Below are positions 1-64,000 of a stretch of 64,000 nt of DNA, piece by piece. The translations under genes were made by a program, and so were the position numbers. Source of the DNA: Photobacterium atrarenae (lineage in GTDB: Bacteria; Pseudomonadota; Gammaproteobacteria; Enterobacterales; Vibrionaceae); NCBI RefSeq assembly GCF_024380015.1, contig NZ_CP101509.1, positions 1,364,001 through 1,428,000 of the forward strand, given 5' to 3'. Within the stretch, counting starts at the first letter, position 1. Every line of letters begins with the position of its first letter. The notes under the pieces were generated by a model. That model was not told where the DNA came from, searched no databases, and was given only the letters and a program-made list of their open reading frames with translations.

Positions 1-429
1 GCCGGCTTTACGGCGGCGGTTGAGTATCTTGCCCAGTGGGGGGAGGCGGGGACCGGTTTGCGTCAGCGCCTGCAACAGAGCTACGCGCAATATCAGCAGC
101 ACGAAGCCGAGCTGAGCCGTCACTTCCTGGCCTGCGTCGCACAGTACCAAAACATTCGCCTGTACGGGATCACTGAGACGGAGCGCCTGCATGAGCGGAC
201 GCCGACGTTTGCCATCCGTATTGACGGGGTGACGCCGGGTGATGTGGCGGTGCATCTCGGCAAACAGAATATGTGCGTCTGGAATGGTCATTTCTATGCA
301 CAAGGGCTGTGTGAGCAGCTGGGTGTGATGGACGATGGCGGCGTGATCCGAATTGGCCTGATGCACTACAACACCACTGCAGAAATCGACCAGTTGTTTG
401 CCGCGATGGCACCGTTTTTACAACGCTAG
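1..429 (+). CDS. Cysteine desulfurase-like protein, VC1184-type (3' end only)
   Basis: The frame is open from base 1, so the gene starts outside the window. The visible 142 residues look like the C-terminal small domain of a fold-type I PLP aminotransferase of class V. The closing part, with VIRIGLMHYNT followed by an EIDQLF helix, is typical of the cysteine desulfurase-like VC1184 subfamily. The catalytic lysine and PLP site lie upstream and cannot be checked, so a true desulfurase activity is not shown. A rho-independent terminator follows about 160 bp downstream. Family assignment is good; substrate is unknown. Confidence 0.8.
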   Translation, partial: AGFTAAVEYLAQWGEAGTGLRQRLQQSYAQYQQHEAELSRHFLACVAQYQNIRLYGITETERLHERTPTFAIRIDGVTPGDVAVHLGKQNMCVWNGHFYAQGLCEQLGVMDDGGVIRIGLMHYNTTAEIDQLFAAMAPFLQR

Positions 430-587
430 ATTTTACAACGTTGGACACATTGGACTGAGTACGGTTGCCCACCCTGTCACAGGCTTGAATCCGTGTCAGT
501 TTGATGAGATTGGTTAGGTCCCTGTCGGGCACTTTGCCTGAAGTATCGATAACAAAAGTGTCAGAGCACTCAAAATGATAAACCCAG

Positions 588-617
588 AGCCCGGAAGCTT
601 GCTTCCGGGCTTTTTCT
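588..617 (+). terminator. Rho-independent terminator
   Basis: An 11-bp stem (AGCCCGGAAGC pairing with GCTTCCGGGCT across a TT loop) is followed by a T-rich run. It lies downstream of the desulfurase-like gene and ahead of the export operon. Confidence 0.85.
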
Positions 618-648
618 TGTACGGCAGGCTGCCGGTTCTGGAATGCGC

Positions 649-679
649 TTTATCGTGCTGATGACGCTGGCACGATAAA
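649..679. promoter_or_regulatory. 10-bp inverted repeat, possible operator
   Basis: TTTATCGTGC and GCACGATAAA form a perfect 10-bp inverted repeat with an 11-bp centre. There is no T-tract, so it is not a typical terminator. It ends 24 bp before the predicted -35 of the export operon, where an activator or repressor could bind. No regulator gene is adjacent. Confidence 0.4.
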
Positions 680-703
680 ATCGTGATGAATGTTCGGGTT
701 TGG

Positions 704-731
704 TTGAATTGTAGAGTAATTGCTCTAGAAT
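704..731 (+). promoter_or_regulatory. Predicted sigma70 promoter of the export operon
   Basis: TTGAAT (704-709) and TAGAAT (726-731) are separated by 16 bp. The spacer and the first base of the -10 carry a short palindrome, AGAG-TAATTG-CTCT. Transcription would start near 738, about 36 bp before the start codon at 774. The assignment is by eye only. Confidence 0.45.
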
Positions 732-773
732 TGACGGCCAGATAAATACCTTTTCGGCCTGTTGGAAATAAGA

Positions 774-2282
774 ATGAAAAGAAATCCGATTGTGGTGCTC
801 GGTTGTTATGCGGTGTTGCTGACACTGCCGACGTTGAGTACAGCGGCACCAGCCCCATCATTCGTGCCAGCCGGCGCGTCAGTCATGACTTCTACGTCTG
901 TGGCCCCGGAACCACCAGTGACAGCACCTGTTGCACAACACCCGATCAGTTTCAGCGATGCCTGGCAAGCGGTCGTGAGCCAGAATGATGCCCTGGCCGC
1001 TGAACGAGCCAATGTTGATCGTGCCCGTTATCTGCAGGAAGCAGCCCGGGATATGTACCTGCCGCAAGTGACGGCGAGTGCTAATTATACCCGGCTGGAT
1101 AAGGCGATAGAAATCAAGCCTTCGGATATTACCGAAAGCATGCCGGCTGGTGATGCGATTGCTGGGCTGGCGCAGTTGGCCGGGATCAATCCGGCACAGA
1201 TCGATCAGCTATTCACTTCACGCCTAACGGACCGCGATGTGTTCACCAGCTCCTTGCGGGCCATTTGGCCGATTTTTACCGGCGGACGTATCAGTGCGGC
1301 GCAGGATATCGCCAAAGGGCAGCGCGACGAAGCCGGTTATCTGCTGGCGATGAAGCAGCAGGGCAAGTTTGAAGATCTGGCTAAGCTCTATTTCGGCGTG
1401 GCGATGACCCAGCATGTGCTGCAAACCCGGATTGATGTGGAGCAGGGGCTACAAAAGCATTTTGAGCATGCCAAGAAGCTGGAGCAGCAAGGGCAGATTG
1501 CCAAGGTTGAGCGTCTGCAGGCCGAAGCGTCGTATGACAAGGCCAAAGTCGAGCGACAGAAAGCAGCGCGGGATATGGAAATTGCCCAGGTTGCGCTGAC
1601 CAAAATGCTCAAATCTACTGAGTCGGTGCTGCCTGCCACGCGACTGTTTACCAATGAATCGCTGCCGCCGATGACTGCTTTTATCGAGAAAACGCTGGCG
1701 GATTATCCGGGCTTGAAAATCCTGGATGCCAAAAGCCGTCAGGCCAAAGGGCTGATCGATGTCGAGAAAGGCAAGTACTACCCGGAAGTGTATCTCTACG
1801 GGAATTACAGTCTGCATGAAGATGACTCTTTGGCTGCCAAAACCGCACCGGACTGGGCGGTGGGTGTCGGGGTGAATATTCCGTTGCTGGATCGCTCCGG
1901 TCGTTCTGACAAGGTCAAAGCTGCCCACAGTGCGGTGACGCAAATTAATTATCTCAGAGCCCAGGCCGAGCAGGATCTGTCGGTGCTGGTGGAAAAAACT
2001 TATCGCGAAGCGATGCAGGCGCTGGAAGAATACCAGGGCCTGGCTTCAAGCCTGTCTCTGGCGAGTGAAAATCTGCGGATGCGGGAGAAAGCGTTCAGCC
2101 AGGGACTGTCGACGTCGCTTGATGTAGTCGATGCCGAACTGTACCTGGCCAGTGTCCGGACCCAGCGCTCGGCGGCGGCGTATCAGTATGTAATTTCCCT
2201 GTCACGGCTGCTGGCCGTTAGTGGCGAAATCAACCGCTTCAATCAATATCAACAATTTCAGGGTGTCGAGGTTCAATCATGA
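774..2282 (+). CDS. TolC-family outer membrane efflux protein
   Basis: This 502-residue protein has an N-terminal signal peptide (KR followed by a hydrophobic run, cleavage near AAPA). The rest is long alternating helical stretches with two TolC-type repeats, the typical size and layout of an outer-membrane factor that forms the exit duct of a tripartite exporter. ATG 774 is chosen over an in-frame TTG at 762 because a GGA ribosome site sits 7 nt upstream and the signal peptide then starts directly. The stop overlaps the HlyD start in an ATGA, so the four genes to 5597 form one operon. The substrate is unknown. Confidence 0.92.
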   Translation: MKRNPIVVLGCYAVLLTLPTLSTAAPAPSFVPAGASVMTSTSVAPEPPVTAPVAQHPISFSDAWQAVVSQNDALAAERANVDRARYLQEAARDMYLPQVTASANYTRLDKAIEIKPSDITESMPAGDAIAGLAQLAGINPAQIDQLFTSRLTDRDVFTSSLRAIWPIFTGGRISAAQDIAKGQRDEAGYLLAMKQQGKFEDLAKLYFGVAMTQHVLQTRIDVEQGLQKHFEHAKKLEQQGQIAKVERLQAEASYDKAKVERQKAARDMEIAQVALTKMLKSTESVLPATRLFTNESLPPMTAFIEKTLADYPGLKILDAKSRQAKGLIDVEKGKYYPEVYLYGNYSLHEDDSLAAKTAPDWAVGVGVNIPLLDRSGRSDKVKAAHSAVTQINYLRAQAEQDLSVLVEKTYREAMQALEEYQGLASSLSLASENLRMREKAFSQGLSTSLDVVDAELYLASVRTQRSAAAYQYVISLSRLLAVSGEINRFNQYQQFQGVEVQS

Positions 2283-3253
2283 GTAAATCGAAGGCATTTG
2301 CCGTCATTATCCCGGCTGCGGCGTTGGTGGGCTGGCTCGGCTATACCTTCTGGCAGGCTTATCAACCCCAGCCGGAGCGGATGCAGGGACAGATTGAAGC
2401 CCAGCAATACAATATCTCTTCGAAAGTGGCTGGCCGGATCGAGGAAGTCATGGTGCGCAAAGGCGATCAGATCCAGCGTGGCGATCTGATTTTCACCCTG
2501 CTGAGCCCGGAGCTGGATGCCAAGCTGGAGCAGGCCAAAGCCGGTCAGCAAGCCGCCGGTGCGATGGCGGAACAGGCCGAGAAAGGGGCCCGGAGCCAGG
2601 AAATTGAAGCGGCGAAAGATACCTGGCGCAAGGCCAAAGCCGCCGCTGAGCTGCGGGGGAAAACCTACCAGCGGGTCGATAACCTCTATCAAGAAGGGGT
2701 GGTGGCCGAGCAAAAACGCGATGAAGCGTACGCCCAGTGGCAGGCGGCCCGCTATACCGAGCGTGCAGCCTATCAAATGTATGAAATGGCCAGAGAAGGG
2801 GCCCGGGTGGAAACCAAGCGGGCCGCGGCTGAGAAAGCCCGGATGGCAGCCGGTGCGGTTGCCGAGGTCGAAGCCTATGCGGCCGATACCCAGATTGAAA
2901 GCTGGCACAACGGCGAGGTGGCGGAGATTCTGCTGCATGCCGGCGAGCTGGCACCGCAGGGGTTCCCGGTGGTGAGTGTGGTGGACATGAACGATGCCTG
3001 GGCGGTGTTCCATGTTCGTGAAGACAAGCTGAAAGATTATCGCACCGGCGCGCAGTTTGAGGCCCGGATCCCGGCCCTGGGCGATCAGAAATATGCCTTT
3101 GCCGTCAGCCATGTCGCTGTGATGGGCGATTTTGCAACTTGGCGCACCACGGATCCGGCGCAGGGCTTTGATATGCGCACCTTTGAAGTTGAAGCGCGCC
3201 CGGTGAAACCGATCGATGGATTGCGAGTCGGCATGAGCGTGCTCGTTGAGTAA
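2279..3253 (+). CDS. HlyD-family membrane fusion protein
   Basis: This 324-residue periplasmic adaptor has a single N-terminal membrane anchor (residues 8-28). A biotinyl-lipoyl-like half-motif (ISSKVAGRIEEVMVRKGDQI) follows, then an Ala/Glu/Lys/Arg-rich coiled-coil hairpin of roughly 110 residues, and a beta-barrel part ending in RVGMSVLVE. This is the order expected for HlyD/EmrA/YbhG-type proteins that bridge an inner-membrane transporter to TolC. It overlaps the TolC-like gene by 4 bp and the permease start by 1 bp, so translation is probably coupled. Confidence 0.92.
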   Translation: MSKSKAFAVIIPAAALVGWLGYTFWQAYQPQPERMQGQIEAQQYNISSKVAGRIEEVMVRKGDQIQRGDLIFTLLSPELDAKLEQAKAGQQAAGAMAEQAEKGARSQEIEAAKDTWRKAKAAAELRGKTYQRVDNLYQEGVVAEQKRDEAYAQWQAARYTERAAYQMYEMAREGARVETKRAAAEKARMAAGAVAEVEAYAADTQIESWHNGEVAEILLHAGELAPQGFPVVSVVDMNDAWAVFHVREDKLKDYRTGAQFEARIPALGDQKYAFAVSHVAVMGDFATWRTTDPAQGFDMRTFEVEARPVKPIDGLRVGMSVLVE

Positions 3254-4419
3254 TGATGATGCACTTATCTCAAAGCTTACGTCGTGAATGGCAGGTGCTG
3301 GCCGCCGACGGTTGGCTCAAAGCGCTGCTGAGCTGGGTGCCGCCGCTGCTGTTTCTGTCGGTCTGGGCGGTCTTTTCCGCCGGGATCGCCCGGGATTTGC
3401 CAATCGGGGTGGTTGACTTGGATCAGAGCCGGCTGTCACGCCAGGCCGTGCGCTACTACGATGCCAGCCCGGCACTGGCGGTGGCCCGCGCTTTTCCATC
3501 GGTTGAGCAGGGCAGTGCAGCTTTGCGCAGCGGTGACATTTATGCACTGGTGGTGTTGGCGCCGCAGTTGGAAAAGCAGGCTTTGCTGGGACATACGCCG
3601 GAGATCACTACGTTTTATAACAGCCAGTTCATTCTGATCGCCAAGCTGGTGAAGTCTGCCATGATGCAGGCACAAGGCACATTAAACGCCCAGCTCGATA
3701 CACTGATGAATCTGGCGGAAGGGAATGCGGTGTTGAGCCAGGCACTCGGGAAAGCGGTGCCGATCCGCACCCAGATCACGCCGCTTTATAACAGCAACAA
3801 TCACTATGGCCAATTTCTGGTCGCGGGGGCTGTACCGGCGATGTGGCAGATCCTGATGGTGATCACCACGATCATGGTGCTGGCCGCGCATGATCGTCAG
3901 CAATCGTTGCAAACCTGGTTAAAACCAGCACCGTGCAGGCGCTTACTCGGAAAACTGCTGCCTTACACCATGATCCTGTGGATGCACGGCTTGCTGTTTT
4001 TGGTTGCGCTGTACGGTGTACTGGGCTGGCCGATGCACGGGAGCTGGCTGGTACTGGGGGGAGCGCAGCTGCTGACGGTGCTGGCCTGTCAGGGTGTTGG
4101 TGCCTTGCTGTATCTGGCGACCCTGGATACGACCCGGGCCATGAGCCTGGCGGCGGGATTTACTGCGCCGGCCTTTGCGTTTGTCGGGGTGACGTTTCCG
4201 GCCACCGATATGCCGCTGCTGGCGCAGGTTTGGCGCTCGGCGTTGCCGGTGACCCACTACCTGGATGTGCAGTTGCATCAGGTGAACCACGGTCAGCACT
4301 TGAGTGAAGCGACACCACAGTTGCTGGCGTTGGCTGCCTTCCTGCTGCTGCTTGGTCTGGCCGTGTTGAAGGCCAGGAAGCTGGCCGCAGGTTCAAATCG
4401 GCAGGAGGGGGTAGCATGA
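3253..4419 (+). CDS. ABC-2 type transporter permease (first of pair)
   Basis: This 388-residue inner-membrane protein has one N-terminal transmembrane helix, a large extracytoplasmic domain beginning near IGVVDLDQSRLSRQ, and about five C-terminal helices. That is the ABC-2 membrane 3 / YhhJ-YbhR arrangement. Its start codon overlaps the stop of the HlyD gene by one base, and its end overlaps the next permease by four. It carries no nucleotide-binding domain. It probably dimerises with the product of the next gene. Confidence 0.88.
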   Translation: MMMHLSQSLRREWQVLAADGWLKALLSWVPPLLFLSVWAVFSAGIARDLPIGVVDLDQSRLSRQAVRYYDASPALAVARAFPSVEQGSAALRSGDIYALVVLAPQLEKQALLGHTPEITTFYNSQFILIAKLVKSAMMQAQGTLNAQLDTLMNLAEGNAVLSQALGKAVPIRTQITPLYNSNNHYGQFLVAGAVPAMWQILMVITTIMVLAAHDRQQSLQTWLKPAPCRRLLGKLLPYTMILWMHGLLFLVALYGVLGWPMHGSWLVLGGAQLLTVLACQGVGALLYLATLDTTRAMSLAAGFTAPAFAFVGVTFPATDMPLLAQVWRSALPVTHYLDVQLHQVNHGQHLSEATPQLLALAAFLLLLGLAVLKARKLAAGSNRQEGVA

Positions 4420-5597
4420 GCTGGCGGGAATTGATTCAACAGGAGCTGAAAGCGATCTTCACCAACCCGTCGATCTTGTTTACGGTGTTTGGCGGGGTGC
4501 TGATTTACTCGTTTCTTTATCCCTTGCCTTATACCAATCAGCTGCCGCGGGAGCAGCAGGTGGCGGTGGTGAATCTGGATCAGAGCCAGCTCAGCCGCGA
4601 GCTGGAGCGAATGGTGGATGCGACGCCCCAGGTGGCGTTGACGCACCGTGCCGCCGGGATGGCCGAAGCTAAAGCCATGATGAATCGCGGACAGGTCCAG
4701 GGGTTATTGGTGATCCCCGAATCCTTTGCCCGGGATTTGCTGCTGGGCAAATCACCGACTTTGGCTTTTGCTGGTGATGCAGCATACTTTCTGGTTTATG
4801 GCACTGTGGTGGAAGGGTTGGCGCAAGCTGCCGACACACTCGGGGCACAGGCGAAAGTGGTGCGGATGGTGATGTCTGGTGAGAATATCGCGCTGGCAGC
4901 GCAGCAGCACACGCCGATCCACCTGAATCTACAACCGGTGTTTAATCCCGCAATGGGGTACATCGACTACATTGTCCCGGCAGTTTTTGTCCTGGTCCTG
5001 CACCAGACGTTGTTGATCGCGGTATCGCTGCTAGGCTGTGGCCAGCGGACGCTAGCGCCGGCGGCGGGTCAGCGAAACTACTGGCAACTGGCGCCGGCCT
5101 GGCAATTAGTACTGGTACGCGCTCTGATCTTCGTGGTGATCTATTTGCCGTTGGTGATGTATTACTTTGGCTTTAGTTTTACCTATTACCACATCAGCCG
5201 TCTGGCGACGGTCTCTGATCTGCTGGCGATGACGCTGCCGTTTTTGTTGGCGGTGATAGGCTTCGGGATGATCCTCGGTCATCTCTTACCTCGCCGTGAG
5301 CTGGCGATCGTTGTCGTGCTCTTGAGCTCGATCCCACTGATTTTTTCGCTTGGCTTTATCTGGCCGTCGTCGATGATTCCGGTGCCGATCCAGAGCCTGG
5401 TTCAGCTGATCCCGGCCACGCCGGCGGTGAATGCGTTTTTGCGCTTAAACCAGATGGGGGCCGAGTTCCATCAGGTTTTGCATCTGTGGTTACAGTTGTG
5501 GGGGCAAGCGATAGTCTATGGCGGTATCGCCTGGTTGCTGCAGCGCCGTAGCAGGCAACGGGGTATGCCGCCGCAGGTTCCAGCCGGATCGAGTTAA
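4416..5597 (+). CDS. ABC-2 type transporter permease (second of pair)
   Basis: This 393-residue protein has the same plan as the preceding permease: N-terminal helix, extracytoplasmic domain opening with VAVVNLDQSQLSRE, and a C-terminal membrane block. The matching LDQSxLSR motif shows the two are paralogues that likely form a heterodimer. It ends the operon and is followed by a strong terminator. No ATPase gene lies in the operon or nearby, so energy supply must come from a subunit encoded elsewhere or from another mechanism. Confidence 0.88.
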   Translation: MSWRELIQQELKAIFTNPSILFTVFGGVLIYSFLYPLPYTNQLPREQQVAVVNLDQSQLSRELERMVDATPQVALTHRAAGMAEAKAMMNRGQVQGLLVIPESFARDLLLGKSPTLAFAGDAAYFLVYGTVVEGLAQAADTLGAQAKVVRMVMSGENIALAAQQHTPIHLNLQPVFNPAMGYIDYIVPAVFVLVLHQTLLIAVSLLGCGQRTLAPAAGQRNYWQLAPAWQLVLVRALIFVVIYLPLVMYYFGFSFTYYHISRLATVSDLLAMTLPFLLAVIGFGMILGHLLPRRELAIVVVLLSSIPLIFSLGFIWPSSMIPVPIQSLVQLIPATPAVNAFLRLNQMGAEFHQVLHLWLQLWGQAIVYGGIAWLLQRRSRQRGMPPQVPAGSS

Positions 5598-5602
5598 GCT
5601 AA

Positions 5603-5634
5603 CCAAGAAGCGCCTGATTTCAGGCGCTTCTTGG
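5603..5634. terminator. Bidirectional terminator hairpin
   Basis: CCAAGAAGCGCCTGA pairs perfectly with TCAGGCGCTTCTTGG around a short TT loop. It lies between the convergent permease and creA genes and can serve both strands, though its T-runs are short. Confidence 0.75.
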
Positions 5635-5661
5635 TATCGGTTAGCCAGTGGCTGGCTTGTA

Positions 5662-6147
5662 TTACTGCTCGGCTTGTTCTTTGGCAGTTAGCGCCGTCCA
5701 GGCTTCAGAGCCATACAGCGGGACTGTTGAGAGCGAGTGTTTGTAGCTGCCCTGGGTTTCCTTGGTGGAGTAGGAGAGGTACATCAGGGTTTTGCTCTTT
5801 TCATCGTAGATACGGCGAATTTTCAGGGTCTTGAAGAGGAAACTTTTCGAAGCTCTGAAAATAACTTCACCGTTGATGGAGCGGTCAACATTGTCCATCA
5901 TCGGCATGGTGATCGGGCCGGTCTGGCGGCATGAAATTCCCATGTCGGACGGATCGGCAAAATCGAGGTCGGCCTTCACATGGCTGATATGGCAGGTGAC
6001 GCCGTCAACTTCCGGATCGTTGAAGGTCTGGATTTTGATATCTTTGGTGGTAAACAGACCGAGGCTGACATCGCCCACTTCATCGTCAGAGCAACCGGAA
6101 AGCAGCGCGGCCGCCAGTAAGCCAGTGATCAGTGGCAGTTTTTTCAT
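5662..6147 (-). CDS. creA: CreA family protein
   Basis: This 161-residue exported protein has a hydrophobic N-terminus ending in LLSGCSD. That is a lipobox, although E. coli CreA is usually described as periplasmic. The body matches the CreA family: VGDVSLGLFTTKDIKI near the mature start, then VTCHISHV, FADPSDMGISCRQTG and a conserved C-terminal FKTLKIRRIYD. Met 6147 is chosen over an upstream start because AGGGAGAAT lies just ahead of it and the signal sequence begins there. The molecular role of CreA is unknown. Confidence 0.88.
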   Translation of the reverse strand: MKKLPLITGLLAAALLSGCSDDEVGDVSLGLFTTKDIKIQTFNDPEVDGVTCHISHVKADLDFADPSDMGISCRQTGPITMPMMDNVDRSINGEVIFRASKSFLFKTLKIRRIYDEKSKTLMYLSYSTKETQGSYKHSLSTVPLYGSEAWTALTAKEQAEQ

Positions 6148-6254
6148 TGTAATTCTCCCTATCGGGCTTGGGCCGGATGAAGGGTCCATAATACCAAGCT
6201 GATTGATTTAACCAATGAATATTCGATGATTTTTTCGGATAAATACCGATGGCG

Positions 6255-7310
6255 TCAGTGTTTGTGACTTTCCGACTGAAGCTCCTGCCCGAGCTGCCAG
6301 AGTTTTTCTGCTTTTGTTCCAAGTAGCCAAAAACTGAGGGCAAGAATGGCGAAGAAAATGGTTTTATGCATCGACTCCCAAAAGTATTCGAAGAAACGGG
6401 TATAGAGATTGATGAGCAGGAAGGTGATGCCAAAGCTCCGGCATAGGGGGCTGTCAAACCGAATGCCGATGTAGAGCACGCCTAAGCAGATCAGCCCGGC
6501 GAGGATGGACCAGGGTAGCAGGGTGACTTGCGGGATATCCGCCCATACGGTGGCATCAGCGTAATTACCGAAGATCGACAGCAGCCATAGGGCGCTCAGC
6601 AGGTAGAGCAGGCCGACAAACAGGGTGGGCTCGCTCAGGTACTGATAACGAGCCTGTCGCTTGGCAAATTGGCTCACGATAAGCACAGCGATCCCGACGA
6701 AAATAAACCGCAGCGCCTGATTCATGCCGAGGAAATACCCCTCAGGGCTCGCCAGATCGTGGGTTTGAACTACTTCCCAGGCCCCGAAGCTGATCAGGGC
6801 GAACAGCCAGATCAGAATGGAGCTCAGGCGAATCCCGAGGATACCGTAGACCAGGGTGAGCAGCAATAAGAGCTGGGCATCATACCGATAGCCAATCCAG
6901 CTGGTTTCTCTCAGGAAGGCAGCGGTTACCGCGGTCATGAACACCCCGAAGAAGAAGGTCGCCTCATTGCTGATATTCTTTTCGGGGTATTGCGCCCGTC
7001 GCCGCGTGCCGAGAATATAGCAAGTCGCTGCGATGATTGCGCTGAGCAGTGCCAGGACACTGGCTGGGGTATCGATGATTTGTGCGAGCAGGGCAAGCAG
7101 GTAGTCATCAGCGAGCAGCACACCGACGGCAATGATCAGGCTGGAAATCGCAATCCAGAAGGAGTAAACGGCCAACAGGCGCCAGTCAAAGCCCACGATC
7201 TGGTAGCTTTGGCGCAGCTGCTGGGCCTGCTCGGGGGTGATCTGGGCGCTTTTTTCCCAGGCATCAATGGCAGAATGGAGAACCCTGGCTTTGCGTTTAC
7301 TCAGTTTCAT
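6255..7310 (-). CDS. DUF2157-like polytopic membrane protein
   Basis: This 351-residue protein has a short N-terminal cytoplasmic domain with the motif ITPEQAQQLRQSY, followed by about ten hydrophobic segments. That is the plan of DUF2157 membrane proteins of unknown function. ATG 7310 is preferred because a G-rich ribosome site (GGGGG, 7-8 nt upstream) precedes it. The start lies 16 bp after the stop of the META lipoprotein gene, so the two are probably co-transcribed. Confidence 0.72.
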   Translation of the reverse strand: MKLSKRKARVLHSAIDAWEKSAQITPEQAQQLRQSYQIVGFDWRLLAVYSFWIAISSLIIAVGVLLADDYLLALLAQIIDTPASVLALLSAIIAATCYILGTRRRAQYPEKNISNEATFFFGVFMTAVTAAFLRETSWIGYRYDAQLLLLLTLVYGILGIRLSSILIWLFALISFGAWEVVQTHDLASPEGYFLGMNQALRFIFVGIAVLIVSQFAKRQARYQYLSEPTLFVGLLYLLSALWLLSIFGNYADATVWADIPQVTLLPWSILAGLICLGVLYIGIRFDSPLCRSFGITFLLINLYTRFFEYFWESMHKTIFFAILALSFWLLGTKAEKLWQLGQELQSESHKH

Positions 7311-7326
7311 GCCGTGCCCCCGGAGG

Positions 7327-7782
7327 TTACTGTGGCGTATCGGGTACGGAGAGCTCACCCGGGGTAAAAGTCAGGATATGCTGCTCGGATGTCAGCGTCA
7401 GGATGTTATTTTCCAGCGCAATACTGTTCCACTTTTGCAGCGATTTGGTCATGGTCGATTCGATCGTCGCCAGTTCGTTCTGGATACAGGCCATTTTGGT
7501 GGTGCCCATTGCGGTGATCCGGAATTTACTTTTCTCGGTGAGCTCGACCTGGCCGAAGAAGCGATTACAGCCGCTGAAACCGGCTACTTTGAGGTTGGTA
7601 TCGATTTGCATGCCCGGCGGGTTTCGAGGCTCGGTGATCGCGATGTCTTTGCCGTCAATTTTGCTCAGCACCCAGCTGTCTTGCAGATCACTGACGGTAA
7701 AGCCGGCCGTGACCTCTTCTTCGCACCCGAACAAAGCCGCTGTACAGATGAGCCCTGTCCACAGCCAAGGTTTGATAGGCAT
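7327..7782 (-). CDS. META-domain lipoprotein, HslJ-like
   Basis: This 151-residue protein has a lipobox (TAALFGCE) and a single META domain: LQDSWVLSKIDGKDI, then GFSGCNRFFGQ and a TKMAC motif, the hallmarks of HslJ/META proteins. The family is linked to heat- and antibiotic-related envelope phenotypes in E. coli, but its biochemical role is unknown. It is the upstream gene of a likely two-gene unit with the DUF2157-like membrane protein. Confidence 0.85.
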   Translation of the reverse strand: MPIKPWLWTGLICTAALFGCEEEVTAGFTVSDLQDSWVLSKIDGKDIAITEPRNPPGMQIDTNLKVAGFSGCNRFFGQVELTEKSKFRITAMGTTKMACIQNELATIESTMTKSLQKWNSIALENNILTLTSEQHILTFTPGELSVPDTPQ

Positions 7783-7868
7783 TGGTTCTTCTCCCCGATA
7801 CAGCCTTATCTGCTAATCATAGCTTATCTGATTGACCGCCAGGTTGCGCTGATAAGACAGCGAGCAGC

Positions 7869-8210
7869 TTAAATATTGCCACGTCCGAAGTAGTTCACCT
7901 CTCCCGGGCGCTGGTGGAAGCTGTCGTCTTTATCTGCACTGGATTCATACGCCTGGAGTGCTTGCTGGGCCTGGCAGTAACTTTCGTTTTCCGCAAATGC
8001 TTCCCTAGTTGTGTCAATGGCCCGTTCGGCTAAACGGCGCATATTGGGATCGGCCTGATGGTTGCTGAAGATAGCTTGCTGGCGCGCCAGAAGCCGGCTG
8101 ACCGTTTCCATACACAGCTTTTCATTGTCCGGCAATACGTTTACCGGCACGGCTGATGCCAGCGGCGTCAGCAGGAGGATAATTGGAGCCAGACGAGAAA
8201 GTTTATGCAT
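7869..8210 (-). CDS. Hypothetical exported protein
   Basis: A 113-residue protein with a clear signal peptide (KLSR, hydrophobic run, cleavage near ASAVP). The mature part is mostly helical and polar, with two cysteines (ETVSRLL and SYCQAQQ regions) that could form a disulfide. I do not recognise a family. It stands alone between the META lipoprotein gene and the DUF1289/CWC gene, on the same strand. Confidence 0.7.
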   Translation of the reverse strand: MHKLSRLAPIILLLTPLASAVPVNVLPDNEKLCMETVSRLLARQQAIFSNHQADPNMRRLAERAIDTTREAFAENESYCQAQQALQAYESSADKDDSFHQRPGEVNYFGRGNI

Positions 8211-8342
8211 TTGGTTCAGTATGTGATGGGAGACCAGTCGATTATAGGGTTTGAAAAGAGAAACTCAAGCCAGACATAGAAATGCTGATACGACATCCTA
8301 TGCGACTGATATTCCGATTGATTAAGTTGAGCCGGTAATGAG

Positions 8343-8387
8343 TTCAGCCGGGCTGCGTTCAGCTGAGCTGGATTCAGCCGGGCTGTG
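8343..8387. repeat. Three tandem 15-bp repeats
   Basis: Three head-to-tail copies: TTCAGCCGGGCTGCG, TTCAGCTGAGCTGGA and TTCAGCCGGGCTGTG. Each contains a small dyad (AGCCGGGCT or AGCTGAGCT). The array ends 2 bp from the stop codon of the minus-strand DUF1289/CWC gene, so it lies at the start of its 3' untranslated region and may form alternative hairpins. Confidence 0.7.
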
Positions 8388-8389
8388 CT

Positions 8390-8707
8390 TTAATGGTCGC
8401 GCAGGGGAAGTTGCGACAGGCAGGCTCGGCACAGGCAAGTGGTGCTTTTGGTGTCGAGACCGGAGGTATCCCTGCGGCTGATCTCAAAGCACCAGCAGCT
8501 GGACTTGCCCGCACTGATATCACAAAAGGCCGGTTTACCGCATTGAGTGCAGGTGTGGGTTGACTGTGTGCCGCGGATCTCGTCAATGGTTTGGGCTTGC
8601 TTGTCGTTATCCATATGGCGCCACTCAGTGATTTCGACCATGGTACGAAAACAGCCGCTGCAGATGCCTTCGTTGTTTTTACATTTTGCGACACAAGGTG
8701 TTTTCAC
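8390..8707 (-). CDS. DUF1289 / cysteine-rich CWC protein
   Basis: This 105-residue protein joins two small metal-binding-like modules. The first is a DUF1289 part (CVAKC-x6-CSGCFRTMVEITEW-RHM, residues 5-33). The second is a cysteine-rich CWC part (CTQCGKPAFCDISAGKSSCWCF, then CLCRACL). The cysteine spacing suggests zinc or iron-sulfur binding, but no function is established. It follows ovoA on the same strand, about 65 bp downstream with a hairpin between. Confidence 0.82.
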   Translation of the reverse strand: MKTPCVAKCKNNEGICSGCFRTMVEITEWRHMDNDKQAQTIDEIRGTQSTHTCTQCGKPAFCDISAGKSSCWCFEISRRDTSGLDTKSTTCLCRACLSQLPLRDH

Positions 8708-8718
8708 GAAATGATGCT

Positions 8719-8744
8719 CTGTACTGCCGTTGGGGGCAGTACAG
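8719..8744. terminator. Hairpin between ovoA and the DUF1289/CWC gene
   Basis: CTGTACTGCC pairs with GGCAGTACAG across a 6-nt loop. No strong T-tract follows on the minus strand, so it may be a weak terminator or a processing hairpin between the two genes. Confidence 0.45.
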
Positions 8745-8771
8745 TAGCATTATGTGACAGCATAGCCAAGA

Positions 8772-10886
8772 TTAGCGTTTGCGCCAGATCGTCATCTCAG
8801 ACAGGCTGTGCTGGAACTTGCGCTTGGTTTCGCGGATCACAAATGGGATCTCTTTGACTGCAACCAGTTCAAAGTGTGGGATCAGGGTTTCTGTCAGGCC
8901 GTCCAGCGTAGTGAAGTTTTCACCATTGACCTTGATTCCGCCGAGCCATTTGGCTTTATCTGTATATTCTTCTAGCCAGGTATAAGGCGAAGCCACAACC
9001 AAATAGCCGCCGTGGTTGATCCGCTGGTGGATCGAGGCGAGGAATTGTTTCGGATCGTTGAGGCGATCAATCAGGTTTGAGGCATAGACTAAATCATACC
9101 CGCTGAACTGCGGTTTGAGATTACAGGCGTCGCCCTGCACGAAATTGATTCGGTTGGCGATACCAGCATAGCCAAGTGCATCCAGAGTAATACTTTTGAA
9201 CTCAACCAAATCCCCTTCAGTACGAATGGTGTAGCGTTTTTCGCCTTGCTCCGTCAGGCTGTAGGCCTGCTGAATAAAGCGCGCTGAGAAATCAATTGCA
9301 TCCACGTGTTCAAAGTGTCTGGCAAGCTCAAAGGAAGCACGACCGACCGAGCAGCCGATATCCAGTGCTTTGGCCTGATGGGTGAGCTGAATTTCCTGCA
9401 GGCACTGCTTTACGCCATTGAGGCAGAAGTTGGGGACTGAGAAATACTCGTCTCCGTAATGAAATTCGAGATACTGAGAAATTAGCTCGTCGGTTTCATA
9501 GATATTGAGCGTCGTCATAGTTTCCGGGTTCTGACTGGATTCAACATAACGGAAGCCAGCGTGCTGATAGAAGTGACGACGAAATGCATAGCGGGACGAT
9601 TTGAGCGACTCGTTGCCGGTGGAGATCCAGGAGCCGCCTTTGATCAGGTTGTGCTTGCCATCAAAGGTTGGGGTTGAGAAGTCATCATAGAGCGGGTGCA
9701 CCGCAAAGCCCTGAAAGCCGTCGATACAAGTTTCAGTCCATTGCCAGACATTGCCGACAATATCGTAAAACCCGCCATGCTCAAAGCGATCAACCGGGCA
9801 GGAGGAAGCGTGCCAGGCCAGTTCGATATTTCCAGGGGGCTCCTGCCAGGCCGGGGAATCCTCTTCGATACATTGGCGCAGTACATACCATTCTGCTTCG
9901 GTCAGTAAGCGGATACTGGATTGCTTTTGTTCAGCTTTCCAGTTGCAAAAAGCTTTCGCTTCGAGCTGATTGACTTCCACCGGCCAGTTCAGCGGCAGGG
10001 GCACTTCCTCTGTTAAGTTACGCTGTAACCATTGCCCGTTCCGACAGCGCCAAAAACGCGGCATGGTCGCCTGGGTATAGGCCAGCCAGGCTTTGCCTTC
10101 GTCATTCCAGTAACGGGGCTGACGGTAGCCGTCATCTTTGACAAATACCATAAACTCATGATTGGACACCAAATATTTTGATGCTTTGAAATCGTCGACC
10201 TGAAAGCGCTGCTCGCCATATTCATTGTCCCAGCCGTAAGTCGGGGCGGATTCTGGTTTACCCAGGGTAATGGTGTCGCCACCGACAGACAGCAGTTGGT
10301 TTTCAGCGGGGATCCCGTAGTCCTGACAGGGTTGCCAGTCCGGATGGGGGCTCACATCACTGAGAGGAAGCTGACGAATGATGACCGATGAAGTCTCGAG
10401 ATGAATTCGCTCATGTTCAATCCCCATGAGGATCACCCAGGCCGGATCGTCTGCGGTAATGGGCAGCTTGAGCGTCATGGTGTCGATAAAGCGGTTTACC
10501 AGCGACGCGACTTGTTTGCGGTAGGCTTTGACGTCAGCAACCGCCGGCCAGTCATAATGCCTGCTATCAAGATCGTCCCAGGACATTTCGTCCACGCCGA
10601 TGGCAAACATGGACTCGAAATGTTCATGAATCCGTTGATCGATGTATTTACCAAGTTTTAACTTGTTGATATAGAAGACGGCTGTGTGACCGTAATAAAA
10701 AATAAGCGGATGGCGTAGAGGTTCAGGTTTACTGTAGTAAGCCGCTTCATTGTTGATTACTTCAAAAAGGGATTCGTACAGACGCCAGGTGTAGTTAAAG
10801 GCATCTTTTAGCTCCTGACGTTTGAGATCCGCTCTGTCTCCGGTCAACCACAGCGTACGTGTTGCTTTGATGAGTTGGTTATCCAT
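8772..10886 (-). CDS. ovoA: 5-histidylcysteine sulfoxide synthase / mercaptohistidine methyltransferase OvoA
   Basis: This 704-residue enzyme makes the first step of ovothiol synthesis, iron-dependent oxidative coupling of cysteine to C5 of histidine. Its C-terminal domain is the proposed N1-methyltransferase. Visible order: DinB-like helical domain with the iron motif HERIHLE (His158, His162), a formylglycine-generating-enzyme/sulfatase-modifying domain (GGFYDIVGNVWQWTET), and a SAM methyltransferase with LDIGCSVGRA near residue 505. ATG 10886 is chosen because AGGAGGAAA lies 6 nt upstream. No OvoB sulfoxide lyase gene is adjacent. Confidence 0.93.
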   Translation of the reverse strand: MDNQLIKATRTLWLTGDRADLKRQELKDAFNYTWRLYESLFEVINNEAAYYSKPEPLRHPLIFYYGHTAVFYINKLKLGKYIDQRIHEHFESMFAIGVDEMSWDDLDSRHYDWPAVADVKAYRKQVASLVNRFIDTMTLKLPITADDPAWVILMGIEHERIHLETSSVIIRQLPLSDVSPHPDWQPCQDYGIPAENQLLSVGGDTITLGKPESAPTYGWDNEYGEQRFQVDDFKASKYLVSNHEFMVFVKDDGYRQPRYWNDEGKAWLAYTQATMPRFWRCRNGQWLQRNLTEEVPLPLNWPVEVNQLEAKAFCNWKAEQKQSSIRLLTEAEWYVLRQCIEEDSPAWQEPPGNIELAWHASSCPVDRFEHGGFYDIVGNVWQWTETCIDGFQGFAVHPLYDDFSTPTFDGKHNLIKGGSWISTGNESLKSSRYAFRRHFYQHAGFRYVESSQNPETMTTLNIYETDELISQYLEFHYGDEYFSVPNFCLNGVKQCLQEIQLTHQAKALDIGCSVGRASFELARHFEHVDAIDFSARFIQQAYSLTEQGEKRYTIRTEGDLVEFKSITLDALGYAGIANRINFVQGDACNLKPQFSGYDLVYASNLIDRLNDPKQFLASIHQRINHGGYLVVASPYTWLEEYTDKAKWLGGIKVNGENFTTLDGLTETLIPHFELVAVKEIPFVIRETKRKFQHSLSEMTIWRKR

Positions 10887-11093
10887 TGCACACTTTCCTC
10901 CTGAAACAGACCATTTAAACGTAGCCATAAAGGAAATAGTTCACCAAAAAAATATGTTGCTTTGTTGATAGTTAGGTAAAAACAGACAGAGAGATCGATC
11001 TACAACCGGCGAGAGTGGGGGGAGAAACCGACGATTCCAACGGGATTGACCATACTATGAATTCAAATCGACAGCCCTGAAGAGGAGTTTGAG

Positions 11094-11624
11094 ATGCGAA
11101 GGTGGCGTGTGCCGGTGTGGATCTTTGTTGCGACCGGGTTGGTGCTGAACATTATCTCGGCATTGTTGACCAACTTTTCTATCGATAATATAAATCGAGA
11201 GGCTAATGCAATTCTTCAGCAGCAGGAGAGTCACGAGAAGTTAATTGAACTGACATGGCAGCAGGTCGAGACGATTGAAAGAAAACGTGAGTTGATCTTG
11301 TTATTGGTGTCGTTATCAGAAGGGAATGAACAACCGCTTCCTCAAACAGTGAAAGAGCAAGTTGTTACAGAGGTACATGACTGGCTAAATATCAACATAT
11401 CAAATTTGTCGACGGTTGACGTTCCGGCAATCATGCAGGGGATGAATGACAACCAGCGTGAATACCGAAATAAAATCAACCAGCTCTATATTCAGAATTT
11501 AGCATTGACCCAGTCTCATGAAAACAAGATGAATTCAATTTCAAGATTGAGAAATTTGGCGCTGTTTTTACAGATTCTTGGTCTGGCTTTCTTGTTGGTT
11601 CGGGATCTTAACAGGAGCTCTTAG
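11094..11624 (+). CDS. Hypothetical membrane protein with coiled coil
   Basis: A 176-residue protein with an N-terminal transmembrane segment (residues 7-28), a polar helical middle rich in Gln/Glu (INREANAILQQQESHEKL, likely coiled coil), and a second hydrophobic segment close to the C-terminus. The layout resembles a periplasmic sensor loop without a signalling domain. A strong ribosome site (AGAGGAG) precedes the ATG. I do not recognise the family. It is divergent from ovoA. Confidence 0.72.
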   Translation: MRRWRVPVWIFVATGLVLNIISALLTNFSIDNINREANAILQQQESHEKLIELTWQQVETIERKRELILLLVSLSEGNEQPLPQTVKEQVVTEVHDWLNINISNLSTVDVPAIMQGMNDNQREYRNKINQLYIQNLALTQSHENKMNSISRLRNLALFLQILGLAFLLVRDLNRSS

Positions 11625-11646
11625 TTGAATCGCTCTCGACAAGAAA

Positions 11647-11667
11647 AAGCCCTGCAGAGCAGGGCTT
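11647..11667 (-). terminator. Rho-independent terminator (minus strand)
   Basis: AAGCCCTGC and GCAGGGCTT pair around AGA. The A-run at 11644-11648 gives a U-tract on the minus strand, so it terminates the gene at 11677-11994. Confidence 0.8.
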
Positions 11668-11676
11668 GAAAGAGAG

Positions 11677-11994
11677 TTAACGGTTAGTAGAGTGGAAAGC
11701 GAAACGGCTTGACTCACGACCGCTTTCTGTTTTGGCTTTATATTTAACAGAGCGAGATTGCTCAATAGTCAATGGGATAAAGACCCGACCGTTTTCATCG
11801 GTTTGATAGGTTTTTTTCTGTTGTGGAACGTTGGCAACAGAAACAGATGCATTCGCTGCGGGCTGGCCGTTTTCAGTCACAGTGACCCATGCCCCGTTAT
11901 GCGTATCTGCAACCCGGATATCCGCCAGGGCTGAAGTTGACATAAGAATGGCAGCAGTAGCAGTAAGTACTTTTAAGCTAGACATATTCTTCAC
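11677..11994 (-). CDS. Small exported protein, Ig/carboxypeptidase-regulatory-like
   Basis: A 105-residue protein with a signal peptide (cleavage near ALADI). The mature part has the pattern VTENGQPAANASVSVA...TDENGRVFIPL. This is the usual strand-turn-strand of a carboxypeptidase-regulatory-like or Ig-type beta-sandwich fold, ending in a basic tail. It likely sits in the periplasm. Function is unknown. A long AT-rich spacer lies upstream. Confidence 0.7.
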   Translation of the reverse strand: MKNMSSLKVLTATAAILMSTSALADIRVADTHNGAWVTVTENGQPAANASVSVANVPQQKKTYQTDENGRVFIPLTIEQSRSVKYKAKTESGRESSRFAFHSTNR

Positions 11995-12615
11995 CTCGTG
12001 AGTCTGCGGCTATAGCCTTGTTGTTATATGTGCATTGATGTACCCATTCGCCATATAAGACCAGCCGTCAGTATAAATATTACAAACTAAATAGTGATTT
12101 TTTTATTTTTATTTTCTATCAGTACGTTATGGCCAGAATAAATATAGAGAGCTCAAACGGAGGATATTCGGTCAGCTTACTTTGGTAAAAACGACTTTCC
12201 ATCCTTGCTCACTAATTTCAGTATAGCGTCAACCAAAAAAAGTATGTGTAATTTTGATTAATTTGTCAGATAACACTTTGTTTCATGTTGTGTTATCTTG
12301 TTCACATTCTGTTCATATAAATAATGCGGGTGAGAATATTTGATAATAAATAGACAAAAGTGATTACTAAACTGTATAGAAGGGTTATCGCCAATAATCA
12401 TCTTCATCTTATTTTTTCAATGAAATTGCACTCAGATACGATATTATTATGTATGATTTATGAATGCGAAAAATGATTACACAGCAGAGTCGGACGCGTC
12501 ACAGATACTGTTCTCATAACCAACTAATATTTTAATCGGTAGTGTATTACAAATGAGAATAAAAGCACCATGATACCTGAGCATTGACTGATCGGTGCTT
12601 GCCAAAAGGGAATGT
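11995..12615. other. AT-rich intergenic region, no gene seen
   Basis: About 620 bp with stop codons in all frames and no convincing ribosome site, tRNA or terminator. It holds the promoter of the minus-strand exported protein at its left edge. Long A/T runs could bind nucleoid proteins or hide a small RNA. Confidence 0.5.
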
Positions 12616-13155
12616 TCAGGCTTCTACATGAGCTTTGAGTTCATAATATTCGAGATCTTCGGTCATCATATGGGCTCGAGTCGCATCGGGTTTGGTCTTG
12701 ATATGATCCATGCCGATCTTTTTCAGGATCCTTCCGGGAGCTGGGTCGCGACGAAAGTGTTGGCCGTAGATCACATCCAGCTCCAAGCGCTTAAATCCGA
12801 ACACTGCTATGCGCTTGGCTGCTTCGGTGCAATACCCTTGCCCCCAAAACGGCACACCCAGCCAGTAACCGAGTTGCGCGCGCCGTTCACAGATATTGTG
12901 TAAGCCAACACAGCCAATTAACTGGTAGTCCATTTTAAGGGTGATGGCATAAATCGCGGATTGCCCACTCTGCCAACCGGCCAGGTGTTTGCCAATCCAC
13001 TGTCCGGCCATGCCGTCTGTGTATGGGTGAGGAATGTTAATGGTGCCGTTTGCAACCTGCTCATGGCCGGCGAGCCGCTGGACTTTCGGTGCATCTGAGA
13101 GCTGGAAGGGCCTTAGGATGAGTCGTTCAGTGGTCAGCAGTGGTTGGTGTCTCAT
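12616..13155 (-). CDS. GNAT acetyltransferase, RimJ/RimL type
   Basis: This 179-residue protein begins TTERLILRPFQLSDA, the signature opening of RimJ/RimL-like N-acetyltransferases. It then shows IGCVGLHN and a YWLGVPFWGQGYCTEA motif equivalent to the acetyl-CoA-binding Q/RxxGxG/A segment. The usual N-x-x-S segment near the end reads HFRRDPAPGRILKKIGM, somewhat diverged. The substrate may be a protein N-terminus or a small amine; this cannot be told from sequence. Confidence 0.85.
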   Translation of the reverse strand: MRHQPLLTTERLILRPFQLSDAPKVQRLAGHEQVANGTINIPHPYTDGMAGQWIGKHLAGWQSGQSAIYAITLKMDYQLIGCVGLHNICERRAQLGYWLGVPFWGQGYCTEAAKRIAVFGFKRLELDVIYGQHFRRDPAPGRILKKIGMDHIKTKPDATRAHMMTEDLEYYELKAHVEA

Positions 13156-13412
13156 GGATGATCCTCGTTTGATAGCTTACATCGAGCCGATGTAAATCGC
13201 TTTTATTAAATCTTTTTCATATCGGAGATGCAATCGGTAAGATTAAAGTTATGCTCAATCGCAGCGATGCTGTATATGTGCGGCCAATCATAGGTGGGGG
13301 AATTGACAATATCATGTCACCGAAGAAAGCAACGGTGAGTCAAAGGCGCGTCTTCAGGTGATGGTGTTTTTCCAGGGGATTCGGAACTGGCCAATATCTG
13401 ACCCTCGGACGG

Positions 13413-13865
13413 CTAAGGGCTCCTTTGCTGCCAAGTGGATTCGCCATACACGGCAACATTCGACAGGGCTTTCCTGATGTTGTTTTCCAACAGAAGTTTG
13501 ATTAACCACCCGGTGCCGCGAACGCTCGGGGAGAATTTGATGCGATAGTGAACCAAGCTTTTATTGGCGCTCAGGCTTTCAAAGCGGACCCATCCGCCGT
13601 GCTCATTGACCGGCGCACCTTGGATAATTTTATAGTGTAGGTGCTCATTTTCTTTGTAATCAATGATTTGCTCTTGAAAACGGAAAGGGCCGGTGCTGAC
13701 TTCTCTCACGGCACCAATGCCGTTGATTTCGGGCTTCCCCTGTTTGATGAGTGAATAGTCGGCACTGAAGAACCGTCCGAGATTGTCGTGATCGGAGAGC
13801 AATTGAAACAGGAATGTTTTTGGGACATCAACTGCTTGTTCTAACGCTATGCTATGAATAGACAT
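13413..13865 (-). CDS. SRPBCC (START-like) family protein
   Basis: A 150-residue protein resembling the polyketide cyclase/SRPBCC fold: an N-terminal beta strand and helix (VPKTFLFQLLSDHDNLGRFF), central strands with GPFRFQEQI, and a long C-terminal helix (GWLIKLLLENNIRKAL). The fold makes a hydrophobic ligand cavity; the ligand is unknown. The open frame continues upstream to 14195. ATG 13865 is chosen because it has a GAGG site, and the fold starts there. The upstream extension looks non-coding. Confidence 0.78.
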   Translation of the reverse strand: MSIHSIALEQAVDVPKTFLFQLLSDHDNLGRFFSADYSLIKQGKPEINGIGAVREVSTGPFRFQEQIIDYKENEHLHYKIIQGAPVNEHGGWVRFESLSANKSLVHYRIKFSPSVRGTGWLIKLLLENNIRKALSNVAVYGESTWQQRSP

Positions 13866-14824
13866 TCGGTCAGCCTCACGTTGAGTTGTAAAAAATATGT
13901 TAACAGTGTGAGTGGGTGAGTCAATCACAATTTGGTCTCTATTTTGCGACATCCATGCCGATAAAGTCAGTGGTTTTCCCAATGTTCTGCTGCTCTCAAT
14001 GCTGTCCCTATACCCTGGGGTTGGATGCGACAACTCTTTTGTGATGGACTTTTTATGCAGGAAAAACAGATTGTTACTGTTGTGGAGCATTGGCGTAGCA
14101 GAGAGCGGGTTATCATGCTGGAAAACTGCTTCTGGAAGTGGAAAAACATGATCTGGGTCAAAAAAATAATTTAAAATAATGGTTGCAAAATGCATCTGAG
14201 GCTCTTATATTGATTTTGGTTGATGTGAATAAGATGGTGATAAGTCATTAGAAAAGTGGATTGCCTTAGTCCGTTAAATAAGGTGCAGTACGATTCCCAT
14301 CTTAAGCGATCTCCAGCCCTTAATCCCTGAGCTTTCCATTGAGTTTTTTCACTCCGGTGAGTGCTCTGTTGAAAAGTCTATTTCCAGGGTATGTGACACT
14401 GAACTGTTATTTAACTGTCATAAGGATGTCATCTCCAGTTAGGTATAGTTCAGTTGATTGAAGAGTAAGACGGTATTAAAAATCGAAATATCAACCTTAC
14501 TCGTTTTGGAAAAATGAGAGGTAAATATGACTAATAACAGAAACCGCAGACAATGGTTTTACCACCAATCGCAAACAACAAATGCGAAAGGTAAGTCGAA
14601 GTAGTCACTTCAGAGAAAACATTAAGCTAATGATTTTAAAGTAAATATTTAGTAACAGATTTGCCAGAAGCACATCAGTTGTGTCTCCGTGTTTCTGGCT
14701 CAAATATCTTCTTTGAATCCAATCCAGAATATTCAGTTTTTCAGATTTCATTATTTATAAAATAATTGGCAAACGTTTGCTTTTATTTCTGAATGGTTCG
14801 ATAGAGCGATCCCGTGATCAATTA
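13866..14824. other. Long intergenic region with one possible small ORF
   Basis: About 960 bp without an ordinary gene. It contains a 25-codon ORF with a good ribosome site at 14527-14604, listed separately. I see no other supported feature. Confidence 0.45.
14527..14604 (+). CDS. Possible 25-residue basic small protein
   Basis: ATG 14527 is preceded by GAGAGGTAAAT, a good ribosome site. The predicted peptide opens MTNNRNRRQWFYHQ and ends in KGKSK, so it is strongly basic and polar with no membrane segment. It could be a true small protein, a leader peptide, or a chance ORF in an AT-rich spacer. No downstream gene on the same strand would use it as a leader. Confidence 0.4.
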   Translation: MTNNRNRRQWFYHQSQTTNAKGKSK

Positions 14825-15433
14825 TTACTGATAAATTTTGCCACCGACTGATATCTCTTTCGGAAATTGGGTGACAGGCGCCCCCCCTAAATAGACATTT
14901 CCCTTCACTACCAGATATTGAGGTAACTCGGAGATTGCTGTGTTCGCCAAATACAGATCGCCCCCGACATATAAGTAGGGAGGTAGTTGTGTAATTTTGG
15001 TCCCCATCAGGCTTAAATCCCCCGGAACCTGTAACCCATTGTTAAGTGACGTTATCTCTGAGTGAGCCAGGTTAATGTAACCTTGAACAACCAGTTGCAA
15101 TGGCAGCTTTTTGATCTTGCTGTAGGCGAGGTTCAGGTTGCCTTCAACCGTCAGTTTCCGGGGTAAATACTCAATATTGCTGTACTCCAGGTTCATGTTT
15201 CCCTGGACAACGAGAGGATCTGGCAGCTTGAGATGCTTGGCATTTCTAAGAAACAGGTTGCCATAGCTATCAAGATAGTTGAGTAGTTTTCGTTCTGAAA
15301 TATATTGATTGGCCTGGGAGGCTGGAGAGAGAAGTAGGGCTGTGACCAGCAGAAAAAAAGTCATGCCCAGCCGCTGCGGCGTGGCTTGCCGCGCCAAACG
15401 CATGCCTGATAACTGGCTGGTTGCTTTGGACAT
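14825..15433 (-). CDS. Exported leucine-rich-repeat-like protein
   Basis: A 202-residue protein with an N-terminal signal sequence (hydrophobic run from FFLLVTALLL, cleavage near SQANQ). It is followed by about seven 20-residue repeats of the form LPxxLxVxGxLxLxxTxI. Each unit would give one turn of a right- or left-handed solenoid. Such secreted solenoids often bind other proteins. ATG 15433 is chosen over a TTG at 15436 because GGGAA lies 7-8 nt upstream. The Arg-rich 30-residue stretch before the hydrophobic core is long for a signal peptide. An internal Met at the core is an alternative start. Confidence 0.75.
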   Translation of the reverse strand: MSKATSQLSGMRLARQATPQRLGMTFFLLVTALLLSPASQANQYISERKLLNYLDSYGNLFLRNAKHLKLPDPLVVQGNMNLEYSNIEYLPRKLTVEGNLNLAYSKIKKLPLQLVVQGYINLAHSEITSLNNGLQVPGDLSLMGTKITQLPPYLYVGGDLYLANTAISELPQYLVVKGNVYLGGAPVTQFPKEISVGGKIYQ

Positions 15434-16000
15434 CAAAAATTCCCGGATGATAACTCTTGGTTCATTATGCCTGGGTGCGGCAATGAGTCAATCTTCAGCT
15501 AAGTTTGTGATGAATCAAGGATCTATTGAGTTGTTCTTGATAACCCGCAGCAGGCCATCTGAGTTTTGATTTTATGAACTGGGCTGAGTCGAGCAAAATG
15601 CCTTAACATCGCGCAGGAGCAGCTTTCCCAAGGGGGCTGCTGATTTTCTATCCAAAGAAGCACCGATCACAAAAATATCAGTCTTTGGGGTTGTTAATGT
15701 GAGCTATATCTCTATATACTCCGCTTCCGGCCAGAACCCTTAAGTTCAGCCACCTTAGTTACAAGCTGTCACCATGGAAATGTGAACGACCCACGGAGTT
15801 GGACCGGCGTTACTTTAGCTTGTTATCAAGGTGACTTGTATGTTGTACATGTGGGCGGAAAACACGTCATTGACTGAACGTTATTGTTCAGCTCCTTCCT
15901 ATTTTGCTTTTTCCCCGAAAGCGTTCGCTCCTTTGTTGCAACAGGCAGTAAAACCTTCATATTTCGGCTTTTCATTTATTCGAAGCAACAGGACGAAATA
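15434..16000. other. Intergenic region upstream of the nucleoside transporter
   Basis: About 570 bp. It has a hairpin with 6-bp arms near 15622 (AGCAGC / GCTGCT) and several TGTGA half-sites that could be CRP-related. None is complete enough to call. No gene is evident. Confidence 0.4.
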
Positions 16001-17209
16001 ATGCAGTTGTTCATTAGTTTGGCTGGTATCCTAGTACTGGTCGCATGCGCTTGCGCGTTATCTGAAAATCGCAAAGCCATCAACTGGCGTACGGTCGGTG
16101 GAGCCTTGTTCTTACAAGCCAGCTTTGCCGCGCTGGTGTTGTACATACCGGTCGGACAGATGATGCTGGGCGCGATGAGTAGTGGTGTCGCCAGCATCTT
16201 GGGGTTTGCCGACGAAGGGATCAAGTTCCTGTTTGGTGATCTCGCTAATTCCGGCTTTATCTTTGCTGTTCGTGTCCTTCCTCTCGTGATTTTCATTAGT
16301 GCTCTGATCTCTCTTCTTTATTACCTGGGCGTCATGCAATGGGTTATCAAAGTGATTGGCGGCGGGATCCAAAAAGCACTGGGGATCAGCCGCGCCGAGT
16401 CTCTGGTGGCAACGGGGAATATCTTCCTGTCTCAGGGCGAGTCGCCATTGTTGGTCAAACCGTTTCTGTCCCGGATGACCCGCTCAGAATTGTTTGCCGT
16501 AATGACCGGTGGAATGGCCTCGGTTGCCGGTAGTGTGCTGGGTGGCTACGCTGGCCTGGGGGTTGATCTGAAGTACCTGATTGCCGCCAGCTTCATGGCT
16601 GCCCCGGGCAGCCTGCTGATGGCGAAGATCCTTGTACCAGAGCAAGGCAAGCCGATGGAGCAGACCGATATTGAAATGGCGACAAGCGATCACAGCAATG
16701 CCATCGATGCGCTGGCTGCCGGTGCCATGAACGGGATGCGGGTTGCGGTTGCGATTGGGACCATGCTGATTGCATTTATCAGTGTGATTGCGATGGCCAA
16801 TGCCGGGCTGGAAATGGTCGGGGAGTGGTTTGGCATGCAGAGCCTGACGATGCAAAGCATTCTGGGTTACCTGTTCTCGCCGCTGGCTTTTATTATCGGA
16901 GTACCGGCGACTGAAATGCTGCAGGCGGGCGCGTTTATCGGCCAGAAACTGATCCTGAACGAGTTCGTGGCTTTCTTGGATTTCGTCAATATCAAAGATA
17001 CCCTGTCTCAGAACAGCCAGGTGATTATTACTTTCGCGCTATGCGGATTTGCGAATATCGGCTCGATTGCGATTCAGCTGGGCTCAATTGGTGTGATGGC
17101 ACCAGAGCGTCGCAGTGATGTTGCAGGCTTGGGCTTTAAAGCAGTACTGGCTGCAACGCTGGCGAATCTGATGAGTGCTGCACTGGCCGGGATCTTCGTG
17201 ATGCTATAA
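16001..17209 (+). CDS. NupC-type concentrative nucleoside transporter
   Basis: This 402-residue inner-membrane protein matches the NupC/CNT family in length and motifs: GGGIQKALG, SLVATGNIFLSQGESPLL, FAVMTGGMASVAGSVLGGYAGLG and EMLQAGAFIGQKLILNEFVA. CNT proteins couple nucleoside uptake to a proton or sodium gradient. ATG 16001 is used because AGGACGAA lies ahead of it and family members start at the first membrane helix; the open frame to 15884 is non-coding leader. A terminator follows. Confidence 0.93.
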   Translation: MQLFISLAGILVLVACACALSENRKAINWRTVGGALFLQASFAALVLYIPVGQMMLGAMSSGVASILGFADEGIKFLFGDLANSGFIFAVRVLPLVIFISALISLLYYLGVMQWVIKVIGGGIQKALGISRAESLVATGNIFLSQGESPLLVKPFLSRMTRSELFAVMTGGMASVAGSVLGGYAGLGVDLKYLIAASFMAAPGSLLMAKILVPEQGKPMEQTDIEMATSDHSNAIDALAAGAMNGMRVAVAIGTMLIAFISVIAMANAGLEMVGEWFGMQSLTMQSILGYLFSPLAFIIGVPATEMLQAGAFIGQKLILNEFVAFLDFVNIKDTLSQNSQVIITFALCGFANIGSIAIQLGSIGVMAPERRSDVAGLGFKAVLAATLANLMSAALAGIFVML

Positions 17210-17242
17210 GGCTGTTGCATGGGTTACAGGCAACAAACACAA

Positions 17243-17268
17243 AAACCGCCAGTGGTTGGCGGTTTTTT
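17243..17268 (+). terminator. Rho-independent terminator
   Basis: AAACCGCC pairs with GGCGGTTT around AGTGGTT-type loop bases and is followed by a T-run. It terminates the nucleoside transporter gene. Confidence 0.82.
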
Positions 17269-17323
17269 ATTTCAGCTGGTGGATGCCAGCAAGTCGCAGC
17301 GTCTCTAAACACTGCGCTTATTG

Positions 17324-18196
17324 CTACTGATCAAACTGCTTGATCAGCACTGACGTATCCGCGCGGTTATAGCCGCGTGCTTGCAGCGCTTCGTACTTTT
17401 CATCGACCTGCTTGGTCAGGGGTAGCGCTACGCCTAGTTTTTCCGCAGCCTCAAAACAGATCCCGAGATCTTTGCGCATCCAGTCGATGGCAAAGCCGAA
17501 ATCAAACTTATCTTCAGCCATGGTCACCGCCCGATTTTCCAGCTGCCAGGAGCCGGCGGCGCCGTGTTTGAGCACTTCCGTCATTTTTTCAATATCCAAT
17601 CCGGCTGATTTGGCCAGCGTGATTGCTTCGGACAAACCTTGCAACACCCCGGCAATACAGATCTGGTTAGCCATTTTGGTGATCTGCCCGTAACCAACAT
17701 CTCCCATCAGGGTGGTGGCTTTGGCAAAGCTGTCCATGACGGGTTTGGCGATAGCAAAGACGTCTGGCTTGCCGCCAACCATGACAGTCAGGCAGCCATT
17801 GACCGCACCGGCTTCGCCACCGGAAACCGGGGCATCCATAAATGCCATCTCTTTTGCTTCAGCCTGGCTGGCAATCTCGCGTGCAATCTCCGCCGAAGCG
17901 GTGGTGTTGTCGATCAGAATGGTGCCTGGCTTGGCGTGGGTGAGAATACCGGATGGGCCGCAGTAGACTTCACGCAGATCGTCGTCATTGCCGACACAGG
18001 TGAAGACAAAGTCAGCATTTTTGGCGGCATCGCCCGGTGTAAGCGCATACTGACCGTCATAAGTTCCGACCCACTGCTCTGCTTTGGCTGTGGTGCGGTT
18101 AAAGACGGTGACTTGGTGCCCTGCTTTGGCCAGATGTCCGGCCATTGGGAAGCCCATAGTTCCCAGTCCGATAAATGCAATGTTCTTAGGTGTCAT
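17324..18196 (-). CDS. NAD(P)-dependent beta-hydroxyacid dehydrogenase, GarR/3-hydroxyisobutyrate type
   Basis: This 290-residue enzyme has a Rossmann start (IAFIGLGTMGFPMAGHL), the substrate motif DAPVSGGEAGA and the catalytic lysine segment GYGQITKMANQ. These define the family of 3-hydroxyisobutyrate dehydrogenase, tartronate semialdehyde reductase (GarR) and related reductases. Full length for the family. The exact substrate cannot be assigned; no glycerate, glyoxylate or valine pathway genes are beside it. Confidence 0.88.
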   Translation of the reverse strand: MTPKNIAFIGLGTMGFPMAGHLAKAGHQVTVFNRTTAKAEQWVGTYDGQYALTPGDAAKNADFVFTCVGNDDDLREVYCGPSGILTHAKPGTILIDNTTASAEIAREIASQAEAKEMAFMDAPVSGGEAGAVNGCLTVMVGGKPDVFAIAKPVMDSFAKATTLMGDVGYGQITKMANQICIAGVLQGLSEAITLAKSAGLDIEKMTEVLKHGAAGSWQLENRAVTMAEDKFDFGFAIDWMRKDLGICFEAAEKLGVALPLTKQVDEKYEALQARGYNRADTSVLIKQFDQ

Positions 18197-18434
18197 CTTT
18201 TGCTTCCCTGTTTGTCTGAGTCGTCAGGCGATTGGGCATCACTATAAAGAACCCGCCTCGCGTCAGCAACGAAAAATCGGTTTAGTCCCTATGGGGCGCA
18301 ACGTCAGGATATTGCAACATTTTCAACCTGAACTCGAAAAGTGTGCGCTAGCGCAAATATTTTCTTGTTTCATGGCAACAAGCATCTTATGATGCGAACA
18401 TTGATGCATTGTGGCGATTGGGAGTGCTTGTCGT

Positions 18435-18980
18435 ATGCTCCGGAAGTTTCTGAGCATGGTTTTGTTGGTGTTGTGGATTGGGCTGGGTGCAATTGTGCCG
18501 GCTTCTGCACATCTGCCAACACCGGTACAACCTGAATTGTCATCGGCGACGCAAGCCCACGCACGGTTGGCTGTGGCCGATCATTCCCCCTTTGAACAAT
18601 CTGCATCGCAAGACTTTTGCCATACACTGGCAGATGTATTTATGTGGCATGCACCATGTGCGAAGACGACAGCGTCGCAGGATAGTGATAATCATCAACA
18701 TGCACCCGCTGAGCGGCAACTGGATCCGGCGCTGATTGGCCCTTCCCGGATCGGAATTGGCAGCCGGGATGACGCGGACGACACCGAGCCGCTGTATCTG
18801 CTGGCCATTGAGTTGCCGATTGAGCCAGTACCGAGTTTTGTCGTCGGTTATCGTATCGATTTTCATGCCACACGGGACTGGACCCGCCGGGTGCGCCCAT
18901 CTGCCGGGCGTATTGGCGGTTGGAAAGACAGTAACCGGCTCTATCAACCCTATCAACATCGCTTTTCTCTTCTCGACTGA
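18435..18980 (+). CDS. Hypothetical exported protein upstream of SecDF2
   Basis: A 181-residue protein with a signal peptide (LRKFLSMVLLVLWIGLGA, cleavage near ASAH). The mature part is His/Asp-rich (HSPFEQ, CHTL, MWHAPC, DNHQHAP) with two cysteines, and could bind metal. A GTG at 18411 is an alternative start; ATG 18435 puts the signal peptide first and has GGGAG upstream. I do not recognise a family. It precedes secD by about 270 bp and may not share its transcript. Confidence 0.65.
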   Translation: MLRKFLSMVLLVLWIGLGAIVPASAHLPTPVQPELSSATQAHARLAVADHSPFEQSASQDFCHTLADVFMWHAPCAKTTASQDSDNHQHAPAERQLDPALIGPSRIGIGSRDDADDTEPLYLLAIELPIEPVPSFVVGYRIDFHATRDWTRRVRPSAGRIGGWKDSNRLYQPYQHRFSLLD

Positions 18981-19031
18981 TCGCGTCTGATTGGACGCGA
19001 TAACAGGCTTGCCGTTTTTGCAGCACCTGTC

Positions 19032-19102
19032 ATACCAATCTGAAAACATTTCGGGTCATTTTCCTCATGAAAAGTTGTTCACCGACCGAGTCAGATTGGT
19101 AT
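19032..19102. repeat. 71-bp element with 12-bp perfect inverted ends
   Basis: ATACCAATCTGA at 19032-19043 is the exact reverse complement of TCAGATTGGTAT at 19091-19102. Short palindromic elements with this kind of ACCAATC/GATTGGT end are common between genes in Vibrionaceae, by recollection. It could be a miniature mobile element or a stable RNA hairpin. No second copy was noticed in this window. Confidence 0.55.
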
Positions 19103-19252
19103 CACGATCAAGCGCCGCCAGGCCCTCAACAGTGGGCTGGCGTAACATCATTTTCCGACCACTGTCGGATATTGGACTTTGGCTTCTGTCTGACAGGGCC
19201 GGAGCCTCGTGTATGGTGAAAAACAATGAGAAAGAGACAAACCCAACGGCGG

Positions 19253-21043
19253 ATGAATCACTACCCGGCATGGAAATATGCCGTGTTAGTGCTCTCCCTT
19301 GCCGTCATGCTACTGAGCGCCTTACCGAGCTGGTACGGTGAAGATGCTGCTGTTCAGATCGCAGCCACTGCCGGAGCCGGACCTGATATCGTCCAGCTTC
19401 AACGCGATTTAACTTCAAGGGGGATTGCGGTCAAACGGATTGATCAGCAACCGGATAAAACCGTGGTTATCCTGCAGCAATCCACCCAGCAGGCCGCAGC
19501 CAAGCAAGCACTGGCTGAACTGCTCGGCGTAAAAGGGAGTGATGCCCGGTTGACGCTGGCAATGTCAGCGGCGGCACCAGACTGGTTGCAGCGGCTGGGC
19601 TTTGCGCCGATCAAACTGGGACTGGATTTGCGCGGCGGGGTTCAGTTTCTGCTGGATGTTGACCTTGCACCCGTCTATCAGGCACAAGCGGAGCAGCTTC
19701 GCGAGAGTCTGCAGCAGGCCTTGCGCCAGCAAGGGATCCGCCAGGTCCGGGTGGCATTGGCCGGAGCGGATCACCTGACTGTGTCTGTGCCCTCATCGGA
19801 AGCGGCAGGGAAAGTTCGGCAGTACCTGCGACAACAAGCGCCACAATGGCAAGTGGCCCATGGCGTTGGGAATCAGCTGACCTTAACGCTGAGCCCGGAG
19901 GAGCAACGCGAGCTACGCCAACTTACGGTGCAGCAAAACTTGCAAATTATGCGCAGCCGGATTGAAGAGTTGGGGATCACCGAAGCGCTGGTGCAGCGTC
20001 AGGGAGAAAACCGGATCCGAATTGAGTTGCCCGGGGTTCAGGAACCTGCGGCGGCCAAACGGGTCATCGGGGCGACAGCCAGCCTGGCATTTCATGCTGT
20101 GCAGGCAACCGGGAGAACGATTGTTATCCCTGACGAGCAGGGGCAGTCGGTCCGCCTTGCGCGTCAGCCGGTGTTGACCGGCGAGCATATTGTTGATGCC
20201 CGGGCCGGTTTTGGTGAAATGGGCACCGCGGAAGTGAATATTACGCTCGACAGGGCGGGCGGACGACAGATGTCGGTATTTTCCCGTCAGCATATTGGTC
20301 AGGCGATGGCGACAGTTTTTCGTGAATACCGCCCGAATGCAGTCGGGGGCACTGAGCAGCACAGCAAAGTGATCAGTGTCGCCACCATTCAGAGCCAATT
20401 GGGGCATCGGTTTCGGATCACGGGGGCCGGCAGTATTACCGATGCCCAGGAGCTGGCCCTGTTGCTACGAGCCGGCTCGCTCACCGCGCCGGTGACGATC
20501 GTAGAAGAACGGACGATTGGTCCGACGCTTGGGGCCGAGAATATTGAAAGTGGATTTGCCGCTCTGGGGCTGGGCTTGGGGTTGACTCTATTGTTTATGG
20601 CGCTGTGGTACCGGCGTTTGGGCTGGGTGGCGAATGTCGCGCTGATCGCCAATATGGTGATGCTGTTCGGTTTGTTGGCACTGATCCCTGGCGCTGTGCT
20701 GACCTTGCCAGGGATTGCCGGTCTGGTGCTGACGGTAGGAATGGCGGTCGATACCAATGTGCTGATTTTTGAGCGGATCCGCGACAAGCTCAAAGTGGGG
20801 CATAGCCTGGCACAAGCCATTGACCAGGGCTTTCGAAGTTCCTTTACGACTATCTTTGATGCGAATTTCACCACGATGATCACCGCAGTGGTGCTTTATG
20901 CTGTGGGAAATGGCCCGGTTCAGGGGTTTGCCCTTACCCTGGGTCTTGGCCTGCTCACCAGTATGTTTACCGGTATTTTTGCTTCCCGTGCTCTGATTAA
21001 CCTGGTCTGGGGCCGTGATGTACGACACGAGGTGCGAATTTAA
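19253..21043 (+). CDS. secD: Protein translocase subunit SecD (second-type copy)
   Basis: This 596-residue inner-membrane protein has an N-terminal helix (YPAWKYAVLVLSLAVM), a large periplasmic P1 domain with the D1 motif IKLGLDLRGGVQFLLDVD, and a C-terminal RND-type membrane block with GMAVDTNVLIFERIRD. SecD and SecF pull translocated proteins out on the periplasmic side using ion flow. ATG 19253 matches the usual MxxYPxWKY opening of SecD; ATG 19226 is an alternative giving nine more residues. No yajC precedes it, so this looks like the stand-alone SecDF paralogue known from Vibrio rather than the yajC-secD-secF locus. Confidence 0.92.
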   Translation: MNHYPAWKYAVLVLSLAVMLLSALPSWYGEDAAVQIAATAGAGPDIVQLQRDLTSRGIAVKRIDQQPDKTVVILQQSTQQAAAKQALAELLGVKGSDARLTLAMSAAAPDWLQRLGFAPIKLGLDLRGGVQFLLDVDLAPVYQAQAEQLRESLQQALRQQGIRQVRVALAGADHLTVSVPSSEAAGKVRQYLRQQAPQWQVAHGVGNQLTLTLSPEEQRELRQLTVQQNLQIMRSRIEELGITEALVQRQGENRIRIELPGVQEPAAAKRVIGATASLAFHAVQATGRTIVIPDEQGQSVRLARQPVLTGEHIVDARAGFGEMGTAEVNITLDRAGGRQMSVFSRQHIGQAMATVFREYRPNAVGGTEQHSKVISVATIQSQLGHRFRITGAGSITDAQELALLLRAGSLTAPVTIVEERTIGPTLGAENIESGFAALGLGLGLTLLFMALWYRRLGWVANVALIANMVMLFGLLALIPGAVLTLPGIAGLVLTVGMAVDTNVLIFERIRDKLKVGHSLAQAIDQGFRSSFTTIFDANFTTMITAVVLYAVGNGPVQGFALTLGLGLLTSMFTGIFASRALINLVWGRDVRHEVRI

Positions 21044-21044
21044 G

Positions 21045-21941
21045 ATGATGATTTCGATGAAAAATGCTACTCAGTGGCGCTATGTTACAACGGCTATTTC
21101 CGTGATTTTTCTGGTTGTATCTCTGGTCATGATCGGGGTGCGTGGCTTGAACTGGGGACTGGATTTTACCGGCGGGGTGGTCGCTGAGGTTCAGCTTGAT
21201 CCGGTGGTGACTAACCATCAACTGGATCAGGTGCTGGAGACCGCGCTGCATCAGGATGTTAGTGTGATTGCCGCGGGAGAGCCCGGCCGCTGGGTACTGC
21301 GCTATGCCATCCCAGAGCCAGGCGCGCAAGTGGATATTACGGCGTCCCTGAAAACGCTGGATGCTGAAGGGTTGGTGCTGAACACCAGTATGGTCGGGCC
21401 GCAGGTGGGGCAGGAGCTGGCAGAGCAGGGGGGATTGGCGTTGCTGGTCTCTGTCTTGTGTATCCTGGGTTATCTCAGCTACCGCTTCGAGTGGCGGCTG
21501 GCTTCCGGTGCTGTGATTGCCCTGTTTCATGATGTTACTTTTGTGTTGGGCTTTTTTGCCGCCACACAAACGGAGTTTAATCTGACTGTGCTGGCGGCAG
21601 TGCTGGCTATTCTCGGTTATTCCCTCAATGACTCGATCATTATTGCGGATCGTATCCGGGAAGTGTTGCTTGCCAAGCCTCAGGCGCCGATCCGCCAGAT
21701 CAGCAATGAAGCGTTAGCTGCAACCATATCTCGCACGCTGGTGACCTCCGGGACAACGCTGATGACGGTGGGGGCTCTGTGGCTGTTGGGCGGTGGAGCG
21801 CTGGCAGGGTTTGCTTTGGCGATGTTTATCGGCATCCTGACCGGAACCTGGTCGTCGATCTCTGTCGGGACAGTGTTGCCTGAGTTGCTGAAGTTGCAGG
21901 CCCGGCATTATCTGCCACCCCCGGTCAGCGAAGCACCGTGA
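21045..21941 (+). CDS. secF: Protein translocase subunit SecF (second-type copy)
   Basis: This 298-residue partner of SecD has an N-terminal helix, the motif GLNWGLDFTGGVVAEVQ (SecF D1 segment), and a C-terminal block with ILGYSLNDSIIIADRIRE and RTLVTSGTTLMTVGALWLLGG. All are standard SecF signatures. ATG 21045 begins one base after the secD stop, which fits translational coupling; a longer start at 21015 inside secD is less likely. A terminator follows. Confidence 0.92.
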   Translation: MMISMKNATQWRYVTTAISVIFLVVSLVMIGVRGLNWGLDFTGGVVAEVQLDPVVTNHQLDQVLETALHQDVSVIAAGEPGRWVLRYAIPEPGAQVDITASLKTLDAEGLVLNTSMVGPQVGQELAEQGGLALLVSVLCILGYLSYRFEWRLASGAVIALFHDVTFVLGFFAATQTEFNLTVLAAVLAILGYSLNDSIIIADRIREVLLAKPQAPIRQISNEALAATISRTLVTSGTTLMTVGALWLLGGGALAGFALAMFIGILTGTWSSISVGTVLPELLKLQARHYLPPPVSEAP

Positions 21942-21948
21942 CTCTCTA

Positions 21949-21976
21949 GACAAAGGCCGCTCCAGCGGCTTTTGTC
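21949..21976 (+). terminator. Terminator after secF
   Basis: GACAAAGGCCGC pairs, with one mismatch/bulge, with GCGGCTTTTGTC around TCCA, followed by TTAGTTTT. Placed directly after the secF stop. Confidence 0.7.
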
Positions 21977-22207
21977 TTAGTTTTGAGACGAATAGAACTC
22001 TTTTATGACACTATTCATTTTTTGTGTGCAAATTTATCATTGCTTGTCGATACTAAATTTAAATTCACTTTTTAAACTGTACGGTTTGTCACAAGGTTGG
22101 GTTGCTTGAATCGCGATGGAAAGTGAATAGCAACCGAGGTTGCATTGATTGTTCGTGAGCGTGACGAGTCTCAACTGAATAAACAGATAGATGACAAAGG
22201 CAGTATT

Positions 22208-22912
22208 ATGTACGACACAGAAATGAAGTTAAATCATCGAATTGTCCAGTTTGTTGATGCGCAATTGCATGAGCTACTTGACACTGAGTCGGTGACAGAG
22301 AGCTGTGCGGACAGCGGTAACCAAGCCATGCATGACGCCATGGTGTCGATCCTGACGCAGTACTTATCTGGGTTGAAGGCGATCAATTGTCTGCTGAATA
22401 AAGGATTTGTGGCCCAAACGCGAGGGATTTTTCAAACCCTAGGGGATGATTACGAAGATATTATTTTCCTTAGTCTGCCGTGCCAGGACGGGCAAATGAC
22501 GCCGCTTCATCATGCGTACCTTAAAAGTGTTGCCGGCGCAGAATATCATGGTTGCTATAGCCCGATTTCCCGCTGTGAAATTCGCAATATGATCAAGCAG
22601 GCGAAAAACATCAATCATAATGTGTTTCAGCTCTATCCTAAGAAGCAGGCACTTCAGGTGCTGCGCCCTCATGGTGGGAAACCCTGCTCGGTTGAGGTGG
22701 CGATCGATCTGCACCGACATTTTGCCTATAAAGCCATTTTGCTGGCCGTGCTGACGGCTAAAGTGGCCGGCAACCTCGAGGTTATGGGAGCCTGCCTGAA
22801 CTTCCGCGCCCATTTGGAAATGACTGACTCTCGGGCTGTGATGTTCGATTTGCCAAGTATGCCGCAGCCGCAAACAGTTCGCTCAGAACCGCGTTATGCT
22901 GCGGTGAGATAA
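22208..22912 (+). CDS. Hypothetical cytoplasmic protein (DUF5677-like by appearance)
   Basis: A 234-residue soluble, mainly helical protein. The region ILTQYLSGLKAINCLLNKGF followed by ARGIFQTLGDDYEDI-type residues recalls DUF5677 helical-bundle proteins, but this is only a visual resemblance. ATG 22208 is chosen over 22145 because AAAGGCAG precedes it and residues before it look like leader. The C-terminus is a polar tail (PQPQTVRSEP). It is monocistronic; function is unknown. Confidence 0.65.
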   Translation: MYDTEMKLNHRIVQFVDAQLHELLDTESVTESCADSGNQAMHDAMVSILTQYLSGLKAINCLLNKGFVAQTRGIFQTLGDDYEDIIFLSLPCQDGQMTPLHHAYLKSVAGAEYHGCYSPISRCEIRNMIKQAKNINHNVFQLYPKKQALQVLRPHGGKPCSVEVAIDLHRHFAYKAILLAVLTAKVAGNLEVMGACLNFRAHLEMTDSRAVMFDLPSMPQPQTVRSEPRYAAVR

Positions 22913-22928
22913 AGTATAACTCCCTCGG

Positions 22929-22992
22929 CTACCCAAGATAATCTGAATTGTGTTAACGTCAAAGTAAGCCGTTCATAAGGGAATTTGGGTAG
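22929..22992. promoter_or_regulatory. 8-bp inverted repeat reaching the metC ribosome-site region
   Basis: CTACCCAA (22929-22936) is complementary to TTGGGTAG (22985-22992), which ends three bases before the metC start codon. In a transcript starting upstream, the pairing could mask the ribosome-binding region. There is no MetJ-box array in sight. It may be chance. Confidence 0.3.
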
Positions 22993-22995
22993 ACC

Positions 22996-24186
22996 ATGGG
23001 AAAAAAACAGTTAGACACCAAAATTATTACTGCCGGTCGCGATAAAAAGTGGACCCAGCAGCTGGTAAATCCGCCAGTCAGCCGCGCCTCAACGGTTGTA
23101 TTTGACTCCGTTGCAGAGATGAATCATGCAACGGCAAATCGAGCCAATAAAACGTTATTTTACGGACGCCGGGGAACCAATACCCACTTTGCTTTTCAGG
23201 ATGCGATGGTGGCGCTTGAAGGCGGGGTCGGCTGCGCATTGTATCCCTGTGGTACCGCAGCCATCACCAATGCGATTTTGTCTTTCGTCAAAGCGGGTGA
23301 TCACATTCTGATGGTTGACGGGGTGTATGAGCCTACCCGGGATTTCTGTGACAAGATCCTCGACAAAATGGGGGTGGAAACCACCTATTATGATCCGATG
23401 ATTGGAGAAGGGATCCGCGATCTGATCCGTCCGAATACCACGGTCCTGTTCCTGGAATCACCTTGTTCGATCACCATGGAAGTACAGGACGTGCCGACGC
23501 TGGCCAGGGTCGCTCATGAGCACGATCTGGTGGTGATGCTGGATAACACCTGGGCATCACCGATCCACTTCCAGCCGTTTGAACACGGGGTTGATATTTC
23601 GATTCAGGCTGCGACTAAATATATTGTCGGTCACTCGGATGTGATGCTGGGAACGGCGACGGCCAATGAACGCTGCTGGGACCAACTCCGTGAAAGCAGC
23701 TACCTGATGGGGCAGTGTACTTCTCCGGATGATATCTATCTGGCGATGCGTGGTCTGCGTACGTTGGGTGTACGCCTGAAACAGCATGAGCAAAGTAGCC
23801 TGAAAGTTGCGCAATGGCTGGCAGCGCGTGAGGAAGTGGATCATGTTCGCCACCCGGCCATGGAAACTTGTGAGGGGCATGCGTTCTTTCAGCGTGATTT
23901 CAAAGGGGGGAATGGCCTGTTCTCTGTGGTGCTCAACCGCGGCAATACCGAGGCACTGACGGCAATGCTGGACGGGATGGAGCACTTTAGTATGGGGTAC
24001 TCCTGGGGCGGATTTGAAAGCCTGATCCTGGCCAATGAGAATATCAATGCATTGAGAACGGCAAAGAAGAAGGATTTCGCTGGGCCGATGTTGCGCCTGC
24101 ATATTGGCTTGGAAGATGTCGATGATTTGATCCGAGATCTCGAAGCTGGCTTTGAACGCTTTAATGCGGTGCTCAATCACCAATAA
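22996..24186 (+). CDS. metC: Cystathionine beta-lyase
   Basis: This 396-residue PLP enzyme of the Cys/Met metabolism family cleaves cystathionine to homocysteine, pyruvate and ammonia in methionine synthesis. Visible: LFYGRRGTNTHFAFQDAM, the PLP phosphate segment YPCGTAAITNAI, LDNTWASP, and the Schiff-base lysine in QAATKYIVGHSDVM. The C-terminal MGYSWGGFESL is typical of MetC rather than MetB. Length equals E. coli MetC. The short leader has an inverted repeat noted separately. Confidence 0.92.
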   Translation: MGKKQLDTKIITAGRDKKWTQQLVNPPVSRASTVVFDSVAEMNHATANRANKTLFYGRRGTNTHFAFQDAMVALEGGVGCALYPCGTAAITNAILSFVKAGDHILMVDGVYEPTRDFCDKILDKMGVETTYYDPMIGEGIRDLIRPNTTVLFLESPCSITMEVQDVPTLARVAHEHDLVVMLDNTWASPIHFQPFEHGVDISIQAATKYIVGHSDVMLGTATANERCWDQLRESSYLMGQCTSPDDIYLAMRGLRTLGVRLKQHEQSSLKVAQWLAAREEVDHVRHPAMETCEGHAFFQRDFKGGNGLFSVVLNRGNTEALTAMLDGMEHFSMGYSWGGFESLILANENINALRTAKKKDFAGPMLRLHIGLEDVDDLIRDLEAGFERFNAVLNHQ

Positions 24187-24318
24187 TCCGGCAACGTAAG
24201 CCCCAGGCTGCGCGAGCCGTAGCCTGAACCTCTCCCGCCCCTCACCGTTTCACCATACTTTTCAAAGAACTGTCTAGACTAATAAGACATTCGGTAAATA
24301 AATCAGTAGGGGCCTTTC

Positions 24319-24660
24319 ATGAAGTACATTTTTCACTGGAGCGTTTTGACGACACTGATAGTGACACTTTTGGGGTGTAGCAGTTCAGAAATCGACGAAT
24401 ACCGGCTTTTTCCTGATGAATATGTCAGTGAGGTCGAATACGACAGTATTTATTACTATGGGTATAATCAGGGCTGTGAAAGCGCGCTAAATATCAGCGG
24501 TGTTGCGGACATGGATTATCTCAAAGATATCACGCTAGATAATAGTGACACCCGGTTTAACGAAGGGTGGGAAGACGGGAATACAGCTTGTGAGGGAGGC
24601 AATCGACAGATAATGCCGTCCTTGTTGATGACTGGCCAGGTTTCAGAGAAGGGCTATTGA
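24319..24660 (+). CDS. Hypothetical lipoprotein
   Basis: A 113-residue protein with a lipobox (VTLLGCSS) at the end of a 19-residue hydrophobic signal. The mature part is acidic, with many tyrosines (SEVEYDSIYYYGYNQGC) and two further cysteines. An AGGGGCC ribosome site precedes ATG 24319. I do not recognise a family. Confidence 0.75.
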   Translation: MKYIFHWSVLTTLIVTLLGCSSSEIDEYRLFPDEYVSEVEYDSIYYYGYNQGCESALNISGVADMDYLKDITLDNSDTRFNEGWEDGNTACEGGNRQIMPSLLMTGQVSEKGY

Positions 24661-24822
24661 ACGAATTGACGTCATGATATTGTCGGAGAGTAGAAGGTAT
24701 TTTGGCGGTTTGGTGATCAGGTTGAAGCCATGGCAAAGGCCGAAATTCAAACGACTCAATCTAGTTCGGATGATAAATATATGATACTGGTTTTATAATT
24801 GGTTGTGTTTGATGAGATAAAA

Positions 24823-24848
24823 AAAACAGACCATGATGGTCTGTTTTA
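24823..24848. terminator. Bidirectional terminator
   Basis: AAAACAGACCAT pairs with ATGGTCTGTTTT with flanking A- and T-runs. It lies between the convergent lipoprotein gene and the minus-strand gene at 24936-25211, so it can serve both. Confidence 0.85.
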
Positions 24849-24935
24849 TTTACCAATATTACAAAAGCAAAAAATTAAACCTAGCCACATACTTCATGGT
24901 TATTCATTTTTGAACGTAATATTTTTTACAGTTGC

Positions 24936-25211
24936 TTATGCAGCATTAGGTTGGGTCAATGTGTGAACCTGGCCTTCTTGGAACGCTACGGGAACCACTG
25001 CATGGACTTCGGGCAGTAAAAGGAACGCATCTTGATTCGTTTCAATCACGACTTGCAGATGCTGATCCAATGCCTTGTATAGCTGAGGAGTTCGTAGTTG
25101 TTTACCTTGATTGCCAAACTGACTGTATTGACCTTTACTGGCGTAGACCCAAATCTTGAAGGGATCTTTGCCCCGTTCGAGCTGCTCGATAAAATCGGCA
25201 ATATGTCTCAT
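24936..25211 (-). CDS. Hypothetical small cytoplasmic protein
   Basis: A 91-residue protein opening MRHIADFIEQLERGKDPF, with no signal peptide or membrane segment. The sequence IWVYASKGQYSQFGNQGKQLRT suggests a small alpha-beta fold. ATG 25211 is chosen over one at 25235 because AGGA lies just upstream and the reading frame before it is T-rich leader. I do not recognise it. Confidence 0.65.
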   Translation of the reverse strand: MRHIADFIEQLERGKDPFKIWVYASKGQYSQFGNQGKQLRTPQLYKALDQHLQVVIETNQDAFLLLPEVHAVVPVAFQEGQVHTLTQPNAA

Positions 25212-25554
25212 AAAAGTCCTTTTTGTTATCATCAATATTTTAATATTGACTGTCCTATTATGGGAGCAAGGTAATTTTTTTCAATTTGAAATCAGCTGTT
25301 CTTAGTAATTAATGTGATCTTGGTATTGTTCTGTGAAAATATCGAATGAAAAATTCATCAAACTGATAAGTCAGATAATAATAAGTGATTCAGTTCTGAT
25401 TGATGAATATTTTATTAAAAGCTGAAGAACCATTTGTGATTCACACAAGATTTTAAACTGGTTGCATATTTTGGTGTCTGTTTATTGTTTCGGATTTACT
25501 CGGTCTTACTGAGCAACTTAGTCCGTCAGATCTGGCTGGCTTGGGATAGCGCCC
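25212..25554. other. AT-rich intergenic region
   Basis: About 340 bp between two minus-strand genes. It carries the promoter region of the gene at 24936-25211. No ORF, hairpin or repeat stands out. Confidence 0.4.
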
Positions 25555-25770
25555 TTAGCTGCTTGGTGTTGGCTTGAGGAGCAGAATGGGTTGCGGTTGC
25601 GGCATGGCTTCCTGCGTCCGGTACAGCTCCATATATTGTTGGCGGAACTGGTGTGCATCCACTCCGTGAGGCAGGCTGGTTTGAGTCAATGACGTTGAGC
25701 TGCAACCGGATAAGCTGAGGAATGCGGCCAAAACGAACTGACGTGAAAATGGAACGTGCTTACTGATCAT
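25555..25770 (-). CDS. Small hypothetical lipoprotein
   Basis: A 71-residue protein with a clear lipobox (SLSGCSS at residue 23) after a short basic start and a hydrophobic run. The mature part is about 48 residues, helical then proline-rich (MPQPQPILLLKPTP). I do not recognise a family; it is a plausible small outer-membrane lipoprotein. Confidence 0.65.
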   Translation of the reverse strand: MISKHVPFSRQFVLAAFLSLSGCSSTSLTQTSLPHGVDAHQFRQQYMELYRTQEAMPQPQPILLLKPTPSS

Positions 25771-25980
25771 TGGCTGTTCCGTGCTGTGTCATAACGACGA
25801 CAATATTCGCCGTGATTTGGTAAACCTTCTGCCATACAATTATAACTCAATCTTAAGACATGTCGCTTTTTTGAGACGCGATGAAGTGTCATGATGCATC
25901 CTTCTGTTAAATATGCGACCGGTATTGCGTGTTTGTTGATACCACAACGCAAAATTGGTAATTCGTAAGCGAGTGAAAAT

Positions 25981-26904
25981 ATGTCTGAAAGCCCGGTTCA
26001 AGTGATTCGCAAAGCTACCTGGGTGGGCTCTGTGGCGAACGTTGGTCTGGCCATCGTTAAAATTGGGGTCGGGAAGCTGACTGGCAGCCAGGCTCTGGTA
26101 GCTGATGGCGTCCATAGTTTTTCTGATCTTGTGACAGATACGGCAATTTTGATTGGGTCCAGGTACTGGACGGCGCCGGCGGATAAAAATCATCCTTATG
26201 GTCACGGTCGCTTCGAAACCCTGACCAATATCTTTATCGGCATGCTGCTGGCTGCTGTCGGGCTGGGGATTGGATGGGATTCTCTCCAGGCGTTGGGCCA
26301 GCCGCCCTCTGCAACACCTGGCCTGCTTGCTTTTGCGGCGGCAGTAGTCTCCATCGTGGTGAAAGAAGGCCTGTATCGCTGGACGTTGGTCCAGGCGAAG
26401 CGGATTAACAGCCGCGCCTTGCACGCCAATGCCTGGCATCATCGCACGGATGCGCTGAGCTCACTACCGGTCGCTGTGGCCGTGATCGTCAATTACCTGG
26501 TCCCTGATTTGCATTATCTGGATCAAGTTGCAGCACTGCTGGTGACCGCGATGATCTTGAAAGCGGCTGTTGAGATCCTCTGGCCGGCTTTACTCGAACT
26601 GACGGAGGCAGAAGCGGATAGCCAGATTGAAACGAAGATCCAGCAATATGCGGCTGATGATCCGGATATCTGTGAAGTCCATGCCATTCGTAGCCGCCGA
26701 ACCGGCAGCACGATATTACTGGATTTTCATTTATTGGTGGATCCTGCGATGAGCGTGGATCAGGCGCATACCATCAGCGAAAACTTTAAATCCCACATTC
26801 TGGTTAAGCTTGATGAGGTGGTGGATGTGATTATCCATATTGAGCCCTACACGTGCGCCGAGCGGGTGATTAATCCGTGTTGTGATGACCATTCCTGTGA
26901 TTGA
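25981..26904 (+). CDS. Cation diffusion facilitator (CDF) transporter
   Basis: This 307-residue inner-membrane metal exporter has six membrane helices and the two metal-site motifs of the family, ALVADGVHSFSDLVTD (helix II) and HHRTDALSSLPV (helix V). A cytoplasmic C-terminal domain ends with histidines and cysteines (CDDHSCD). CDF proteins exchange Zn2+, Fe2+, Mn2+ or Co2+ for protons. The HxxxD arrangement in helix V fits zinc-type members, but metal choice is not certain. The Cys/His tail is unusual enough to note. Confidence 0.92.
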   Translation: MSESPVQVIRKATWVGSVANVGLAIVKIGVGKLTGSQALVADGVHSFSDLVTDTAILIGSRYWTAPADKNHPYGHGRFETLTNIFIGMLLAAVGLGIGWDSLQALGQPPSATPGLLAFAAAVVSIVVKEGLYRWTLVQAKRINSRALHANAWHHRTDALSSLPVAVAVIVNYLVPDLHYLDQVAALLVTAMILKAAVEILWPALLELTEAEADSQIETKIQQYAADDPDICEVHAIRSRRTGSTILLDFHLLVDPAMSVDQAHTISENFKSHILVKLDEVVDVIIHIEPYTCAERVINPCCDDHSCD

Positions 26905-26909
26905 TGCCC

Positions 26910-26943
26910 CAGGCCTGCGCTAATGTTGCACGGCGCAGGCCTG
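26910..26943 (+). terminator. Strong hairpin after the CDF gene
   Basis: CAGGCCTGCGC pairs perfectly with GCGCAGGCCTG across a 12-nt loop. The T-tract behind it (ATTTTCTT after AAGGGAG) is displaced, so termination efficiency is uncertain. Confidence 0.6.
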
Positions 26944-27111
26944 AAGGGAGATTTTCTTAGCTGTTTTTGTGGTTTTGGTACTTTTTTGCTGTTGTCTTAT
27001 CGATGAGATAGGGGGTGCCCGCAGGTTTTCACTAGGCTTTAGTTGTTCCGTCAAATTGCGTCTTGGACGCTACAGGCACCAAGCGCCTGCAGGTTGAAGA
27101 AGGGATATACT

Positions 27112-27498
27112 ATGCCGTTAATTCGAATTAAGTCGTTGCCGTTTGCACAGGAAGCCAGAGTGACTGAAACGGTGACCACCTTATCACAGGCCGTCTCGGA
27201 TGCCGCTAAGATTCCGCTGCATCATATTATGATCACATGGGAATATTTGCCTGCCGGACATTTTGCCCATCACGGTAAAGTGGTCGACTGCCAACCTGAA
27301 GCCACGCATCCGTTACTGGTGGACCTGATCGCGCCGAATTTCAACACCGAAGCACAAATTGCGGCGATGCTGGAGCTGATCGCCCATACGATTGCCGAGC
27401 AGGTTCCCGTCGAAAAAAATAATATTTTCATCAATTTTACGCCGGCATACAGTGATGGCGTTTATGACGAAGGCCATGTCGTCGAGTGGGATTTATAA
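27112..27498 (+). CDS. Tautomerase-family protein (4-oxalocrotonate tautomerase-like)
   Basis: A 128-residue protein starting Met-Pro, where the proline would be the catalytic base after Met removal (PLIRIKSLPF). It is about twice the length of classical 4-oxalocrotonate tautomerase, like a two-module tautomerase. ATG 27112 is chosen because AAGGGA precedes it and it exposes Pro1; the upstream frame to 27043 is leader. The substrate is unknown. Confidence 0.78.
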   Translation: MPLIRIKSLPFAQEARVTETVTTLSQAVSDAAKIPLHHIMITWEYLPAGHFAHHGKVVDCQPEATHPLLVDLIAPNFNTEAQIAAMLELIAHTIAEQVPVEKNNIFINFTPAYSDGVYDEGHVVEWDL

Positions 27499-27541
27499 CC
27501 TAATCGACGCTCAGAAGCCTGATCGCGTACACAAAATTGAA

Positions 27542-27573
27542 AAAAGTCAGCGTATTTTGGGCTGACTTTTTTG
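27542..27573 (+). terminator. Rho-independent terminator
   Basis: AAAAAGTCAGC pairs with GCTGACTTTTT around a T-rich loop and is followed by T bases. It closes the tautomerase gene. Confidence 0.82.
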
Positions 27574-27854
27574 TATTGAGAAATGGGTAAATATGTATTC
27601 GTTATTTTACGCTGTTTACTGGCGAGCACAGGTAAATCGAGGCCTTGGTGGGTGAATAGGCTGAAAAATTCTAGCCTGGCATCGGTAGGGAGTATACATG
27701 GGGAAAATGGCAATTTCTTAACGGGTGAATAGTCATGCTATGTAGTAGTGATACTATCTAATATATGAGTAGAGCATGGCATATTGTGCCGCACTTGTTG
27801 ATATTGTAAATGTTTTGTTATCTTTACGATGTTATGAACAAACATGGAATGTCT
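27574..27854. other. Leader region of astB
   Basis: About 280 bp, AT-rich, with several possible -10 boxes (TATCTAATATAT near 27755). A weak ArgR-like site lies at 27589-27602. No gene is supported. Confidence 0.35.
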
Positions 27855-29192
27855 ATGAAAGCACTTGAAGCAAATTTCGATGGGTTGGTGGGGCCAACTC
27901 ATAACTACAGTGGATTATCTTACGGTAATGTGGCGTCGGCAAAAAATCAGGCTGCCCCGTCAAACCCGAAAGAGGCTGCTAAGCAAGGGCTGTCTAAAAT
28001 GAAAGCTCTGGCCGACATGGGCATGGTACAAGGGGTATTAGCCCCGCAAGAGCGTCCGGATGTTCAGACGCTTCGTCGCCTTGGTTTTACCGGGAGTGAT
28101 CAGACGGTGATTGAGCAAGCCGCAAAACAGGCGCCGAAAGTGCTGGCTGCGTGTTGCTCAGCCTCAAGTATGTGGACGGCTAACGCGGCGACAGTTTCAC
28201 CGTCGGCAGATACAGCAGACGGTAAGGTCCACTTCACGCCGGCAAACCTGACTAATAAGTTCCACCGTTCGATTGAGCACGATGTCACCGGTCGGATCCT
28301 GAAAGCGACGTTTGCCTCTCCGGAACACTTTGCGCACCATCCGGCACTGCCAACCGTTGAACATTTTGGCGATGAAGGTGCAGCGAACCACACGCGTTTC
28401 TGCCATCAGTATGATGAGCAGGGCGTGGAGTTCTTTGTCTTTGGTCGGTATGCATTTGACAGTCGTCATCCGGCGCCGAAGAAATTCCCGGCCCGCCACA
28501 CTTTTGAAGCTTGTGAGGCTGTTGCGCGTTTGCATCAACTGGATCCAAATAAAGTCGTGATCGCGCAGCAGAATCCGGATGTGATTGATCAGGGTGTATT
28601 CCACAATGACGTCATTGCGGTCGGTAACCGTGACATCCTGTTCTGTCACGAGCAGGCCTTCCTGGATCAGCAAGGTGTGTACAGCCAGCTGACGGAGAAA
28701 ATGGGCGGTCAGTTCAATGTGATTGAAGTACCGACCAATGCGGTGTCGGTAGAAGATGCCGTGCACAGTTACCTGTTTAACTCTCAGCTGGTATCGCTGC
28801 CATCGGGTGAGACCATGCTGGTGCTGCCGGAAGAGTGTCGTAACAATCTAAATGTCTGGGCGTATGTCGAGCAATTGCTGGCTGAGAAGCGTGGCATCGA
28901 TAAGGTTCAGGTGTTTGACCTGAAGCAAAGTATGGCCAATGGTGGCGGTCCGGCATGTCTGCGTTTGCGTGTGGTGCTGAATGAGCAGGAGCGTCAGGCG
29001 GTGAACCCGTCAACCCTGATGAACGATGCATTGTTCGGGCGCCTGAACCAGTGGGTCGATCGCCATTACCGCGACAGCTTGGTTGAAGCCGATCTGGCCG
29101 ATCCGCAACTGGTGATGGAATCCCGCACCGCGCTGGATGAGCTGACCCAGATCCTGTCTTTGGGGAGTGTCTATCCGTTCCAGCGAGCGTAA
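27855..29192 (+). CDS. astB: N-succinylarginine dihydrolase
   Basis: This 445-residue enzyme removes two ammonia molecules from N2-succinylarginine to give N2-succinylornithine, the second step of the AST arginine-degradation pathway. Landmarks: [21 protein letters not shown] at the start, the conserved [13 protein letters not shown] segment, and the catalytic-cysteine segment [17 protein letters not shown] 27855 gives E. coli AstB length (447) and has GGA 6 nt upstream. The other ast genes (C, A, D, E) are not beside it. Confidence 0.94.
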
Positions 29193-29202
29193 TATCTCAT
29201 GG

Positions 29203-29230
29203 AAAGCGGTATCGAAGGGTACCGCTTTTT
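29203..29230 (+). terminator. Rho-independent terminator after astB
   Basis: AAAGCGGTA pairs with TACCGCTTT around TCGAAGGG-type loop bases, with T5 following. Confidence 0.85.
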
Positions 29231-29566
29231 GTCCAAACCCCTCAATTCTTTCCTGATCCCGGCTGATCTACAAATTTTTGCTGTCTGTTGCCTTCATATC
29301 CACAGTCGGACTCCTCTTGATTGAAGCTGATGCTAAACCAGATTACAGGCAACATGGTTGCAAATGGGATCCCCTCTATACTTTCAGGTATCGCTTGAAA
29401 GGGGCGGCTTGTCATCGCCGGATAAGTCCCCAGCGCAGTGAAACAACCTGAAACCGATGAATCTTTGCGCGATTGACGTGTCAGAGAATCATATGATGAG
29501 AGTAATGGGTGATAATGACTATCATTTGTATTACTGTGTTCTGAAACTTGCGTTGTAGGAATAGTC
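29231..29566. other. Intergenic region upstream of the phosphohexomutase
   Basis: About 340 bp without a supported gene. Its right end contains a Fur-box-like sequence, listed separately. Confidence 0.4.
29511..29529. promoter_or_regulatory. Fur-box-like sequence
   Basis: GATAATGACTATCATTTGT matches the 19-bp Fur consensus GATAATGATAATCATTATC at 14 positions, including GATAATGA and ATCATT on either side. It ends 37 bp before the start of the phosphohexomutase gene, a position fitting repression. The only downstream gene is not a classical iron gene. Confidence 0.5.
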
Positions 29567-31279
29567 ATGATGAAGACAGAAATAGCACGTTGGTTAGCAC
29601 GTGACCCGGATCCGAAAACCCGTGAAGAGCTGCAACAGTTGATTGATGCAAATGATGAGACCGAGCTGGCTGAGCGCTTCTCCGGACGTCTGGCGTTTGG
29701 GACCGCTGGCCTTCGCGGTATCGTCGGCGCCGGCCCGAACCGAATGAACCACTTGGTGATTCAGGAAACGGCAACCGGGCTGGGTCAGTATCTGCTGGCG
29801 ACCGAGCCTGATGCGGCGGAACGTGGGGTGATTATCGGATTTGATGGCCGGCCTGACTCAAAGCGCTTTGCCCATGAAACCGCTTCGGCGCTGACAGCGC
29901 AAGGGATTAAAGTTTATATGACCACCCATGTGGCACCGACGCCTATGGTGGCCTTCGGCGTGAAGCATTTTGAGGCTGCGGCCGGGGTGGTGGTCACTGC
30001 TAGTCATAACCCACCGGCCTATAATGGCTTTAAAGTGTACTGGGGCAATGGCGCACAGATTATTCCGCCACATGACAGCGGCATCGCGGAGAAGATTGAC
30101 CAGGCGACTCAGCAAGCGCTGAATTTATTGGATCTGGAGCAGGCAAAACAGAAAGGGCTCCTGTATTGGCTCAGTGAATCATTCTATGACATCTATCGTC
30201 AGGCGCTCAATCAAAGTGCCTTGCTCTCGAACCATACCCGACCTGAAATGGTCAGCATCGCCTATACCGCCATGCATGGGGTGGGCGCGCACATGGCCGA
30301 GTCGCTGCTGGCTGATGCCGGTTTCAGCAAGGTGTACAGCGTGGCTGCGCAGCGTGAGCCGGACGGTACTTTCCCGACGGTCAACTTCCCGAACCCGGAA
30401 GAGCCGGGAGCGATGGATATGGTCATTGAAGAGGCTAAAAAGCACGATGCTACCCTGGCGTGTGCCAATGATCCGGATGCCGACCGGTTTGCGGTGGCTG
30501 TGCGCACCGATGCCGGGGAATATCAGATGCTGACCGGTGATCAGGTGGGTGTGCTGCTGGGTCATTACCTGCTGACACATGCCGAGCCGGGACAAAATCT
30601 GGTGGGCACCACGATTGTCTCTTCGAGCCTATTGAAACAAGTGGCGAAAGCACTGGATGCGAGCTATTTCCAGACCCTGACCGGGTTTAAGTGGCTGACC
30701 AATGTTGCGATGCAGCGCCAGAGTGAAGAGAGACGATTCTTGTTTGCTTATGAAGAAGCGCTGGGCTACACCGTTGGGAGTGAAGTGTGGGATAAAGACG
30801 GTTTGTCCGCCCTGGTGGCATTTGCCCAGTTAACGGCGGAGCTGGCTGCCCAGGGGAAAACGATTTGGGATCAGTTGGAGTCGATCTACCGTGAACATGG
30901 CTTGTACCTGAATGCGCAGCGCAGTATTGCCCTGCGGCCGGGTGCGCCGTCGATTGGTGAGCAATTGCGTGCCGAGCCGCCGACCAGTATTGCCGGCCGC
31001 CAGGTGATGATCACCGAAGATCTGAAATCATCCCAGCGGATCAGTGCCGACGGTTCGGTTGAGCCGATCGATTTGCCGGCGAGTGACGTGCTGATTTACC
31101 ATCTGGATGATGACTCTCGGGTGGTGGTGCGTCCGTCAGGGACCGAGCCGAAACTGAAGTGTTACTACGAAGTGGTGGAGGCCATTTCCCATGAGGATAC
31201 GCTTGAGCATGCCCGGCAACGGGCTGAAACGGCAATGGAAGAATTGATCCGATATCATCAGGAGTCCCTGCTGGGCTGA
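29567..31279 (+). CDS. Phospho-sugar mutase (alpha-D-phosphohexomutase family)
   Basis: This 570-residue enzyme interconverts sugar 1- and 6-phosphates (glucose, mannose or pentose). All four family loops are visible: the phosphoserine TASHNPPAYNG, the Mg loop DPDADRFAV, the sugar-binding AYEEALGY and the phosphate-binding RPSGTEPKLK. Length and the FGTAGLRGIVGAGPNRMN opening match the phosphoglucomutase-2/PgcA branch rather than the shorter ManB or GlmM. A terminator follows. Confidence 0.88.
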   Translation: MMKTEIARWLARDPDPKTREELQQLIDANDETELAERFSGRLAFGTAGLRGIVGAGPNRMNHLVIQETATGLGQYLLATEPDAAERGVIIGFDGRPDSKRFAHETASALTAQGIKVYMTTHVAPTPMVAFGVKHFEAAAGVVVTASHNPPAYNGFKVYWGNGAQIIPPHDSGIAEKIDQATQQALNLLDLEQAKQKGLLYWLSESFYDIYRQALNQSALLSNHTRPEMVSIAYTAMHGVGAHMAESLLADAGFSKVYSVAAQREPDGTFPTVNFPNPEEPGAMDMVIEEAKKHDATLACANDPDADRFAVAVRTDAGEYQMLTGDQVGVLLGHYLLTHAEPGQNLVGTTIVSSSLLKQVAKALDASYFQTLTGFKWLTNVAMQRQSEERRFLFAYEEALGYTVGSEVWDKDGLSALVAFAQLTAELAAQGKTIWDQLESIYREHGLYLNAQRSIALRPGAPSIGEQLRAEPPTSIAGRQVMITEDLKSSQRISADGSVEPIDLPASDVLIYHLDDDSRVVVRPSGTEPKLKCYYEVVEAISHEDTLEHARQRAETAMEELIRYHQESLLG

Positions 31280-31308
31280 GCAACCGTTTAGTAGCGTTAT
31301 TGAATGAG

Positions 31309-31340
31309 ACATACCGTCAGGCAGGGTACTGACGGTATGT
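31309..31340. terminator. Hairpin between convergent genes
   Basis: ACATACCGTCAG is perfectly complementary to CTGACGGTATGT across an 8-nt loop. It sits between the convergent mutase and minus-strand hypothetical gene. T-runs are weak on both sides. Confidence 0.65.
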
Positions 31341-31362
31341 TGTTCGTTTGGTTGACGAGCGC

Positions 31363-31815
31363 TTATCCTTTGCGCTTGTCATTCAGTTCGGCATAGCTAT
31401 GCAGCAGATCGGTCAGAACTTTAATCCAGCCAAATGCGTCCTTCGGTGCTTGCTTGAGGATCATCTCAACTTGAGCGCAGTGTTGCTCCAGTGTGATCGC
31501 TTCTTCTAAATTGAATGAGATAGCGTAGAAGTGCCAGAGGAGCAAGCGGGTCATCCGCTCGATGTTTTGCTGTGCCTGTTCGGATTCGGCAAAGGCGTCG
31601 TTGACTTCACCCAAGGCGATTGCCGTCATGCGTAATAGGGCATCAAATCTTGCTGCCTGCATCCGCTCTTCATTGTCCACCTCTTCGTGATCAAAGGTAA
31701 ACAACTCTTGCATTATGTCTTCCGGGACCATCCGGCCAATCACGCGTAAGCTGAATTCTTCAAGTTCATGGCGGGGCATGGTTAGCAGGCAATCAAGTTG
31801 GTAATCGCGTTCCAT
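31363..31815 (-). CDS. Hypothetical cytoplasmic protein
   Basis: A 150-residue, soluble, largely helical protein with many acidic residues (MVPEDIMQELFTFDHEEVDNEERMQ is one run). It has no signal peptide or metal motif that I can name. ATG 31815 is preferred over the longer frame to 31932, whose extra residues read as leader. It is divergent from mrcB, with start codons about 170 bp apart. Function unknown. Confidence 0.6.
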   Translation of the reverse strand: MERDYQLDCLLTMPRHELEEFSLRVIGRMVPEDIMQELFTFDHEEVDNEERMQAARFDALLRMTAIALGEVNDAFAESEQAQQNIERMTRLLLWHFYAISFNLEEAITLEQHCAQVEMILKQAPKDAFGWIKVLTDLLHSYAELNDKRKG

Positions 31816-31988
31816 AGTTTTTCTCAGCAGCTCAATCAGGGCGCGTATTCTGCGTGATTTTGCCGTGAAAGGCCAGCCGCAGGGACAGGACGCCCGAGGT
31901 TTCTTTGACAGACCGATGACATTTGCGCACAAGGGCTCGGGTATCGTCTGGCCCGTTTATTCTCTGCTGCTTGCCCATTTTACTGCGA

Positions 31989-34349
31989 ATGATCATGACA
32001 ACATCCAAACAAAAACCGAATGTCCAACAACCCCCGACTGGTGATGCATCTCGTCAGGGGGCTTTTGCGTCTCCCGAACCGACACCACCGCCCGCTCGCC
32101 CCAAAAAGCGGTTGCTGAAAGTGTGTGTATTAGGCATGGCGTTGTTGGCCGGGGGTGGTGCCTGGATGGGCCACTCGCTGAACCAGGTGGTGACGGATAA
32201 ATTTGAGGGGCAATTGTGGCAACTACCGTCTGTGGTATACGCCCGTGAGCTGACGTTGCAGCCTGGTGCGCTGATCCGATATGAAGACCTGGTCAATGAA
32301 CTGGAAACACTTAAGTACCGGAAAGTCGTGAACCCGACCCAAAGTGGCGAGTATGCGACCAGTCGGCTCAAGGTGGAATTCATCCGTCGTCCGTTTGAAT
32401 TTGCGGAAGGTGAGAAAGCACAGCAGCACGTGGTGGTAGAGTTCAGTTACTCGAAGGTCAAACGTATTTACGAGCCGGAGAGCGGTCGCGAGTACGGCAC
32501 GTTCAGCGTTGAGCCGAAATTGCTCGGCATGCTGGAAGCCAAAACTGAGGAGCAGCGGATCTATCGTGCCAAAGAGGAGATGCCGCAGCCGTTGATCGAT
32601 GCCTTGATAGCCACTGAAGATCGTGATTTTTACCAGCATGACGGCGTCTCGCCGGCTGCCATTGCCCGGGCCCTGGTAGCCAACCTCAAAGCTGGTCGGA
32701 CAGTTCAGGGCGGCAGCACACTCACCCAACAGCTGGCCAAGAATATGTTTCTCAGTAGCGAGCGAAGTTTGTGGCGGAAACTCAAAGAAGCCTATATGGC
32801 GCTGATCATTGATTATCGCTACAGCAAAGATCAGATCCTGGATGCCTACCTGAACCAAATCTATCTGGCTCAGGCGGGCGCAGATGCTATCCACGGCTTT
32901 GAACTGGGCGCGCGGTTTTACTTTGGCCTGCCGCTTTCTGAGCTGCGCATTGATCAGCAGGCGTTGTTGGTTGGCCTGGTCAAAGGTCCTTCTTATTACA
33001 ATCCCTGGCGTTATCCGGAGCGGGCAACAGCGCGGAGAAATCTGGTTCTGCGCCTGATGGTTGAGAATGGCAAACTTGAGCAGGCAGACTATGCGCGAGC
33101 CATCAAGCGCCCGTTGGATTTGCAGTCTAAAGGCCAGGTGGCGCACCGTCAGCCGGCTTACTTTGGGCAACTGGAGCGGGAGTTGGCGCAGAATGTCAAA
33201 GATTACCGTCCCGGTCAGGGCTTACGTTTGTTCACTACGCTCGATCCGGACTCGCAAGCTAAAGCGGAGCAGGCGGTGCGGAAGATCATCCCGCAACTGG
33301 AAAAGCGGGTCGGCAACGAACTGGAAACTGCAGTGGTGGTGGCCGATCGCCTGAGTGGTGAAATCCGCGCCATGGTTGGCGGCAGTCGTCCGGGGTTCGA
33401 TGGTTTTAACCGGGCTGTGGATGCCCGGCGGCCGATTGGCTCTGTGGTCAAACCTGCGGTGTATTTATCCGCATTGGCGCAACCGGAGCGGTTCTCGCTG
33501 GCAACCTCCCTGGCCGATCGTCCACTGACGCTCACCGGCGCGAATGGTGAGCGCTGGTCGCCGCGTAATTATGATCGCCAGTACCGCGGTCAGGTACCTT
33601 TGTATCAGGCACTTGCCAAATCGTATAACGTGCCGACCGTAAATCTCGGTATGGCTGTCGGACTTGATCAGGTGATTGAGACGCTGGACTTGCTTGGGAT
33701 TGATCGCCAGGAAGTGCCGAAATTGCCGTCCATTTTGTTGGGGGCCTTTACTCTGACCCCGGTTGAGGTAACCCAGATGTATCAGACCATTGCCAGCGGC
33801 GGGCTGAAAAGCGAGCTGACGGCGCTGAGCTCGGTGGTTGATAGTGAAGGAAACATCCTTTATCAGCGTATTCCGAAAGCGACCCGGGCGGTCTCGGAGC
33901 AGGCATCCTGGCTGACCTTGTACGCCATGCAGAAAGTGGTCACTGAAGGGACCGCCCGTTATCTGAATTCGGTGTTACCGTCATCTCGTTTGGCCGGCAA
34001 GACCGGGACTTCCGATAAAGGACGGGACAGCTGGTATGTTGGCATGGATGGCCGGGAAGTGGTGACCGTTTGGATGGGACGGGATGATAACAAGAGTGCA
34101 AATCTCACCGGATCATCCGGTCCCCTGCGTTTGTATGCCGACTATATCCAGCGTCGGGATCCGGAGCCTCTGGTGCTGCGCACGCCTGCGCAGGTGAAAG
34201 ACTTTACCTATCAGCACAATTCGATGGGGGGACTCCAGCAGGCATGTATCGGTTCGACTAGTTTACCAGCATGGGATCCAAAAGGCTTACTCAAGCAAAC
34301 CTGCGTCAAACAGGTCGAGCACTTCTTTCAGCGCTTGTTCAAGTGGTAA
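31989..34349 (+). CDS. mrcB: Penicillin-binding protein 1B
   Basis: This bifunctional class A PBP, about 786 residues, polymerises and cross-links peptidoglycan. Order: proline-rich cytoplasmic tail, one membrane helix (LLKVCVLGMALLAGGGAW), a UB2H-like region, glycosyltransferase with TEDRDFYQHDGVSP and QGGSTLTQQLAKN, and transpeptidase with RPIGSVVKP (SxxK serine), SYN and KTGTS. All catalytic motifs are intact. Starts at 31989 (MIM) or 31995 are both possible; no strong ribosome site decides. PBP1B normally needs the lipoprotein LpoB, or a functional analogue, not seen here. Confidence 0.93.
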   Translation: MIMTTSKQKPNVQQPPTGDASRQGAFASPEPTPPPARPKKRLLKVCVLGMALLAGGGAWMGHSLNQVVTDKFEGQLWQLPSVVYARELTLQPGALIRYEDLVNELETLKYRKVVNPTQSGEYATSRLKVEFIRRPFEFAEGEKAQQHVVVEFSYSKVKRIYEPESGREYGTFSVEPKLLGMLEAKTEEQRIYRAKEEMPQPLIDALIATEDRDFYQHDGVSPAAIARALVANLKAGRTVQGGSTLTQQLAKNMFLSSERSLWRKLKEAYMALIIDYRYSKDQILDAYLNQIYLAQAGADAIHGFELGARFYFGLPLSELRIDQQALLVGLVKGPSYYNPWRYPERATARRNLVLRLMVENGKLEQADYARAIKRPLDLQSKGQVAHRQPAYFGQLERELAQNVKDYRPGQGLRLFTTLDPDSQAKAEQAVRKIIPQLEKRVGNELETAVVVADRLSGEIRAMVGGSRPGFDGFNRAVDARRPIGSVVKPAVYLSALAQPERFSLATSLADRPLTLTGANGERWSPRNYDRQYRGQVPLYQALAKSYNVPTVNLGMAVGLDQVIETLDLLGIDRQEVPKLPSILLGAFTLTPVEVTQMYQTIASGGLKSELTALSSVVDSEGNILYQRIPKATRAVSEQASWLTLYAMQKVVTEGTARYLNSVLPSSRLAGKTGTSDKGRDSWYVGMDGREVVTVWMGRDDNKSANLTGSSGPLRLYADYIQRRDPEPLVLRTPAQVKDFTYQHNSMGGLQQACIGSTSLPAWDPKGLLKQTCVKQVEHFFQRLFKW

Positions 34350-34401
34350 CAGGTTCGCTAGAATGCCCGGCTTGTATGAAGTAGGAAGTAGATAAGCGAA
34401 T

Positions 34402-34950
34402 ATGCGATTACTGAGATCAACGGTTCACCCGGATATTGAAACCCTGGAAGGGCGTACATTTCATCGCAAAGCCGCCCGTGGCATTATTCTCGATGGAGAG
34501 AATATTCTGATGCTTTACACGGCGCGCTACCATGACTACACCTTGCCGGGAGGCGGGATTGATGCTGGAGAAGATGTGGTGCAGGGGTTGATCCGTGAGC
34601 TGGAAGAGGAAACCGGCGCACGCAATATCCGGGATATCCGTGAATTTGGTCGCTACGAAGAGTTTCGCCCCTGGTATAAGCCGGAGCACGACATTATGCA
34701 CATGGAATCCTATTGCTATGTTTGTACCATTGATGCGAAGCTGGGGGAAACGCAATTTGAAGATTACGAAATCAACAATGGGATGAAACCCGTGTGGATG
34801 AATATCTTTGAAGCGATCCGCCATAACGAAGAAACGATGGCCAGCAGTGATAAGAAAGGAATGTCGATTGAACGAGAGACGTTTCTGCTCAAGCGCATTG
34901 TTGATGAATTGCTCTGCACACAGGATGGTGAATCCCGTCAGATCGCCTGA
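34402..34950 (+). CDS. Nudix hydrolase
   Basis: A 182-residue protein with a full Nudix box, GGGIDAGEDVV..GLIRELEEETGA, in which Gly, Arg-Glu and the Glu-Glu metal ligands are all present. Nudix enzymes cleave nucleoside diphosphate-linked compounds. The segment between the box and the C-terminus (FRPWYKPEHDIMHMESYCYVC) is not one I can tie to a specific substrate. It begins 52 bp after mrcB, so co-transcription is possible. Confidence 0.88.
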   Translation: MRLLRSTVHPDIETLEGRTFHRKAARGIILDGENILMLYTARYHDYTLPGGGIDAGEDVVQGLIRELEEETGARNIRDIREFGRYEEFRPWYKPEHDIMHMESYCYVCTIDAKLGETQFEDYEINNGMKPVWMNIFEAIRHNEETMASSDKKGMSIERETFLLKRIVDELLCTQDGESRQIA

Positions 34951-35223
34951 TCTTGTCACCGTCCTGAGAAATCTGCCTGCAAAATCAGTTTCATCGGCTG
35001 GTTTGTGGGCGGATCACCCGCCGAACTTCAAAGAATGGACGCTTTCCATCTAAATCCTTTTAATTCATTGTTCTTTTCCGCCCTGTTGTACTAAACATGT
35101 TATAAGCAATGTGCAGTATATCAGGGGAGGCTGCCTTTTTATCCGGCATATTGCGTATCTTCCACTCGATCGATTGCCCGTCGCAGGATACAGGCTGGCA
35201 ACATACTGAGATAAGGATAGCCA

Positions 35224-38200
35224 GTGCAGGAAGTTGGCCGCTCAAGAACCATTCCGTGGATCGTATTGCTGAGTTCGCTCGCCGTGACTGCTGTTGCCTG
35301 GCAGTTGGCGACCGCCTATGTGAAACGAGATGCGAATCAACGGTTTCAAAACGAGACCCAGGAAGTCACGGCACATATCAAAAATCGGATGGCGGTGCAT
35401 GAACAGGTGCTGTTGGGCGGGGTGGCTTTGTTTGCCGCTTCGGAGCGGGTTGAGCGTCTAGAGTGGCAGAGTTATGTCAGAAAGCTGCGTCTCGGGATGC
35501 ATTATCCCGGGATCCATGGGATTGGGTTTGCCGTTCCTGTCACAGCATCTGCGAAGGATGCCCATCTTCAGCAAATTCGGGAAGAAGGGCTGAGCAATTA
35601 CCGGATTATTCCGGAGGGAGAGCGGGATACTTATACACCGACTGTATTTATTGAGCCGCTGGATGAGCTGAATTACCAGTATTACGGCTTTGATATGCAG
35701 ATGCTTCCGGCCCAGCAGACAGCGTTGATTAAGGCCAGGGACAGTGCCACGCCGATGCTTTCGGGCAAAGTGGAGTGGACCGATCCCATCACGGAGGAGA
35801 TACAGCCGGGGTTTGTTCTTTATATGCCTGTCTATGACACCGAAACACCGCCCGCGACCATTGAAGCGCGGCGACAGACGTTTATCGGTTATGTCTTTAG
35901 CCCATTTCGTGCCGGGAGTTTATTGCAGGGGCTACTGGGTCAGAATACAGGTGTTCACTTTCAGTTGTTTGACGGCAAGTCCAGTCATCCTGAGCAATTA
36001 CTGTATGACGGCGGTCAGGTGTTACCAGGGGATAACCAAAGCGAATTGGCGGCCTTTCAGTCTACCACAGTGATTTATATCGCTGGTCATCCCTGGACGT
36101 TGATCTTTAGTTCAACGCCCGCCTTTGAGTCAACCATCGACTTTTCACTGTCGTGGATCATCCTGGTGGTCGGCGGTTTACTGAGTGCCTTGCTGTTTGT
36201 GATGAGCCGAATGCTCATCGGTTCGTATCTAACCACAGAGCGGCTGAACCGAGAAGTGCAGGCCAGGGAAAAAGCGGAAGGCTCTCTGCGAGATCTGAAT
36301 TTACAGCTGGAAGTTCGGGTTGATGAACGCACCCGCCAGTTGAAACTCATGAATGAAGAGATTGCCCGGGAGCGGGAGCAATTGGCGCAGCGCGTGTCTG
36401 AGCGTACTGCTTCATTGCGAGCCACCAACGACAAACTGGAATTGGCCCGGGAAGAAGCGGAGCAGGCCAGTCAGGCAAAATCGGCATTTCTGGCGGCAAT
36501 GAGCCATGAGATCCGCACCCCGATGAATGGTGTCATCGGGATGCTGGAAGTGCTTTCACACAGTGAACTGGACGCTCGCCGGCAGGATGAAATCAAAACG
36601 ATACGAGACTCTGCCTTTTCGTTACTGAGCTTGATTGATGACATTCTGGATTTCTCGAAAATTGAAGCCGGTCGGTTGGATCTGGAACAAATACCGGTTG
36701 CGATTGAAGAGATCGTTGAAGAGGTCTGCACCGCGCTGATGCCGCTCGCGGAACGTCAGGGGGGTTCATTATACCTGTTTGTTGATCCTCGGGTGCCTTC
36801 CTGGGTAAACGCTGATCCGACCCGGCTCCGGCAGATCTTTTATAACCTGATTGGGAATGCGGTTAAATTCAGTGGTGGACGAAAAGAAGTAGCCGGCCGG
36901 GTCTGGGTTCGAGTGGAAATGGGGGAAGGTGAGCCCGAGCGGCTCATTGTCCGGGTGATTGATAATGGTATCGGCATGTCTGTCAGCGATCAGGGGCAGT
37001 TGTTCGAATCGTTCAGCCAGGCTGAATCATCCACAACGCGGCGGTTCGGCGGCACCGGTCTCGGGCTGGCGATTTGTAAGCGTCTGGTAGCCTTGATGAC
37101 TGGAGACATTCAAGTCGAAAGTCGTCCGGGTCAGGGTGCCAAGTTTACGGTGACGCTGCCGGTTCAACCGGCTCTGGGGGCGCGGTTATTTTCGCCGCCT
37201 GATCTAAGCGGCATTTATGGCATTTTAGTCACCTCGCCGGAACTTCAGGTTGATGATTTAGCACTGTATCTGCACTTGGCTGGTGGCCGTGTTCAGATTG
37301 TCAGTTGTGAGGCTGAAGCGCTTCGGGTGGCCCAGGGATTAACGGACCGGGTGGTGGTGATCGCAGCCGGGGAAAAAGCGGTGATGAACGCTTTGCGGCT
37401 GCCGGAAGACGCTGAGGCTCAGCAAGAGAGCAACGATGCTCACCTCTATCATCTTGTACTGGCCGAAGGCGGGTTGCACTCCCTGCAACGGTTGGCCTCG
37501 AACCGGGTGATGATCAGCGGTCATGCGATGCGGCGGCGGGACTTCCTCAATGCAGTGGCAGTTGCCGCAGGCGTGATCTCGGCTGAAGTGAACGGCGAAA
37601 CGGCTGGACGGACGTTGCCCCACCCGGCTCCAGCGCCGAGTGTCGCTCAGGCTCGTGCTGAGCAGCGATTGATTCTGGTGGCAGAAGATGACGAAATTAA
37701 TCAGAAGGTGATCCTCAAGCAGCTGAATCTGCTGGGTTATGCCGCAGAGGTCGCTGTCAACGGAAAGCTGGCGCTGCAACAGTGGCAAATAGGCCAATAT
37801 GCCTTGTTGTTGACGGATTTGCACATGCCTGAAATGGACGGTTATCAGCTGACTCAGGCGGTACGTGAGACTGAATCGGCTGGGACGCGAGTGCCGATCA
37901 TCGCTCTGACCGCGAATGCATTGAAGGGAGAGAAAAAGCGGGCACTGGAGGCCGGCATGGATGATTTTCTGACCAAGCCGGTGCAACTGGAGACGCTTGA
38001 ACGTGTGCTGGAACAATGGTTATGCCGCCCTGATGCCGAATTGAGTGAACATTCGCAGCCGGACGCAGAAATCGCTGTTTCCGATAGCGGTGACGGTGTG
38101 TTTGAACTCAGCAGACTGGAAACACTGGTAGGACAAGACCCGGTGGTCATCGGTGATTTTCTCCGCGACTACCTTTCCGTGATGAAGGCGCAGGAAAAGT

Positions 38201-38472
38201 TGCTGAAACAAGCTTACAGTGATGGGGAACTACGGCAACTGGCTGAAATTGCACACAAGCTGAAATCATCTTCTCGCTCGGTCGGAGCGCTGCAATTGGG
38301 GGAACTGTGTGCAGCGTTGGAGAATAACGGCATCAAAGGAGATAGCGCTGCTGTGGCATCATTGTTGCCGCACCTGGAGCGCGTGTTGGCGAGTACAGAA
38401 GCTGCCGTGAACAACTTTCTTGCCAGCGAAGCGGAAAAATTAGGAGAAGCTTATGGCCATCATGCTAATTGA
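35224..38472 (+). CDS. CHASE-domain hybrid sensor histidine kinase
   Basis: This 1082-residue membrane sensor starts at GTG 35224 (AAGGAT upstream). Order: membrane helix (10-30), extracytoplasmic CHASE domain (about 45-240), second helix (310-330), coiled coil, HisKA with MSHEIRTPMNG (His about 429), HATPase with FGGTGLGLAIC (about 608), a degenerate receiver-like stretch (660-800), a true receiver with TDLHMPEMDG (Asp about 865), and an Hpt domain with IAHKLKSSS (His about 1010). The chain allows a multi-step phosphorelay. It overlaps the EAL regulator gene by 20 bp, strongly suggesting that protein is its target. Confidence 0.93.
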   Translation: MQEVGRSRTIPWIVLLSSLAVTAVAWQLATAYVKRDANQRFQNETQEVTAHIKNRMAVHEQVLLGGVALFAASERVERLEWQSYVRKLRLGMHYPGIHGIGFAVPVTASAKDAHLQQIREEGLSNYRIIPEGERDTYTPTVFIEPLDELNYQYYGFDMQMLPAQQTALIKARDSATPMLSGKVEWTDPITEEIQPGFVLYMPVYDTETPPATIEARRQTFIGYVFSPFRAGSLLQGLLGQNTGVHFQLFDGKSSHPEQLLYDGGQVLPGDNQSELAAFQSTTVIYIAGHPWTLIFSSTPAFESTIDFSLSWIILVVGGLLSALLFVMSRMLIGSYLTTERLNREVQAREKAEGSLRDLNLQLEVRVDERTRQLKLMNEEIAREREQLAQRVSERTASLRATNDKLELAREEAEQASQAKSAFLAAMSHEIRTPMNGVIGMLEVLSHSELDARRQDEIKTIRDSAFSLLSLIDDILDFSKIEAGRLDLEQIPVAIEEIVEEVCTALMPLAERQGGSLYLFVDPRVPSWVNADPTRLRQIFYNLIGNAVKFSGGRKEVAGRVWVRVEMGEGEPERLIVRVIDNGIGMSVSDQGQLFESFSQAESSTTRRFGGTGLGLAICKRLVALMTGDIQVESRPGQGAKFTVTLPVQPALGARLFSPPDLSGIYGILVTSPELQVDDLALYLHLAGGRVQIVSCEAEALRVAQGLTDRVVVIAAGEKAVMNALRLPEDAEAQQESNDAHLYHLVLAEGGLHSLQRLASNRVMISGHAMRRRDFLNAVAVAAGVISAEVNGETAGRTLPHPAPAPSVAQARAEQRLILVAEDDEINQKVILKQLNLLGYAAEVAVNGKLALQQWQIGQYALLLTDLHMPEMDGYQLTQAVRETESAGTRVPIIALTANALKGEKKRALEAGMDDFLTKPVQLETLERVLEQWLCRPDAELSEHSQPDAEIAVSDSGDGVFELSRLETLVGQDPVVIGDFLRDYLSVMKAQEKLLKQAYSDGELRQLAEIAHKLKSSSRSVGALQLGELCAALENNGIKGDSAAVASLLPHLERVLASTEAAVNNFLASEAEKLGEAYGHHAN

Positions 38473-39658
38473 CGACGAGTCATTTTCTTTAAAGTTAATT
38501 GCGCACCAGTTATCGGAGCTGGTCAGCGATGCGCTGATCCTGCATGAAAATGCTGTCGATGCATTGCAAGAACTTGAGCAAGATCCGACGCGAGTGGATC
38601 TGCTGTTCTGTGACTTACGGATGCCGCAAATGGACGGTATTGAGCTTGTCCGCAACCTGGCCCGCATTGGTTTTCAAGGTGGAGTGGTGCTGATGAGTGG
38701 CCAGGAGCGCGCGATCCTGAAAGGGGCACGAGCATTTGCTCAAGCCAATCAGCTCAATGTGCTGGAGGGGCTGCAGAAACCAATCACTGCTTCCCAAATT
38801 AAAACGATTATTGCGAAGCGGCCGACGCTCAATACCGTGAGTTATGTTGACATCCCATTTGAATGCGACGCAGAAGAATTGCACCGGGCGATTCAGCAAG
38901 GGCAGCTCATCAATTACTATCAGCCGCAGGTGGATGTCAGAACTGGTGAGGTTCTGGGAGTCGAAGCCCTGGCACGTTGGCTGCATCCGGAGCACGGCCT
39001 GATAGCGCCTGAGCGGTTTGTGCCGCTGGCGGAAGAGTGCGGCCTGATTGGCGAGCTGACGGTGATTGTGCTGGCACAAGCACTGGAGCTGATGCAAAGC
39101 TGGCATGAGGATGATGTTCGACTGACGATGGCCGTGAATGTGTCGATGGAAAGCCTGACCTCACTGGCGTTTCCGGATTGGCTTCAGGAGGTCGCCGATG
39201 ATTTTGGCGTTCCCTTGCCGGGTTTGGTCCTCGAAGTCACGGAGAGTCGTCTGGTGAAAGATCGCCTGGCGGCTTTAGATATTCTCACCCGCTTGCGGAT
39301 CAAAGGTGTTGTGCTGTCGATTGATGACTTTGGAACCGGGCATTCCTCGTTGGCACAATTACGCGATACGCCGTTTAATGAACTGAAAATCGATAGAGGA
39401 TTCGTGCATGACGCCCATGCGGACCCATCGCTGCGGGCTATTTTCGAAGCCAGTGTCAATATGGCGCGGCAGCTGGGAATACGCACGGTTGCTGAAGGGG
39501 TCGAAACAGTTGAGGACTGGACATTCCTGCGGACCACGGCTTGCGATGTTGCACAAGGGTACTATATTGCAGAGCCGATGCCACTGACAGCGTTGGTTGC
39601 CTGGATGGAGAAGTGGCAAAGTAATCGTCTGTCTCTGATGGAATCTTCACAGCCGTGA
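38453..39658 (+). CDS. Response regulator with EAL (cyclic-di-GMP phosphodiesterase) domain
   Basis: A 401-residue protein with an N-terminal receiver (phospho-acceptor Asp54 in FCDLRMPQMDG, Lys in LQKPI) and a C-terminal EAL domain. The EAL shows EALARW, NVS, LEVTESRL, IDDFGTGHSS, KIDRGFV and AEGVET, so all metal- and substrate-binding residues look intact and it should hydrolyse cyclic-di-GMP. The gene overlaps the CHASE kinase, as in VieS/VieA-type systems of Vibrio. No DNA-binding domain is present, unlike VieA. Confidence 0.92.
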   Translation: MAIMLIDDESFSLKLIAHQLSELVSDALILHENAVDALQELEQDPTRVDLLFCDLRMPQMDGIELVRNLARIGFQGGVVLMSGQERAILKGARAFAQANQLNVLEGLQKPITASQIKTIIAKRPTLNTVSYVDIPFECDAEELHRAIQQGQLINYYQPQVDVRTGEVLGVEALARWLHPEHGLIAPERFVPLAEECGLIGELTVIVLAQALELMQSWHEDDVRLTMAVNVSMESLTSLAFPDWLQEVADDFGVPLPGLVLEVTESRLVKDRLAALDILTRLRIKGVVLSIDDFGTGHSSLAQLRDTPFNELKIDRGFVHDAHADPSLRAIFEASVNMARQLGIRTVAEGVETVEDWTFLRTTACDVAQGYYIAEPMPLTALVAWMEKWQSNRLSLMESSQP

Positions 39659-40124
39659 GTGTTCGTTGGGGTCATTGTGAGCGATGCTGGAAGTTTGCTT
39701 GAGCTCGTCCAGCGTCAGCCGGGCCCGGGCAGTTTTTTCCCGGGGGCGGTCCCGGCCGAAGTGAAAAATAATTTGATCGAAATCACATTGCGTCAGTGAT
39801 TATTTTTCAACCACCTTTTCGTCAGCTATTCATCATTTATATGTAACCTAGTGCACTTACATTTCGATTTGACTTACATGGCAGGTCTGCGCAATAGGGA
39901 AATGATTGCCAGTCATATATCAGATGTGCTGTCGAACGCCTCCCTCTGCTTTTATCTCTGACTGACTTTGAATATGCCGGTAAATACTTTCGGCTGATTC
40001 AACCGGGTTGGTGTAGCGCGGCAACGACAAGTTGGCAGCATTGTACAGGCATGATCAACAATGCTTTGACCCTCAGAGTGAAACCAGCCCCGGAGTACAG
40101 TAAGGCGCTGGAAGGGAGTATGCG
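39659..40124. other. Intergenic region between EAL regulator and chemoreceptor
   Basis: About 466 bp. A GC-rich inverted structure at roughly 39717-39757 (nested CCCGGG repeats flanking a T6 run) may be a weak terminator. The rest probably holds the chemoreceptor promoter. No ORF is supported. Confidence 0.4.
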
Positions 40125-41762
40125 ATGAACAGTTCATTGTCTCATATGACGATTGCAACACGGGTTTGGTTGATCCTCGCGCTGTTTGCTGTCGGCCTGG
40201 TGATGAATACGGTGCTCAATGCCAGCAAAACGCGCGAACATATGCGTGAAAACTATGAGCGGGGCGTCGTGACCTTGGTCGAAAGTGCTGTTGGTGTTGT
40301 CAGCTATTACCATGGTTTAAGTTTGAGCGGGGGAATGACTGAACAGGCCGCGCAACAGGCAGCTATAGAAGCGGTCTCAGCGATGCGGTTTGATCAAGGC
40401 AACTATATTTTTATCGGTGATGCGAGCGGCGTTCAGTTGGTCAGCGGTGTGCAGGCGTTGGTCGGTAAAAATACGATGGGCCTGAAAGATGCCAACGGGG
40501 TCGCGTTCGTCCGCGAACTCTATCAGCAAGGTGCCAGCGGCGGCGGGTTTGTCGATTACTTGTGGCCGAGCAGGGAAGACAAGGCGCGCTTGGAGCCCAA
40601 AACCAGCTATGCCTTCACATTCTCGCCTTGGGGGTGGCTAATTGGCAGCGGGATGAATATGGAAGCATTGCAGGCGGATATCAGGCGCTCTGAAACGATT
40701 GCGATGTTCAATGCGATGATGATCTCGGGCGGCTTGTCGGTCATCATTATTTTCTTCATCCGATCAATTACGAAGCCATTGGGGCAAACGGTCCAGGCGA
40801 TGCGGGATTTGTCGCGCGGAGAAGGCGATCTGACGCAACGGCTGGCGGAAGACGGGCCAAGCGAGCTGGTCGCCCTGGCACGTTATTTCAACCAGTTTGT
40901 CGGCACTATTCAGAACATTATGCAGAACATTAGTGTTGCAGGTTCGCAAGTTTCGGCGGCGGCCAATCAAATGTCGGCTTCGACTGCAATTGTGGATGAG
41001 AGCCTGTCACAGCAACAAAATGATGTTGAGCAACTGGCTGCGGCGATGACGCAAATGTTGGCAACGGTCGAAGAAGTCGCCGGCCGGACTGTGGAGGCCA
41101 ATGATTCGAGCATTGCGGCGGCAAAACGAACGGAAGAGAGCAAGGCCATCGTTCATGAGAACATCGCTGAAGCGAATTTGTTGGCTGAAAATATCAGCAG
41201 TGCGAGTACCGTGGTCGATCAGTTGGCGGCGGACAGTCGTAATGTGGATAAGGTGCTGGAGGTGATCCGCGGGATTGCGGAGCAAACCAACCTGCTGGCC
41301 CTCAATGCGGCCATTGAAGCGGCTCGGGCGGGAGAGGCAGGCCGGGGATTTGCTGTTGTTGCTGATGAGGTCAGAACCTTGTCACAGCGGACTCAGGAAT
41401 CCACCGTTGAAATTCAGAACATTGTTGAAAAGCTGCAAATTGGTGCTGAGAATGCTGTTCAGGTGATGAGCCAGGGGCGCGAGAAAGCCCAGAATGCATC
41501 CCGTATCTCCGCCACGGCTGGGGAGGTGTTAATTGAGATCCATCGGGAGGTGGACGTGATCCAGGCGATGAATCAACATATAGCCACCGCGACCGAGGAG
41601 CAAAGCCTGACAGTCAATGATATCAATCGAAATGTGGTGAGTTTGAAGGATATGTCGATGTCCGTGTCTCAGGAGTCATCGCAAACAGCCTCTGCCAGTG
41701 AGGAGCTGAGCCGGGTTTCGGATAACTTGATGGGGATGATTAACCGCTTCAAAGTCGGCTAG
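40125..41762 (+). CDS. Methyl-accepting chemotaxis protein, sCache type
   Basis: A 545-residue chemoreceptor. An N-terminal helix ([18 protein letters not shown]) is followed by a periplasmic single Cache-like domain ([23 protein letters not shown]), a second helix near 195-215, a HAMP domain and a long signalling coiled coil. The tip has [23 protein letters not shown] and [11 protein letters not shown], the CheA/CheW-binding hairpin. Ligand unknown; sCache_2 domains often bind carboxylates. It stands alone without che genes. Confidence 0.92.
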
Positions 41763-41920
41763 TTTGCTTTGAACCTGCCGGAGGTGGCGCTAAAAATGGT
41801 GTCTGCGTTCAAGAATAATCCCGCCATCATGCTGAACTTCGCCTATAGTGTTAAACGTAAGATTAAAACACATTTTGAAAACAACGGCTTATTGAAGTTC
41901 AGCTGAATAGGGAGAAGACA

Positions 41921-42505
41921 ATGCGCGTGATGTTGCATGGGTTACTGATGGTGATGTTACTCGGGGTTTGTCCGCAGGTCTGGGCAGGTTGGAAGCTGGA
42001 CAATCCCCGCTCAAATGTGAATTTTTTGTCGGTCAAAAATGACGCGATCATCGAACCTCACTATTTTCGAAATATAAGCGGTTCGGTTACCCGAGAAGGG
42101 GTGGTGAAGGTCATGATTGATCTCTCCAGCATTGATAGTCAGATTTCCATTCGTGATGAGCGAATGAAAAAAGAGCTGTTTGAGGTGGAGGGCTTCCCGC
42201 TTGCGACGCTGACCGCAAAGGTGGATCCGGCACTGCTAACGTCAATGTCTCCAGGCAAAACGCAGGCCTTTGAAACAGAATTTACCCTGGATTTACATGG
42301 TAAAACCCAGACGCTGAAAGCCAGGCTCCAAGCCACAGGCCTGGAAAATGGTGGGTTGCTGGTTTCAACAACCTGGCCGGTGATCCTTAGTTCAGAGCCT
42401 TTCGGGCTAGATAAAGGCATTGAGGTGCTAAAAAATATTGCAAACCTGAACTCGATCCTGCTGAGTGTGCCGGTCAATGCACAGCTGATGTTCGTAAAAT
42501 CATAG
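41921..42505 (+). CDS. YceI-family periplasmic protein
   Basis: A 194-residue protein with a signal peptide (cleavage near VWAGW). It has a lipocalin-like YceI domain: WKLDNPRSNVNFLSVKN, then INDLSSIDSQISIRDERMK-like helix-turn residues and LDLHGKTQTLKA. YceI proteins bind polyprenoid-type lipids such as ubiquinone precursors. ATG has GGGAGAAG upstream. A terminator follows. Confidence 0.9.
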   Translation: MRVMLHGLLMVMLLGVCPQVWAGWKLDNPRSNVNFLSVKNDAIIEPHYFRNISGSVTREGVVKVMIDLSSIDSQISIRDERMKKELFEVEGFPLATLTAKVDPALLTSMSPGKTQAFETEFTLDLHGKTQTLKARLQATGLENGGLLVSTTWPVILSSEPFGLDKGIEVLKNIANLNSILLSVPVNAQLMFVKS

Positions 42506-42545
42506 CTTCCCGTGATTGTTCATATAATTCAGTGTATTGACTCAT

Positions 42546-42575
42546 AAAGCTGGCTGTTGCCAGCTTTATTTCTTT
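42546..42575 (+). terminator. Rho-independent terminator after the yceI-type gene
   Basis: AAAGCTGGC pairs with GCCAGCTTT around TGTT, followed by ATTTCTTT. Confidence 0.8.
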
Positions 42576-42747
42576 GCCCGGAACCATTATTCTGTATGCG
42601 CTGCTGAAGCGAGAAAGCACCTGGCGTTGATTGTGGACCAGAATGAGGTACGGTGTCAGCGTTGATGAGGTATGCCGATCTGATCCAATCAATTGCATTT
42701 ATTGTGTTCAGCAGGTTGCGCATAATCACTGGACAGAAGGAACATGG

Positions 42748-43365
42748 ATGAAGACAGTTAGCTTTCAACAAACTCAAGTTGTACCCGGAAAAATTGTTTG
42801 TATTGGCCGTAACTATGTGGCGCATGTGCATGAGCTGGGCAATGAAATCCCGGATGAGATGGTTATTTTTAATAAGCCAAACTCAGCGATCGCCGACACC
42901 TTGTCAGCGACGCACAATGGTGATGTGCTGCATTATGAAGGTGAGATTGCCTATCTTTTTCAGGGGGGCCGTTTTGTTGCCGCTGCATTTGGCCTCGACT
43001 TGACCAAGCGTGATGTGCAGAGCGCGCTCAAAGCCAAATCATTACCCTGGGAACGCAGTAAAGCCTTCAATGGTGCAGCGGTGTTTAGTGAATTCGTTCC
43101 GCTCCCGGAGGACGGGGCGCTGTTGGGGCTGACGCTGGATATCGATGGTAAGCGGGTCCAGCAGGGAGATACTTCTTTGATGATGTACAAGCCGGAGCAG
43201 ATTCTGGCTGAAATCCAAAGCTTCATGCAACTCAATGATGGCGATGTGGTCATGACTGGGACGCCGGCCGGCGTAGGCCAAGTACGCGAGGGTGCCCTGT
43301 TCAACGGAGCACTGGTGGCCGACGGACAACCCCTGCTCAGCCATCAGTGGGAAGCACAGCCTTAA
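42748..43365 (+). CDS. Fumarylacetoacetate hydrolase family protein
   Basis: A 205-residue protein with the FAH fold: GKIVCIGRNYVAHVHELGNEIP at the start, the metal ligands in HYEGEIAYLF, and TPAGVGQV near the end. Length and these motifs match YcgM/FAHD1-type proteins, which act as acylpyruvate hydrolase, oxaloacetate decarboxylase or oxaloacetate tautomerase; the exact reaction is open. ATG 42748 follows AGAAGGAA. The longer frame to 42631 is leader. Confidence 0.88.
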   Translation: MKTVSFQQTQVVPGKIVCIGRNYVAHVHELGNEIPDEMVIFNKPNSAIADTLSATHNGDVLHYEGEIAYLFQGGRFVAAAFGLDLTKRDVQSALKAKSLPWERSKAFNGAAVFSEFVPLPEDGALLGLTLDIDGKRVQQGDTSLMMYKPEQILAEIQSFMQLNDGDVVMTGTPAGVGQVREGALFNGALVADGQPLLSHQWEAQP

Positions 43366-43441
43366 TGGGTATGACGGGTGTCCCTTCGCTTGAATCTGAG
43401 TGGCATTTCAGCGATCCTGAAGCGGTTGTGAGGAGAGCACC

Positions 43442-43660
43442 ATGTTTCAAAAAGAGCATCTCATCAAGCTGACAAATGTTAAAATGCCGTTTGGGAAATA
43501 CAGCGGCCGGGTTCTGATAGATCTCCCGGAGGAGTACCTGCTTTGGTTTCGGAAACAAGGGTTTCCGGAAGGTGAGTTAGGCACGCTGATGGCCCTGGCT
43601 CTGGAGTTCAAGATTGAAGGGCTTGAGTCGGTCATCCGACCGTTAAAACAGGATGATTAA
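43442..43660 (+). CDS. DUF3820 family protein
   Basis: A 72-residue protein with the family core MPFGKYSGRVLIDLPEEYLLW and FPEGELG. Pfam calls this family a putative quorum-sensing-regulated virulence factor after one member, but no biochemical role is shown. It lies 76 bp after the FAH-type gene and is followed by a terminator. Confidence 0.85.
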   Translation: MFQKEHLIKLTNVKMPFGKYSGRVLIDLPEEYLLWFRKQGFPEGELGTLMALALEFKIEGLESVIRPLKQDD

Positions 43661-43691
43661 TCCGTGACGAGAAGTGTGTGAAGATGAGACG

Positions 43692-43716
43692 GGGGAAGCC
43701 ATGGGCTTCCCCGTTT
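43692..43716 (+). terminator. Rho-independent terminator
   Basis: GGGGAAGCC pairs with GGCTTCCCC around AT, followed by GTTTTG. It lies between the convergent DUF3820 and DUF3010 genes. Confidence 0.8.
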
Positions 43717-43735
43717 TGTGAGCGCTCAATCGCAT

Positions 43736-44158
43736 TTATTTGCTCAGGTAGGCATAACCGGTGGTAAAGGCAGCTTCCTGGAACTGGCGCAGGCCGGTGG
43801 CACGGAAATCGATGGACAGCGGATTGCGTTTTAATTTTTGCTTGATTTCGCTGCTGGTGATGAAATCCACCTCGATGCCGTCAATGAGCTGAATGGCAGC
43901 TTCCAGTTTAAAGCCAACCGCACTGCCGGCAAATTTACCCCGAGTTTCACGCGTACGGATCACAACACGATCGACCTGATAGTCTTGCAGCAGCTTTTTG
44001 AAAGCGAATTGGAAATCTTTCATCTGCACGTTGTCGAGCGAATCTTGCATCACGAACTTTTGTGTTCGGCAATCCGGCAGATCAAACATGCCATTCGATT
44101 GCGACAGTAGACAAATAACAGCTTCGTTGCTTCTCAGCTCCACAGCACAAATTTTCAT
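43736..44158 (-). CDS. DUF3010 family protein
   Basis: A 140-residue soluble protein, MKICAVELRSNEAVICLL at the start and VDRVVIRTRETRGKFAGSAVG in the middle, as in the DUF3010 family of marine gammaproteobacteria. The strand order and the acidic start recall an RNase H-like fold, which is only an inference. ATG 44158 has AGGTG upstream; the frame continues to 44458 but the extra residues are unlike the family. Confidence 0.82.
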   Translation of the reverse strand: MKICAVELRSNEAVICLLSQSNGMFDLPDCRTQKFVMQDSLDNVQMKDFQFAFKKLLQDYQVDRVVIRTRETRGKFAGSAVGFKLEAAIQLIDGIEVDFITSSEIKQKLKRNPLSIDFRATGLRQFQEAAFTTGYAYLSK

Positions 44159-44364
44159 ATCAACACCTAAATATTTTGTCAGCGGCTCATTGTAGGCGAT
44201 ACGCGAGCCGGTGTCAGTCTTTACTTCAGGGCTGGCGGGTCGAGTGTTGTGGGTTTGCGCTATCTGTTGGAGTGTGGCAACTGAACAGGTCATACTGTGT
44301 TGTTTTTCAAGGATAGTTCTACAGTTATACTGAGAAGGAAAAAAACGCTCGAGGGAGAACACAT

Positions 44365-44817
44365 ATGCATCTGAAATTACCACCACCGTTACTGATGCTG
44401 ATTGCTTTGGGGGGCATGTATGGGCTGTCTGAATACTGGCCGCTGTGGCGGTTTTCATTTTGGGGCCAGTCTGCCGTGGTTTTTTTGTTTTGCTTTATCG
44501 GTACACTGATTGGGTTGGCCGGTGTCGTTTCGTTTGCGAAAGTCCGGACAACGGTGGATCCACATCGACCGCGAAAAACCTCGGCGCTGGTGACCTCCGG
44601 GATCTATCGTTTTTCACGTAACCCCATGTACTTGGGACTGGTGCTGCTGTTGTTCGCCGCTTTTTTCTATTTCTCGGCACTCTCGGGCCTCATCATGATT
44701 CCTCTGTTCATTCTCTATATGAATAACTTTCAGATTCAACCCGAGGAAGGGGTGCTTGAAACCCTGTTCGGGGATGAATACCGTCGCTATTGTCAGAAAG
44801 TGCGGCGGTGGTGCTGA
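44365..44817 (+). CDS. Isoprenylcysteine carboxyl methyltransferase-like membrane protein
   Basis: A 150-residue protein with four or five membrane helices and the motif TSGIYRFSRNPMYLGLVLLL plus EEGVLETLFGDEYRRYC, the SAM-binding signature of the PEMT/ICMT family. Bacterial members methylate unknown lipids or small molecules. Divergent from the DUF3010 gene, start codons about 200 bp apart. Confidence 0.87.
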   Translation: MHLKLPPPLLMLIALGGMYGLSEYWPLWRFSFWGQSAVVFLFCFIGTLIGLAGVVSFAKVRTTVDPHRPRKTSALVTSGIYRFSRNPMYLGLVLLLFAAFFYFSALSGLIMIPLFILYMNNFQIQPEEGVLETLFGDEYRRYCQKVRRWC

Positions 44818-44858
44818 TTTTTTGCTTCGGGTGCATCAGCATGAGAGTGTTGTTTGAG

Positions 44859-44888
44859 CGCAGCCCTGCAAGTTCATTATGGGCTGCG
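44859..44888. terminator. Hairpin between convergent genes
   Basis: CGCAGCCC pairs with GGGCTGCG across a 14-nt loop, then TTTAACATT. It lies just beyond the methyltransferase gene and 2 bp from the stop of rof on the other strand. Confidence 0.6.
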
Positions 44889-44889
44889 T

Positions 44890-45153
44890 TTAACATTCAA
44901 TTGTGGAGAGTCGAGCACCGGGAGTAATTGCCGTCATTCGGCGGATCTGATCCAGCCGGATGGAAATGCGCTCTGATGGTGATACGTTAAGGAGTAACCA
45001 TTCAGATTTATCCGGTGTGACTTGCGTGTCGATACATTGCCCTTCAAGGGTACGTGAGTCCTTTAATAGCAGGCTGACTCGGTAATGGTACAGGCAGGCC
45101 AACTCAAAATAATCGTATAGGCTGCAATCAATCGGTTGGTAAGTATCCGCCAT
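44890..45153 (-). CDS. rof: Rho-binding antiterminator Rof (YaeO)
   Basis: An 87-residue protein matching Rof/YaeO: YQPIDCSLYDYFELACLYH at the start, then a small beta barrel (SLLLKDSRTLEG, ISIRLDQIRRM). Rof binds Rho and inhibits its termination activity. Length equals the family. It is a single gene transcribed away from the exported RelA/SpoT-fold gene's upstream neighbours. Confidence 0.88.
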   Translation of the reverse strand: MADTYQPIDCSLYDYFELACLYHYRVSLLLKDSRTLEGQCIDTQVTPDKSEWLLLNVSPSERISIRLDQIRRMTAITPGARLSTIEC

Positions 45154-45217
45154 TATTTTATCTTCCCGTAAGCAGGACTTGTCTAATCATCGCTTATTTT
45201 ACTTGTTTCAGCCAGCT

Positions 45218-46000
45218 TTAGCTGGCTAGAGCGCGGGGCTGTAAATACTGCTGCCAGGCTGTTTGGTACAGCTGCTGGGAGGATTGACGAAGCCGAGCAA
45301 TCTTCGCCTGCTCCAGTGGTGACAGGGCGCGGTTTTCTTCGAGTCCTCGGCGTTCTATCTGTTGGATGTGCTCATATAATTGGTGCTCGGGGCCGCTTTT
45401 GACTTCTGCAATCGCGGCAAGGTGGAATTGCACCTCGGCAACCAGCTGACTCTGGGGAAGACGAACCAGAACATTGAGGTCACGATACCCGGAAGGCGCC
45501 GGGGTCTTAAACCGGTTCTTTACCGAAACGATGGTCAGTTCCTGGCTAAGCTGCTCAAAGGCCTGTACCAAAGTTGGGATATCGTCAGCGATCAATGATC
45601 CCCGGGCTAAGTCCGTGATCCGACGACAGTCGCCTTGTAAATCTGTTGCGATTTTTTCTTTGGCACGGTGGGCTGACTTGATGTTCGCGATCAGCGGCTT
45701 GGTTGCGGTTGCTGCGCCGATGCGTTTCAAGACCCCGTCCAGCTCTTGTTGCGCCCCTCGTGCAGCCTGATAGAGGGGCGAAAAGGTTGGATAGGGTTGG
45801 CGGATCTCGGCAGCCTTCCAGCTGTCGATACTGTACAGACCGCTCAGGTTTTGCTGGAAAACCTGCTTATTGAAAAAGCTCCGATCAGAAGCCGTTTCCA
45901 GATCCGGCTCGGTAAAGCGCTGCTGCGCTGCGATCAGGGTATTGGGGCTGAGCAAACAAAACAGAAAAAAACCAGTACGAAACAGGGTTCTAGCATCCAT
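45218..46000 (-). CDS. Exported RelA/SpoT-fold protein
   Basis: A 260-residue protein with a signal peptide (FFLFCLLSPNTLIAA) followed by a domain like (p)ppGpp synthetases: an AHRAKEKIATDL helix with basic residues, RRITDLARGSLI (Asp130 at the Mg position), NRFKTPAPSGYRDLNVLV (the GYRSLH-like turn) and AEVQFHL (Glu189 at the catalytic position), then EHQLYEH. Key residues seem kept, so nucleotide pyrophosphokinase activity is possible, but the protein is sent out of the cytoplasm. ATG 46000 has GGAG upstream. It could be a secreted effector or a repurposed fold. No immunity partner is obvious. Confidence 0.75.
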   Translation of the reverse strand: MDARTLFRTGFFLFCLLSPNTLIAAQQRFTEPDLETASDRSFFNKQVFQQNLSGLYSIDSWKAAEIRQPYPTFSPLYQAARGAQQELDGVLKRIGAATATKPLIANIKSAHRAKEKIATDLQGDCRRITDLARGSLIADDIPTLVQAFEQLSQELTIVSVKNRFKTPAPSGYRDLNVLVRLPQSQLVAEVQFHLAAIAEVKSGPEHQLYEHIQQIERRGLEENRALSPLEQAKIARLRQSSQQLYQTAWQQYLQPRALAS

Positions 46001-46332
46001 TAAAGCAACTCCATTATGCTGAGTTTCAGCAGGGTACGTAAAAAGAGAGTTTGAAACCTCGCGGATTCAAAATGTGCCGTACCAAATTGTTTGGATGTGT
46101 ATGGTTCGCTAGTTAATTTTGTTTACTCGATGTGGGTTGAGCATAGCAAGTGAAACTGAACAGAAGATGAATCATGGTCGGTATAAGGTAGGTATTGGTG
46201 CCAGGCATGCTGATACATGGTTTGTGCCTGGCGGCGTAGCGCCGTCAGTGGCTGTTGTTTTGTTGGTTGACTGGCAGCCTGCGGGGGGAGAGTGCTACAC
46301 TGGCGCCGTTAGGGTTTTGAGGTGTGGATAGA
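46001..46332. other. Intergenic region with GC-rich hairpins
   Basis: About 330 bp. GCCAGGCA and TGCCTGGC (near 46200-46232) form an 8-bp hairpin, followed at once by GGCG-CGTAG-type dyads to about 46243. The right end holds the promoter and GAGGTG ribosome site of the next gene. No ORF is supported. Confidence 0.4.
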
Positions 46333-46671
46333 ATGGTACAGCAAGAATTATTGGTCACATTTGCGTTGATATGGCTCGGGTTGTCGGTGGGGAGCTTTAT
46401 GCTGTTTCAACGCGGGGAAGATGCGGCGCGTAAGCGTCGGTTGTGGCCTGCTTATACAATTTTCAGCAACACTGTGATTGGCGCTATGCTGATTTATATG
46501 CAGCCGCCGACGCTGATGCTGCTGGGGTTGCTGGCATTTATGGTGCCGTTAACCTGGCTGACAATTCGTGCGACAAAATTCTGCAGTCGTTGTGCCCGGG
46601 CGACCCGAACGCCTTTCTTTTTGAAACCGGCGACAAAATGTTCTCATTGCCAGAAGTCATTCAATGACTGA
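46333..46671 (+). CDS. Small membrane protein with zinc-ribbon tail
   Basis: A 112-residue protein with two or three membrane helices (LLVTFALIWLGLSVGSFML; TIFSNTVIGAMLIYM; LMLLGLLAFMVPLTW) and a C-terminal CSRC...CSHC zinc-ribbon-like pair. ATG 46333 has GAGGTG upstream. I do not recognise a named family. Confidence 0.72.
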   Translation: MVQQELLVTFALIWLGLSVGSFMLFQRGEDAARKRRLWPAYTIFSNTVIGAMLIYMQPPTLMLLGLLAFMVPLTWLTIRATKFCSRCARATRTPFFLKPATKCSHCQKSFND

Positions 46672-46755
46672 GTCGTCAGCTCAAAGGGGGCGGTCGTATT
46701 GGGCGAGAGCGGCGCATATTAGTCTCACCGACTTGAGCTGATCGCATTAAGGCCG

Positions 46756-47112
46756 TTATTCGTGCTTTTGCGCCAGGGCCTGACCGGTAAAGTGAATGCC
46801 TTGCCAGCCATATTTCATGAAATTTCGAATATTCAAATGATCTTGGCCGTCTGGGTTCTGTAGAACATCCTGGCGGTAGAACTGGCCGAAACAGGCTAAG
46901 GTTTCGGCTTCGGATAATTGGTGCTGCTGCGCAAAGGCAAAAATACGACAGGAGCCTTCGTTGCTGCCGGCATGGTTGACTAAGGTTTCCTTGCCCAGGC
47001 CATTGCTGAACGTGGTCGGGGTGTAGTGGTAGTGGGTGTTAATGGTATTGATAACATGTTCAAAGCTTACCTGCTCAGGGCAATGCTTGAGATGATTCAG
47101 TAGCACTTCCAT
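46756..47112 (-). CDS. HopJ type III effector-like protein
   Basis: A 118-residue protein with the family features FEHVINTINTHYHYTPTTFSNG and GSNEGSCRIFAFAQQ, then IRNFMKYGWQGIHF. The name comes from a Pseudomonas syringae effector, but short HopJ proteins are widespread in marine bacteria lacking such secretion, so an effector role is unlikely here. A 10-bp hairpin lies between it and the next minus-strand gene upstream. Confidence 0.85.
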   Translation of the reverse strand: MEVLLNHLKHCPEQVSFEHVINTINTHYHYTPTTFSNGLGKETLVNHAGSNEGSCRIFAFAQQHQLSEAETLACFGQFYRQDVLQNPDGQDHLNIRNFMKYGWQGIHFTGQALAQKHE

Positions 47113-47192
47113 TGCATGATCTCTCCGTTGTTCATGAGGGGTTAAGCCGGCTGCTGCAACTGCCGTTGATTGGCGTCCCGTTGATAGCGCTT

Positions 47193-47217
47193 ACCAAGGG
47201 CGAATCCCGCCCTTGGT
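47193..47217. terminator. Perfect 10-bp hairpin
   Basis: ACCAAGGGCG pairs with CGCCCTTGGT around AATCC. It separates the DUF2750 gene (47263-47658) from the HopJ-like gene on the minus strand. No T-tract follows, so it may be a processing or pausing hairpin. Confidence 0.5.
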
Positions 47218-47262
47218 GTTTATCGCTTCAAAATGAGACCCATGCATCATGGCTGTCAACAG

Positions 47263-47658
47263 TTATCGCTGTTGTTTGCGTGCCTGCTGCTTGAGTTCAT
47301 CATCCAGCTCGTCCGGATAGACGACCAGTCCGTCTTCTTCCTGGTTCGGGAAAATCACAATAGCCAGTTCATCGTCTTCCAGGCCGGCGGTCCAGCGGCT
47401 GTGCCACTTGTTGATCGAAATGGCCTCGGCCTTACAATGTTCCCATTCACCGGTTGCCCAGGCCTCAGCAAATTCTTGATTTGGCCAGACCGGCACACAG
47501 TCTTCATCTTCAGTATTTAACATGACACAGCCATGCTCATCGGTAAGGATCCAGATCTGTCGATTGGCGACCACTTCTTTCACCAGGTATTTATAGCGTT
47601 TTTCCGCATCAAATGCCTGGATTTCAGCGATCCGGGAAGCATCAAGTGAGTTGGACAT
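47263..47658 (-). CDS. DUF2750 family protein
   Basis: A 131-residue acidic protein with the family pattern RYKYLVKEVVANRQIWIL, DEHGCVML and VPVWPNQEFAEAWATGEW, INKWHSRWTAGLEDDELAIVIFP-type residues following. DUF2750 proteins are small soluble proteins of unknown role. A paralogue lies at 59984-60337. Confidence 0.85.
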   Translation of the reverse strand: MSNSLDASRIAEIQAFDAEKRYKYLVKEVVANRQIWILTDEHGCVMLNTEDEDCVPVWPNQEFAEAWATGEWEHCKAEAISINKWHSRWTAGLEDDELAIVIFPNQEEDGLVVYPDELDDELKQQARKQQR

Positions 47659-47732
47659 GTCTTCTTTCCTGTTACTGCGATTGTAAGCGATATAGCATAG
47701 AGGAAAATTAGACTTTAGTCATTGAAAGGTGG

Positions 47733-47753
47733 GCCCCGGTATTGAACCGGGGC
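47733..47753 (-). terminator. GC-rich hairpin after the beta-barrel gene
   Basis: GCCCCGG pairs with CCGGGGC around a 7-nt loop, 10 bp beyond the stop of the minus-strand beta-barrel gene. On that strand CACCTTTC follows, a poor U-tract. Confidence 0.5.
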
Positions 47754-47762
47754 GGATTAAAT

Positions 47763-48809
47763 TTACTTGAGGGTGTAGGGTACGCGGACCGAGAGCTGGA
47801 AGTCCGGTGCATCGGCCGTCAGGCCTGCGGTGGCGCCAATGTTGATTGTGGTGTCCCGATCCACGGCATAATTTGCACCAAAGGAGAGCGAGTCAAGCTG
47901 CAGCAGCTTGGCATCGGTTGCAGTAGATCCGTTGATTTTCGATTTAAGAATGGTTTTATGACTCAGGCCGATACTAAACGAAAATTTAGGGTTGACCGCA
48001 AAGCCCATCCCGGCACTGAAACCAATGGTGTCGCCCAAGTCAATGGTATCGACCCGGATATCCTGAGCATTTTGGCCATCTTCATCGGCTACGGTGATGT
48101 CGACTTCCACGTCATCTTTAATGTTCCAGATATAGCTGAAATTCATGAAGATGACGGCCGGGTCAATCGGCATGATCATTGAAATACCGGGTTCGATACT
48201 GGGGAAGCCGGAACCGGTTGGCAATTCTTCAAAGTCGTTGAGGTTGTTCACCGGGACATCATAGGGGGACTTCCCGGTTGTACTTTTAAACCGCAGGCTC
48301 CCAATCCAGTAAGGTGCTTCTTGCATGTTGATTTGATACTTGAAAGCCGCTTCGATATCACCCAAGTCACTGCCGTCCACGGTTCGCAACGAGGCTTGGT
48401 TGGAGCCACTATTCAGATCACGCTCGGAAATGGAGTCGGAGCGATAAACCCAGGGGATCCGAGCCTCAACTTCTAGGCGGTTGGTGATACCGTAGCGCCC
48501 GGAGACACCCAGTGTGAGTGTGGTTCGGTCGATGTCACTGGCGCGGATCAAGCCGATGATCAAAGAAGGGAGGACGGTATAGCCAACAACGGAGACCGAG
48601 TTGGATGAGTTCTGGGTATAGGACAGGGACGTATCCAGCACGAAAGAGCCCTTGGGCGTGAGGACACCGGGTTGCTCGAGGATATCGGCAACAGTCTGGA
48701 CTCGTTTGGGTTTTTCATTTTTGTTGGATGCACTGGACTCTTCTGCTGCAACTGAGACAGAGAAGAAAGCAAGCAGCACGATCAGACTTTTTAACTTGAA
48801 AATACTCAC
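47763..48809 (-). CDS. Outer-membrane beta-barrel protein (FapF-like / phenol-MetA-type transporter by appearance)
   Basis: A 348-residue protein with a signal peptide (cleavage near SVAAEE). A short polar N-terminal segment (VQTVADILEQPGVLTPKGSF) is followed by many amphipathic strands and a terminal SVRVPYTLK. This fits a beta-barrel of the phenol MetA / FapF class. FapF is the porin that exports amyloid subunits in Pseudomonas. It is divergent from the secreted-protein genes at 49.3-52.3 kb, and both sides probably share the 476-bp spacer for control. Function as an export pore for them is inference. Confidence 0.75.
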   Translation of the reverse strand: MSIFKLKSLIVLLAFFSVSVAAEESSASNKNEKPKRVQTVADILEQPGVLTPKGSFVLDTSLSYTQNSSNSVSVVGYTVLPSLIIGLIRASDIDRTTLTLGVSGRYGITNRLEVEARIPWVYRSDSISERDLNSGSNQASLRTVDGSDLGDIEAAFKYQINMQEAPYWIGSLRFKSTTGKSPYDVPVNNLNDFEELPTGSGFPSIEPGISMIMPIDPAVIFMNFSYIWNIKDDVEVDITVADEDGQNAQDIRVDTIDLGDTIGFSAGMGFAVNPKFSFSIGLSHKTILKSKINGSTATDAKLLQLDSLSFGANYAVDRDTTINIGATAGLTADAPDFQLSVRVPYTLK

Positions 48810-49285
48810 AGTTCCCTCACTTACCTTACATAGGTATGCCCCAAAATATTATGGATAAAGTGGTGTAACGTTATGATTCAGAGATATAACTGAATGAAAT
48901 TTTTGTCGATGGTTTCATTATGATTTTGTTGTCAGGTTCAGGTTGGCTCATTGATAAGAAAATCCTAGCTTATCTGAGAAATTCATGTTAGCTGAGAATA
49001 AAAAATAGATGTCTTGGGGTTGAGAGGGTCATAATTTTTTATGAATCAGTCATATTTTGAGAAATTGTCTTAGAAATAAAAATAATCCATTGTATCAGAG
49101 AAATTTATCATGAGTTGGGCGTTAGAATGCAAAGTCATTGATGAGGTAAATTTTATGCTCAAATAGCTCCGGATTTATTAAAAATAATACAAAAGTGCGA
49201 GTTGCCAAAACTATGATTAAGTTATCTCGCGGCACAACGCGAGTGATTATAAAAAATAACAACTCAACATATTTGGAGTAGGATC
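48810..49285. promoter_or_regulatory. Divergent promoter region of the amyloid-like cluster
   Basis: A 476-bp, visibly AT-rich spacer between the beta-barrel gene and the first secreted-protein gene. It includes a sequence with sigma54-like GG-N10-GC spacing (49115-49131) and a 6-bp hairpin (CTCGCG/CGCGAG, 49226-49243) just before the ribosome site. Several near-palindromic AT tracts may bind regulators. Confidence 0.45.
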
Positions 49286-49891
49286 ATGCGTAAATCACAT
49301 ATCGCACTATTGGTAGCAGTTGTTAGTTCTCCGCTTGCTCTGGCTGACGACCCATATGGTTATCATAATGACCCATATTCAAATTCTGGCAGCTCAAGCT
49401 ACGGATATAATGATCATGATGACGGTGATATCACTGTTACAGACTCATTTAATAAAGATATCGACAAAAAATTAACCGTCTCTCATGAGAAAAATGTAAC
49501 CGTCAAAGATAGTTACAATAGTGATGATGATACCATGAAGCTGTATAACGTAAACAATAAGAACATCTATGAGTTTACCGACAACAGCAAATGGGACTAT
49601 AGCAAAAACATCAAAATTGATATTGATGAGAAATACTACATGGCAACATCCTACATGGATGGCTCAGTGACCTACAGTGATGTGACCTATGGCGGTGCAT
49701 GCTGTAATCAAGGTGGCTGGGGTCATTATGGTGGTGATGATGCTCCATCTTCAGTCCAAGTTACACACAGTAACTCAATGCAAGATGCTTACACCGGTGC
49801 GTCAGGGATTAATATTGCAGGTCAAAACGCAGGGAACAACTCGCTGGTTCAACAAAGCGCGAGCACCAATGCAATGTTAACCAGTCAATAA
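49286..49891 (+). CDS. Secreted subunit-like protein A with GGACC motif (paralogue of 50456 gene)
   Basis: A 201-residue protein with a signal peptide (RKSHIALLVAVVSSPLALA, cut before DDPYG). The mature part is Tyr/Gly/Asp/Asn-rich, then Lys/Asp-rich, with a double cysteine (TYGGACC) and a C-terminal GINIAGQNAGNNSLVQQS segment. That tail has the Q/N/G spacing of curlin- and Fap-type amyloid repeats without being a clear member. It shares signal, GGACC and tail with the gene at 50456. TTTGGAGTAGGATC precedes the ATG and is repeated ahead of the paralogue. Likely a surface or biofilm component; function unproven. Confidence 0.78.
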   Translation: MRKSHIALLVAVVSSPLALADDPYGYHNDPYSNSGSSSYGYNDHDDGDITVTDSFNKDIDKKLTVSHEKNVTVKDSYNSDDDTMKLYNVNNKNIYEFTDNSKWDYSKNIKIDIDEKYYMATSYMDGSVTYSDVTYGGACCNQGGWGHYGGDDAPSSVQVTHSNSMQDAYTGASGINIAGQNAGNNSLVQQSASTNAMLTSQ

Positions 49892-49898
49892 CACATAG

Positions 49899-49923
49899 CT
49901 GAGGGCTGTTCGTCAGCCCTCAG
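49899..49923 (+). promoter_or_regulatory. Intercistronic hairpin touching a ribosome site
   Basis: CTGAGGGCT pairs with AGCCCTCAG around GTTCGTC. Its 3' arm overlaps the AGGAGGAAG ribosome site of the next gene (ATG 49933). It has no T-tract. It could stabilise the upstream mRNA end and lower translation of the second gene, giving more of the first protein. Confidence 0.6.
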
Positions 49924-49932
49924 GAGGAAGTC

Positions 49933-50265
49933 ATGAAATATTTAACACTGATTGCGATGGCTTTCATCTCGTGTGGGGCAATTGCAGATGAGTTGGATAT
50001 TCTAGCAAACTCTGATTCTTTGGGTGAAGATGTAATGACCATGTCTCGTGGTGGTCAATACGAATTACAAATTGATAATATTCACGCAAGTTCAGATATG
50101 TATGGCGATGTTGCAGGTAATGGAGCATATAACAATATAACGGGAGATAACATTATTGCTGAGGGTACCTTTAGTGATACTTCCGGGATTGTCAATGTGG
50201 TTCAAAACACTGGTAACAATGTGTTAATTCAAAATGCGACCGTGGTTAACCTGACATTGAAGTAA
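49933..50265 (+). CDS. Small secreted protein B with RGG motif and amyloid-like tail
   Basis: A 110-residue protein with a signal peptide (YLTLIAMAFISCGAIA). A short segment LGEDVMTMSRGGQ follows in which Leu30, Met35, Gly40 and Gly41 stand at the -12, -7, -2 and -1 places of a double-glycine site. The rest is NNITGDNIIAEGTF and GIVNVVQNTGNNVLIQ, Q/N/G-rich strands like the tails of the neighbouring paralogues. It may be a minor subunit or nucleator, possibly trimmed by the C39 peptidase at 51126. Strong AGGAGGAAG ribosome site. Confidence 0.75.
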   Translation: MKYLTLIAMAFISCGAIADELDILANSDSLGEDVMTMSRGGQYELQIDNIHASSDMYGDVAGNGAYNNITGDNIIAEGTFSDTSGIVNVVQNTGNNVLIQNATVVNLTLK

Positions 50266-50455
50266 ATTGTTAGTCTATCTATGCTGGCATATGAAAATAT
50301 GTCAGCGACCAAAAAACTTTGGGATGTAAATTGGTTTCGCAGGACATTATAACAAATACTTCTGTTGTCGTATCTCGGCTGTTCAAAACAGCTGACAGTA
50401 CAATAACAATGCACGGATATTAAAAATATAATCATATAATATTTGGAGTAAGATC
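50266..50455. promoter_or_regulatory. Spacer with hairpins before secreted gene C
   Basis: GCTGGCATAT and ATATGTCAGC (50283-50306) form an imperfect hairpin, and GCTGTT/AACAGC (near 50380) another. The final bases ATATTTGGAGTA-GATC repeat those ahead of the gene at 49286, so the leader was duplicated with the gene. Confidence 0.5.
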
Positions 50456-51019
50456 ATGCGTAAATGTAATCTTATGCTAGTAGCAGCACTCGTGGCCTCT
50501 CCATTAGCTCTGGCTGATGGATATGATTACGGCTATGACCATGATGGTGATGTCACCATTGAAGGTAGTGGAAACCTCTCGGTGTATAAAAATGCTGAGT
50601 TTTCCAAAACCAAGAATATTTATAAAAGCAATGTCGGCAATACGGATGATGATAAGTTGATTTTGAAGGATGTCGGCAATTACTACAAAAATACCAAGGA
50701 AATTAACAAAGAAGTCGATGCTTCCTTTACCAAAAAATTCTCGAAGGAAGTAGAGAAATATCTGGCTGAATCCAAACTTTATGGTGACGTGATGGACGCG
50801 AGTGTTACCTATGGTGGTGCATGTTGCAAAGGCAACCCAAGTACAGTTGTGGTTGATCATGAGAACAGCATGTACCGTGCGTTTGGTGACTCGTCCGGCA
50901 TCAGCATGGCAGGCCAGAACGTAGGTAACAACTCGATGGTACAACAAACAACCAGCACAAACGCGGCGTTGGTTGGCTCAGGTGGGGGCGTAGTCAGTCC
51001 GGATACCGGCAACTACTAA
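50456..51019 (+). CDS. Secreted subunit-like protein C with GGACC motif (paralogue of 49286 gene)
   Basis: A 187-residue protein with a signal peptide (RKCNLMLVAALVASPLALA, cut before DGYDY). The middle is Lys/Asn/Asp-rich (FSKEVEKYLAESKLYGDV), then VTYGGACCKG and the tail GISMAGQNVGNNSMVQQT. It shares signal, double-Cys motif and Q/N/G tail with the 49286 product, but the central sequence has diverged. Fap subunits also carry a paired-Cys (CxxC) motif; here the cysteines are adjacent. Followed by a terminator-like hairpin. Confidence 0.78.
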   Translation: MRKCNLMLVAALVASPLALADGYDYGYDHDGDVTIEGSGNLSVYKNAEFSKTKNIYKSNVGNTDDDKLILKDVGNYYKNTKEINKEVDASFTKKFSKEVEKYLAESKLYGDVMDASVTYGGACCKGNPSTVVVDHENSMYRAFGDSSGISMAGQNVGNNSMVQQTTSTNAALVGSGGGVVSPDTGNY

Positions 51020-51027
51020 CCAGGGTT

Positions 51028-51049
51028 AAGGGCCGTTTACGGCCCTTTA
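51028..51049 (+). terminator. Terminator-like hairpin after secreted gene C
   Basis: AAGGGCCG pairs with CGGCCCTT around TTTA, followed by TATT. It may partly separate subunit genes from the peptidase gene. Confidence 0.7.
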
Positions 51050-51125
51050 TTCCAGTAGGTGAACCATAGAATGCAACAATGGTTTTCTTGGAGCTCTAGG
51101 AACACCAGAAACTTCGGTATCGATT

Positions 51126-51800
51126 ATGAAAAGAGCAGTTATATTGACATTGGGCCTGTTTGCAAGCAGCAGTCTTTATGCGCTTGATTATTTTCCGAGC
51201 CGGGGAGCGTATAATGTTCATGTAAAAAGTTATCAGGAAAAACTATTTGGTGATGTTTATCGCCAGCAATATGATTTTAGCTGCGGCTCTGCGGCGGTAG
51301 CTTCCCTGGTGACGTATCACTATGGACGGACAACCCAGGAAGAGGCAGTATTCGAATTCATGTTCAAGAATGGTAATAAAGAGAAAATTGAAAAGCAGGG
51401 CTTTTCAATGTTGGATATGAAGAACTATTTAGTATCGATTGGTCTGGATGCGAATGGATATAATCTACCACTAGATAAATTTAGTGAGTTAAAAATTCCG
51501 GCAATTACAATTGTGAACTTTGATGGTTATATGCACTTTGTCGTGATTAAAGGTATGAATAGCCGTCAGGTGATTCTGGGAGATCCGTCACGTGGTACTA
51601 TGGTGATGCCAATCAATGATTTCAAAAAATATTATAAAGGCGCCGTGCTGCTAGTAAAAAGCCATGTGAAGCAAGGAAGAGAAAGTTTTATAACAGATGA
51701 AAACTATAATATATATACGCCGTCGCCAGCGTCAGAAGCGATAGCTAGGGATTCACTTGCAACCTTTAGTATTACACTACCGGGAGCAAACGATTATTAG
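51126..51800 (+). CDS. Periplasmic C39-family cysteine peptidase (FapD-like)
   Basis: A 224-residue protein with a signal peptide (VILTLGLFASSSLYA). Its peptidase domain has all expected residues: Gln47/48 and Cys53 in RQQYDFSCGSAAVASL, His137 in GYMHFVVIKG and Asp153 in ILGDPSRGTM. C39 peptidases usually sit on bacteriocin ABC exporters and cut after double-glycine leaders. Here there is no ABC domain, so it acts alone in the periplasm, as proposed for FapD of the Fap amyloid system. The next gene encodes a protein with a good double-glycine site. Confidence 0.87.
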   Translation: MKRAVILTLGLFASSSLYALDYFPSRGAYNVHVKSYQEKLFGDVYRQQYDFSCGSAAVASLVTYHYGRTTQEEAVFEFMFKNGNKEKIEKQGFSMLDMKNYLVSIGLDANGYNLPLDKFSELKIPAITIVNFDGYMHFVVIKGMNSRQVILGDPSRGTMVMPINDFKKYYKGAVLLVKSHVKQGRESFITDENYNIYTPSPASEAIARDSLATFSITLPGANDY

Positions 51801-51808
51801 AGGCTAGT

Positions 51809-52312
51809 ATGAAAAAGTTAACTCGTATTTTCGTGGCATCAGCAATCGGAGGTGCTGCTGTTGTTGCTCATGCATCAATCAACTTTATGGATGAGTTGAG
51901 ACTGATGTCTCTTAGCGAGAGCGAGATGGCTTCTATCCGAGGTGGGTTTGTGTCAATTAACGACAGTGTTATTAACATCGGCCTGTCGATTACTACGGCG
52001 ATTAATGGTGAAAAAGTACTGTCGACTCATATAGCAGATTTTACCATTAATAATGGTATGCTGGTCAGCTCATCCGGAGAAAAAATGGTTAAGATTGATG
52101 ATCCTCTGAAGCATATTCGAGTCGAAAATAATGAGGTACAGCTTGGAACAATTGATTCGGATGCATCTGGATTTGTGATCCAAAACTTTGATGATGGGAC
52201 CCAAATTAATAGTCAAACCATCATGGATGTGGAAGCGGATATGGATGGCTATATCAAGCAGACCATTTACCAAAATCGGTTAAATAATTCTTTGCTGTTC
52301 AGCAGCCACTAA
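51809..52312 (+). CDS. Secreted protein E with textbook double-glycine leader motif
   Basis: A 167-residue protein with a signal peptide (cut near AHAS, residue 22). Then comes LSLSESEMASIRGG: Leu35, Glu39, Met40, Ile43, Gly45-Gly46 stand at -12, -8, -7, -4 and -2/-1 of the double-glycine consensus read by C39 peptidases. The remaining 120 residues are beta-rich and acidic (INDSVINIGLSITTAING, IQNFDDGTQINSQTI) without cysteine. It begins 8 bp after the peptidase gene, so enzyme and presumed substrate are co-expressed. Family not recognised. Confidence 0.78.
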   Translation: MKKLTRIFVASAIGGAAVVAHASINFMDELRLMSLSESEMASIRGGFVSINDSVINIGLSITTAINGEKVLSTHIADFTINNGMLVSSSGEKMVKIDDPLKHIRVENNEVQLGTIDSDASGFVIQNFDDGTQINSQTIMDVEADMDGYIKQTIYQNRLNNSLLFSSH

Positions 52313-52361
52313 GGCTATATCAATATTAAACAGAACACATAGTAATTTTTTGTCATTTGAT

Positions 52362-52391
52362 AAGGTACAGTGCATCCACTGTACCTTTTTT
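52362..52391 (+). terminator. Rho-independent terminator of the cluster
   Basis: AAGGTACAGTG pairs with CACTGTACCTT around CATC with T6 following. It separates the secreted-protein genes from the regulator gene. Confidence 0.9.
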
Positions 52392-52606
52392 GCTGTTACC
52401 AAGCGATTCCTGTCGCATTGGGTATTATTTTGTTACTGATTTTGTTGTTTGTAACTGATTGAAGTCAAAGTGTATTATACCTGTCTCATCATGACTAATC
52501 CTTTTTGAAGATAATTCTTACATCTGATACCCTGCAGATTCGTTATTTATTGCCTATATTTTTAAGACATCAATAATAATATGTACATTGAAAGAAGGTG
52601 ACTTCT

Positions 52607-53950
52607 ATGGTGGCTCAATGTCAAAATAAAACAATCAATGGTCGACTTGTTGCAATTGGTTGTAACTACGAACCTTGGATTGCGCTTCTTGAACAATCAG
52701 GTTGGAAAACCCATTGTTGTTATGACTTACGTACGGCTGATTCAATCCTGGAAGAGTTCAGTCCTTGTATATGCATTGTTGATTTAAGCAATAATGATTT
52801 TAGCTTAAATAGCATTTCTTTAAGGGCAAATAAAACAAAGCAAGTTAAATGGATTGCAATCATTAAAAAAGAACAGTTGAAAACGGATGCCATCTGTCAG
52901 TTCATCAATAACTTTTGTGTCGATTATTTCTCGGTGCCGATTCCGGGAAGTCATTTACTGGACACTGTTGGCCATCAGCTGGGCATGTTGGAGATTGAAG
53001 CCAGCTCATGGGTAGAAGTGACCTCGCAGCATGATATGGGGCTATTCGGTGAGTCTAAGTCGATCAAGCAGTTGCGAGACATGGTCCGCCGCGTTGCAAT
53101 GACCGAAGTCAATGTGTTTCTGACCGGCGAGAATGGCACCGGAAAAGAGTTAATTGCCAAATCTATCCATAACCTGTCAAAACGAAGAAATGAGCCGTTC
53201 ATTACCGTCAACTGTGGCTCCTTAACCAAGGACGATGAAAAAGCCTCATTTTTGGATGGCACTTATGTCCAAGAGGATGGTTCTCATTTCAATGGTACGA
53301 TCTTACTCGACAATGTCGAGGAGCTCTCAAAAGAATTACAGGACGAATTACTTACATTCCTCCAGACACCTGCGGGAGATTCGCTGGAAGAGGACTCGTC
53401 GGCAGATGTTCGCATTGTTGCCTCATCCAGCGCCGATCTGGAAGCGGCAGTCGCTAATGGTGAATTCAGCAAGGAACTGTATTATCGCCTGAATGTCTTT
53501 CATATTAAGGTACCGACCTTACGTGAACGAGGCTCCGATATTTTTCTGCTTGCCGAGACCTTTCTCACCAAGTTTGCCCGTGAATACAGCACGATGGCAT
53601 CAAGTTTTTCCGAGGATTCCAAACAGTTGCTATTGCGCTACAGCTGGCCGGGTAATGTACGCGAGCTGATCAACCAAGTTAAGCGGGCAGCACTGTTGGC
53701 CGAGGGCAACGAAGTTCGGGCCGAACACTTTGACTTGCCGAGCAAGGCGAATCTGAAGCAGAGTCTGAGAAATATCAAAGATGAAGCGGAAAAAGATGTC
53801 TTGGTGGCGGTGCTCGAAACACACCGCGGGCAGGTGGCTTCGGCTGCTAAGGATCTTGGCGTCTCCCGGGCAACGATGTATCGCTTACTGAACAAGCACA
53901 ACATCGTGCCCGATGTCAGGCACTACAACAATGGGTATGCGCGAGAATAG
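52607..53950 (+). CDS. VpsR-like AAA+ regulator lacking the GAFTGA loop
   Basis: A 447-residue regulator: N-terminal receiver-like domain (IVDLSNNDF near the phospho-Asp position), an AAA+ domain with Walker A GENGTGKE, a Walker B changed to TILLDNVEEL (Asn in place of the catalytic Glu), Arg-finger segment ELYYRLNVF, WPGNVRELIN, and a C-terminal Fis-type helix-turn-helix (GQVASAAKDLGVSRATMYRLL). The GAFTGA loop that touches sigma54 is missing. VpsR of V. cholerae, a biofilm activator that uses cyclic-di-GMP and sigma70, is the closest known type. ATG 52607 has AAGGTG upstream; GTG 52598 is the alternative. Confidence 0.85.
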   Translation: MVAQCQNKTINGRLVAIGCNYEPWIALLEQSGWKTHCCYDLRTADSILEEFSPCICIVDLSNNDFSLNSISLRANKTKQVKWIAIIKKEQLKTDAICQFINNFCVDYFSVPIPGSHLLDTVGHQLGMLEIEASSWVEVTSQHDMGLFGESKSIKQLRDMVRRVAMTEVNVFLTGENGTGKELIAKSIHNLSKRRNEPFITVNCGSLTKDDEKASFLDGTYVQEDGSHFNGTILLDNVEELSKELQDELLTFLQTPAGDSLEEDSSADVRIVASSSADLEAAVANGEFSKELYYRLNVFHIKVPTLRERGSDIFLLAETFLTKFAREYSTMASSFSEDSKQLLLRYSWPGNVRELINQVKRAALLAEGNEVRAEHFDLPSKANLKQSLRNIKDEAEKDVLVAVLETHRGQVASAAKDLGVSRATMYRLLNKHNIVPDVRHYNNGYARE

Positions 53951-53990
53951 CACATAAAAAAAGTCCGGCTTGCCGGACTTTTTTATGTGC
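53951..53990. terminator. Bidirectional terminator
   Basis: CACATAAAAAAGTCCGGC and GCCGGACTTTTTTATGTG form an 18-bp stem with A- and T-runs at the base. It ends the regulator gene and the opposing small gene. Confidence 0.9.
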
Positions 53991-54092
53991 CAGAGAATTT
54001 CTTGATAGGGAGCAGTGCAGCTTCCCGGCCCTGTAGCCCTGGCTGATTCTATCGGAAATTACAGCCTTTCGAATCCAGCCATTTGCGTCAAT

Positions 54093-54224
54093 TTAACGCA
54101 GAATAATAATATCGTTGGCCAACCCATCGTCCTGATCGCCTACCAGATAGATGGTGTCGGGTTGCTCAACCATGAGCTCGTCTTCGGTTGGCGCAACAAA
54201 CGTGTATTGGTTTAAAGCGTCCAT
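54093..54224 (-). CDS. Small acidic protein, 43 residues
   Basis: ATG 54224 is preceded by AGGAAAATT, a good ribosome site. The peptide opens MDALNQYTFVAPTEDEL and ends with hydrophobic ANDIIILR; it is strongly acidic with no signal peptide. It faces the VpsR-like gene tail-to-tail across the terminator. The longer frame to 54302 is not supported. The family is unknown. Confidence 0.5.
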   Translation of the reverse strand: MDALNQYTFVAPTEDELMVEQPDTIYLVGDQDDGLANDIIILR

Positions 54225-54503
54225 AATTTTCCTGTTTATGTATGCAGCCTGGCTGCGTGCAGTCTTATCTATAGAGCCAACAGTAATGAGATGAAATGAC
54301 AATTCGATGAAAGAGAGATCAAGATCTCATGACAGTGGGATGCCTGGTTAGTATTTGCTCAACTATCTGCGCCGGACGGATGCAGAAAGTTGACAAAGAT
54401 TGAGATTCAATGGTTGACAACGGGTATTCATATCAAGCGTTTCAATAAATTCTGGCTCCGGTTCAAAATCATCGGCTGTTCTCTAATCGGCCCTTGAAGA
54501 AGC

Positions 54504-54517
54504 ATGATTCAGATCAA
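54504..54517. promoter_or_regulatory. FNR-like site upstream of nrdD
   Basis: ATGATTCAGATCAA differs from the FNR consensus TTGATNNNNATCAA at one position. It lies about 107 bp before nrdD, a position fitting activation under oxygen limitation. Confidence 0.6.
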
Positions 54518-54545
54518 GGTTTCTTGTGGGGAAGTATCGCCTAAT

Positions 54546-54592
54546 ACCCAACATCTTGTATTAACTTGTCTACCACGCACTACATTTTGTGT
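54546..54592. promoter_or_regulatory. Tandem NrdR boxes upstream of nrdD
   Basis: ACCCAACATCTTGTAT (54546-54561) and GCACTACATTTTGTGT (54577-54592) both resemble the 16-bp NrdR consensus ACACWAYATATWGTGT. Their starts are 31 bp apart, the normal three-turn spacing of paired NrdR boxes that repress ribonucleotide reductase genes. Confidence 0.7.
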
Positions 54593-54624
54593 TTTTGGTG
54601 ACAGTGTCATGTTAGGAGCCCCGA

Positions 54625-56745
54625 GTGAAACCTGTTGTGATCAAGCGCGATGGATGCCGTGTCCCATTTGATGCCAGACGCATTAAGGAGGCGATCTTAA
54701 GCGCTGCTGAACCAGTGGAAGCCATGGATGAGTCTTATGCTGCATCGGTTGCAGACGGTGTGCTGTCGCAGTTTATGGCGGAGGGGGAGGTAGAGATCCA
54801 TGCCATTCAGTCGGCTGTTGAAAATCACCTGATGGCAGGCCCATATAAGGAAGTAGCGCGGGCATATATCGAGTACCGCCATGACCGGGATATCGCCCGG
54901 GAGAGAACCAGCCGGCTTAATGCTGAAATTCGTGGGCTAATTGAGCAGAGCAATGCTGCTTTGCTCAATGAAAATGCCAACAAAGACAGCAAAGTGATCC
55001 CGACTCAGCGTGACTTGCTGGCCGGTATTGTTGCGAAGCATTATGCCAAGCAGCACATTTTGCCGAGAGACATTGTCCAGGCACATGAGCAGGGGGATAT
55101 TCATTACCATGATCTGGATTATTCACCTTTCTTCCCCATGTTTAACTGTATGCTGATAGATCTCGACGGCATGCTGACGCGCGGTTTCAAAATGGGCAAC
55201 GCAGAAATTGATACGCCCAAATCAATTTCAACCGCCACGGCGGTGACGGCACAAATTATTGCGCAGGTTGCCAGCCATATCTACGGCGGTACCACCATCA
55301 ACCGAATTGATGAAGTCCTCGCGCCTTATGTTGCCTTCAGCTATGAAAAGCATCTGCGCATCGCTCGGGAATGGGACATCGCGGAGCCGGACGCCTTTGC
55401 CCGGGCCCGGACTGAAAAAGAGTGCTTTGATGCGTTTCAGTCGCTGGAGTATGAAGTCAATACTTTGCATACCGCAAACGGGCAGACGCCGTTTGTCACT
55501 TTCGGGTTTGGTTTGGGCACGTCCTGGGAGTCGCGGTTGATCCAGCAGTCGATCCTGAAAAACCGCATCGCCGGCTTGGGGAAAAATCGCAAAACCGCGG
55601 TCTTTCCGAAACTGGTGTTCGCCATTAAAGACGGGTTGAACCATAAACCTGGGGATGCCAATTATGATATCAAGCAACTGGCTCTGGAGTGTGCCTCCAA
55701 GCGGATGTATCCCGATATCCTCAACTATGACAAAGTGGTGGAAGTGACCGGCTCGTTCAAAACCCCGATGGGATGCCGGAGTTTTCTCGACGTGTATGAA
55801 TCACAGGGAGAGCTGGTTCATGAAGGGCGTAACAACCTCGGGGTCGTCAGCCTGAACTTACCGCGAATTGCGATTCTGGCCCAGGGCGATGAAAACCGCT
55901 TCTACCGCTTGCTGGATGAGCGACTGGCATTGGCTCGCCGTGCGCTGGAAACCCGGATCAGCCGCTTGGAAGGAGTGAAAGCCCGGGTCGCGCCGATCCT
56001 GTATATGGAAGGAGCATGCGGGGTACGGCTTCAGCCGGATGACAATGTCGCAGAGATCTTCAAGCACGGCCGTGCATCTATTTCGTTGGGCTATATCGGG
56101 TTGTATGAAACCATCAATGCCCTGTACGGGACCGAGACGCATGTTTATGACAGCCAAGCGTTGCGGGATAAAGCGCTGGCGATTGTGAACCATCTGAAAG
56201 CGGCCGTCACACGCTGGAAATCGGAGACTGGCTATGGGTTTAGCCTCTACAGTACCCCAAGTGAAAACCTTTGCAGCCGTTTCTGTGCGATTGATGCCAA
56301 GAAATTCGGGGTGGTAGCCGGGGTGACGGACCGTGGGTATTACACCAACAGTTTCCATCTGGATGTAGAAAAGCAGGTTAACCCGTACGACAAGATTGAT
56401 TTTGAAATGCCTTATCCGGCGATCAGCAGTGGTGGGTTTATCTGCTATGGCGAATATCCGAATATACAACATAACCTTGAAGCGCTGGAGAATGTCTGGG
56501 ATTACAGTTACTCCCGGGTGCCTTATTACGGGACCAATACCCCCATTGATGAGTGTTATGAATGTGGATTTACCGGAGAGTTTGACTGTACCAGTAAAGG
56601 CTTTACCTGCCCGAAATGCGGCAATCATGATCCGGCCAGTGTCTCGGTAACGCGTCGGGTTTGCGGCTACCTTGGTAGCCCGGATGCGCGCCCGTTTAAC
56701 TTCGGTAAGCAAGAAGAAGTGAAGCGTCGGGTGAAGCATTTGTAG
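54625..56745 (+). CDS. nrdD: Anaerobic ribonucleoside-triphosphate reductase
   Basis: This 706-residue class III reductase makes deoxyribonucleotides without oxygen. It opens with an ATP-cone (KPVVIKRDGCRVPFDARRI), continues with the catalytic barrel (HDLDYSPFFPMFNCMLIDL), and ends with the zinc site CYECGFTGEF...CPKCGNHD and the glycyl-radical loop RRVCGYLGSPDARPF. The start is GTG 54625, 8 bp after AGGAG. nrdG, its activase, follows. Confidence 0.96.
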   Translation: MKPVVIKRDGCRVPFDARRIKEAILSAAEPVEAMDESYAASVADGVLSQFMAEGEVEIHAIQSAVENHLMAGPYKEVARAYIEYRHDRDIARERTSRLNAEIRGLIEQSNAALLNENANKDSKVIPTQRDLLAGIVAKHYAKQHILPRDIVQAHEQGDIHYHDLDYSPFFPMFNCMLIDLDGMLTRGFKMGNAEIDTPKSISTATAVTAQIIAQVASHIYGGTTINRIDEVLAPYVAFSYEKHLRIAREWDIAEPDAFARARTEKECFDAFQSLEYEVNTLHTANGQTPFVTFGFGLGTSWESRLIQQSILKNRIAGLGKNRKTAVFPKLVFAIKDGLNHKPGDANYDIKQLALECASKRMYPDILNYDKVVEVTGSFKTPMGCRSFLDVYESQGELVHEGRNNLGVVSLNLPRIAILAQGDENRFYRLLDERLALARRALETRISRLEGVKARVAPILYMEGACGVRLQPDDNVAEIFKHGRASISLGYIGLYETINALYGTETHVYDSQALRDKALAIVNHLKAAVTRWKSETGYGFSLYSTPSENLCSRFCAIDAKKFGVVAGVTDRGYYTNSFHLDVEKQVNPYDKIDFEMPYPAISSGGFICYGEYPNIQHNLEALENVWDYSYSRVPYYGTNTPIDECYECGFTGEFDCTSKGFTCPKCGNHDPASVSVTRRVCGYLGSPDARPFNFGKQEEVKRRVKHL

Positions 56746-56814
56746 CAGTGGGCTGAGCGCGTCAGGAACATTGGGAAAAAGCGGGCGCCGTGGGCCCGTT
56801 TGCTTAGGAACCGT

Positions 56815-57297
56815 ATGAATTATCACAACTATTACCCAGTTGATGTCGTGAATGGCCCCGGTACCCGGTGTACTTTGTTTGTTTCCGGTTGCGTGCACCA
56901 GTGTCGCGGCTGCTACAACCAAAGTACTTGGCGTCTAGACAGCGGCCATTTATTTACCCCGGAGATGGAAGCGCAGATCATTCGTGATTTGAATGATACC
57001 CGGATCCCAAGGCGTGGGCTGTCGCTGTCGGGTGGTGATCCGCTTCATCCGGCAAATGTGGCTGATGTGCTGCGGTTGGTTAAACGGGTTCGGGCTGCAT
57101 GTCCGGGCAAAGATATCTGGCTGTGGAGCGGATACGTGCTGGGGGAGCTGAGCCCCGACCAGCTGGCTGTGGTGGAGTATATTGATGTCTTGATTGATGG
57201 TAAATATGTCCAGGCAGAGCGTGATCCGAGTCTGCTCTGGCGTGGCAGTGCTAATCAGGTTATTCATTATTTCCACAGAGGTGAGCTTAAATGTTAA
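56815..57297 (+). CDS. nrdG: Anaerobic ribonucleotide reductase activating protein
   Basis: A 160-residue radical SAM activase that generates the glycyl radical on NrdD. It shows GPGTRCTLFVSGCVHQCRGCYN with the CxxxCxxC iron-sulfur motif, and LSLSGGDPLHPANV. ATG 56815 has AGGA 5 nt upstream; it lies 69 bp after nrdD and is surely in the same operon. Confidence 0.95.
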   Translation: MNYHNYYPVDVVNGPGTRCTLFVSGCVHQCRGCYNQSTWRLDSGHLFTPEMEAQIIRDLNDTRIPRRGLSLSGGDPLHPANVADVLRLVKRVRAACPGKDIWLWSGYVLGELSPDQLAVVEYIDVLIDGKYVQAERDPSLLWRGSANQVIHYFHRGELKC

Positions 57298-57467
57298 TCT
57301 GTTGTAAAATCTTGTGGGTGAAACTCCGACTTATCCACTGTTTCTGTGTATAAGTGTGGGAAAATCAGGTGAATGAATCACTTGTGGCAGGCTGTCTATC
57401 CACGGCTTCCATCTGTTGGCAAGTTAGGGTACATTCGCTGCCTTTGAGAATTGCGGCGGGAGGCGGT

Positions 57468-57731
57468 ATGTCACGCACCATTATTTACACTTTTAAAAAC
57501 GAAGAGAAGCGGCTGGTTTTCTCATACGATCATTACCGGACGATTCATGAGGCGGTTGCTGCTGCCGAGGGAATCGACCTGACCGAGTACCTGCGGATGG
57601 AGCAGCAGGTTGAAGCGGTGTCGTCTGGTGCCAAAGCCGTGAAGGACTTTCGCGACAGCCATTTCAGAAAACTGGGCTTTGGTAAAATTTCCCTGGCAAA
57701 GAAAGTCAATCGTGGGGTTGGCGAGAAGTGA
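57468..57731 (+). CDS. Small conserved protein (DUF2960-like)
   Basis: An 87-residue protein opening MSRTIIYTFKNEEKRLVFSYD, then IHEAVAAAEGIDLTEYLRMEQQ and a basic C-terminus. This matches my recollection of the Vibrionaceae DUF2960 family; function is unknown. GGGAGG lies just before the ATG. A terminator follows. Confidence 0.72.
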   Translation: MSRTIIYTFKNEEKRLVFSYDHYRTIHEAVAAAEGIDLTEYLRMEQQVEAVSSGAKAVKDFRDSHFRKLGFGKISLAKKVNRGVGEK

Positions 57732-57756
57732 TCCCAGTGGGTGTGCTTGGTTGCCA

Positions 57757-57793
57757 AAAACAGGGCTGGCGTATTGTCAGCCCTGTTTTTTTT
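57757..57793. terminator. Bidirectional terminator
   Basis: AAAACAGGGCTG pairs with CAGCCCTGTTTT, flanked by A- and T-runs. It overlaps the last codons of the minus-strand ceramidase-like gene. Confidence 0.85.
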
Positions 57794-58583
57794 GTCCGTC
57801 GGACATGCTTTTGTAGACCAAATATCCACCGATACCCGCCAGTAGATGTTTAAGGCTGTGGCCGCTGAGCGCTTCGCCTGTCAGTTGAAATAACATCCCG
57901 TCATTGGACTCTGCCCATTTTGCCAGCAGGTACGCCAGTAATGCACCAAGGTAATAGAAACGGGTGACTGGGGCGCGGGTGAGCGGAGTTGGTCGGAACA
58001 GCCAGAGGATCAACGGTAGATGAACAATGGGGACCAACTGAACCAGAATATAGGCTGACAGATCGCCTCGTCCGGCAGCAAGATCGCTGGCATACCAGTA
58101 ATAGACTGCCCCGAAGCTATAAATTAGCAAAGGCAGCAGTAAGCGCCTCCCCAGCTTCGAAGAAATATACTCTGCCAGGACGATGCAATAGAAGGCCATA
58201 AAGCTGATACAAATCGCCAGACGATCCACCATGAGTGTGAGTGGACCGGGCGTCAAGTGATAGTAGCCGGAGCCAAAAAAAGCGGCGATAAGACCAAGAT
58301 AGAAAGTACTGTAAAGTAAGCGGTTGCCGGATGCCAGGTGACGTGGATTGATGCCGGCGTGTGCCGGCCACGTGCGTGCCAGGCCCAGTATACCGACGAA
58401 GAGAAAAGGAAGGTTGCTGATCACATTGGCAAAATTCGGAATGCCGAGCCATGTTCGCGTATCGACATATTGATAAAAATTCCGGTTCTGCGTGATTGGG
58501 GCGAAGTGATAGAGCAGGGCTGCCAGTAAGACCACAATCGCCCCCAACAATAGCAGGCGGGCACGTTTGGAGAAGGGCTGCAT
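57777..58583 (-). CDS. Ceramidase-like (CREST) membrane protein
   Basis: A 268-residue protein with about seven membrane helices and CREST-type polar residues: FGSGYYHLTPG (Ser, His), DRLAICISFMAF (Asp) and SGHSLKHLLAG (His-His). These would hold a zinc for amide hydrolysis, as in alkaline ceramidases. Bacterial substrates are unknown. It lies 3 bp after the globin gene's stop on the same strand, so the two are probably an operon. Confidence 0.8.
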   Translation of the reverse strand: MQPFSKRARLLLLGAIVVLLAALLYHFAPITQNRNFYQYVDTRTWLGIPNFANVISNLPFLFVGILGLARTWPAHAGINPRHLASGNRLLYSTFYLGLIAAFFGSGYYHLTPGPLTLMVDRLAICISFMAFYCIVLAEYISSKLGRRLLLPLLIYSFGAVYYWYASDLAAGRGDLSAYILVQLVPIVHLPLILWLFRPTPLTRAPVTRFYYLGALLAYLLAKWAESNDGMLFQLTGEALSGHSLKHLLAGIGGYLVYKSMSDGQKKQG

Positions 58584-58586
58584 CGC

Positions 58587-59003
58587 TTAGTGTCCGAGCG
58601 AGCCGGAGGGAGCCCGACATGCTTCTTTCATCAGGTTGAATCCGGTTTCGAAGCATTGCCGCCATGCTGCTTCAACTTCAGGTGAATAGTTGGGATCGCA
58701 CTGGCTGACGGTATGTAACAGGCAGTCGAGCCAGATCTCAAAATCATCTGCGGTCACGCCGATACTGGCGTGGCGCTTGCCGAAGTTGCGCACAGAGTCC
58801 CGGGCTTGCTCAGAGGAAGGCGCCAGTAAGATAATGGCAATTGATGCTTTGAGCATCCGGATCTGACCGAGCATGTCAACGCCCTTGAACATTTGCCGGA
58901 ACCGTCTGTCTTGACGGCAGAACTTGTCGTAGAAAATATCGAAAAATTGCGAATTCTCATTACAGCGGGCGTAGCTGTTATTAAAACATTCATGAACATC
59001 CAT
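58587..59003 (-). CDS. Globin-family protein
   Basis: A 138-residue single-domain globin. The F-helix region FGKRHASIGV contains the proximal haem-binding His (about residue 78), and FRQMFKGVDM marks the C-D region. It resembles small bacterial haemoglobins or globin sensors without an output domain. Possible roles are oxygen, NO or sulfide handling; none can be chosen. ATG 59003 has GGGAGAAGG upstream. Confidence 0.8.
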   Translation of the reverse strand: MDVHECFNNSYARCNENSQFFDIFYDKFCRQDRRFRQMFKGVDMLGQIRMLKASIAIILLAPSSEQARDSVRNFGKRHASIGVTADDFEIWLDCLLHTVSQCDPNYSPEVEAAWRQCFETGFNLMKEACRAPSGSLGH

Positions 59004-59146
59004 CGCCTTCTCCCTGAAATGCACATGGGCTTGCTTTCTAGGTTATGTGATTGTGAGCGTATTCGGCAATAAGATCTGGCGAAATTCGTGCGTTGAATAG
59101 CGATGAATTTGGGAAGGAAAGGGCAGGAATTGTCATGGTGTTGCTT

Positions 59147-59743
59147 CTAGCGCTTCATGGCTATAACAGTATGAACCAGCCAGGCGCGTTTTTTGCCTGT
59201 CAGCTGGGCTGAGTATTCACGCTTTTCTTTCCAGGACACAATATAAAAATTGGTAAACAGCTGCTCCAGATCCTGGCGTGTCCAGGTCAGCACCGGTAGG
59301 TTCGTGTCGTAGTCCTGAGCATCCTGCTCCAGAAAGTGGCCGCAGAAAATACCACCGCTGAACAAGCTCTGTTCAATGTTGTGCCACAATTGAGGGAATT
59401 CGGGACGGGGGCTGAAAAACAGGCAGGCACTGGCATTGAGCAGGTGCGCTCGGGGAAAACGATAATCAGCAAAGCTGCTTTGCTGGACATCAAGCTGCGG
59501 GGTTGCAGCAGCCAGTGGGTGCTCTGACAAGATTTTCAGGCAGCTTATATCAATATCAAATGCGTAAACCTGGTAGCCTTGTTCAAGTAAAAACAGCGTA
59601 TCGCGGCCGGTGCCACAGCCGCAATCAACGGCGATCCGGTCTTTGGCAAAGTGGCCAAGAAACTGATGTGCTTCGATCAGATGGCTCCGTGGCGGTAATA
59701 GTTTCGGGTTATTAAAGTAATTCAGCCAATCAACAGTTGCCAT
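59147..59743 (-). CDS. Class I SAM-dependent methyltransferase
   Basis: A 198-residue protein with motif I VDCGCGTGRDTLFLL, then VYAFDIDISCL and a C-terminal strand-rich half with WTRQDLEQLF. It resembles the TehB-like/methyltransferase-11 group. The substrate is unknown. It is not closely coupled to the globin gene (140 bp away). Confidence 0.85.
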   Translation of the reverse strand: MATVDWLNYFNNPKLLPPRSHLIEAHQFLGHFAKDRIAVDCGCGTGRDTLFLLEQGYQVYAFDIDISCLKILSEHPLAAATPQLDVQQSSFADYRFPRAHLLNASACLFFSPRPEFPQLWHNIEQSLFSGGIFCGHFLEQDAQDYDTNLPVLTWTRQDLEQLFTNFYIVSWKEKREYSAQLTGKKRAWLVHTVIAMKR

Positions 59744-59983
59744 GGATGCGCCTCATTGAACTCAGACCGCACAAGTTTTTAAAGTATAACGACAGACACG
59801 CCCTAGTTATTAGAATATAGTTGAAAGGTTATGATCTGGCTGCCTGCATTCCTAAACTTGCTGTTTGCTCAGACAATTGTGTCAGGGCTGGGCTAATGCA
59901 TCACTCTCCAGTGTTTGGTAAGATACTGGCCCGGTTGCCTGATGTGAATATTACGCGGCAGGCCAAAGAGAAGAGAGAATGAA

Positions 59984-60337
59984 ATGACAAAGCTAACTGC
60001 AGATATTCAAGCCAACTGTGAGCTGTTTGTGGCCGAAACCAAAGACACGCAGGTGGTATGGGGACTTTGTAACGAAGAGGGCGACTGGCTGTCTGTTGCC
60101 TCCAGTGAGTTTGAAGATTCTGAAGTCATGCCGTTTTGGTCCAATGAAGCGGATGCCAAGCACCATTGCACTGAAGAGTGGGCAGAGTTTACTGCAACGA
60201 TGATCCCGCTTGACGTCTTTGCGGAAGACTGGATGGTCACGCTGGCTGAAGATGGCGTACTGGTTGGTTTGAACTGGAATGAACAGCTGGAAGGTGGAGA
60301 GAAAGAGCCGGGCGACGTTGCCAAACTCTATCTGTAA
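59984..60337 (+). CDS. DUF2750 family protein (second copy)
   Basis: A 117-residue acidic protein with family features QVVWGLCNEEGDWL, VMPFWSNEADAKHHC and MVTLAEDGVLVGLNW. It is a diverged paralogue of the protein at 47263-47658. A terminator at 60441-60467 follows. Function unknown. Confidence 0.82.
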   Translation: MTKLTADIQANCELFVAETKDTQVVWGLCNEEGDWLSVASSEFEDSEVMPFWSNEADAKHHCTEEWAEFTATMIPLDVFAEDWMVTLAEDGVLVGLNWNEQLEGGEKEPGDVAKLYL

Positions 60338-60440
60338 TCTGCTGTTGGTGTCGGGCCTGAACTGGGTGCTCAGGCCGGCACCAGTGAACGATCGCGAGGC
60401 GTAGTCGGGCATTCACCACTGATACTGCTCCTTGCTGAAT

Positions 60441-60467
60441 AAGCCGTATTCTTGGATACGGCTTTTT
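60441..60467 (+). terminator. Rho-independent terminator
   Basis: AAGCCGTAT pairs with ATACGGCTT around TCTTGG with T5. It rules out the longer upstream frame for the gene at 60560, which would start inside it. Confidence 0.85.
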
Positions 60468-60559
60468 GCTGTCTGGCGCTGATAATCCCGTTGCTACTTT
60501 TATTGTTCATTTCATTATTAGCTATATTTAGAAAGAGTCATCCGCTTGAGGAGGTTGAT

Positions 60560-60808
60560 ATGGTGCTTTCTGAATGTCGGCAAATGATGGCTGAGCATAA
60601 CTTTGTTCAGGCGCGCCTGACCCATGACTTTTTAAGTGCTGGCTGGAGCGTGCATTTCAGAGATGCCGAGGGCAACGACTACCCGTTAACGGATACCTAT
60701 GGGATCCCCTGTAGCTTTGATTCGCTGAAACAGGCGGAGGATATGGTGCATCAGGTTGGGGATTGCCCAATTAATATCGACAGTTTGTTCCGCTTCGCTG
60801 GGCGTTAA
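60560..60808 (+). CDS. Small hypothetical protein
   Basis: An 82-residue soluble protein opening MVLSECRQMMAEHNF, preceded by a perfect AGGAGG ribosome site 5 nt upstream. It shows HFRDAEGNDYPLTDTYGIPCSF and helical ends, suggesting a small alpha-beta fold. The frame continues upstream into the terminator and is not coding there. I do not recognise the family. Confidence 0.65.
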   Translation: MVLSECRQMMAEHNFVQARLTHDFLSAGWSVHFRDAEGNDYPLTDTYGIPCSFDSLKQAEDMVHQVGDCPINIDSLFRFAGR

Positions 60809-60851
60809 AACGGGGAAGTCGTCAAGTTAGAGTAGAATGTTTAAAAAAAGA

Positions 60852-60881
60852 TTGCATTAAAAAGTACGGTCGTGCTATTAG
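60852..60881 (+). promoter_or_regulatory. Promoter of tetR with operator between -35 and -10
   Basis: TTGCAT (60852-60857) and TATTAG (60876-60881) are 18 bp apart. AGTACGGTCGTGCT (60863-60876) fills the spacer. Its reverse complement AGCACGACCGTACT matches 13 of 14 bases of AGCACGACCGTTCT at 61548-61561 before the hydrolase gene, so both are likely sites for the TetR product. Confidence 0.65.
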
Positions 60882-60882
60882 T

Positions 60883-60900
60883 AATCAGTGATCACTGATT
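60883..60900. promoter_or_regulatory. 18-bp perfect palindrome upstream of tetR
   Basis: AATCAGTGATCACTGATT is an uninterrupted palindrome ending 11 bp before the tetR start codon. It could be a second operator or a leader-RNA hairpin. Confidence 0.55.
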
Positions 60901-60910
60901 GAGAAACAAC

Positions 60911-61501
60911 ATGAGCAAAGGCCGCCTGACTCGAGAACATATCCTGAAAACTGCGTTCGATCTGGCCAGCATCAATGGGCTGGACAGCTTGACGATTGGT
61001 CAATTGGCCAAAGCATCCGGGATGTCGAAGAGCGGCCTGTTTGCTCATTTCAATGCCAAGGAAAACCTGCAGATTGCGGTACTCGAATTTACCAGTGAGT
61101 ATTTTGTCGAGCGGGTGATCACCCCGGTTCGCCAGGCAGAGCCGGCATCAATTGAACAAAAACTTAGGCTGCTGTTTCAGCGTTGGCTGGACTGGAACCA
61201 ATCATTTCAGGGCAGCTGTATGTTTTTGGATGCCTGGAAAGACGGCGCCAACAGCGATGATCCCATCCAGCAGACCCTGGCGGCGATTACCCGCCGATGG
61301 CTGGAGTATTTACACCGCCAGGTGGAAAAAGGTAAAGAGAGCGGCGAGTTTTGTGCCGACCTCGATGCATGGCAGTTTGTCTATCGGCTTTATGGGGTGT
61401 ATTTAAGCAGTCACCTGTTTCGCTCGCTGCAACTTGAAAGTGCAGAGCATCACCGTTTCTGGCTGGGAATTGAGGCCCTGATGGCAGAAGGCCGTCGGTA
61501 G
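60911..61501 (+). CDS. TetR-family transcriptional regulator
   Basis: A 196-residue repressor with an N-terminal helix-turn-helix (GLDSLTIGQLAKASGMSKSGLFAHF) and a helical ligand-binding domain with a conserved CMFLDAWKDG-type segment. ATG 60911 is used; the TTG at 60899 is inside the palindrome. Next gene is an alpha/beta hydrolase in the same direction. The two share a predicted operator, so it probably represses both. Confidence 0.9.
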   Translation: MSKGRLTREHILKTAFDLASINGLDSLTIGQLAKASGMSKSGLFAHFNAKENLQIAVLEFTSEYFVERVITPVRQAEPASIEQKLRLLFQRWLDWNQSFQGSCMFLDAWKDGANSDDPIQQTLAAITRRWLEYLHRQVEKGKESGEFCADLDAWQFVYRLYGVYLSSHLFRSLQLESAEHHRFWLGIEALMAEGRR

Positions 61502-61547
61502 GCCGATAGGAAAAACGACAATGGATAATATTGGTTTGGCTTAAAAA

Positions 61548-61561
61548 AGCACGACCGTTCT
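61548..61561. promoter_or_regulatory. Second copy of the TetR operator-like site
   Basis: AGCACGACCGTTCT lies just before the ribosome site of the hydrolase gene and matches the site in the tetR promoter (opposite orientation) with one difference. Confidence 0.6.
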
Positions 61562-61578
61562 TTTTAGGGGCGACAAAA

Positions 61579-62424
61579 ATGAGCAGCAAAATTTATTTCA
61601 GGCAAGACAAGAAGCTAAACCTACGTCGGGTACTGGTGAATCTGACCACCCGGTTCCACCACAATGTTGCACCCAAGCATGCGCGTAAAGTGGCGAAGCG
61701 GCTGTTGCTGACCCCGGAGCGTGGCCGTCGCAACCTAGCAGAGCCTGCCGGGCTGATCCGCAGGCAAATTGAGACCACGGAAGGTAAGTTGATGACTTAT
61801 CAACTGGGAGAAGGGCCGACCTGGGTGCTGGGGCACGGCTGGTCCGGATCAGCCAATCAGTTTTACACCCTGATGCAACATATTGCAGCATCGGGATATA
61901 CCGCGCTGGCTTTCGATAATCCGGCCCACGGCGAAAGTGAGGGGCAGTATGGCCATCTGCCGGGGTTTGTCAAAGCGTTTGACGCCGTCCTGGATCAGCA
62001 GGCGCAGATTGCCGGTGTAATTGCCCACAGCATGGGGGGCGCAATGGTACTGGAAAGCCGCCATCCTTTGTTGGCCGATAAGCCGATCCTGCTGGTGGCC
62101 CCGGTGCTGAACTACACCGAGAACCTGCTAAACACGGTGAAGCAGTCGGGTTTCTCCATGAAGTTATTCAATGAAGTCGTCGGTGAAGTGGCTGCGCAGT
62201 ACCAGTACCCGCTAGAAACCATCGATCCCCTGGCGCGACTGCAACAGCATCCGGGTAGAGTGGGGATCGTCCATGATACGGACGATCGGTTTGCATCGTT
62301 TGAATACTCCCGCCAGGCCGGAGAATGGACACATGTCAGCCTGGTGGCGACGGAAGGCCTGGGCCATGGTCGAATTTTGGCCAGTGTACCTTTGCAACAG
62401 GCTTTTGATGCGCTGGCGCGATAA
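61579..62424 (+). CDS. Alpha/beta hydrolase
   Basis: A 281-residue enzyme with the oxyanion segment VLGHGWSGSANQF, the nucleophile elbow IAHSMGGAM (Ser in G-x-S-x-G position, with Ala-His replacing the first Gly), an acid in HDTDDRFASF and His in EGLGHGRIL. Esterase or lipase activity is likely; the substrate is unknown. ATG 61579 has AGGGG upstream. It follows tetR by 77 bp. Confidence 0.88.
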   Translation: MSSKIYFRQDKKLNLRRVLVNLTTRFHHNVAPKHARKVAKRLLLTPERGRRNLAEPAGLIRRQIETTEGKLMTYQLGEGPTWVLGHGWSGSANQFYTLMQHIAASGYTALAFDNPAHGESEGQYGHLPGFVKAFDAVLDQQAQIAGVIAHSMGGAMVLESRHPLLADKPILLVAPVLNYTENLLNTVKQSGFSMKLFNEVVGEVAAQYQYPLETIDPLARLQQHPGRVGIVHDTDDRFASFEYSRQAGEWTHVSLVATEGLGHGRILASVPLQQAFDALAR

Positions 62425-62474
62425 CTGCTTGGAAGGGGAATTTGGCTCCGGAGTACAGAGCCGAATTCGGTGAG

Positions 62475-63230
62475 TTAATTGGAGCGCAGGGCGACTTTTT
62501 CCTGCCCTTGCTCTAGCTGCGCCACTTCTGCATCCAGCTCGGCGATTTTTTCCTGCATGAGCTGATGGCATCGATCGGCCAGCTCACGGGCATCCTGGGT
62601 GCCGTAGGCTGAGGTATCTATCGGCGGCAGCATTTCACAAATCACGGTGCCGTTATCACGACGGTTGAGAAAAATCTTCTGGTGCGTTGTACTGACACAC
62701 ATTGGAATGATTGGCACCCCGGCTTCGATGGCCATCCGAAACGCCCCGGTTTTGAAGGGCAGCAAGCCGCGCCCTTTGCTGCGGGTCCCTTCCGGGTACA
62801 TCCACACCGACAGGTTGCGTTGCTGAATGGCCTCTGCGACTTGCTTAATCGTATCACGTGCTTTGGTCTTGTTTTCCCGATCGAGCAGAATATTGCCGGT
62901 GATCCAGTATAACTGGCCGAAGAATGGGATCCACAGCAGGCTCTTTTTCCCGATGGAGACTGTTCTGGGCATCACCATGCCCGGTGAGGTGGCGAAATCA
63001 AATACGTCCTGATGGTTGGATATATACACGGCATTACCGATGTTTTCAGCATGCTCTTTTCCTCGCTCAATTAAGCGTAATCCGATGAGTCGGTGGAGTT
63101 GGTGAAACCAGCGGCAGAAAAAATGAACATGCTTTGGATCGCGCGGGCTGAGCAGGCAGTAGACTAACGCAAACAGGGTCATGATGATGATAAATAGCGC
63201 CGCAGAAATTAATCGAAAAGCAGTAAGCAC
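62475..63230 (-). CDS. 1-acylglycerol-3-phosphate O-acyltransferase (PlsC type)
   Basis: A 251-residue membrane enzyme with an N-terminal helix, the acyltransferase motif NHQDVFD (NHx4D) and the EGTRSKG motif, then IPMCVS. It makes phosphatidic acid or acylates a related lysolipid. Length fits PlsC. A long spacer and a lipoprotein gene lie beyond. Confidence 0.92.
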   Translation of the reverse strand: MLTAFRLISAALFIIIMTLFALVYCLLSPRDPKHVHFFCRWFHQLHRLIGLRLIERGKEHAENIGNAVYISNHQDVFDFATSPGMVMPRTVSIGKKSLLWIPFFGQLYWITGNILLDRENKTKARDTIKQVAEAIQQRNLSVWMYPEGTRSKGRGLLPFKTGAFRMAIEAGVPIIPMCVSTTHQKIFLNRRDNGTVICEMLPPIDTSAYGTQDARELADRCHQLMQEKIAELDAEVAQLEQGQEKVALRSN

Positions 63231-63817
63231 AGGGACTCCTTGTTTACCGGGGCTGCCGGGCCTCTGGCTCCGCGTTGCGAGGTCATCGATATTCAGGAGG
63301 TCAGAGGAGTTGTATACAGATTAAAAAAACATACATCAATTAGATTCAAAGATAAATCATTCTGATTGCGCAACGCGCATAAATTTGGGCTTTTTTCGGA
63401 CTTTCTTGATCCCGGGGCCGATGGGGCTGTGAAGTCACTCGCATTGATATTATGCGCAATAAAAAAAGATGGCGGATGTTGGCCATTAAAGCGATAAATA
63501 GAGCCGATGAATCGGTGAAATCGCTCGGCTCGAGTGAAAACACCGCCGTGTGATATCTTTTCTGTTGTGTGGTAGGTTGGGGCAAAGCATCGTTTTGCCT
63601 CTTTTTTTTACAGTTTGCGGATTTTGCGCTGCCGTTTGGGAAAAGGAGGCTGGTATGAATTCGCCACTTTGGTCGGGTTCTGGTCCTTTTTTAGGTAGTA
63701 TTGTCAAAATTTGTCATCAGCGCTGGTCAAAAAAGTGCAATGGTTTACTCTAAGGGTCGATTTTGTATCGACTTTCAATTCAAGGTGGCAAGAACGCCTG
63801 AGTAGCTCTGACTGGCA
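63231..63817. other. Long intergenic region
   Basis: About 590 bp. It contains one short ORF with a strong ribosome site (63655-63753, listed separately). Frames elsewhere are interrupted; several short hairpins are present but none is decisive. Confidence 0.4.
63655..63753 (+). CDS. Possible 32-residue small protein
   Basis: ATG 63655 is preceded by AAAGGAGGCTGGT, a near-perfect ribosome site. The peptide opens MNSPLWSGSGPFLG and ends CNGLL, with two Cys and a basic middle. It has no similarity I know. It may be a real small protein, a leader for the lipoprotein gene 65 bp downstream, or chance. Confidence 0.35.
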   Translation: MNSPLWSGSGPFLGSIVKICHQRWSKKCNGLL

Positions 63818-64000
63818 ATGATGAATCTGAACTTTCCCCGATATTGGATTGGCACCGGACTTGTGCTGATCGGCCTGACAGGATGCGCGACGCCTGCTGC
63901 AATTGACGACATGGCACCTGCGGACCCGGCGCAGGTGCAAACGCCATCCGAAAACCTGAAACCGTTTCAGCCCGTACCGATGCGGTATAATTCGAACCAG
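63818..64000 (+). CDS. Lipoprotein gene, 5' part (cut by window end)
   Basis: Two adjacent ATG codons at 63818 and 63821 open a protein with a lipobox (IGLTGCA) about residue 23. The rest is proline- and alanine-rich (TPAAIDDMAPADPAQVQTP). Only about 61 codons are visible. Family cannot be assigned. Confidence 0.65.
   Translation, partial: MMNLNFPRYWIGTGLVLIGLTGCATPAAIDDMAPADPAQVQTPSENLKPFQPVPMRYNSNQ

Follow-up and report, generated by a model that had tools for sequence, protein, structure and literature searches.

The window analysed here is a stretch of 64,000 nucleotides from Photobacterium atrarenae, and its positions 47763-53950 hold seven genes of a Fap-like cluster, all at the coordinates given by an earlier, sequence-only reading of this DNA (Table 1). 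That reading described an outer-membrane barrel gene divergent from genes for two paralogous secreted proteins, a small secreted protein whose Q/N/G tail is related, a C39 peptidase, a second small secreted protein and a VpsR-like regulator. We recovered the same arrangement: SubA and SubB are 45% identical, the peptidase matched Pfam PF03412 (6.6e-23), and sm2 and the regulator lie behind it. Signal sequences of the cluster proteins were judged by eye.

Table 1. Genes and sequence features of the cluster, in window positions
Feature	Position	Strand	Remarks
FapF-type outer-membrane barrel (OMP), 348 aa	47763..48809	-	Divergent from operon; Sec signal, PTG motif
SubA 5′ region with inverted repeat CTCGC...GCGAG	49176..49285	+	From alignment; conserved in six Photobacterium loci
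SubA secreted subunit, 201 aa	49286..49891	+	Q/N/G tail, Cys-Cys
Intercistronic hairpin 3′ of SubA	49899..49923	+	10-bp perfect stem
sm1 small secreted protein, 110 aa	49933..50265	+	Between SubA and SubB genes
sm1 leader-like segment	49987..50055	+	Putative C39 cut after Gly41
SubB secreted subunit, 187 aa	50456..51019	+	SubA paralog
Intercistronic hairpin 3′ of SubB	51028..51047	+	8-bp perfect stem
Stand-alone Sec-exported C39 peptidase, 224 aa	51126..51800	+	FapD/FilB relative
sm2 second small secreted protein, 167 aa	51809..52312	+	Occupies FapE's place
sm2 leader segment	51875..51946	+	Putative C39 cut after Gly46
Terminator-like hairpin	52362..52387	+	11-bp stem then T run; operon end
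VpsR-type regulator, 450 aa	52598..53950	+	Pfam VpsR 8.6e-48

The stems behind the subunit genes recur among ten Photobacterium loci, six of which carry a post-SubA stem of 10 or 11 and all of which carry a perfect post-SubB stem of 6 to 11. The GAFTGA motif was absent from the regulator in 10/10 Photobacterium orthologs. An Rfam search of positions 47500-54500 gave no match at gathering scores. Consensus promoter matches, 24 in all where shuffled sequence gave a mean of 16.1 (sd 3.9), were left unused.

Composition and distribution

The cluster had also been described as AT-rich relative to its flanks. This holds for 48.5 to 53.5 kb, where GC is 0.36-0.43 in 1-kb windows compared with 0.47-0.55 in the flanks within 40-62 kb (transition windows excepted), but not for the barrel gene, whose third-position GC is 0.62. 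The peptidase stretch was GC-poorer than its own locus in 5/5 Photobacterium loci sampled and, by at least 2 points, in 2/3 Vibrio loci sampled; it was GC-richer in two high-GC loci. In 9/9 named Photobacterium loci the cluster adjoins a DUF2750-like gene. Because this place is common to all nine, we do not take the composition as a sign of recent transfer, an origin of the AT-rich stretch that we rejected on the shared position and on the GC dips at other loci.

Among 52 Photobacterium genomes, peptidase and barrel were found together in 30, the barrel only in two, and neither in 20. Relatives were sampled as the best 80 of 587 from a mostly Vibrionaceae alignment, so that the loci represent nearest kin and not a census. 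A survey of gene neighbourhoods showed that the genes of the cluster co-occur, and the lineage, hereafter the sister lineage, was found in Vibrio, Photobacterium, Halomonas, Marinobacter, nitrifiers and methanotrophs.

Barrel, peptidase and subunits

The sequence-only reading called the cluster Fap-like but distinct, and profile searches bore this out: FapF has its homologue in the barrel and FapD in the peptidase, but the models for FapB, FapC and FapE are unmatched and the Fap repeat is missing. The barrel matched the NCBIfam FapF model at 2.1e-49 over model positions 98-418, although its 168.5 bits fall short of the equivalog cut-off, 700, and the FapF structures 5o65, 5o67 and 5o68 matched its residues 35-345 (best E 1.5e-35). 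Judged by length, with the match starting at residue 35 or FapF model position 98, the window barrel is too short to accommodate the coiled coil of FapF; other sister barrels are sometimes longer, up to 523 aa. According to the available text of PMC5557850, Fap needs this coiled coil for FapC secretion. Of 82 loci, 77 had the barrel inside the stretch that was fetched; in the remaining five, that stretch was short or lay at a contig end.

The peptidase matched the NCBIfam FapD model at 1.4e-38 (132 bits, equivalog cut-off 330) and the FilB model at 4.5e-30 (104.9 bits, cut-off 475). Its expected residues Q47, C53, H137 and D153 were invariant in 102/102 rows. The tree built from these rows, which omit L001 (the window's own locus), L160 and L037, parted 18 Fap from 84 sister rows by a 100/100 branch. 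Solved PCAT peptidase domains also matched the window peptidase (best 2.3e-8), and several of its relatives are annotated 'bacteriocin resistance protein'.

Neither the subunits nor the small proteins matched a characterised unrelated family above its curated cut-off, and the FapB and FapC models gave no match at E 1 or better. Our tail pattern confirmed one tail per protein, as had been noted. This pattern is our own and finds 50/87 sister loci and 1/15 Fap loci, so that many sister tails are missed, those of Halomonas among them. By profile comparison the tails of the subunits, sm1 and sm2 are related; for the tails of sm1 and the subunits, whose kinship had been proposed before, the P-value is 4.7e-9. 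The resemblance of the subunit tails to Fap repeats was weak (P 0.002). The Fap repeat pattern had no match in the window and any match in 20/87 sister loci, whereas 15/15 Fap loci carry two ORFs with at least two repeats each. The adjacent Cys pair in GGACC, which had been set against CxxC, is indeed present, invariant among 14 aligned sequences and retained in at least 90% of 37; however, of the Vibrio subunits, which have long D/N/S-rich bodies, one has CxxC and others have no Cys at that place. The Cys-Cys is thus a Photobacterium trait and not a mark of the whole system. Predicted structures of sm2 and SubB had mean pLDDT of 55.5 and 42.6, too weak for a fold search, and fold identification from them was rejected.

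Leaders in the small secreted proteins and FapE

We found that sm2 carries a signal sequence (about residues 1-22) followed, up to residue 46, by the double-glycine-type leader LSESEMASIRGG. Similarly, sm1 has a signal sequence (about 1-18), a leader-like segment at 19-41 ending SRGG, and then the subunit-related tail. Both motifs had escaped the sequence-only reading. A Sec protein with such a leader is encoded directly behind the peptidase in 79/85 sister loci, a count that excludes L001 and L160 (same protein as L055) and in which the sm2 ORFs near the peptidase end were picked by the leader motif itself. The six loci in which the pattern was not matched are L038, L042, L043, L058, L075 and L076, several of which yielded no reliable ORF downstream. 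A looser leader was present in 64/80 sm1 rows (L001, L160, L040 and L058 omitted) and absent in 16/80 by our pattern, which fixes -12, -7, -2 and -1 and favours some letters at -8, -3 and -1.

FapE carries a leader like that of sm2, with Gly-Arg or Gly-Lys, in 15/15 Fap loci, and sister and Fap leaders agree, unforced, at -12, -8 and -4. No named Pseudomonas FapE was found among 25 proteins returned, so the FapE leader was examined on the 15 Fap loci and Aeromonas caviae. As a control, the leader occurred in 7/838 signal-like ORFs elsewhere, using a stricter first pattern (matched in 14/15 Fap and 76/87 sister loci) together with a rough rule for signal sequences, by which only 63/90 true sites were recognised. 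In profile comparison, sm2 and FapE with their leaders matched at P 8.8e-7 over 32 columns; with the leader off, the mature parts barely align (P 0.018), and global mode was no better. Since the mature parts align unconvincingly, we do not call sm2 a FapE. The FapE model matched neither sm2 nor anything else in the window's genome and only matched in the genomes of the 15 Fap loci. In the sm2 structure model, a predicted short helix at residues 37-44 stands just before R-G-G, which would fit a helical leader and is given little weight.

Export route, alternatives and known systems

The explanation that best fits the cluster as a whole, and which we consider reasonably likely, is a Fap-related exporter of an extracellular fibre, belonging to a separate, widespread lineage and working with leader cutting by the C39 peptidase. 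In such a route, SubA, SubB, sm1, sm2, the peptidase and the barrel would enter the periplasm via Sec, where the peptidase would recognise the double-glycine-type leader behind the signal sequence of sm2, and its looser form in sm1, and probably cut after R-G-G. The trimmed sm1 and sm2 may then engage the barrel, where they would seed, anchor or gate the subunits; these, being leaderless, would pass through the barrel and assemble outside through their Q/N/G tails. We infer that periplasmic cleavage of the two leaders licenses export and fibre assembly. The regulator may tie expression to a biofilm programme, and the hairpins 3′ of the subunit genes may favour subunits over enzyme. In favour of this route stand the homology of barrel and peptidase to FapF and FapD, the joint occurrence of their genes, the leaders and the related tails; against it stand the poor alignment of sm2 and FapE once the leader is taken off, the sm1 rows that lack the leader pattern, the choice of ORFs by that motif, the weak likeness of subunit tails to Fap repeats, the poor structure models, and a window barrel too short for the coil that FapC secretion requires. 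Because FapE has this leader too, with Gly-Arg or Gly-Lys, Fap probably makes use of the same step; for Fap, the available text of PMC5557850 reports that FapD catalysis is needed for FapC secretion and that the FapE N terminus is lost.

Much of this could also be expected of a genuine Fap operon that has diverged, as reported from Vibrio, with SubA and SubB as FapB and FapC and sm2 as FapE: the order of peptidase and leader protein is the same, a barrel is nearby, the sm2 and FapE leaders match as given above, the sm1 tail matches Fap repeats (P 1.2e-4), and the published Vibrio Fap, in the text available of PMC3792158, has a one-repeat FapB and a separated fapF. We nevertheless regard this as unlikely. 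Published Vibrio FapC has 16 repeats, which the Vibrio loci here lack, and the Fap repeat counts, the restriction of the FapE model to Fap genomes and the position of the peptidase on the other side of the 100/100 branch all argue against it. Moreover, three Halomonadaceae loci carry both kinds of system about 6 kb apart, and this coexistence already weakens the diverged-Fap reading.

The machinery could instead export a cargo that is not amyloid, an adhesin or matrix protein forming no cross-beta fibres. One tail per subunit and the long Vibrio bodies would suit such a cargo, as would a VpsR-type regulator, which fits any matrix protein, and the subunit structure model predicts no confident fold. 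However, FapF has an amyloid as its characterised cargo (PMC6173800, available text), and SubA, SubB and sm1 share a Q/N/G-rich tail; we think a non-amyloid cargo rather improbable, and the product may be an amyloid or other fibre. A bacteriocin or peptide-signal locus would account for the C39 peptidase, the bacteriocin-type leader and the annotation of several relatives, but hardly for a leader behind a Sec signal, leader proteins of 110 and 167 aa with a subunit-type tail, a FapF-type barrel and a cluster in which no ABC transporter was found, and we consider it very improbable.

The exporter reading points to the probable partner substrates of a periplasmic protease and to the places where it may cut. 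In the available portions of earlier papers, the FapD substrate was called unclear in 2017 and undetermined in 2018, and Fap proteins were said to lack canonical C39 sequences (PMC5557850, PMC6173800); a 2025 review has FapD thought to process FapE and FapF (PMC12822426). FapE was already suspected as a substrate, with no cut site stated in the parts of the literature examined. The canonical leader at a fixed place in the present cluster helped to reveal that of FapE, and the leaders of sm2 and FapE give exact candidate cut sites to test. What section 6 of the 2018 review records for five additional phyla is limited to fapD-fapF pairs, and we found no prior description of the sister system in the main text of literature mostly from outside subscription journals.

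We see in the cluster a probable relative, widespread and unnamed, of the amyloid-fibre system Fap of Pseudomonas, and with it another lineage of fibre-type export. With Fap (fapABCDEF, Pseudomonas and other Proteobacteria) it shares the FapF-type barrel, a Sec-exported C39 peptidase, Q/N/G-rich secreted proteins, a leader-bearing protein encoded directly behind the peptidase and, often, a nearby regulator of the same type. It differs in having no Fap repeat, no FapB, FapC or FapE model match and, by length, no coiled coil in the window barrel, in the separate peptidase clade, in the extra protein sm1, and in Gly at the proposed cut site where FapE has Arg or Lys. No FapA candidate was seen in the cluster; the FapA model also misses the FapA-position protein of the locus L141.

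Curli (csg) likewise combines secreted Q/N/G-rich subunits with a dedicated outer-membrane pore; none of the seven cluster proteins matched curlin or Csg families, including CsgG, CsgE and CsgF. Bacteriocin ABC exporters (PCATs) have the same peptidase fold and leader type, whereas the cluster peptidase is stand-alone and Sec-exported, without an ABC transporter fusion, and the leader here comes after a Sec signal. In the fil operon of Acinetobacter (FilA to FilF), FilB and FilC (8e-14) are relatives of the peptidase and barrel, and FilA shows, behind its signal sequence, the stretch SMDDAALSAATGQ, by eye leader-like. However, both matches fall far under their cut-offs (for FilC, 51.8 of 630), fil has another gene order and another cargo, and FilA belongs to the DUF6160 family (8.3e-7), for which no cluster protein scored above the gathering score (sm2, 11.6 of 27 bits). 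More tentatively, and with somewhat less than even confidence, we propose a class of Gram-negative fibre exporters in which a FapF-type barrel is paired with a periplasmic C39 peptidase cutting double-glycine-type leaders behind a Sec signal. Its clades would be Fap, the unnamed sister (possibly wider) and perhaps fil, and in all of them export may be licensed once one or two minor proteins lose the leader (at G-[R/K] in FapE, G-G in sm2, G-G or G-[R/K] in sm1, and G-Q in FilA).

A shared leader 3′ of the C39 peptidase

At nearly every locus compared, an ORF 3′ of the C39 peptidase, sm2 in the window, was found to carry an LSDxELxxMRGGF-like stretch after a signal-like start. With two duplicates removed, this leader was present in 79/85 loci of the window's Fap-related lineage (the sister lineage) and in 15/15 Fap loci, where FapE carries it. 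The search pattern fixed positions -7, -3, -2, -1 and +1, counted from the proposed cut, and left all others free. The free positions of the sister and FapE rows still agreed with the consensus against which they were read, that of the classical double-glycine leader: sister leaders (n=79) had L/I/V/A/M at -12 in 79, E at -8 in 52 and L/M at -4 in 61, and FapE leaders (n=15) had L/V/I at -12 in 15, E at -8 in 10 and M/I/L at -4 in 14. Residue -1, where the pattern permitted Gly, Arg and Lys, was Gly in 79/79 sister and Arg/Lys in 15/15 FapE leaders. FapE of Aeromonas caviae, from a genus with reported Fap (PMC3792158), carries ELADGELAHLRGRY.

As a control, a stricter first pattern was run over the other signal-like ORFs of these loci and matched 7 of 838. 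These were two FapE-like ORFs 3′ of second Fap-type peptidases (L050, L051), a small ORF (L078), a FapF-type barrel (L143), a peptidase start (L062) and two unrelated ORFs. Profiles of sm2 and FapE matched at P 8.8e-7 over 32 columns with the leader, and at P 0.018 without it. Of 80 rows of the other small secreted protein, sm1, 64 showed a looser leader. Position -1 was G in 26 of these, R in 25, K in 7, M in 4, A in 1 and Q in 1; because of these mixed residues, -1 is not strict at the proposed cut. In the 15 Fap loci, no sm1 counterpart was seen 5′ of the peptidase.

Small ORFs with a signal sequence and leader-like LNDDQLGQVRGLF or QLDDVRGRF were also observed at loci L141 and L078, and their products are possibly further C39 substrates.

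Partner proteins, their distribution and a proposed mechanism

The barrel matched NCBIfam FapF (2.1e-49, model positions 98-418) and solved FapF structures (1.5e-35 to 2.1e-34). Judged by length, it has no space for the coiled coil of FapF; certain other sister barrels are larger and reach 523 aa. The PTG motif described for FapF (PMC6173800) was present in the window barrel, in 57/82 sister and in 13/13 Fap barrel hits. The peptidase matched FapD (1.4e-38) and FilB (4.5e-30), and Q47, C53, H137 and D153 were invariant in 102/102 aligned peptidases. By eye it carries a Sec signal, and it lacks an ABC transporter part; a leader placed after a Sec signal agrees with export of the peptidase itself.

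A peptidase-alignment scan of named genomes gave 587 relatives, of which the best 80 loci were kept. These, the window and its short version L001 made up 82 stretches, which were searched with the window proteins. The sequence-only reading had called for a gene-neighbourhood survey, and here the barrel was found in 77/82 of these stretches; the five barrel-less loci (L001, L035, L036, L037, L080) are all short or end close to the peptidase. Single-sequence searches of the same stretches found sm1 in 51, sm2 in 30 and a same-type regulator in 52. Where these searches were silent, inspection by eye still showed sm1- and sm2-like proteins at the corresponding positions of many loci, those of Halomonas among them. 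The commonest order was subunit, sm1, C39, sm2, with the barrel nearby; in Photobacterium an extra subunit gene stands between sm1 and C39.

Of 52 Photobacterium genomes, 30 carried the stand-alone peptidase (E < 1e-60), one of these copies (G072) being interrupted, and 32 carried the barrel. Both were found together in 30, neither in 20, and the barrel alone in two assemblies of ~570 and ~780 contigs. At the same threshold, 12 genomes outside Photobacterium had the peptidase (draw of 150, Vibrionaceae). Vibrio sp. SCSIO 43009 bears a sister copy (L162) on a plasmid of 136 kb, adjoining an integrase gene; the peptidase reading frame of this copy is incomplete.

Most likely, all parts would cross by Sec, the sm2 and sm1 leaders would be cut in the periplasm by the C39 peptidase, and the subunits would leave through the FapF-type barrel and assemble outside the cell, with sm1 and sm2 acting as nucleator, anchor or gate. 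In the cited part of PMC5557850, FapC secretion depends on FapD catalysis, and FapE is the sole Fap protein without peptides from its first ~70 residues. This absence is consistent with the proposed cut in the L141 FapE, placed after residue 57.

Gene layout and regulation

The sequence-only reading had listed seven genes for the cluster, and the window annotation bore out all of them. The operon runs SubA, sm1, SubB, C39, sm2 (SubA and SubB being the paralogous subunits), with the barrel gene divergent from it. Named organisms among 37 subunit homologs were Photobacterium only, which assigns the host to this genus.

Coordinates of features in the window and in compared genomes and loci
Feature	Position	Context
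Window	contig C2, 1.364-1.428 Mb	genome of 5.4 Mb, three contigs
Seven-gene cluster	47763-53950	window
Conserved stretch	49176-49285	window, upstream of SubA
Perfect intercistronic hairpin	49899-49923	window, 3′ of SubA
Perfect intercistronic hairpin	51028-51047	window, 3′ of SubB
Terminator-like hairpin	52362-52387	window, between operon and VpsR-type regulator gene
Interrupted peptidase copy	C2:288441-289099	G072, one Photobacterium genome
Small leader-like ORF	9749-10168(-)	L141, upstream of Fap genes
Small leader-like ORF	6410-6823(+)	L078
FilA	4714-5553	L161, Acinetobacter fil operon

Across ten Photobacterium loci, a perfect hairpin stood 3′ of SubB in 10/10 (stems 6 to 11) and 3′ of SubA in 6/10 (stems 10 or 11). 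Stems 3′ of C39 reached 6 at most, in 3/10, and stems of at least 8 occurred 3′ of sm1 in 5/10, the window not among them; the background for a stem of at least 8 was 1/500 shuffled stretches. Hairpins of this kind often accompany strongly expressed fibre subunits. The stretch upstream of SubA is strongly conserved in an alignment of six Photobacterium loci and contains the inverted repeat CTCGC...GCGAG with a variable loop; it is a candidate operator or 5′ leader RNA structure.

The regulator has a VpsR domain (8.6e-48), and 10/10 Photobacterium orthologs lack GAFTGA, a motif that VpsR is not known to have either. In three Vibrio loci read by eye, a LuxR-type regulator stands upstream in its place. 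The two regulator types point to probable biofilm control of the cluster.

Relation to Fap and other systems

The small secreted protein had been described as sharing a related tail with the subunits, and profile comparison agreed: the SubA, SubB and sm1 tails are akin (P 4.7e-9). The sm1 tail also resembled the sm2 end (P 2.9e-8) and part of FapE (P 3.8e-6). Likeness to the Fap repeats was weak for the subunit tails (P 0.002; score 15.4 against 14.0 for the best of 30 shuffles) and moderate for the sm1 tail (P 1.2e-4), the shuffle control covering the subunit tails only. Candidate subunits range from 164 to 735 aa, and those in the Vibrio loci read are D/N/S-rich.

A FapD model search of 369 genomes of the host's class matched 77, with 0 above cut-off; loci of the 15 best genomes were taken as Fap candidates, and five loci of the next-ranked genomes as sister. 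The published minimal Fap repeat pattern (PMC3792158) gave two ORFs of at least two matches each in 15/15 Fap loci and 0 matches in the window; among 87 sister loci, 19 had a one-match ORF and L036 alone had one with three. The FapE model matched 15 of the 369 genomes, identical to the 15 Fap-locus genomes, and had no match in the window's genome. At L141, NCBIfam detected FapB, FapC, FapD, FapE and FapF, every one below cut-off. In the peptidase tree (102 rows), a 100/100 branch divided 18 Fap from 84 sister rows, the latter spanning Gamma-, Beta- and Alphaproteobacteria, with two 'delta' assemblies besides. At L050, L051 and L063, all Halomonadaceae, a first copy falls on the sister side and a second, ~6 kb away, on the Fap side, indicating that the two systems coexist.

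Our literature search found no paper naming the sister system or an R-G-[G/R/K] leader. The cited part of PMC6173800 notes that five further phyla have fapD-fapF pairs and gives no description of these. That of PMC5557850 states that canonical C39 sequences are missing from Fap proteins, and it suspected FapE as a FapD substrate from GG and GA motifs. By eye, FilA has a signal sequence and then leader-like SMDDAALSAATGQ, and FilB may be the peptidase for FilA.
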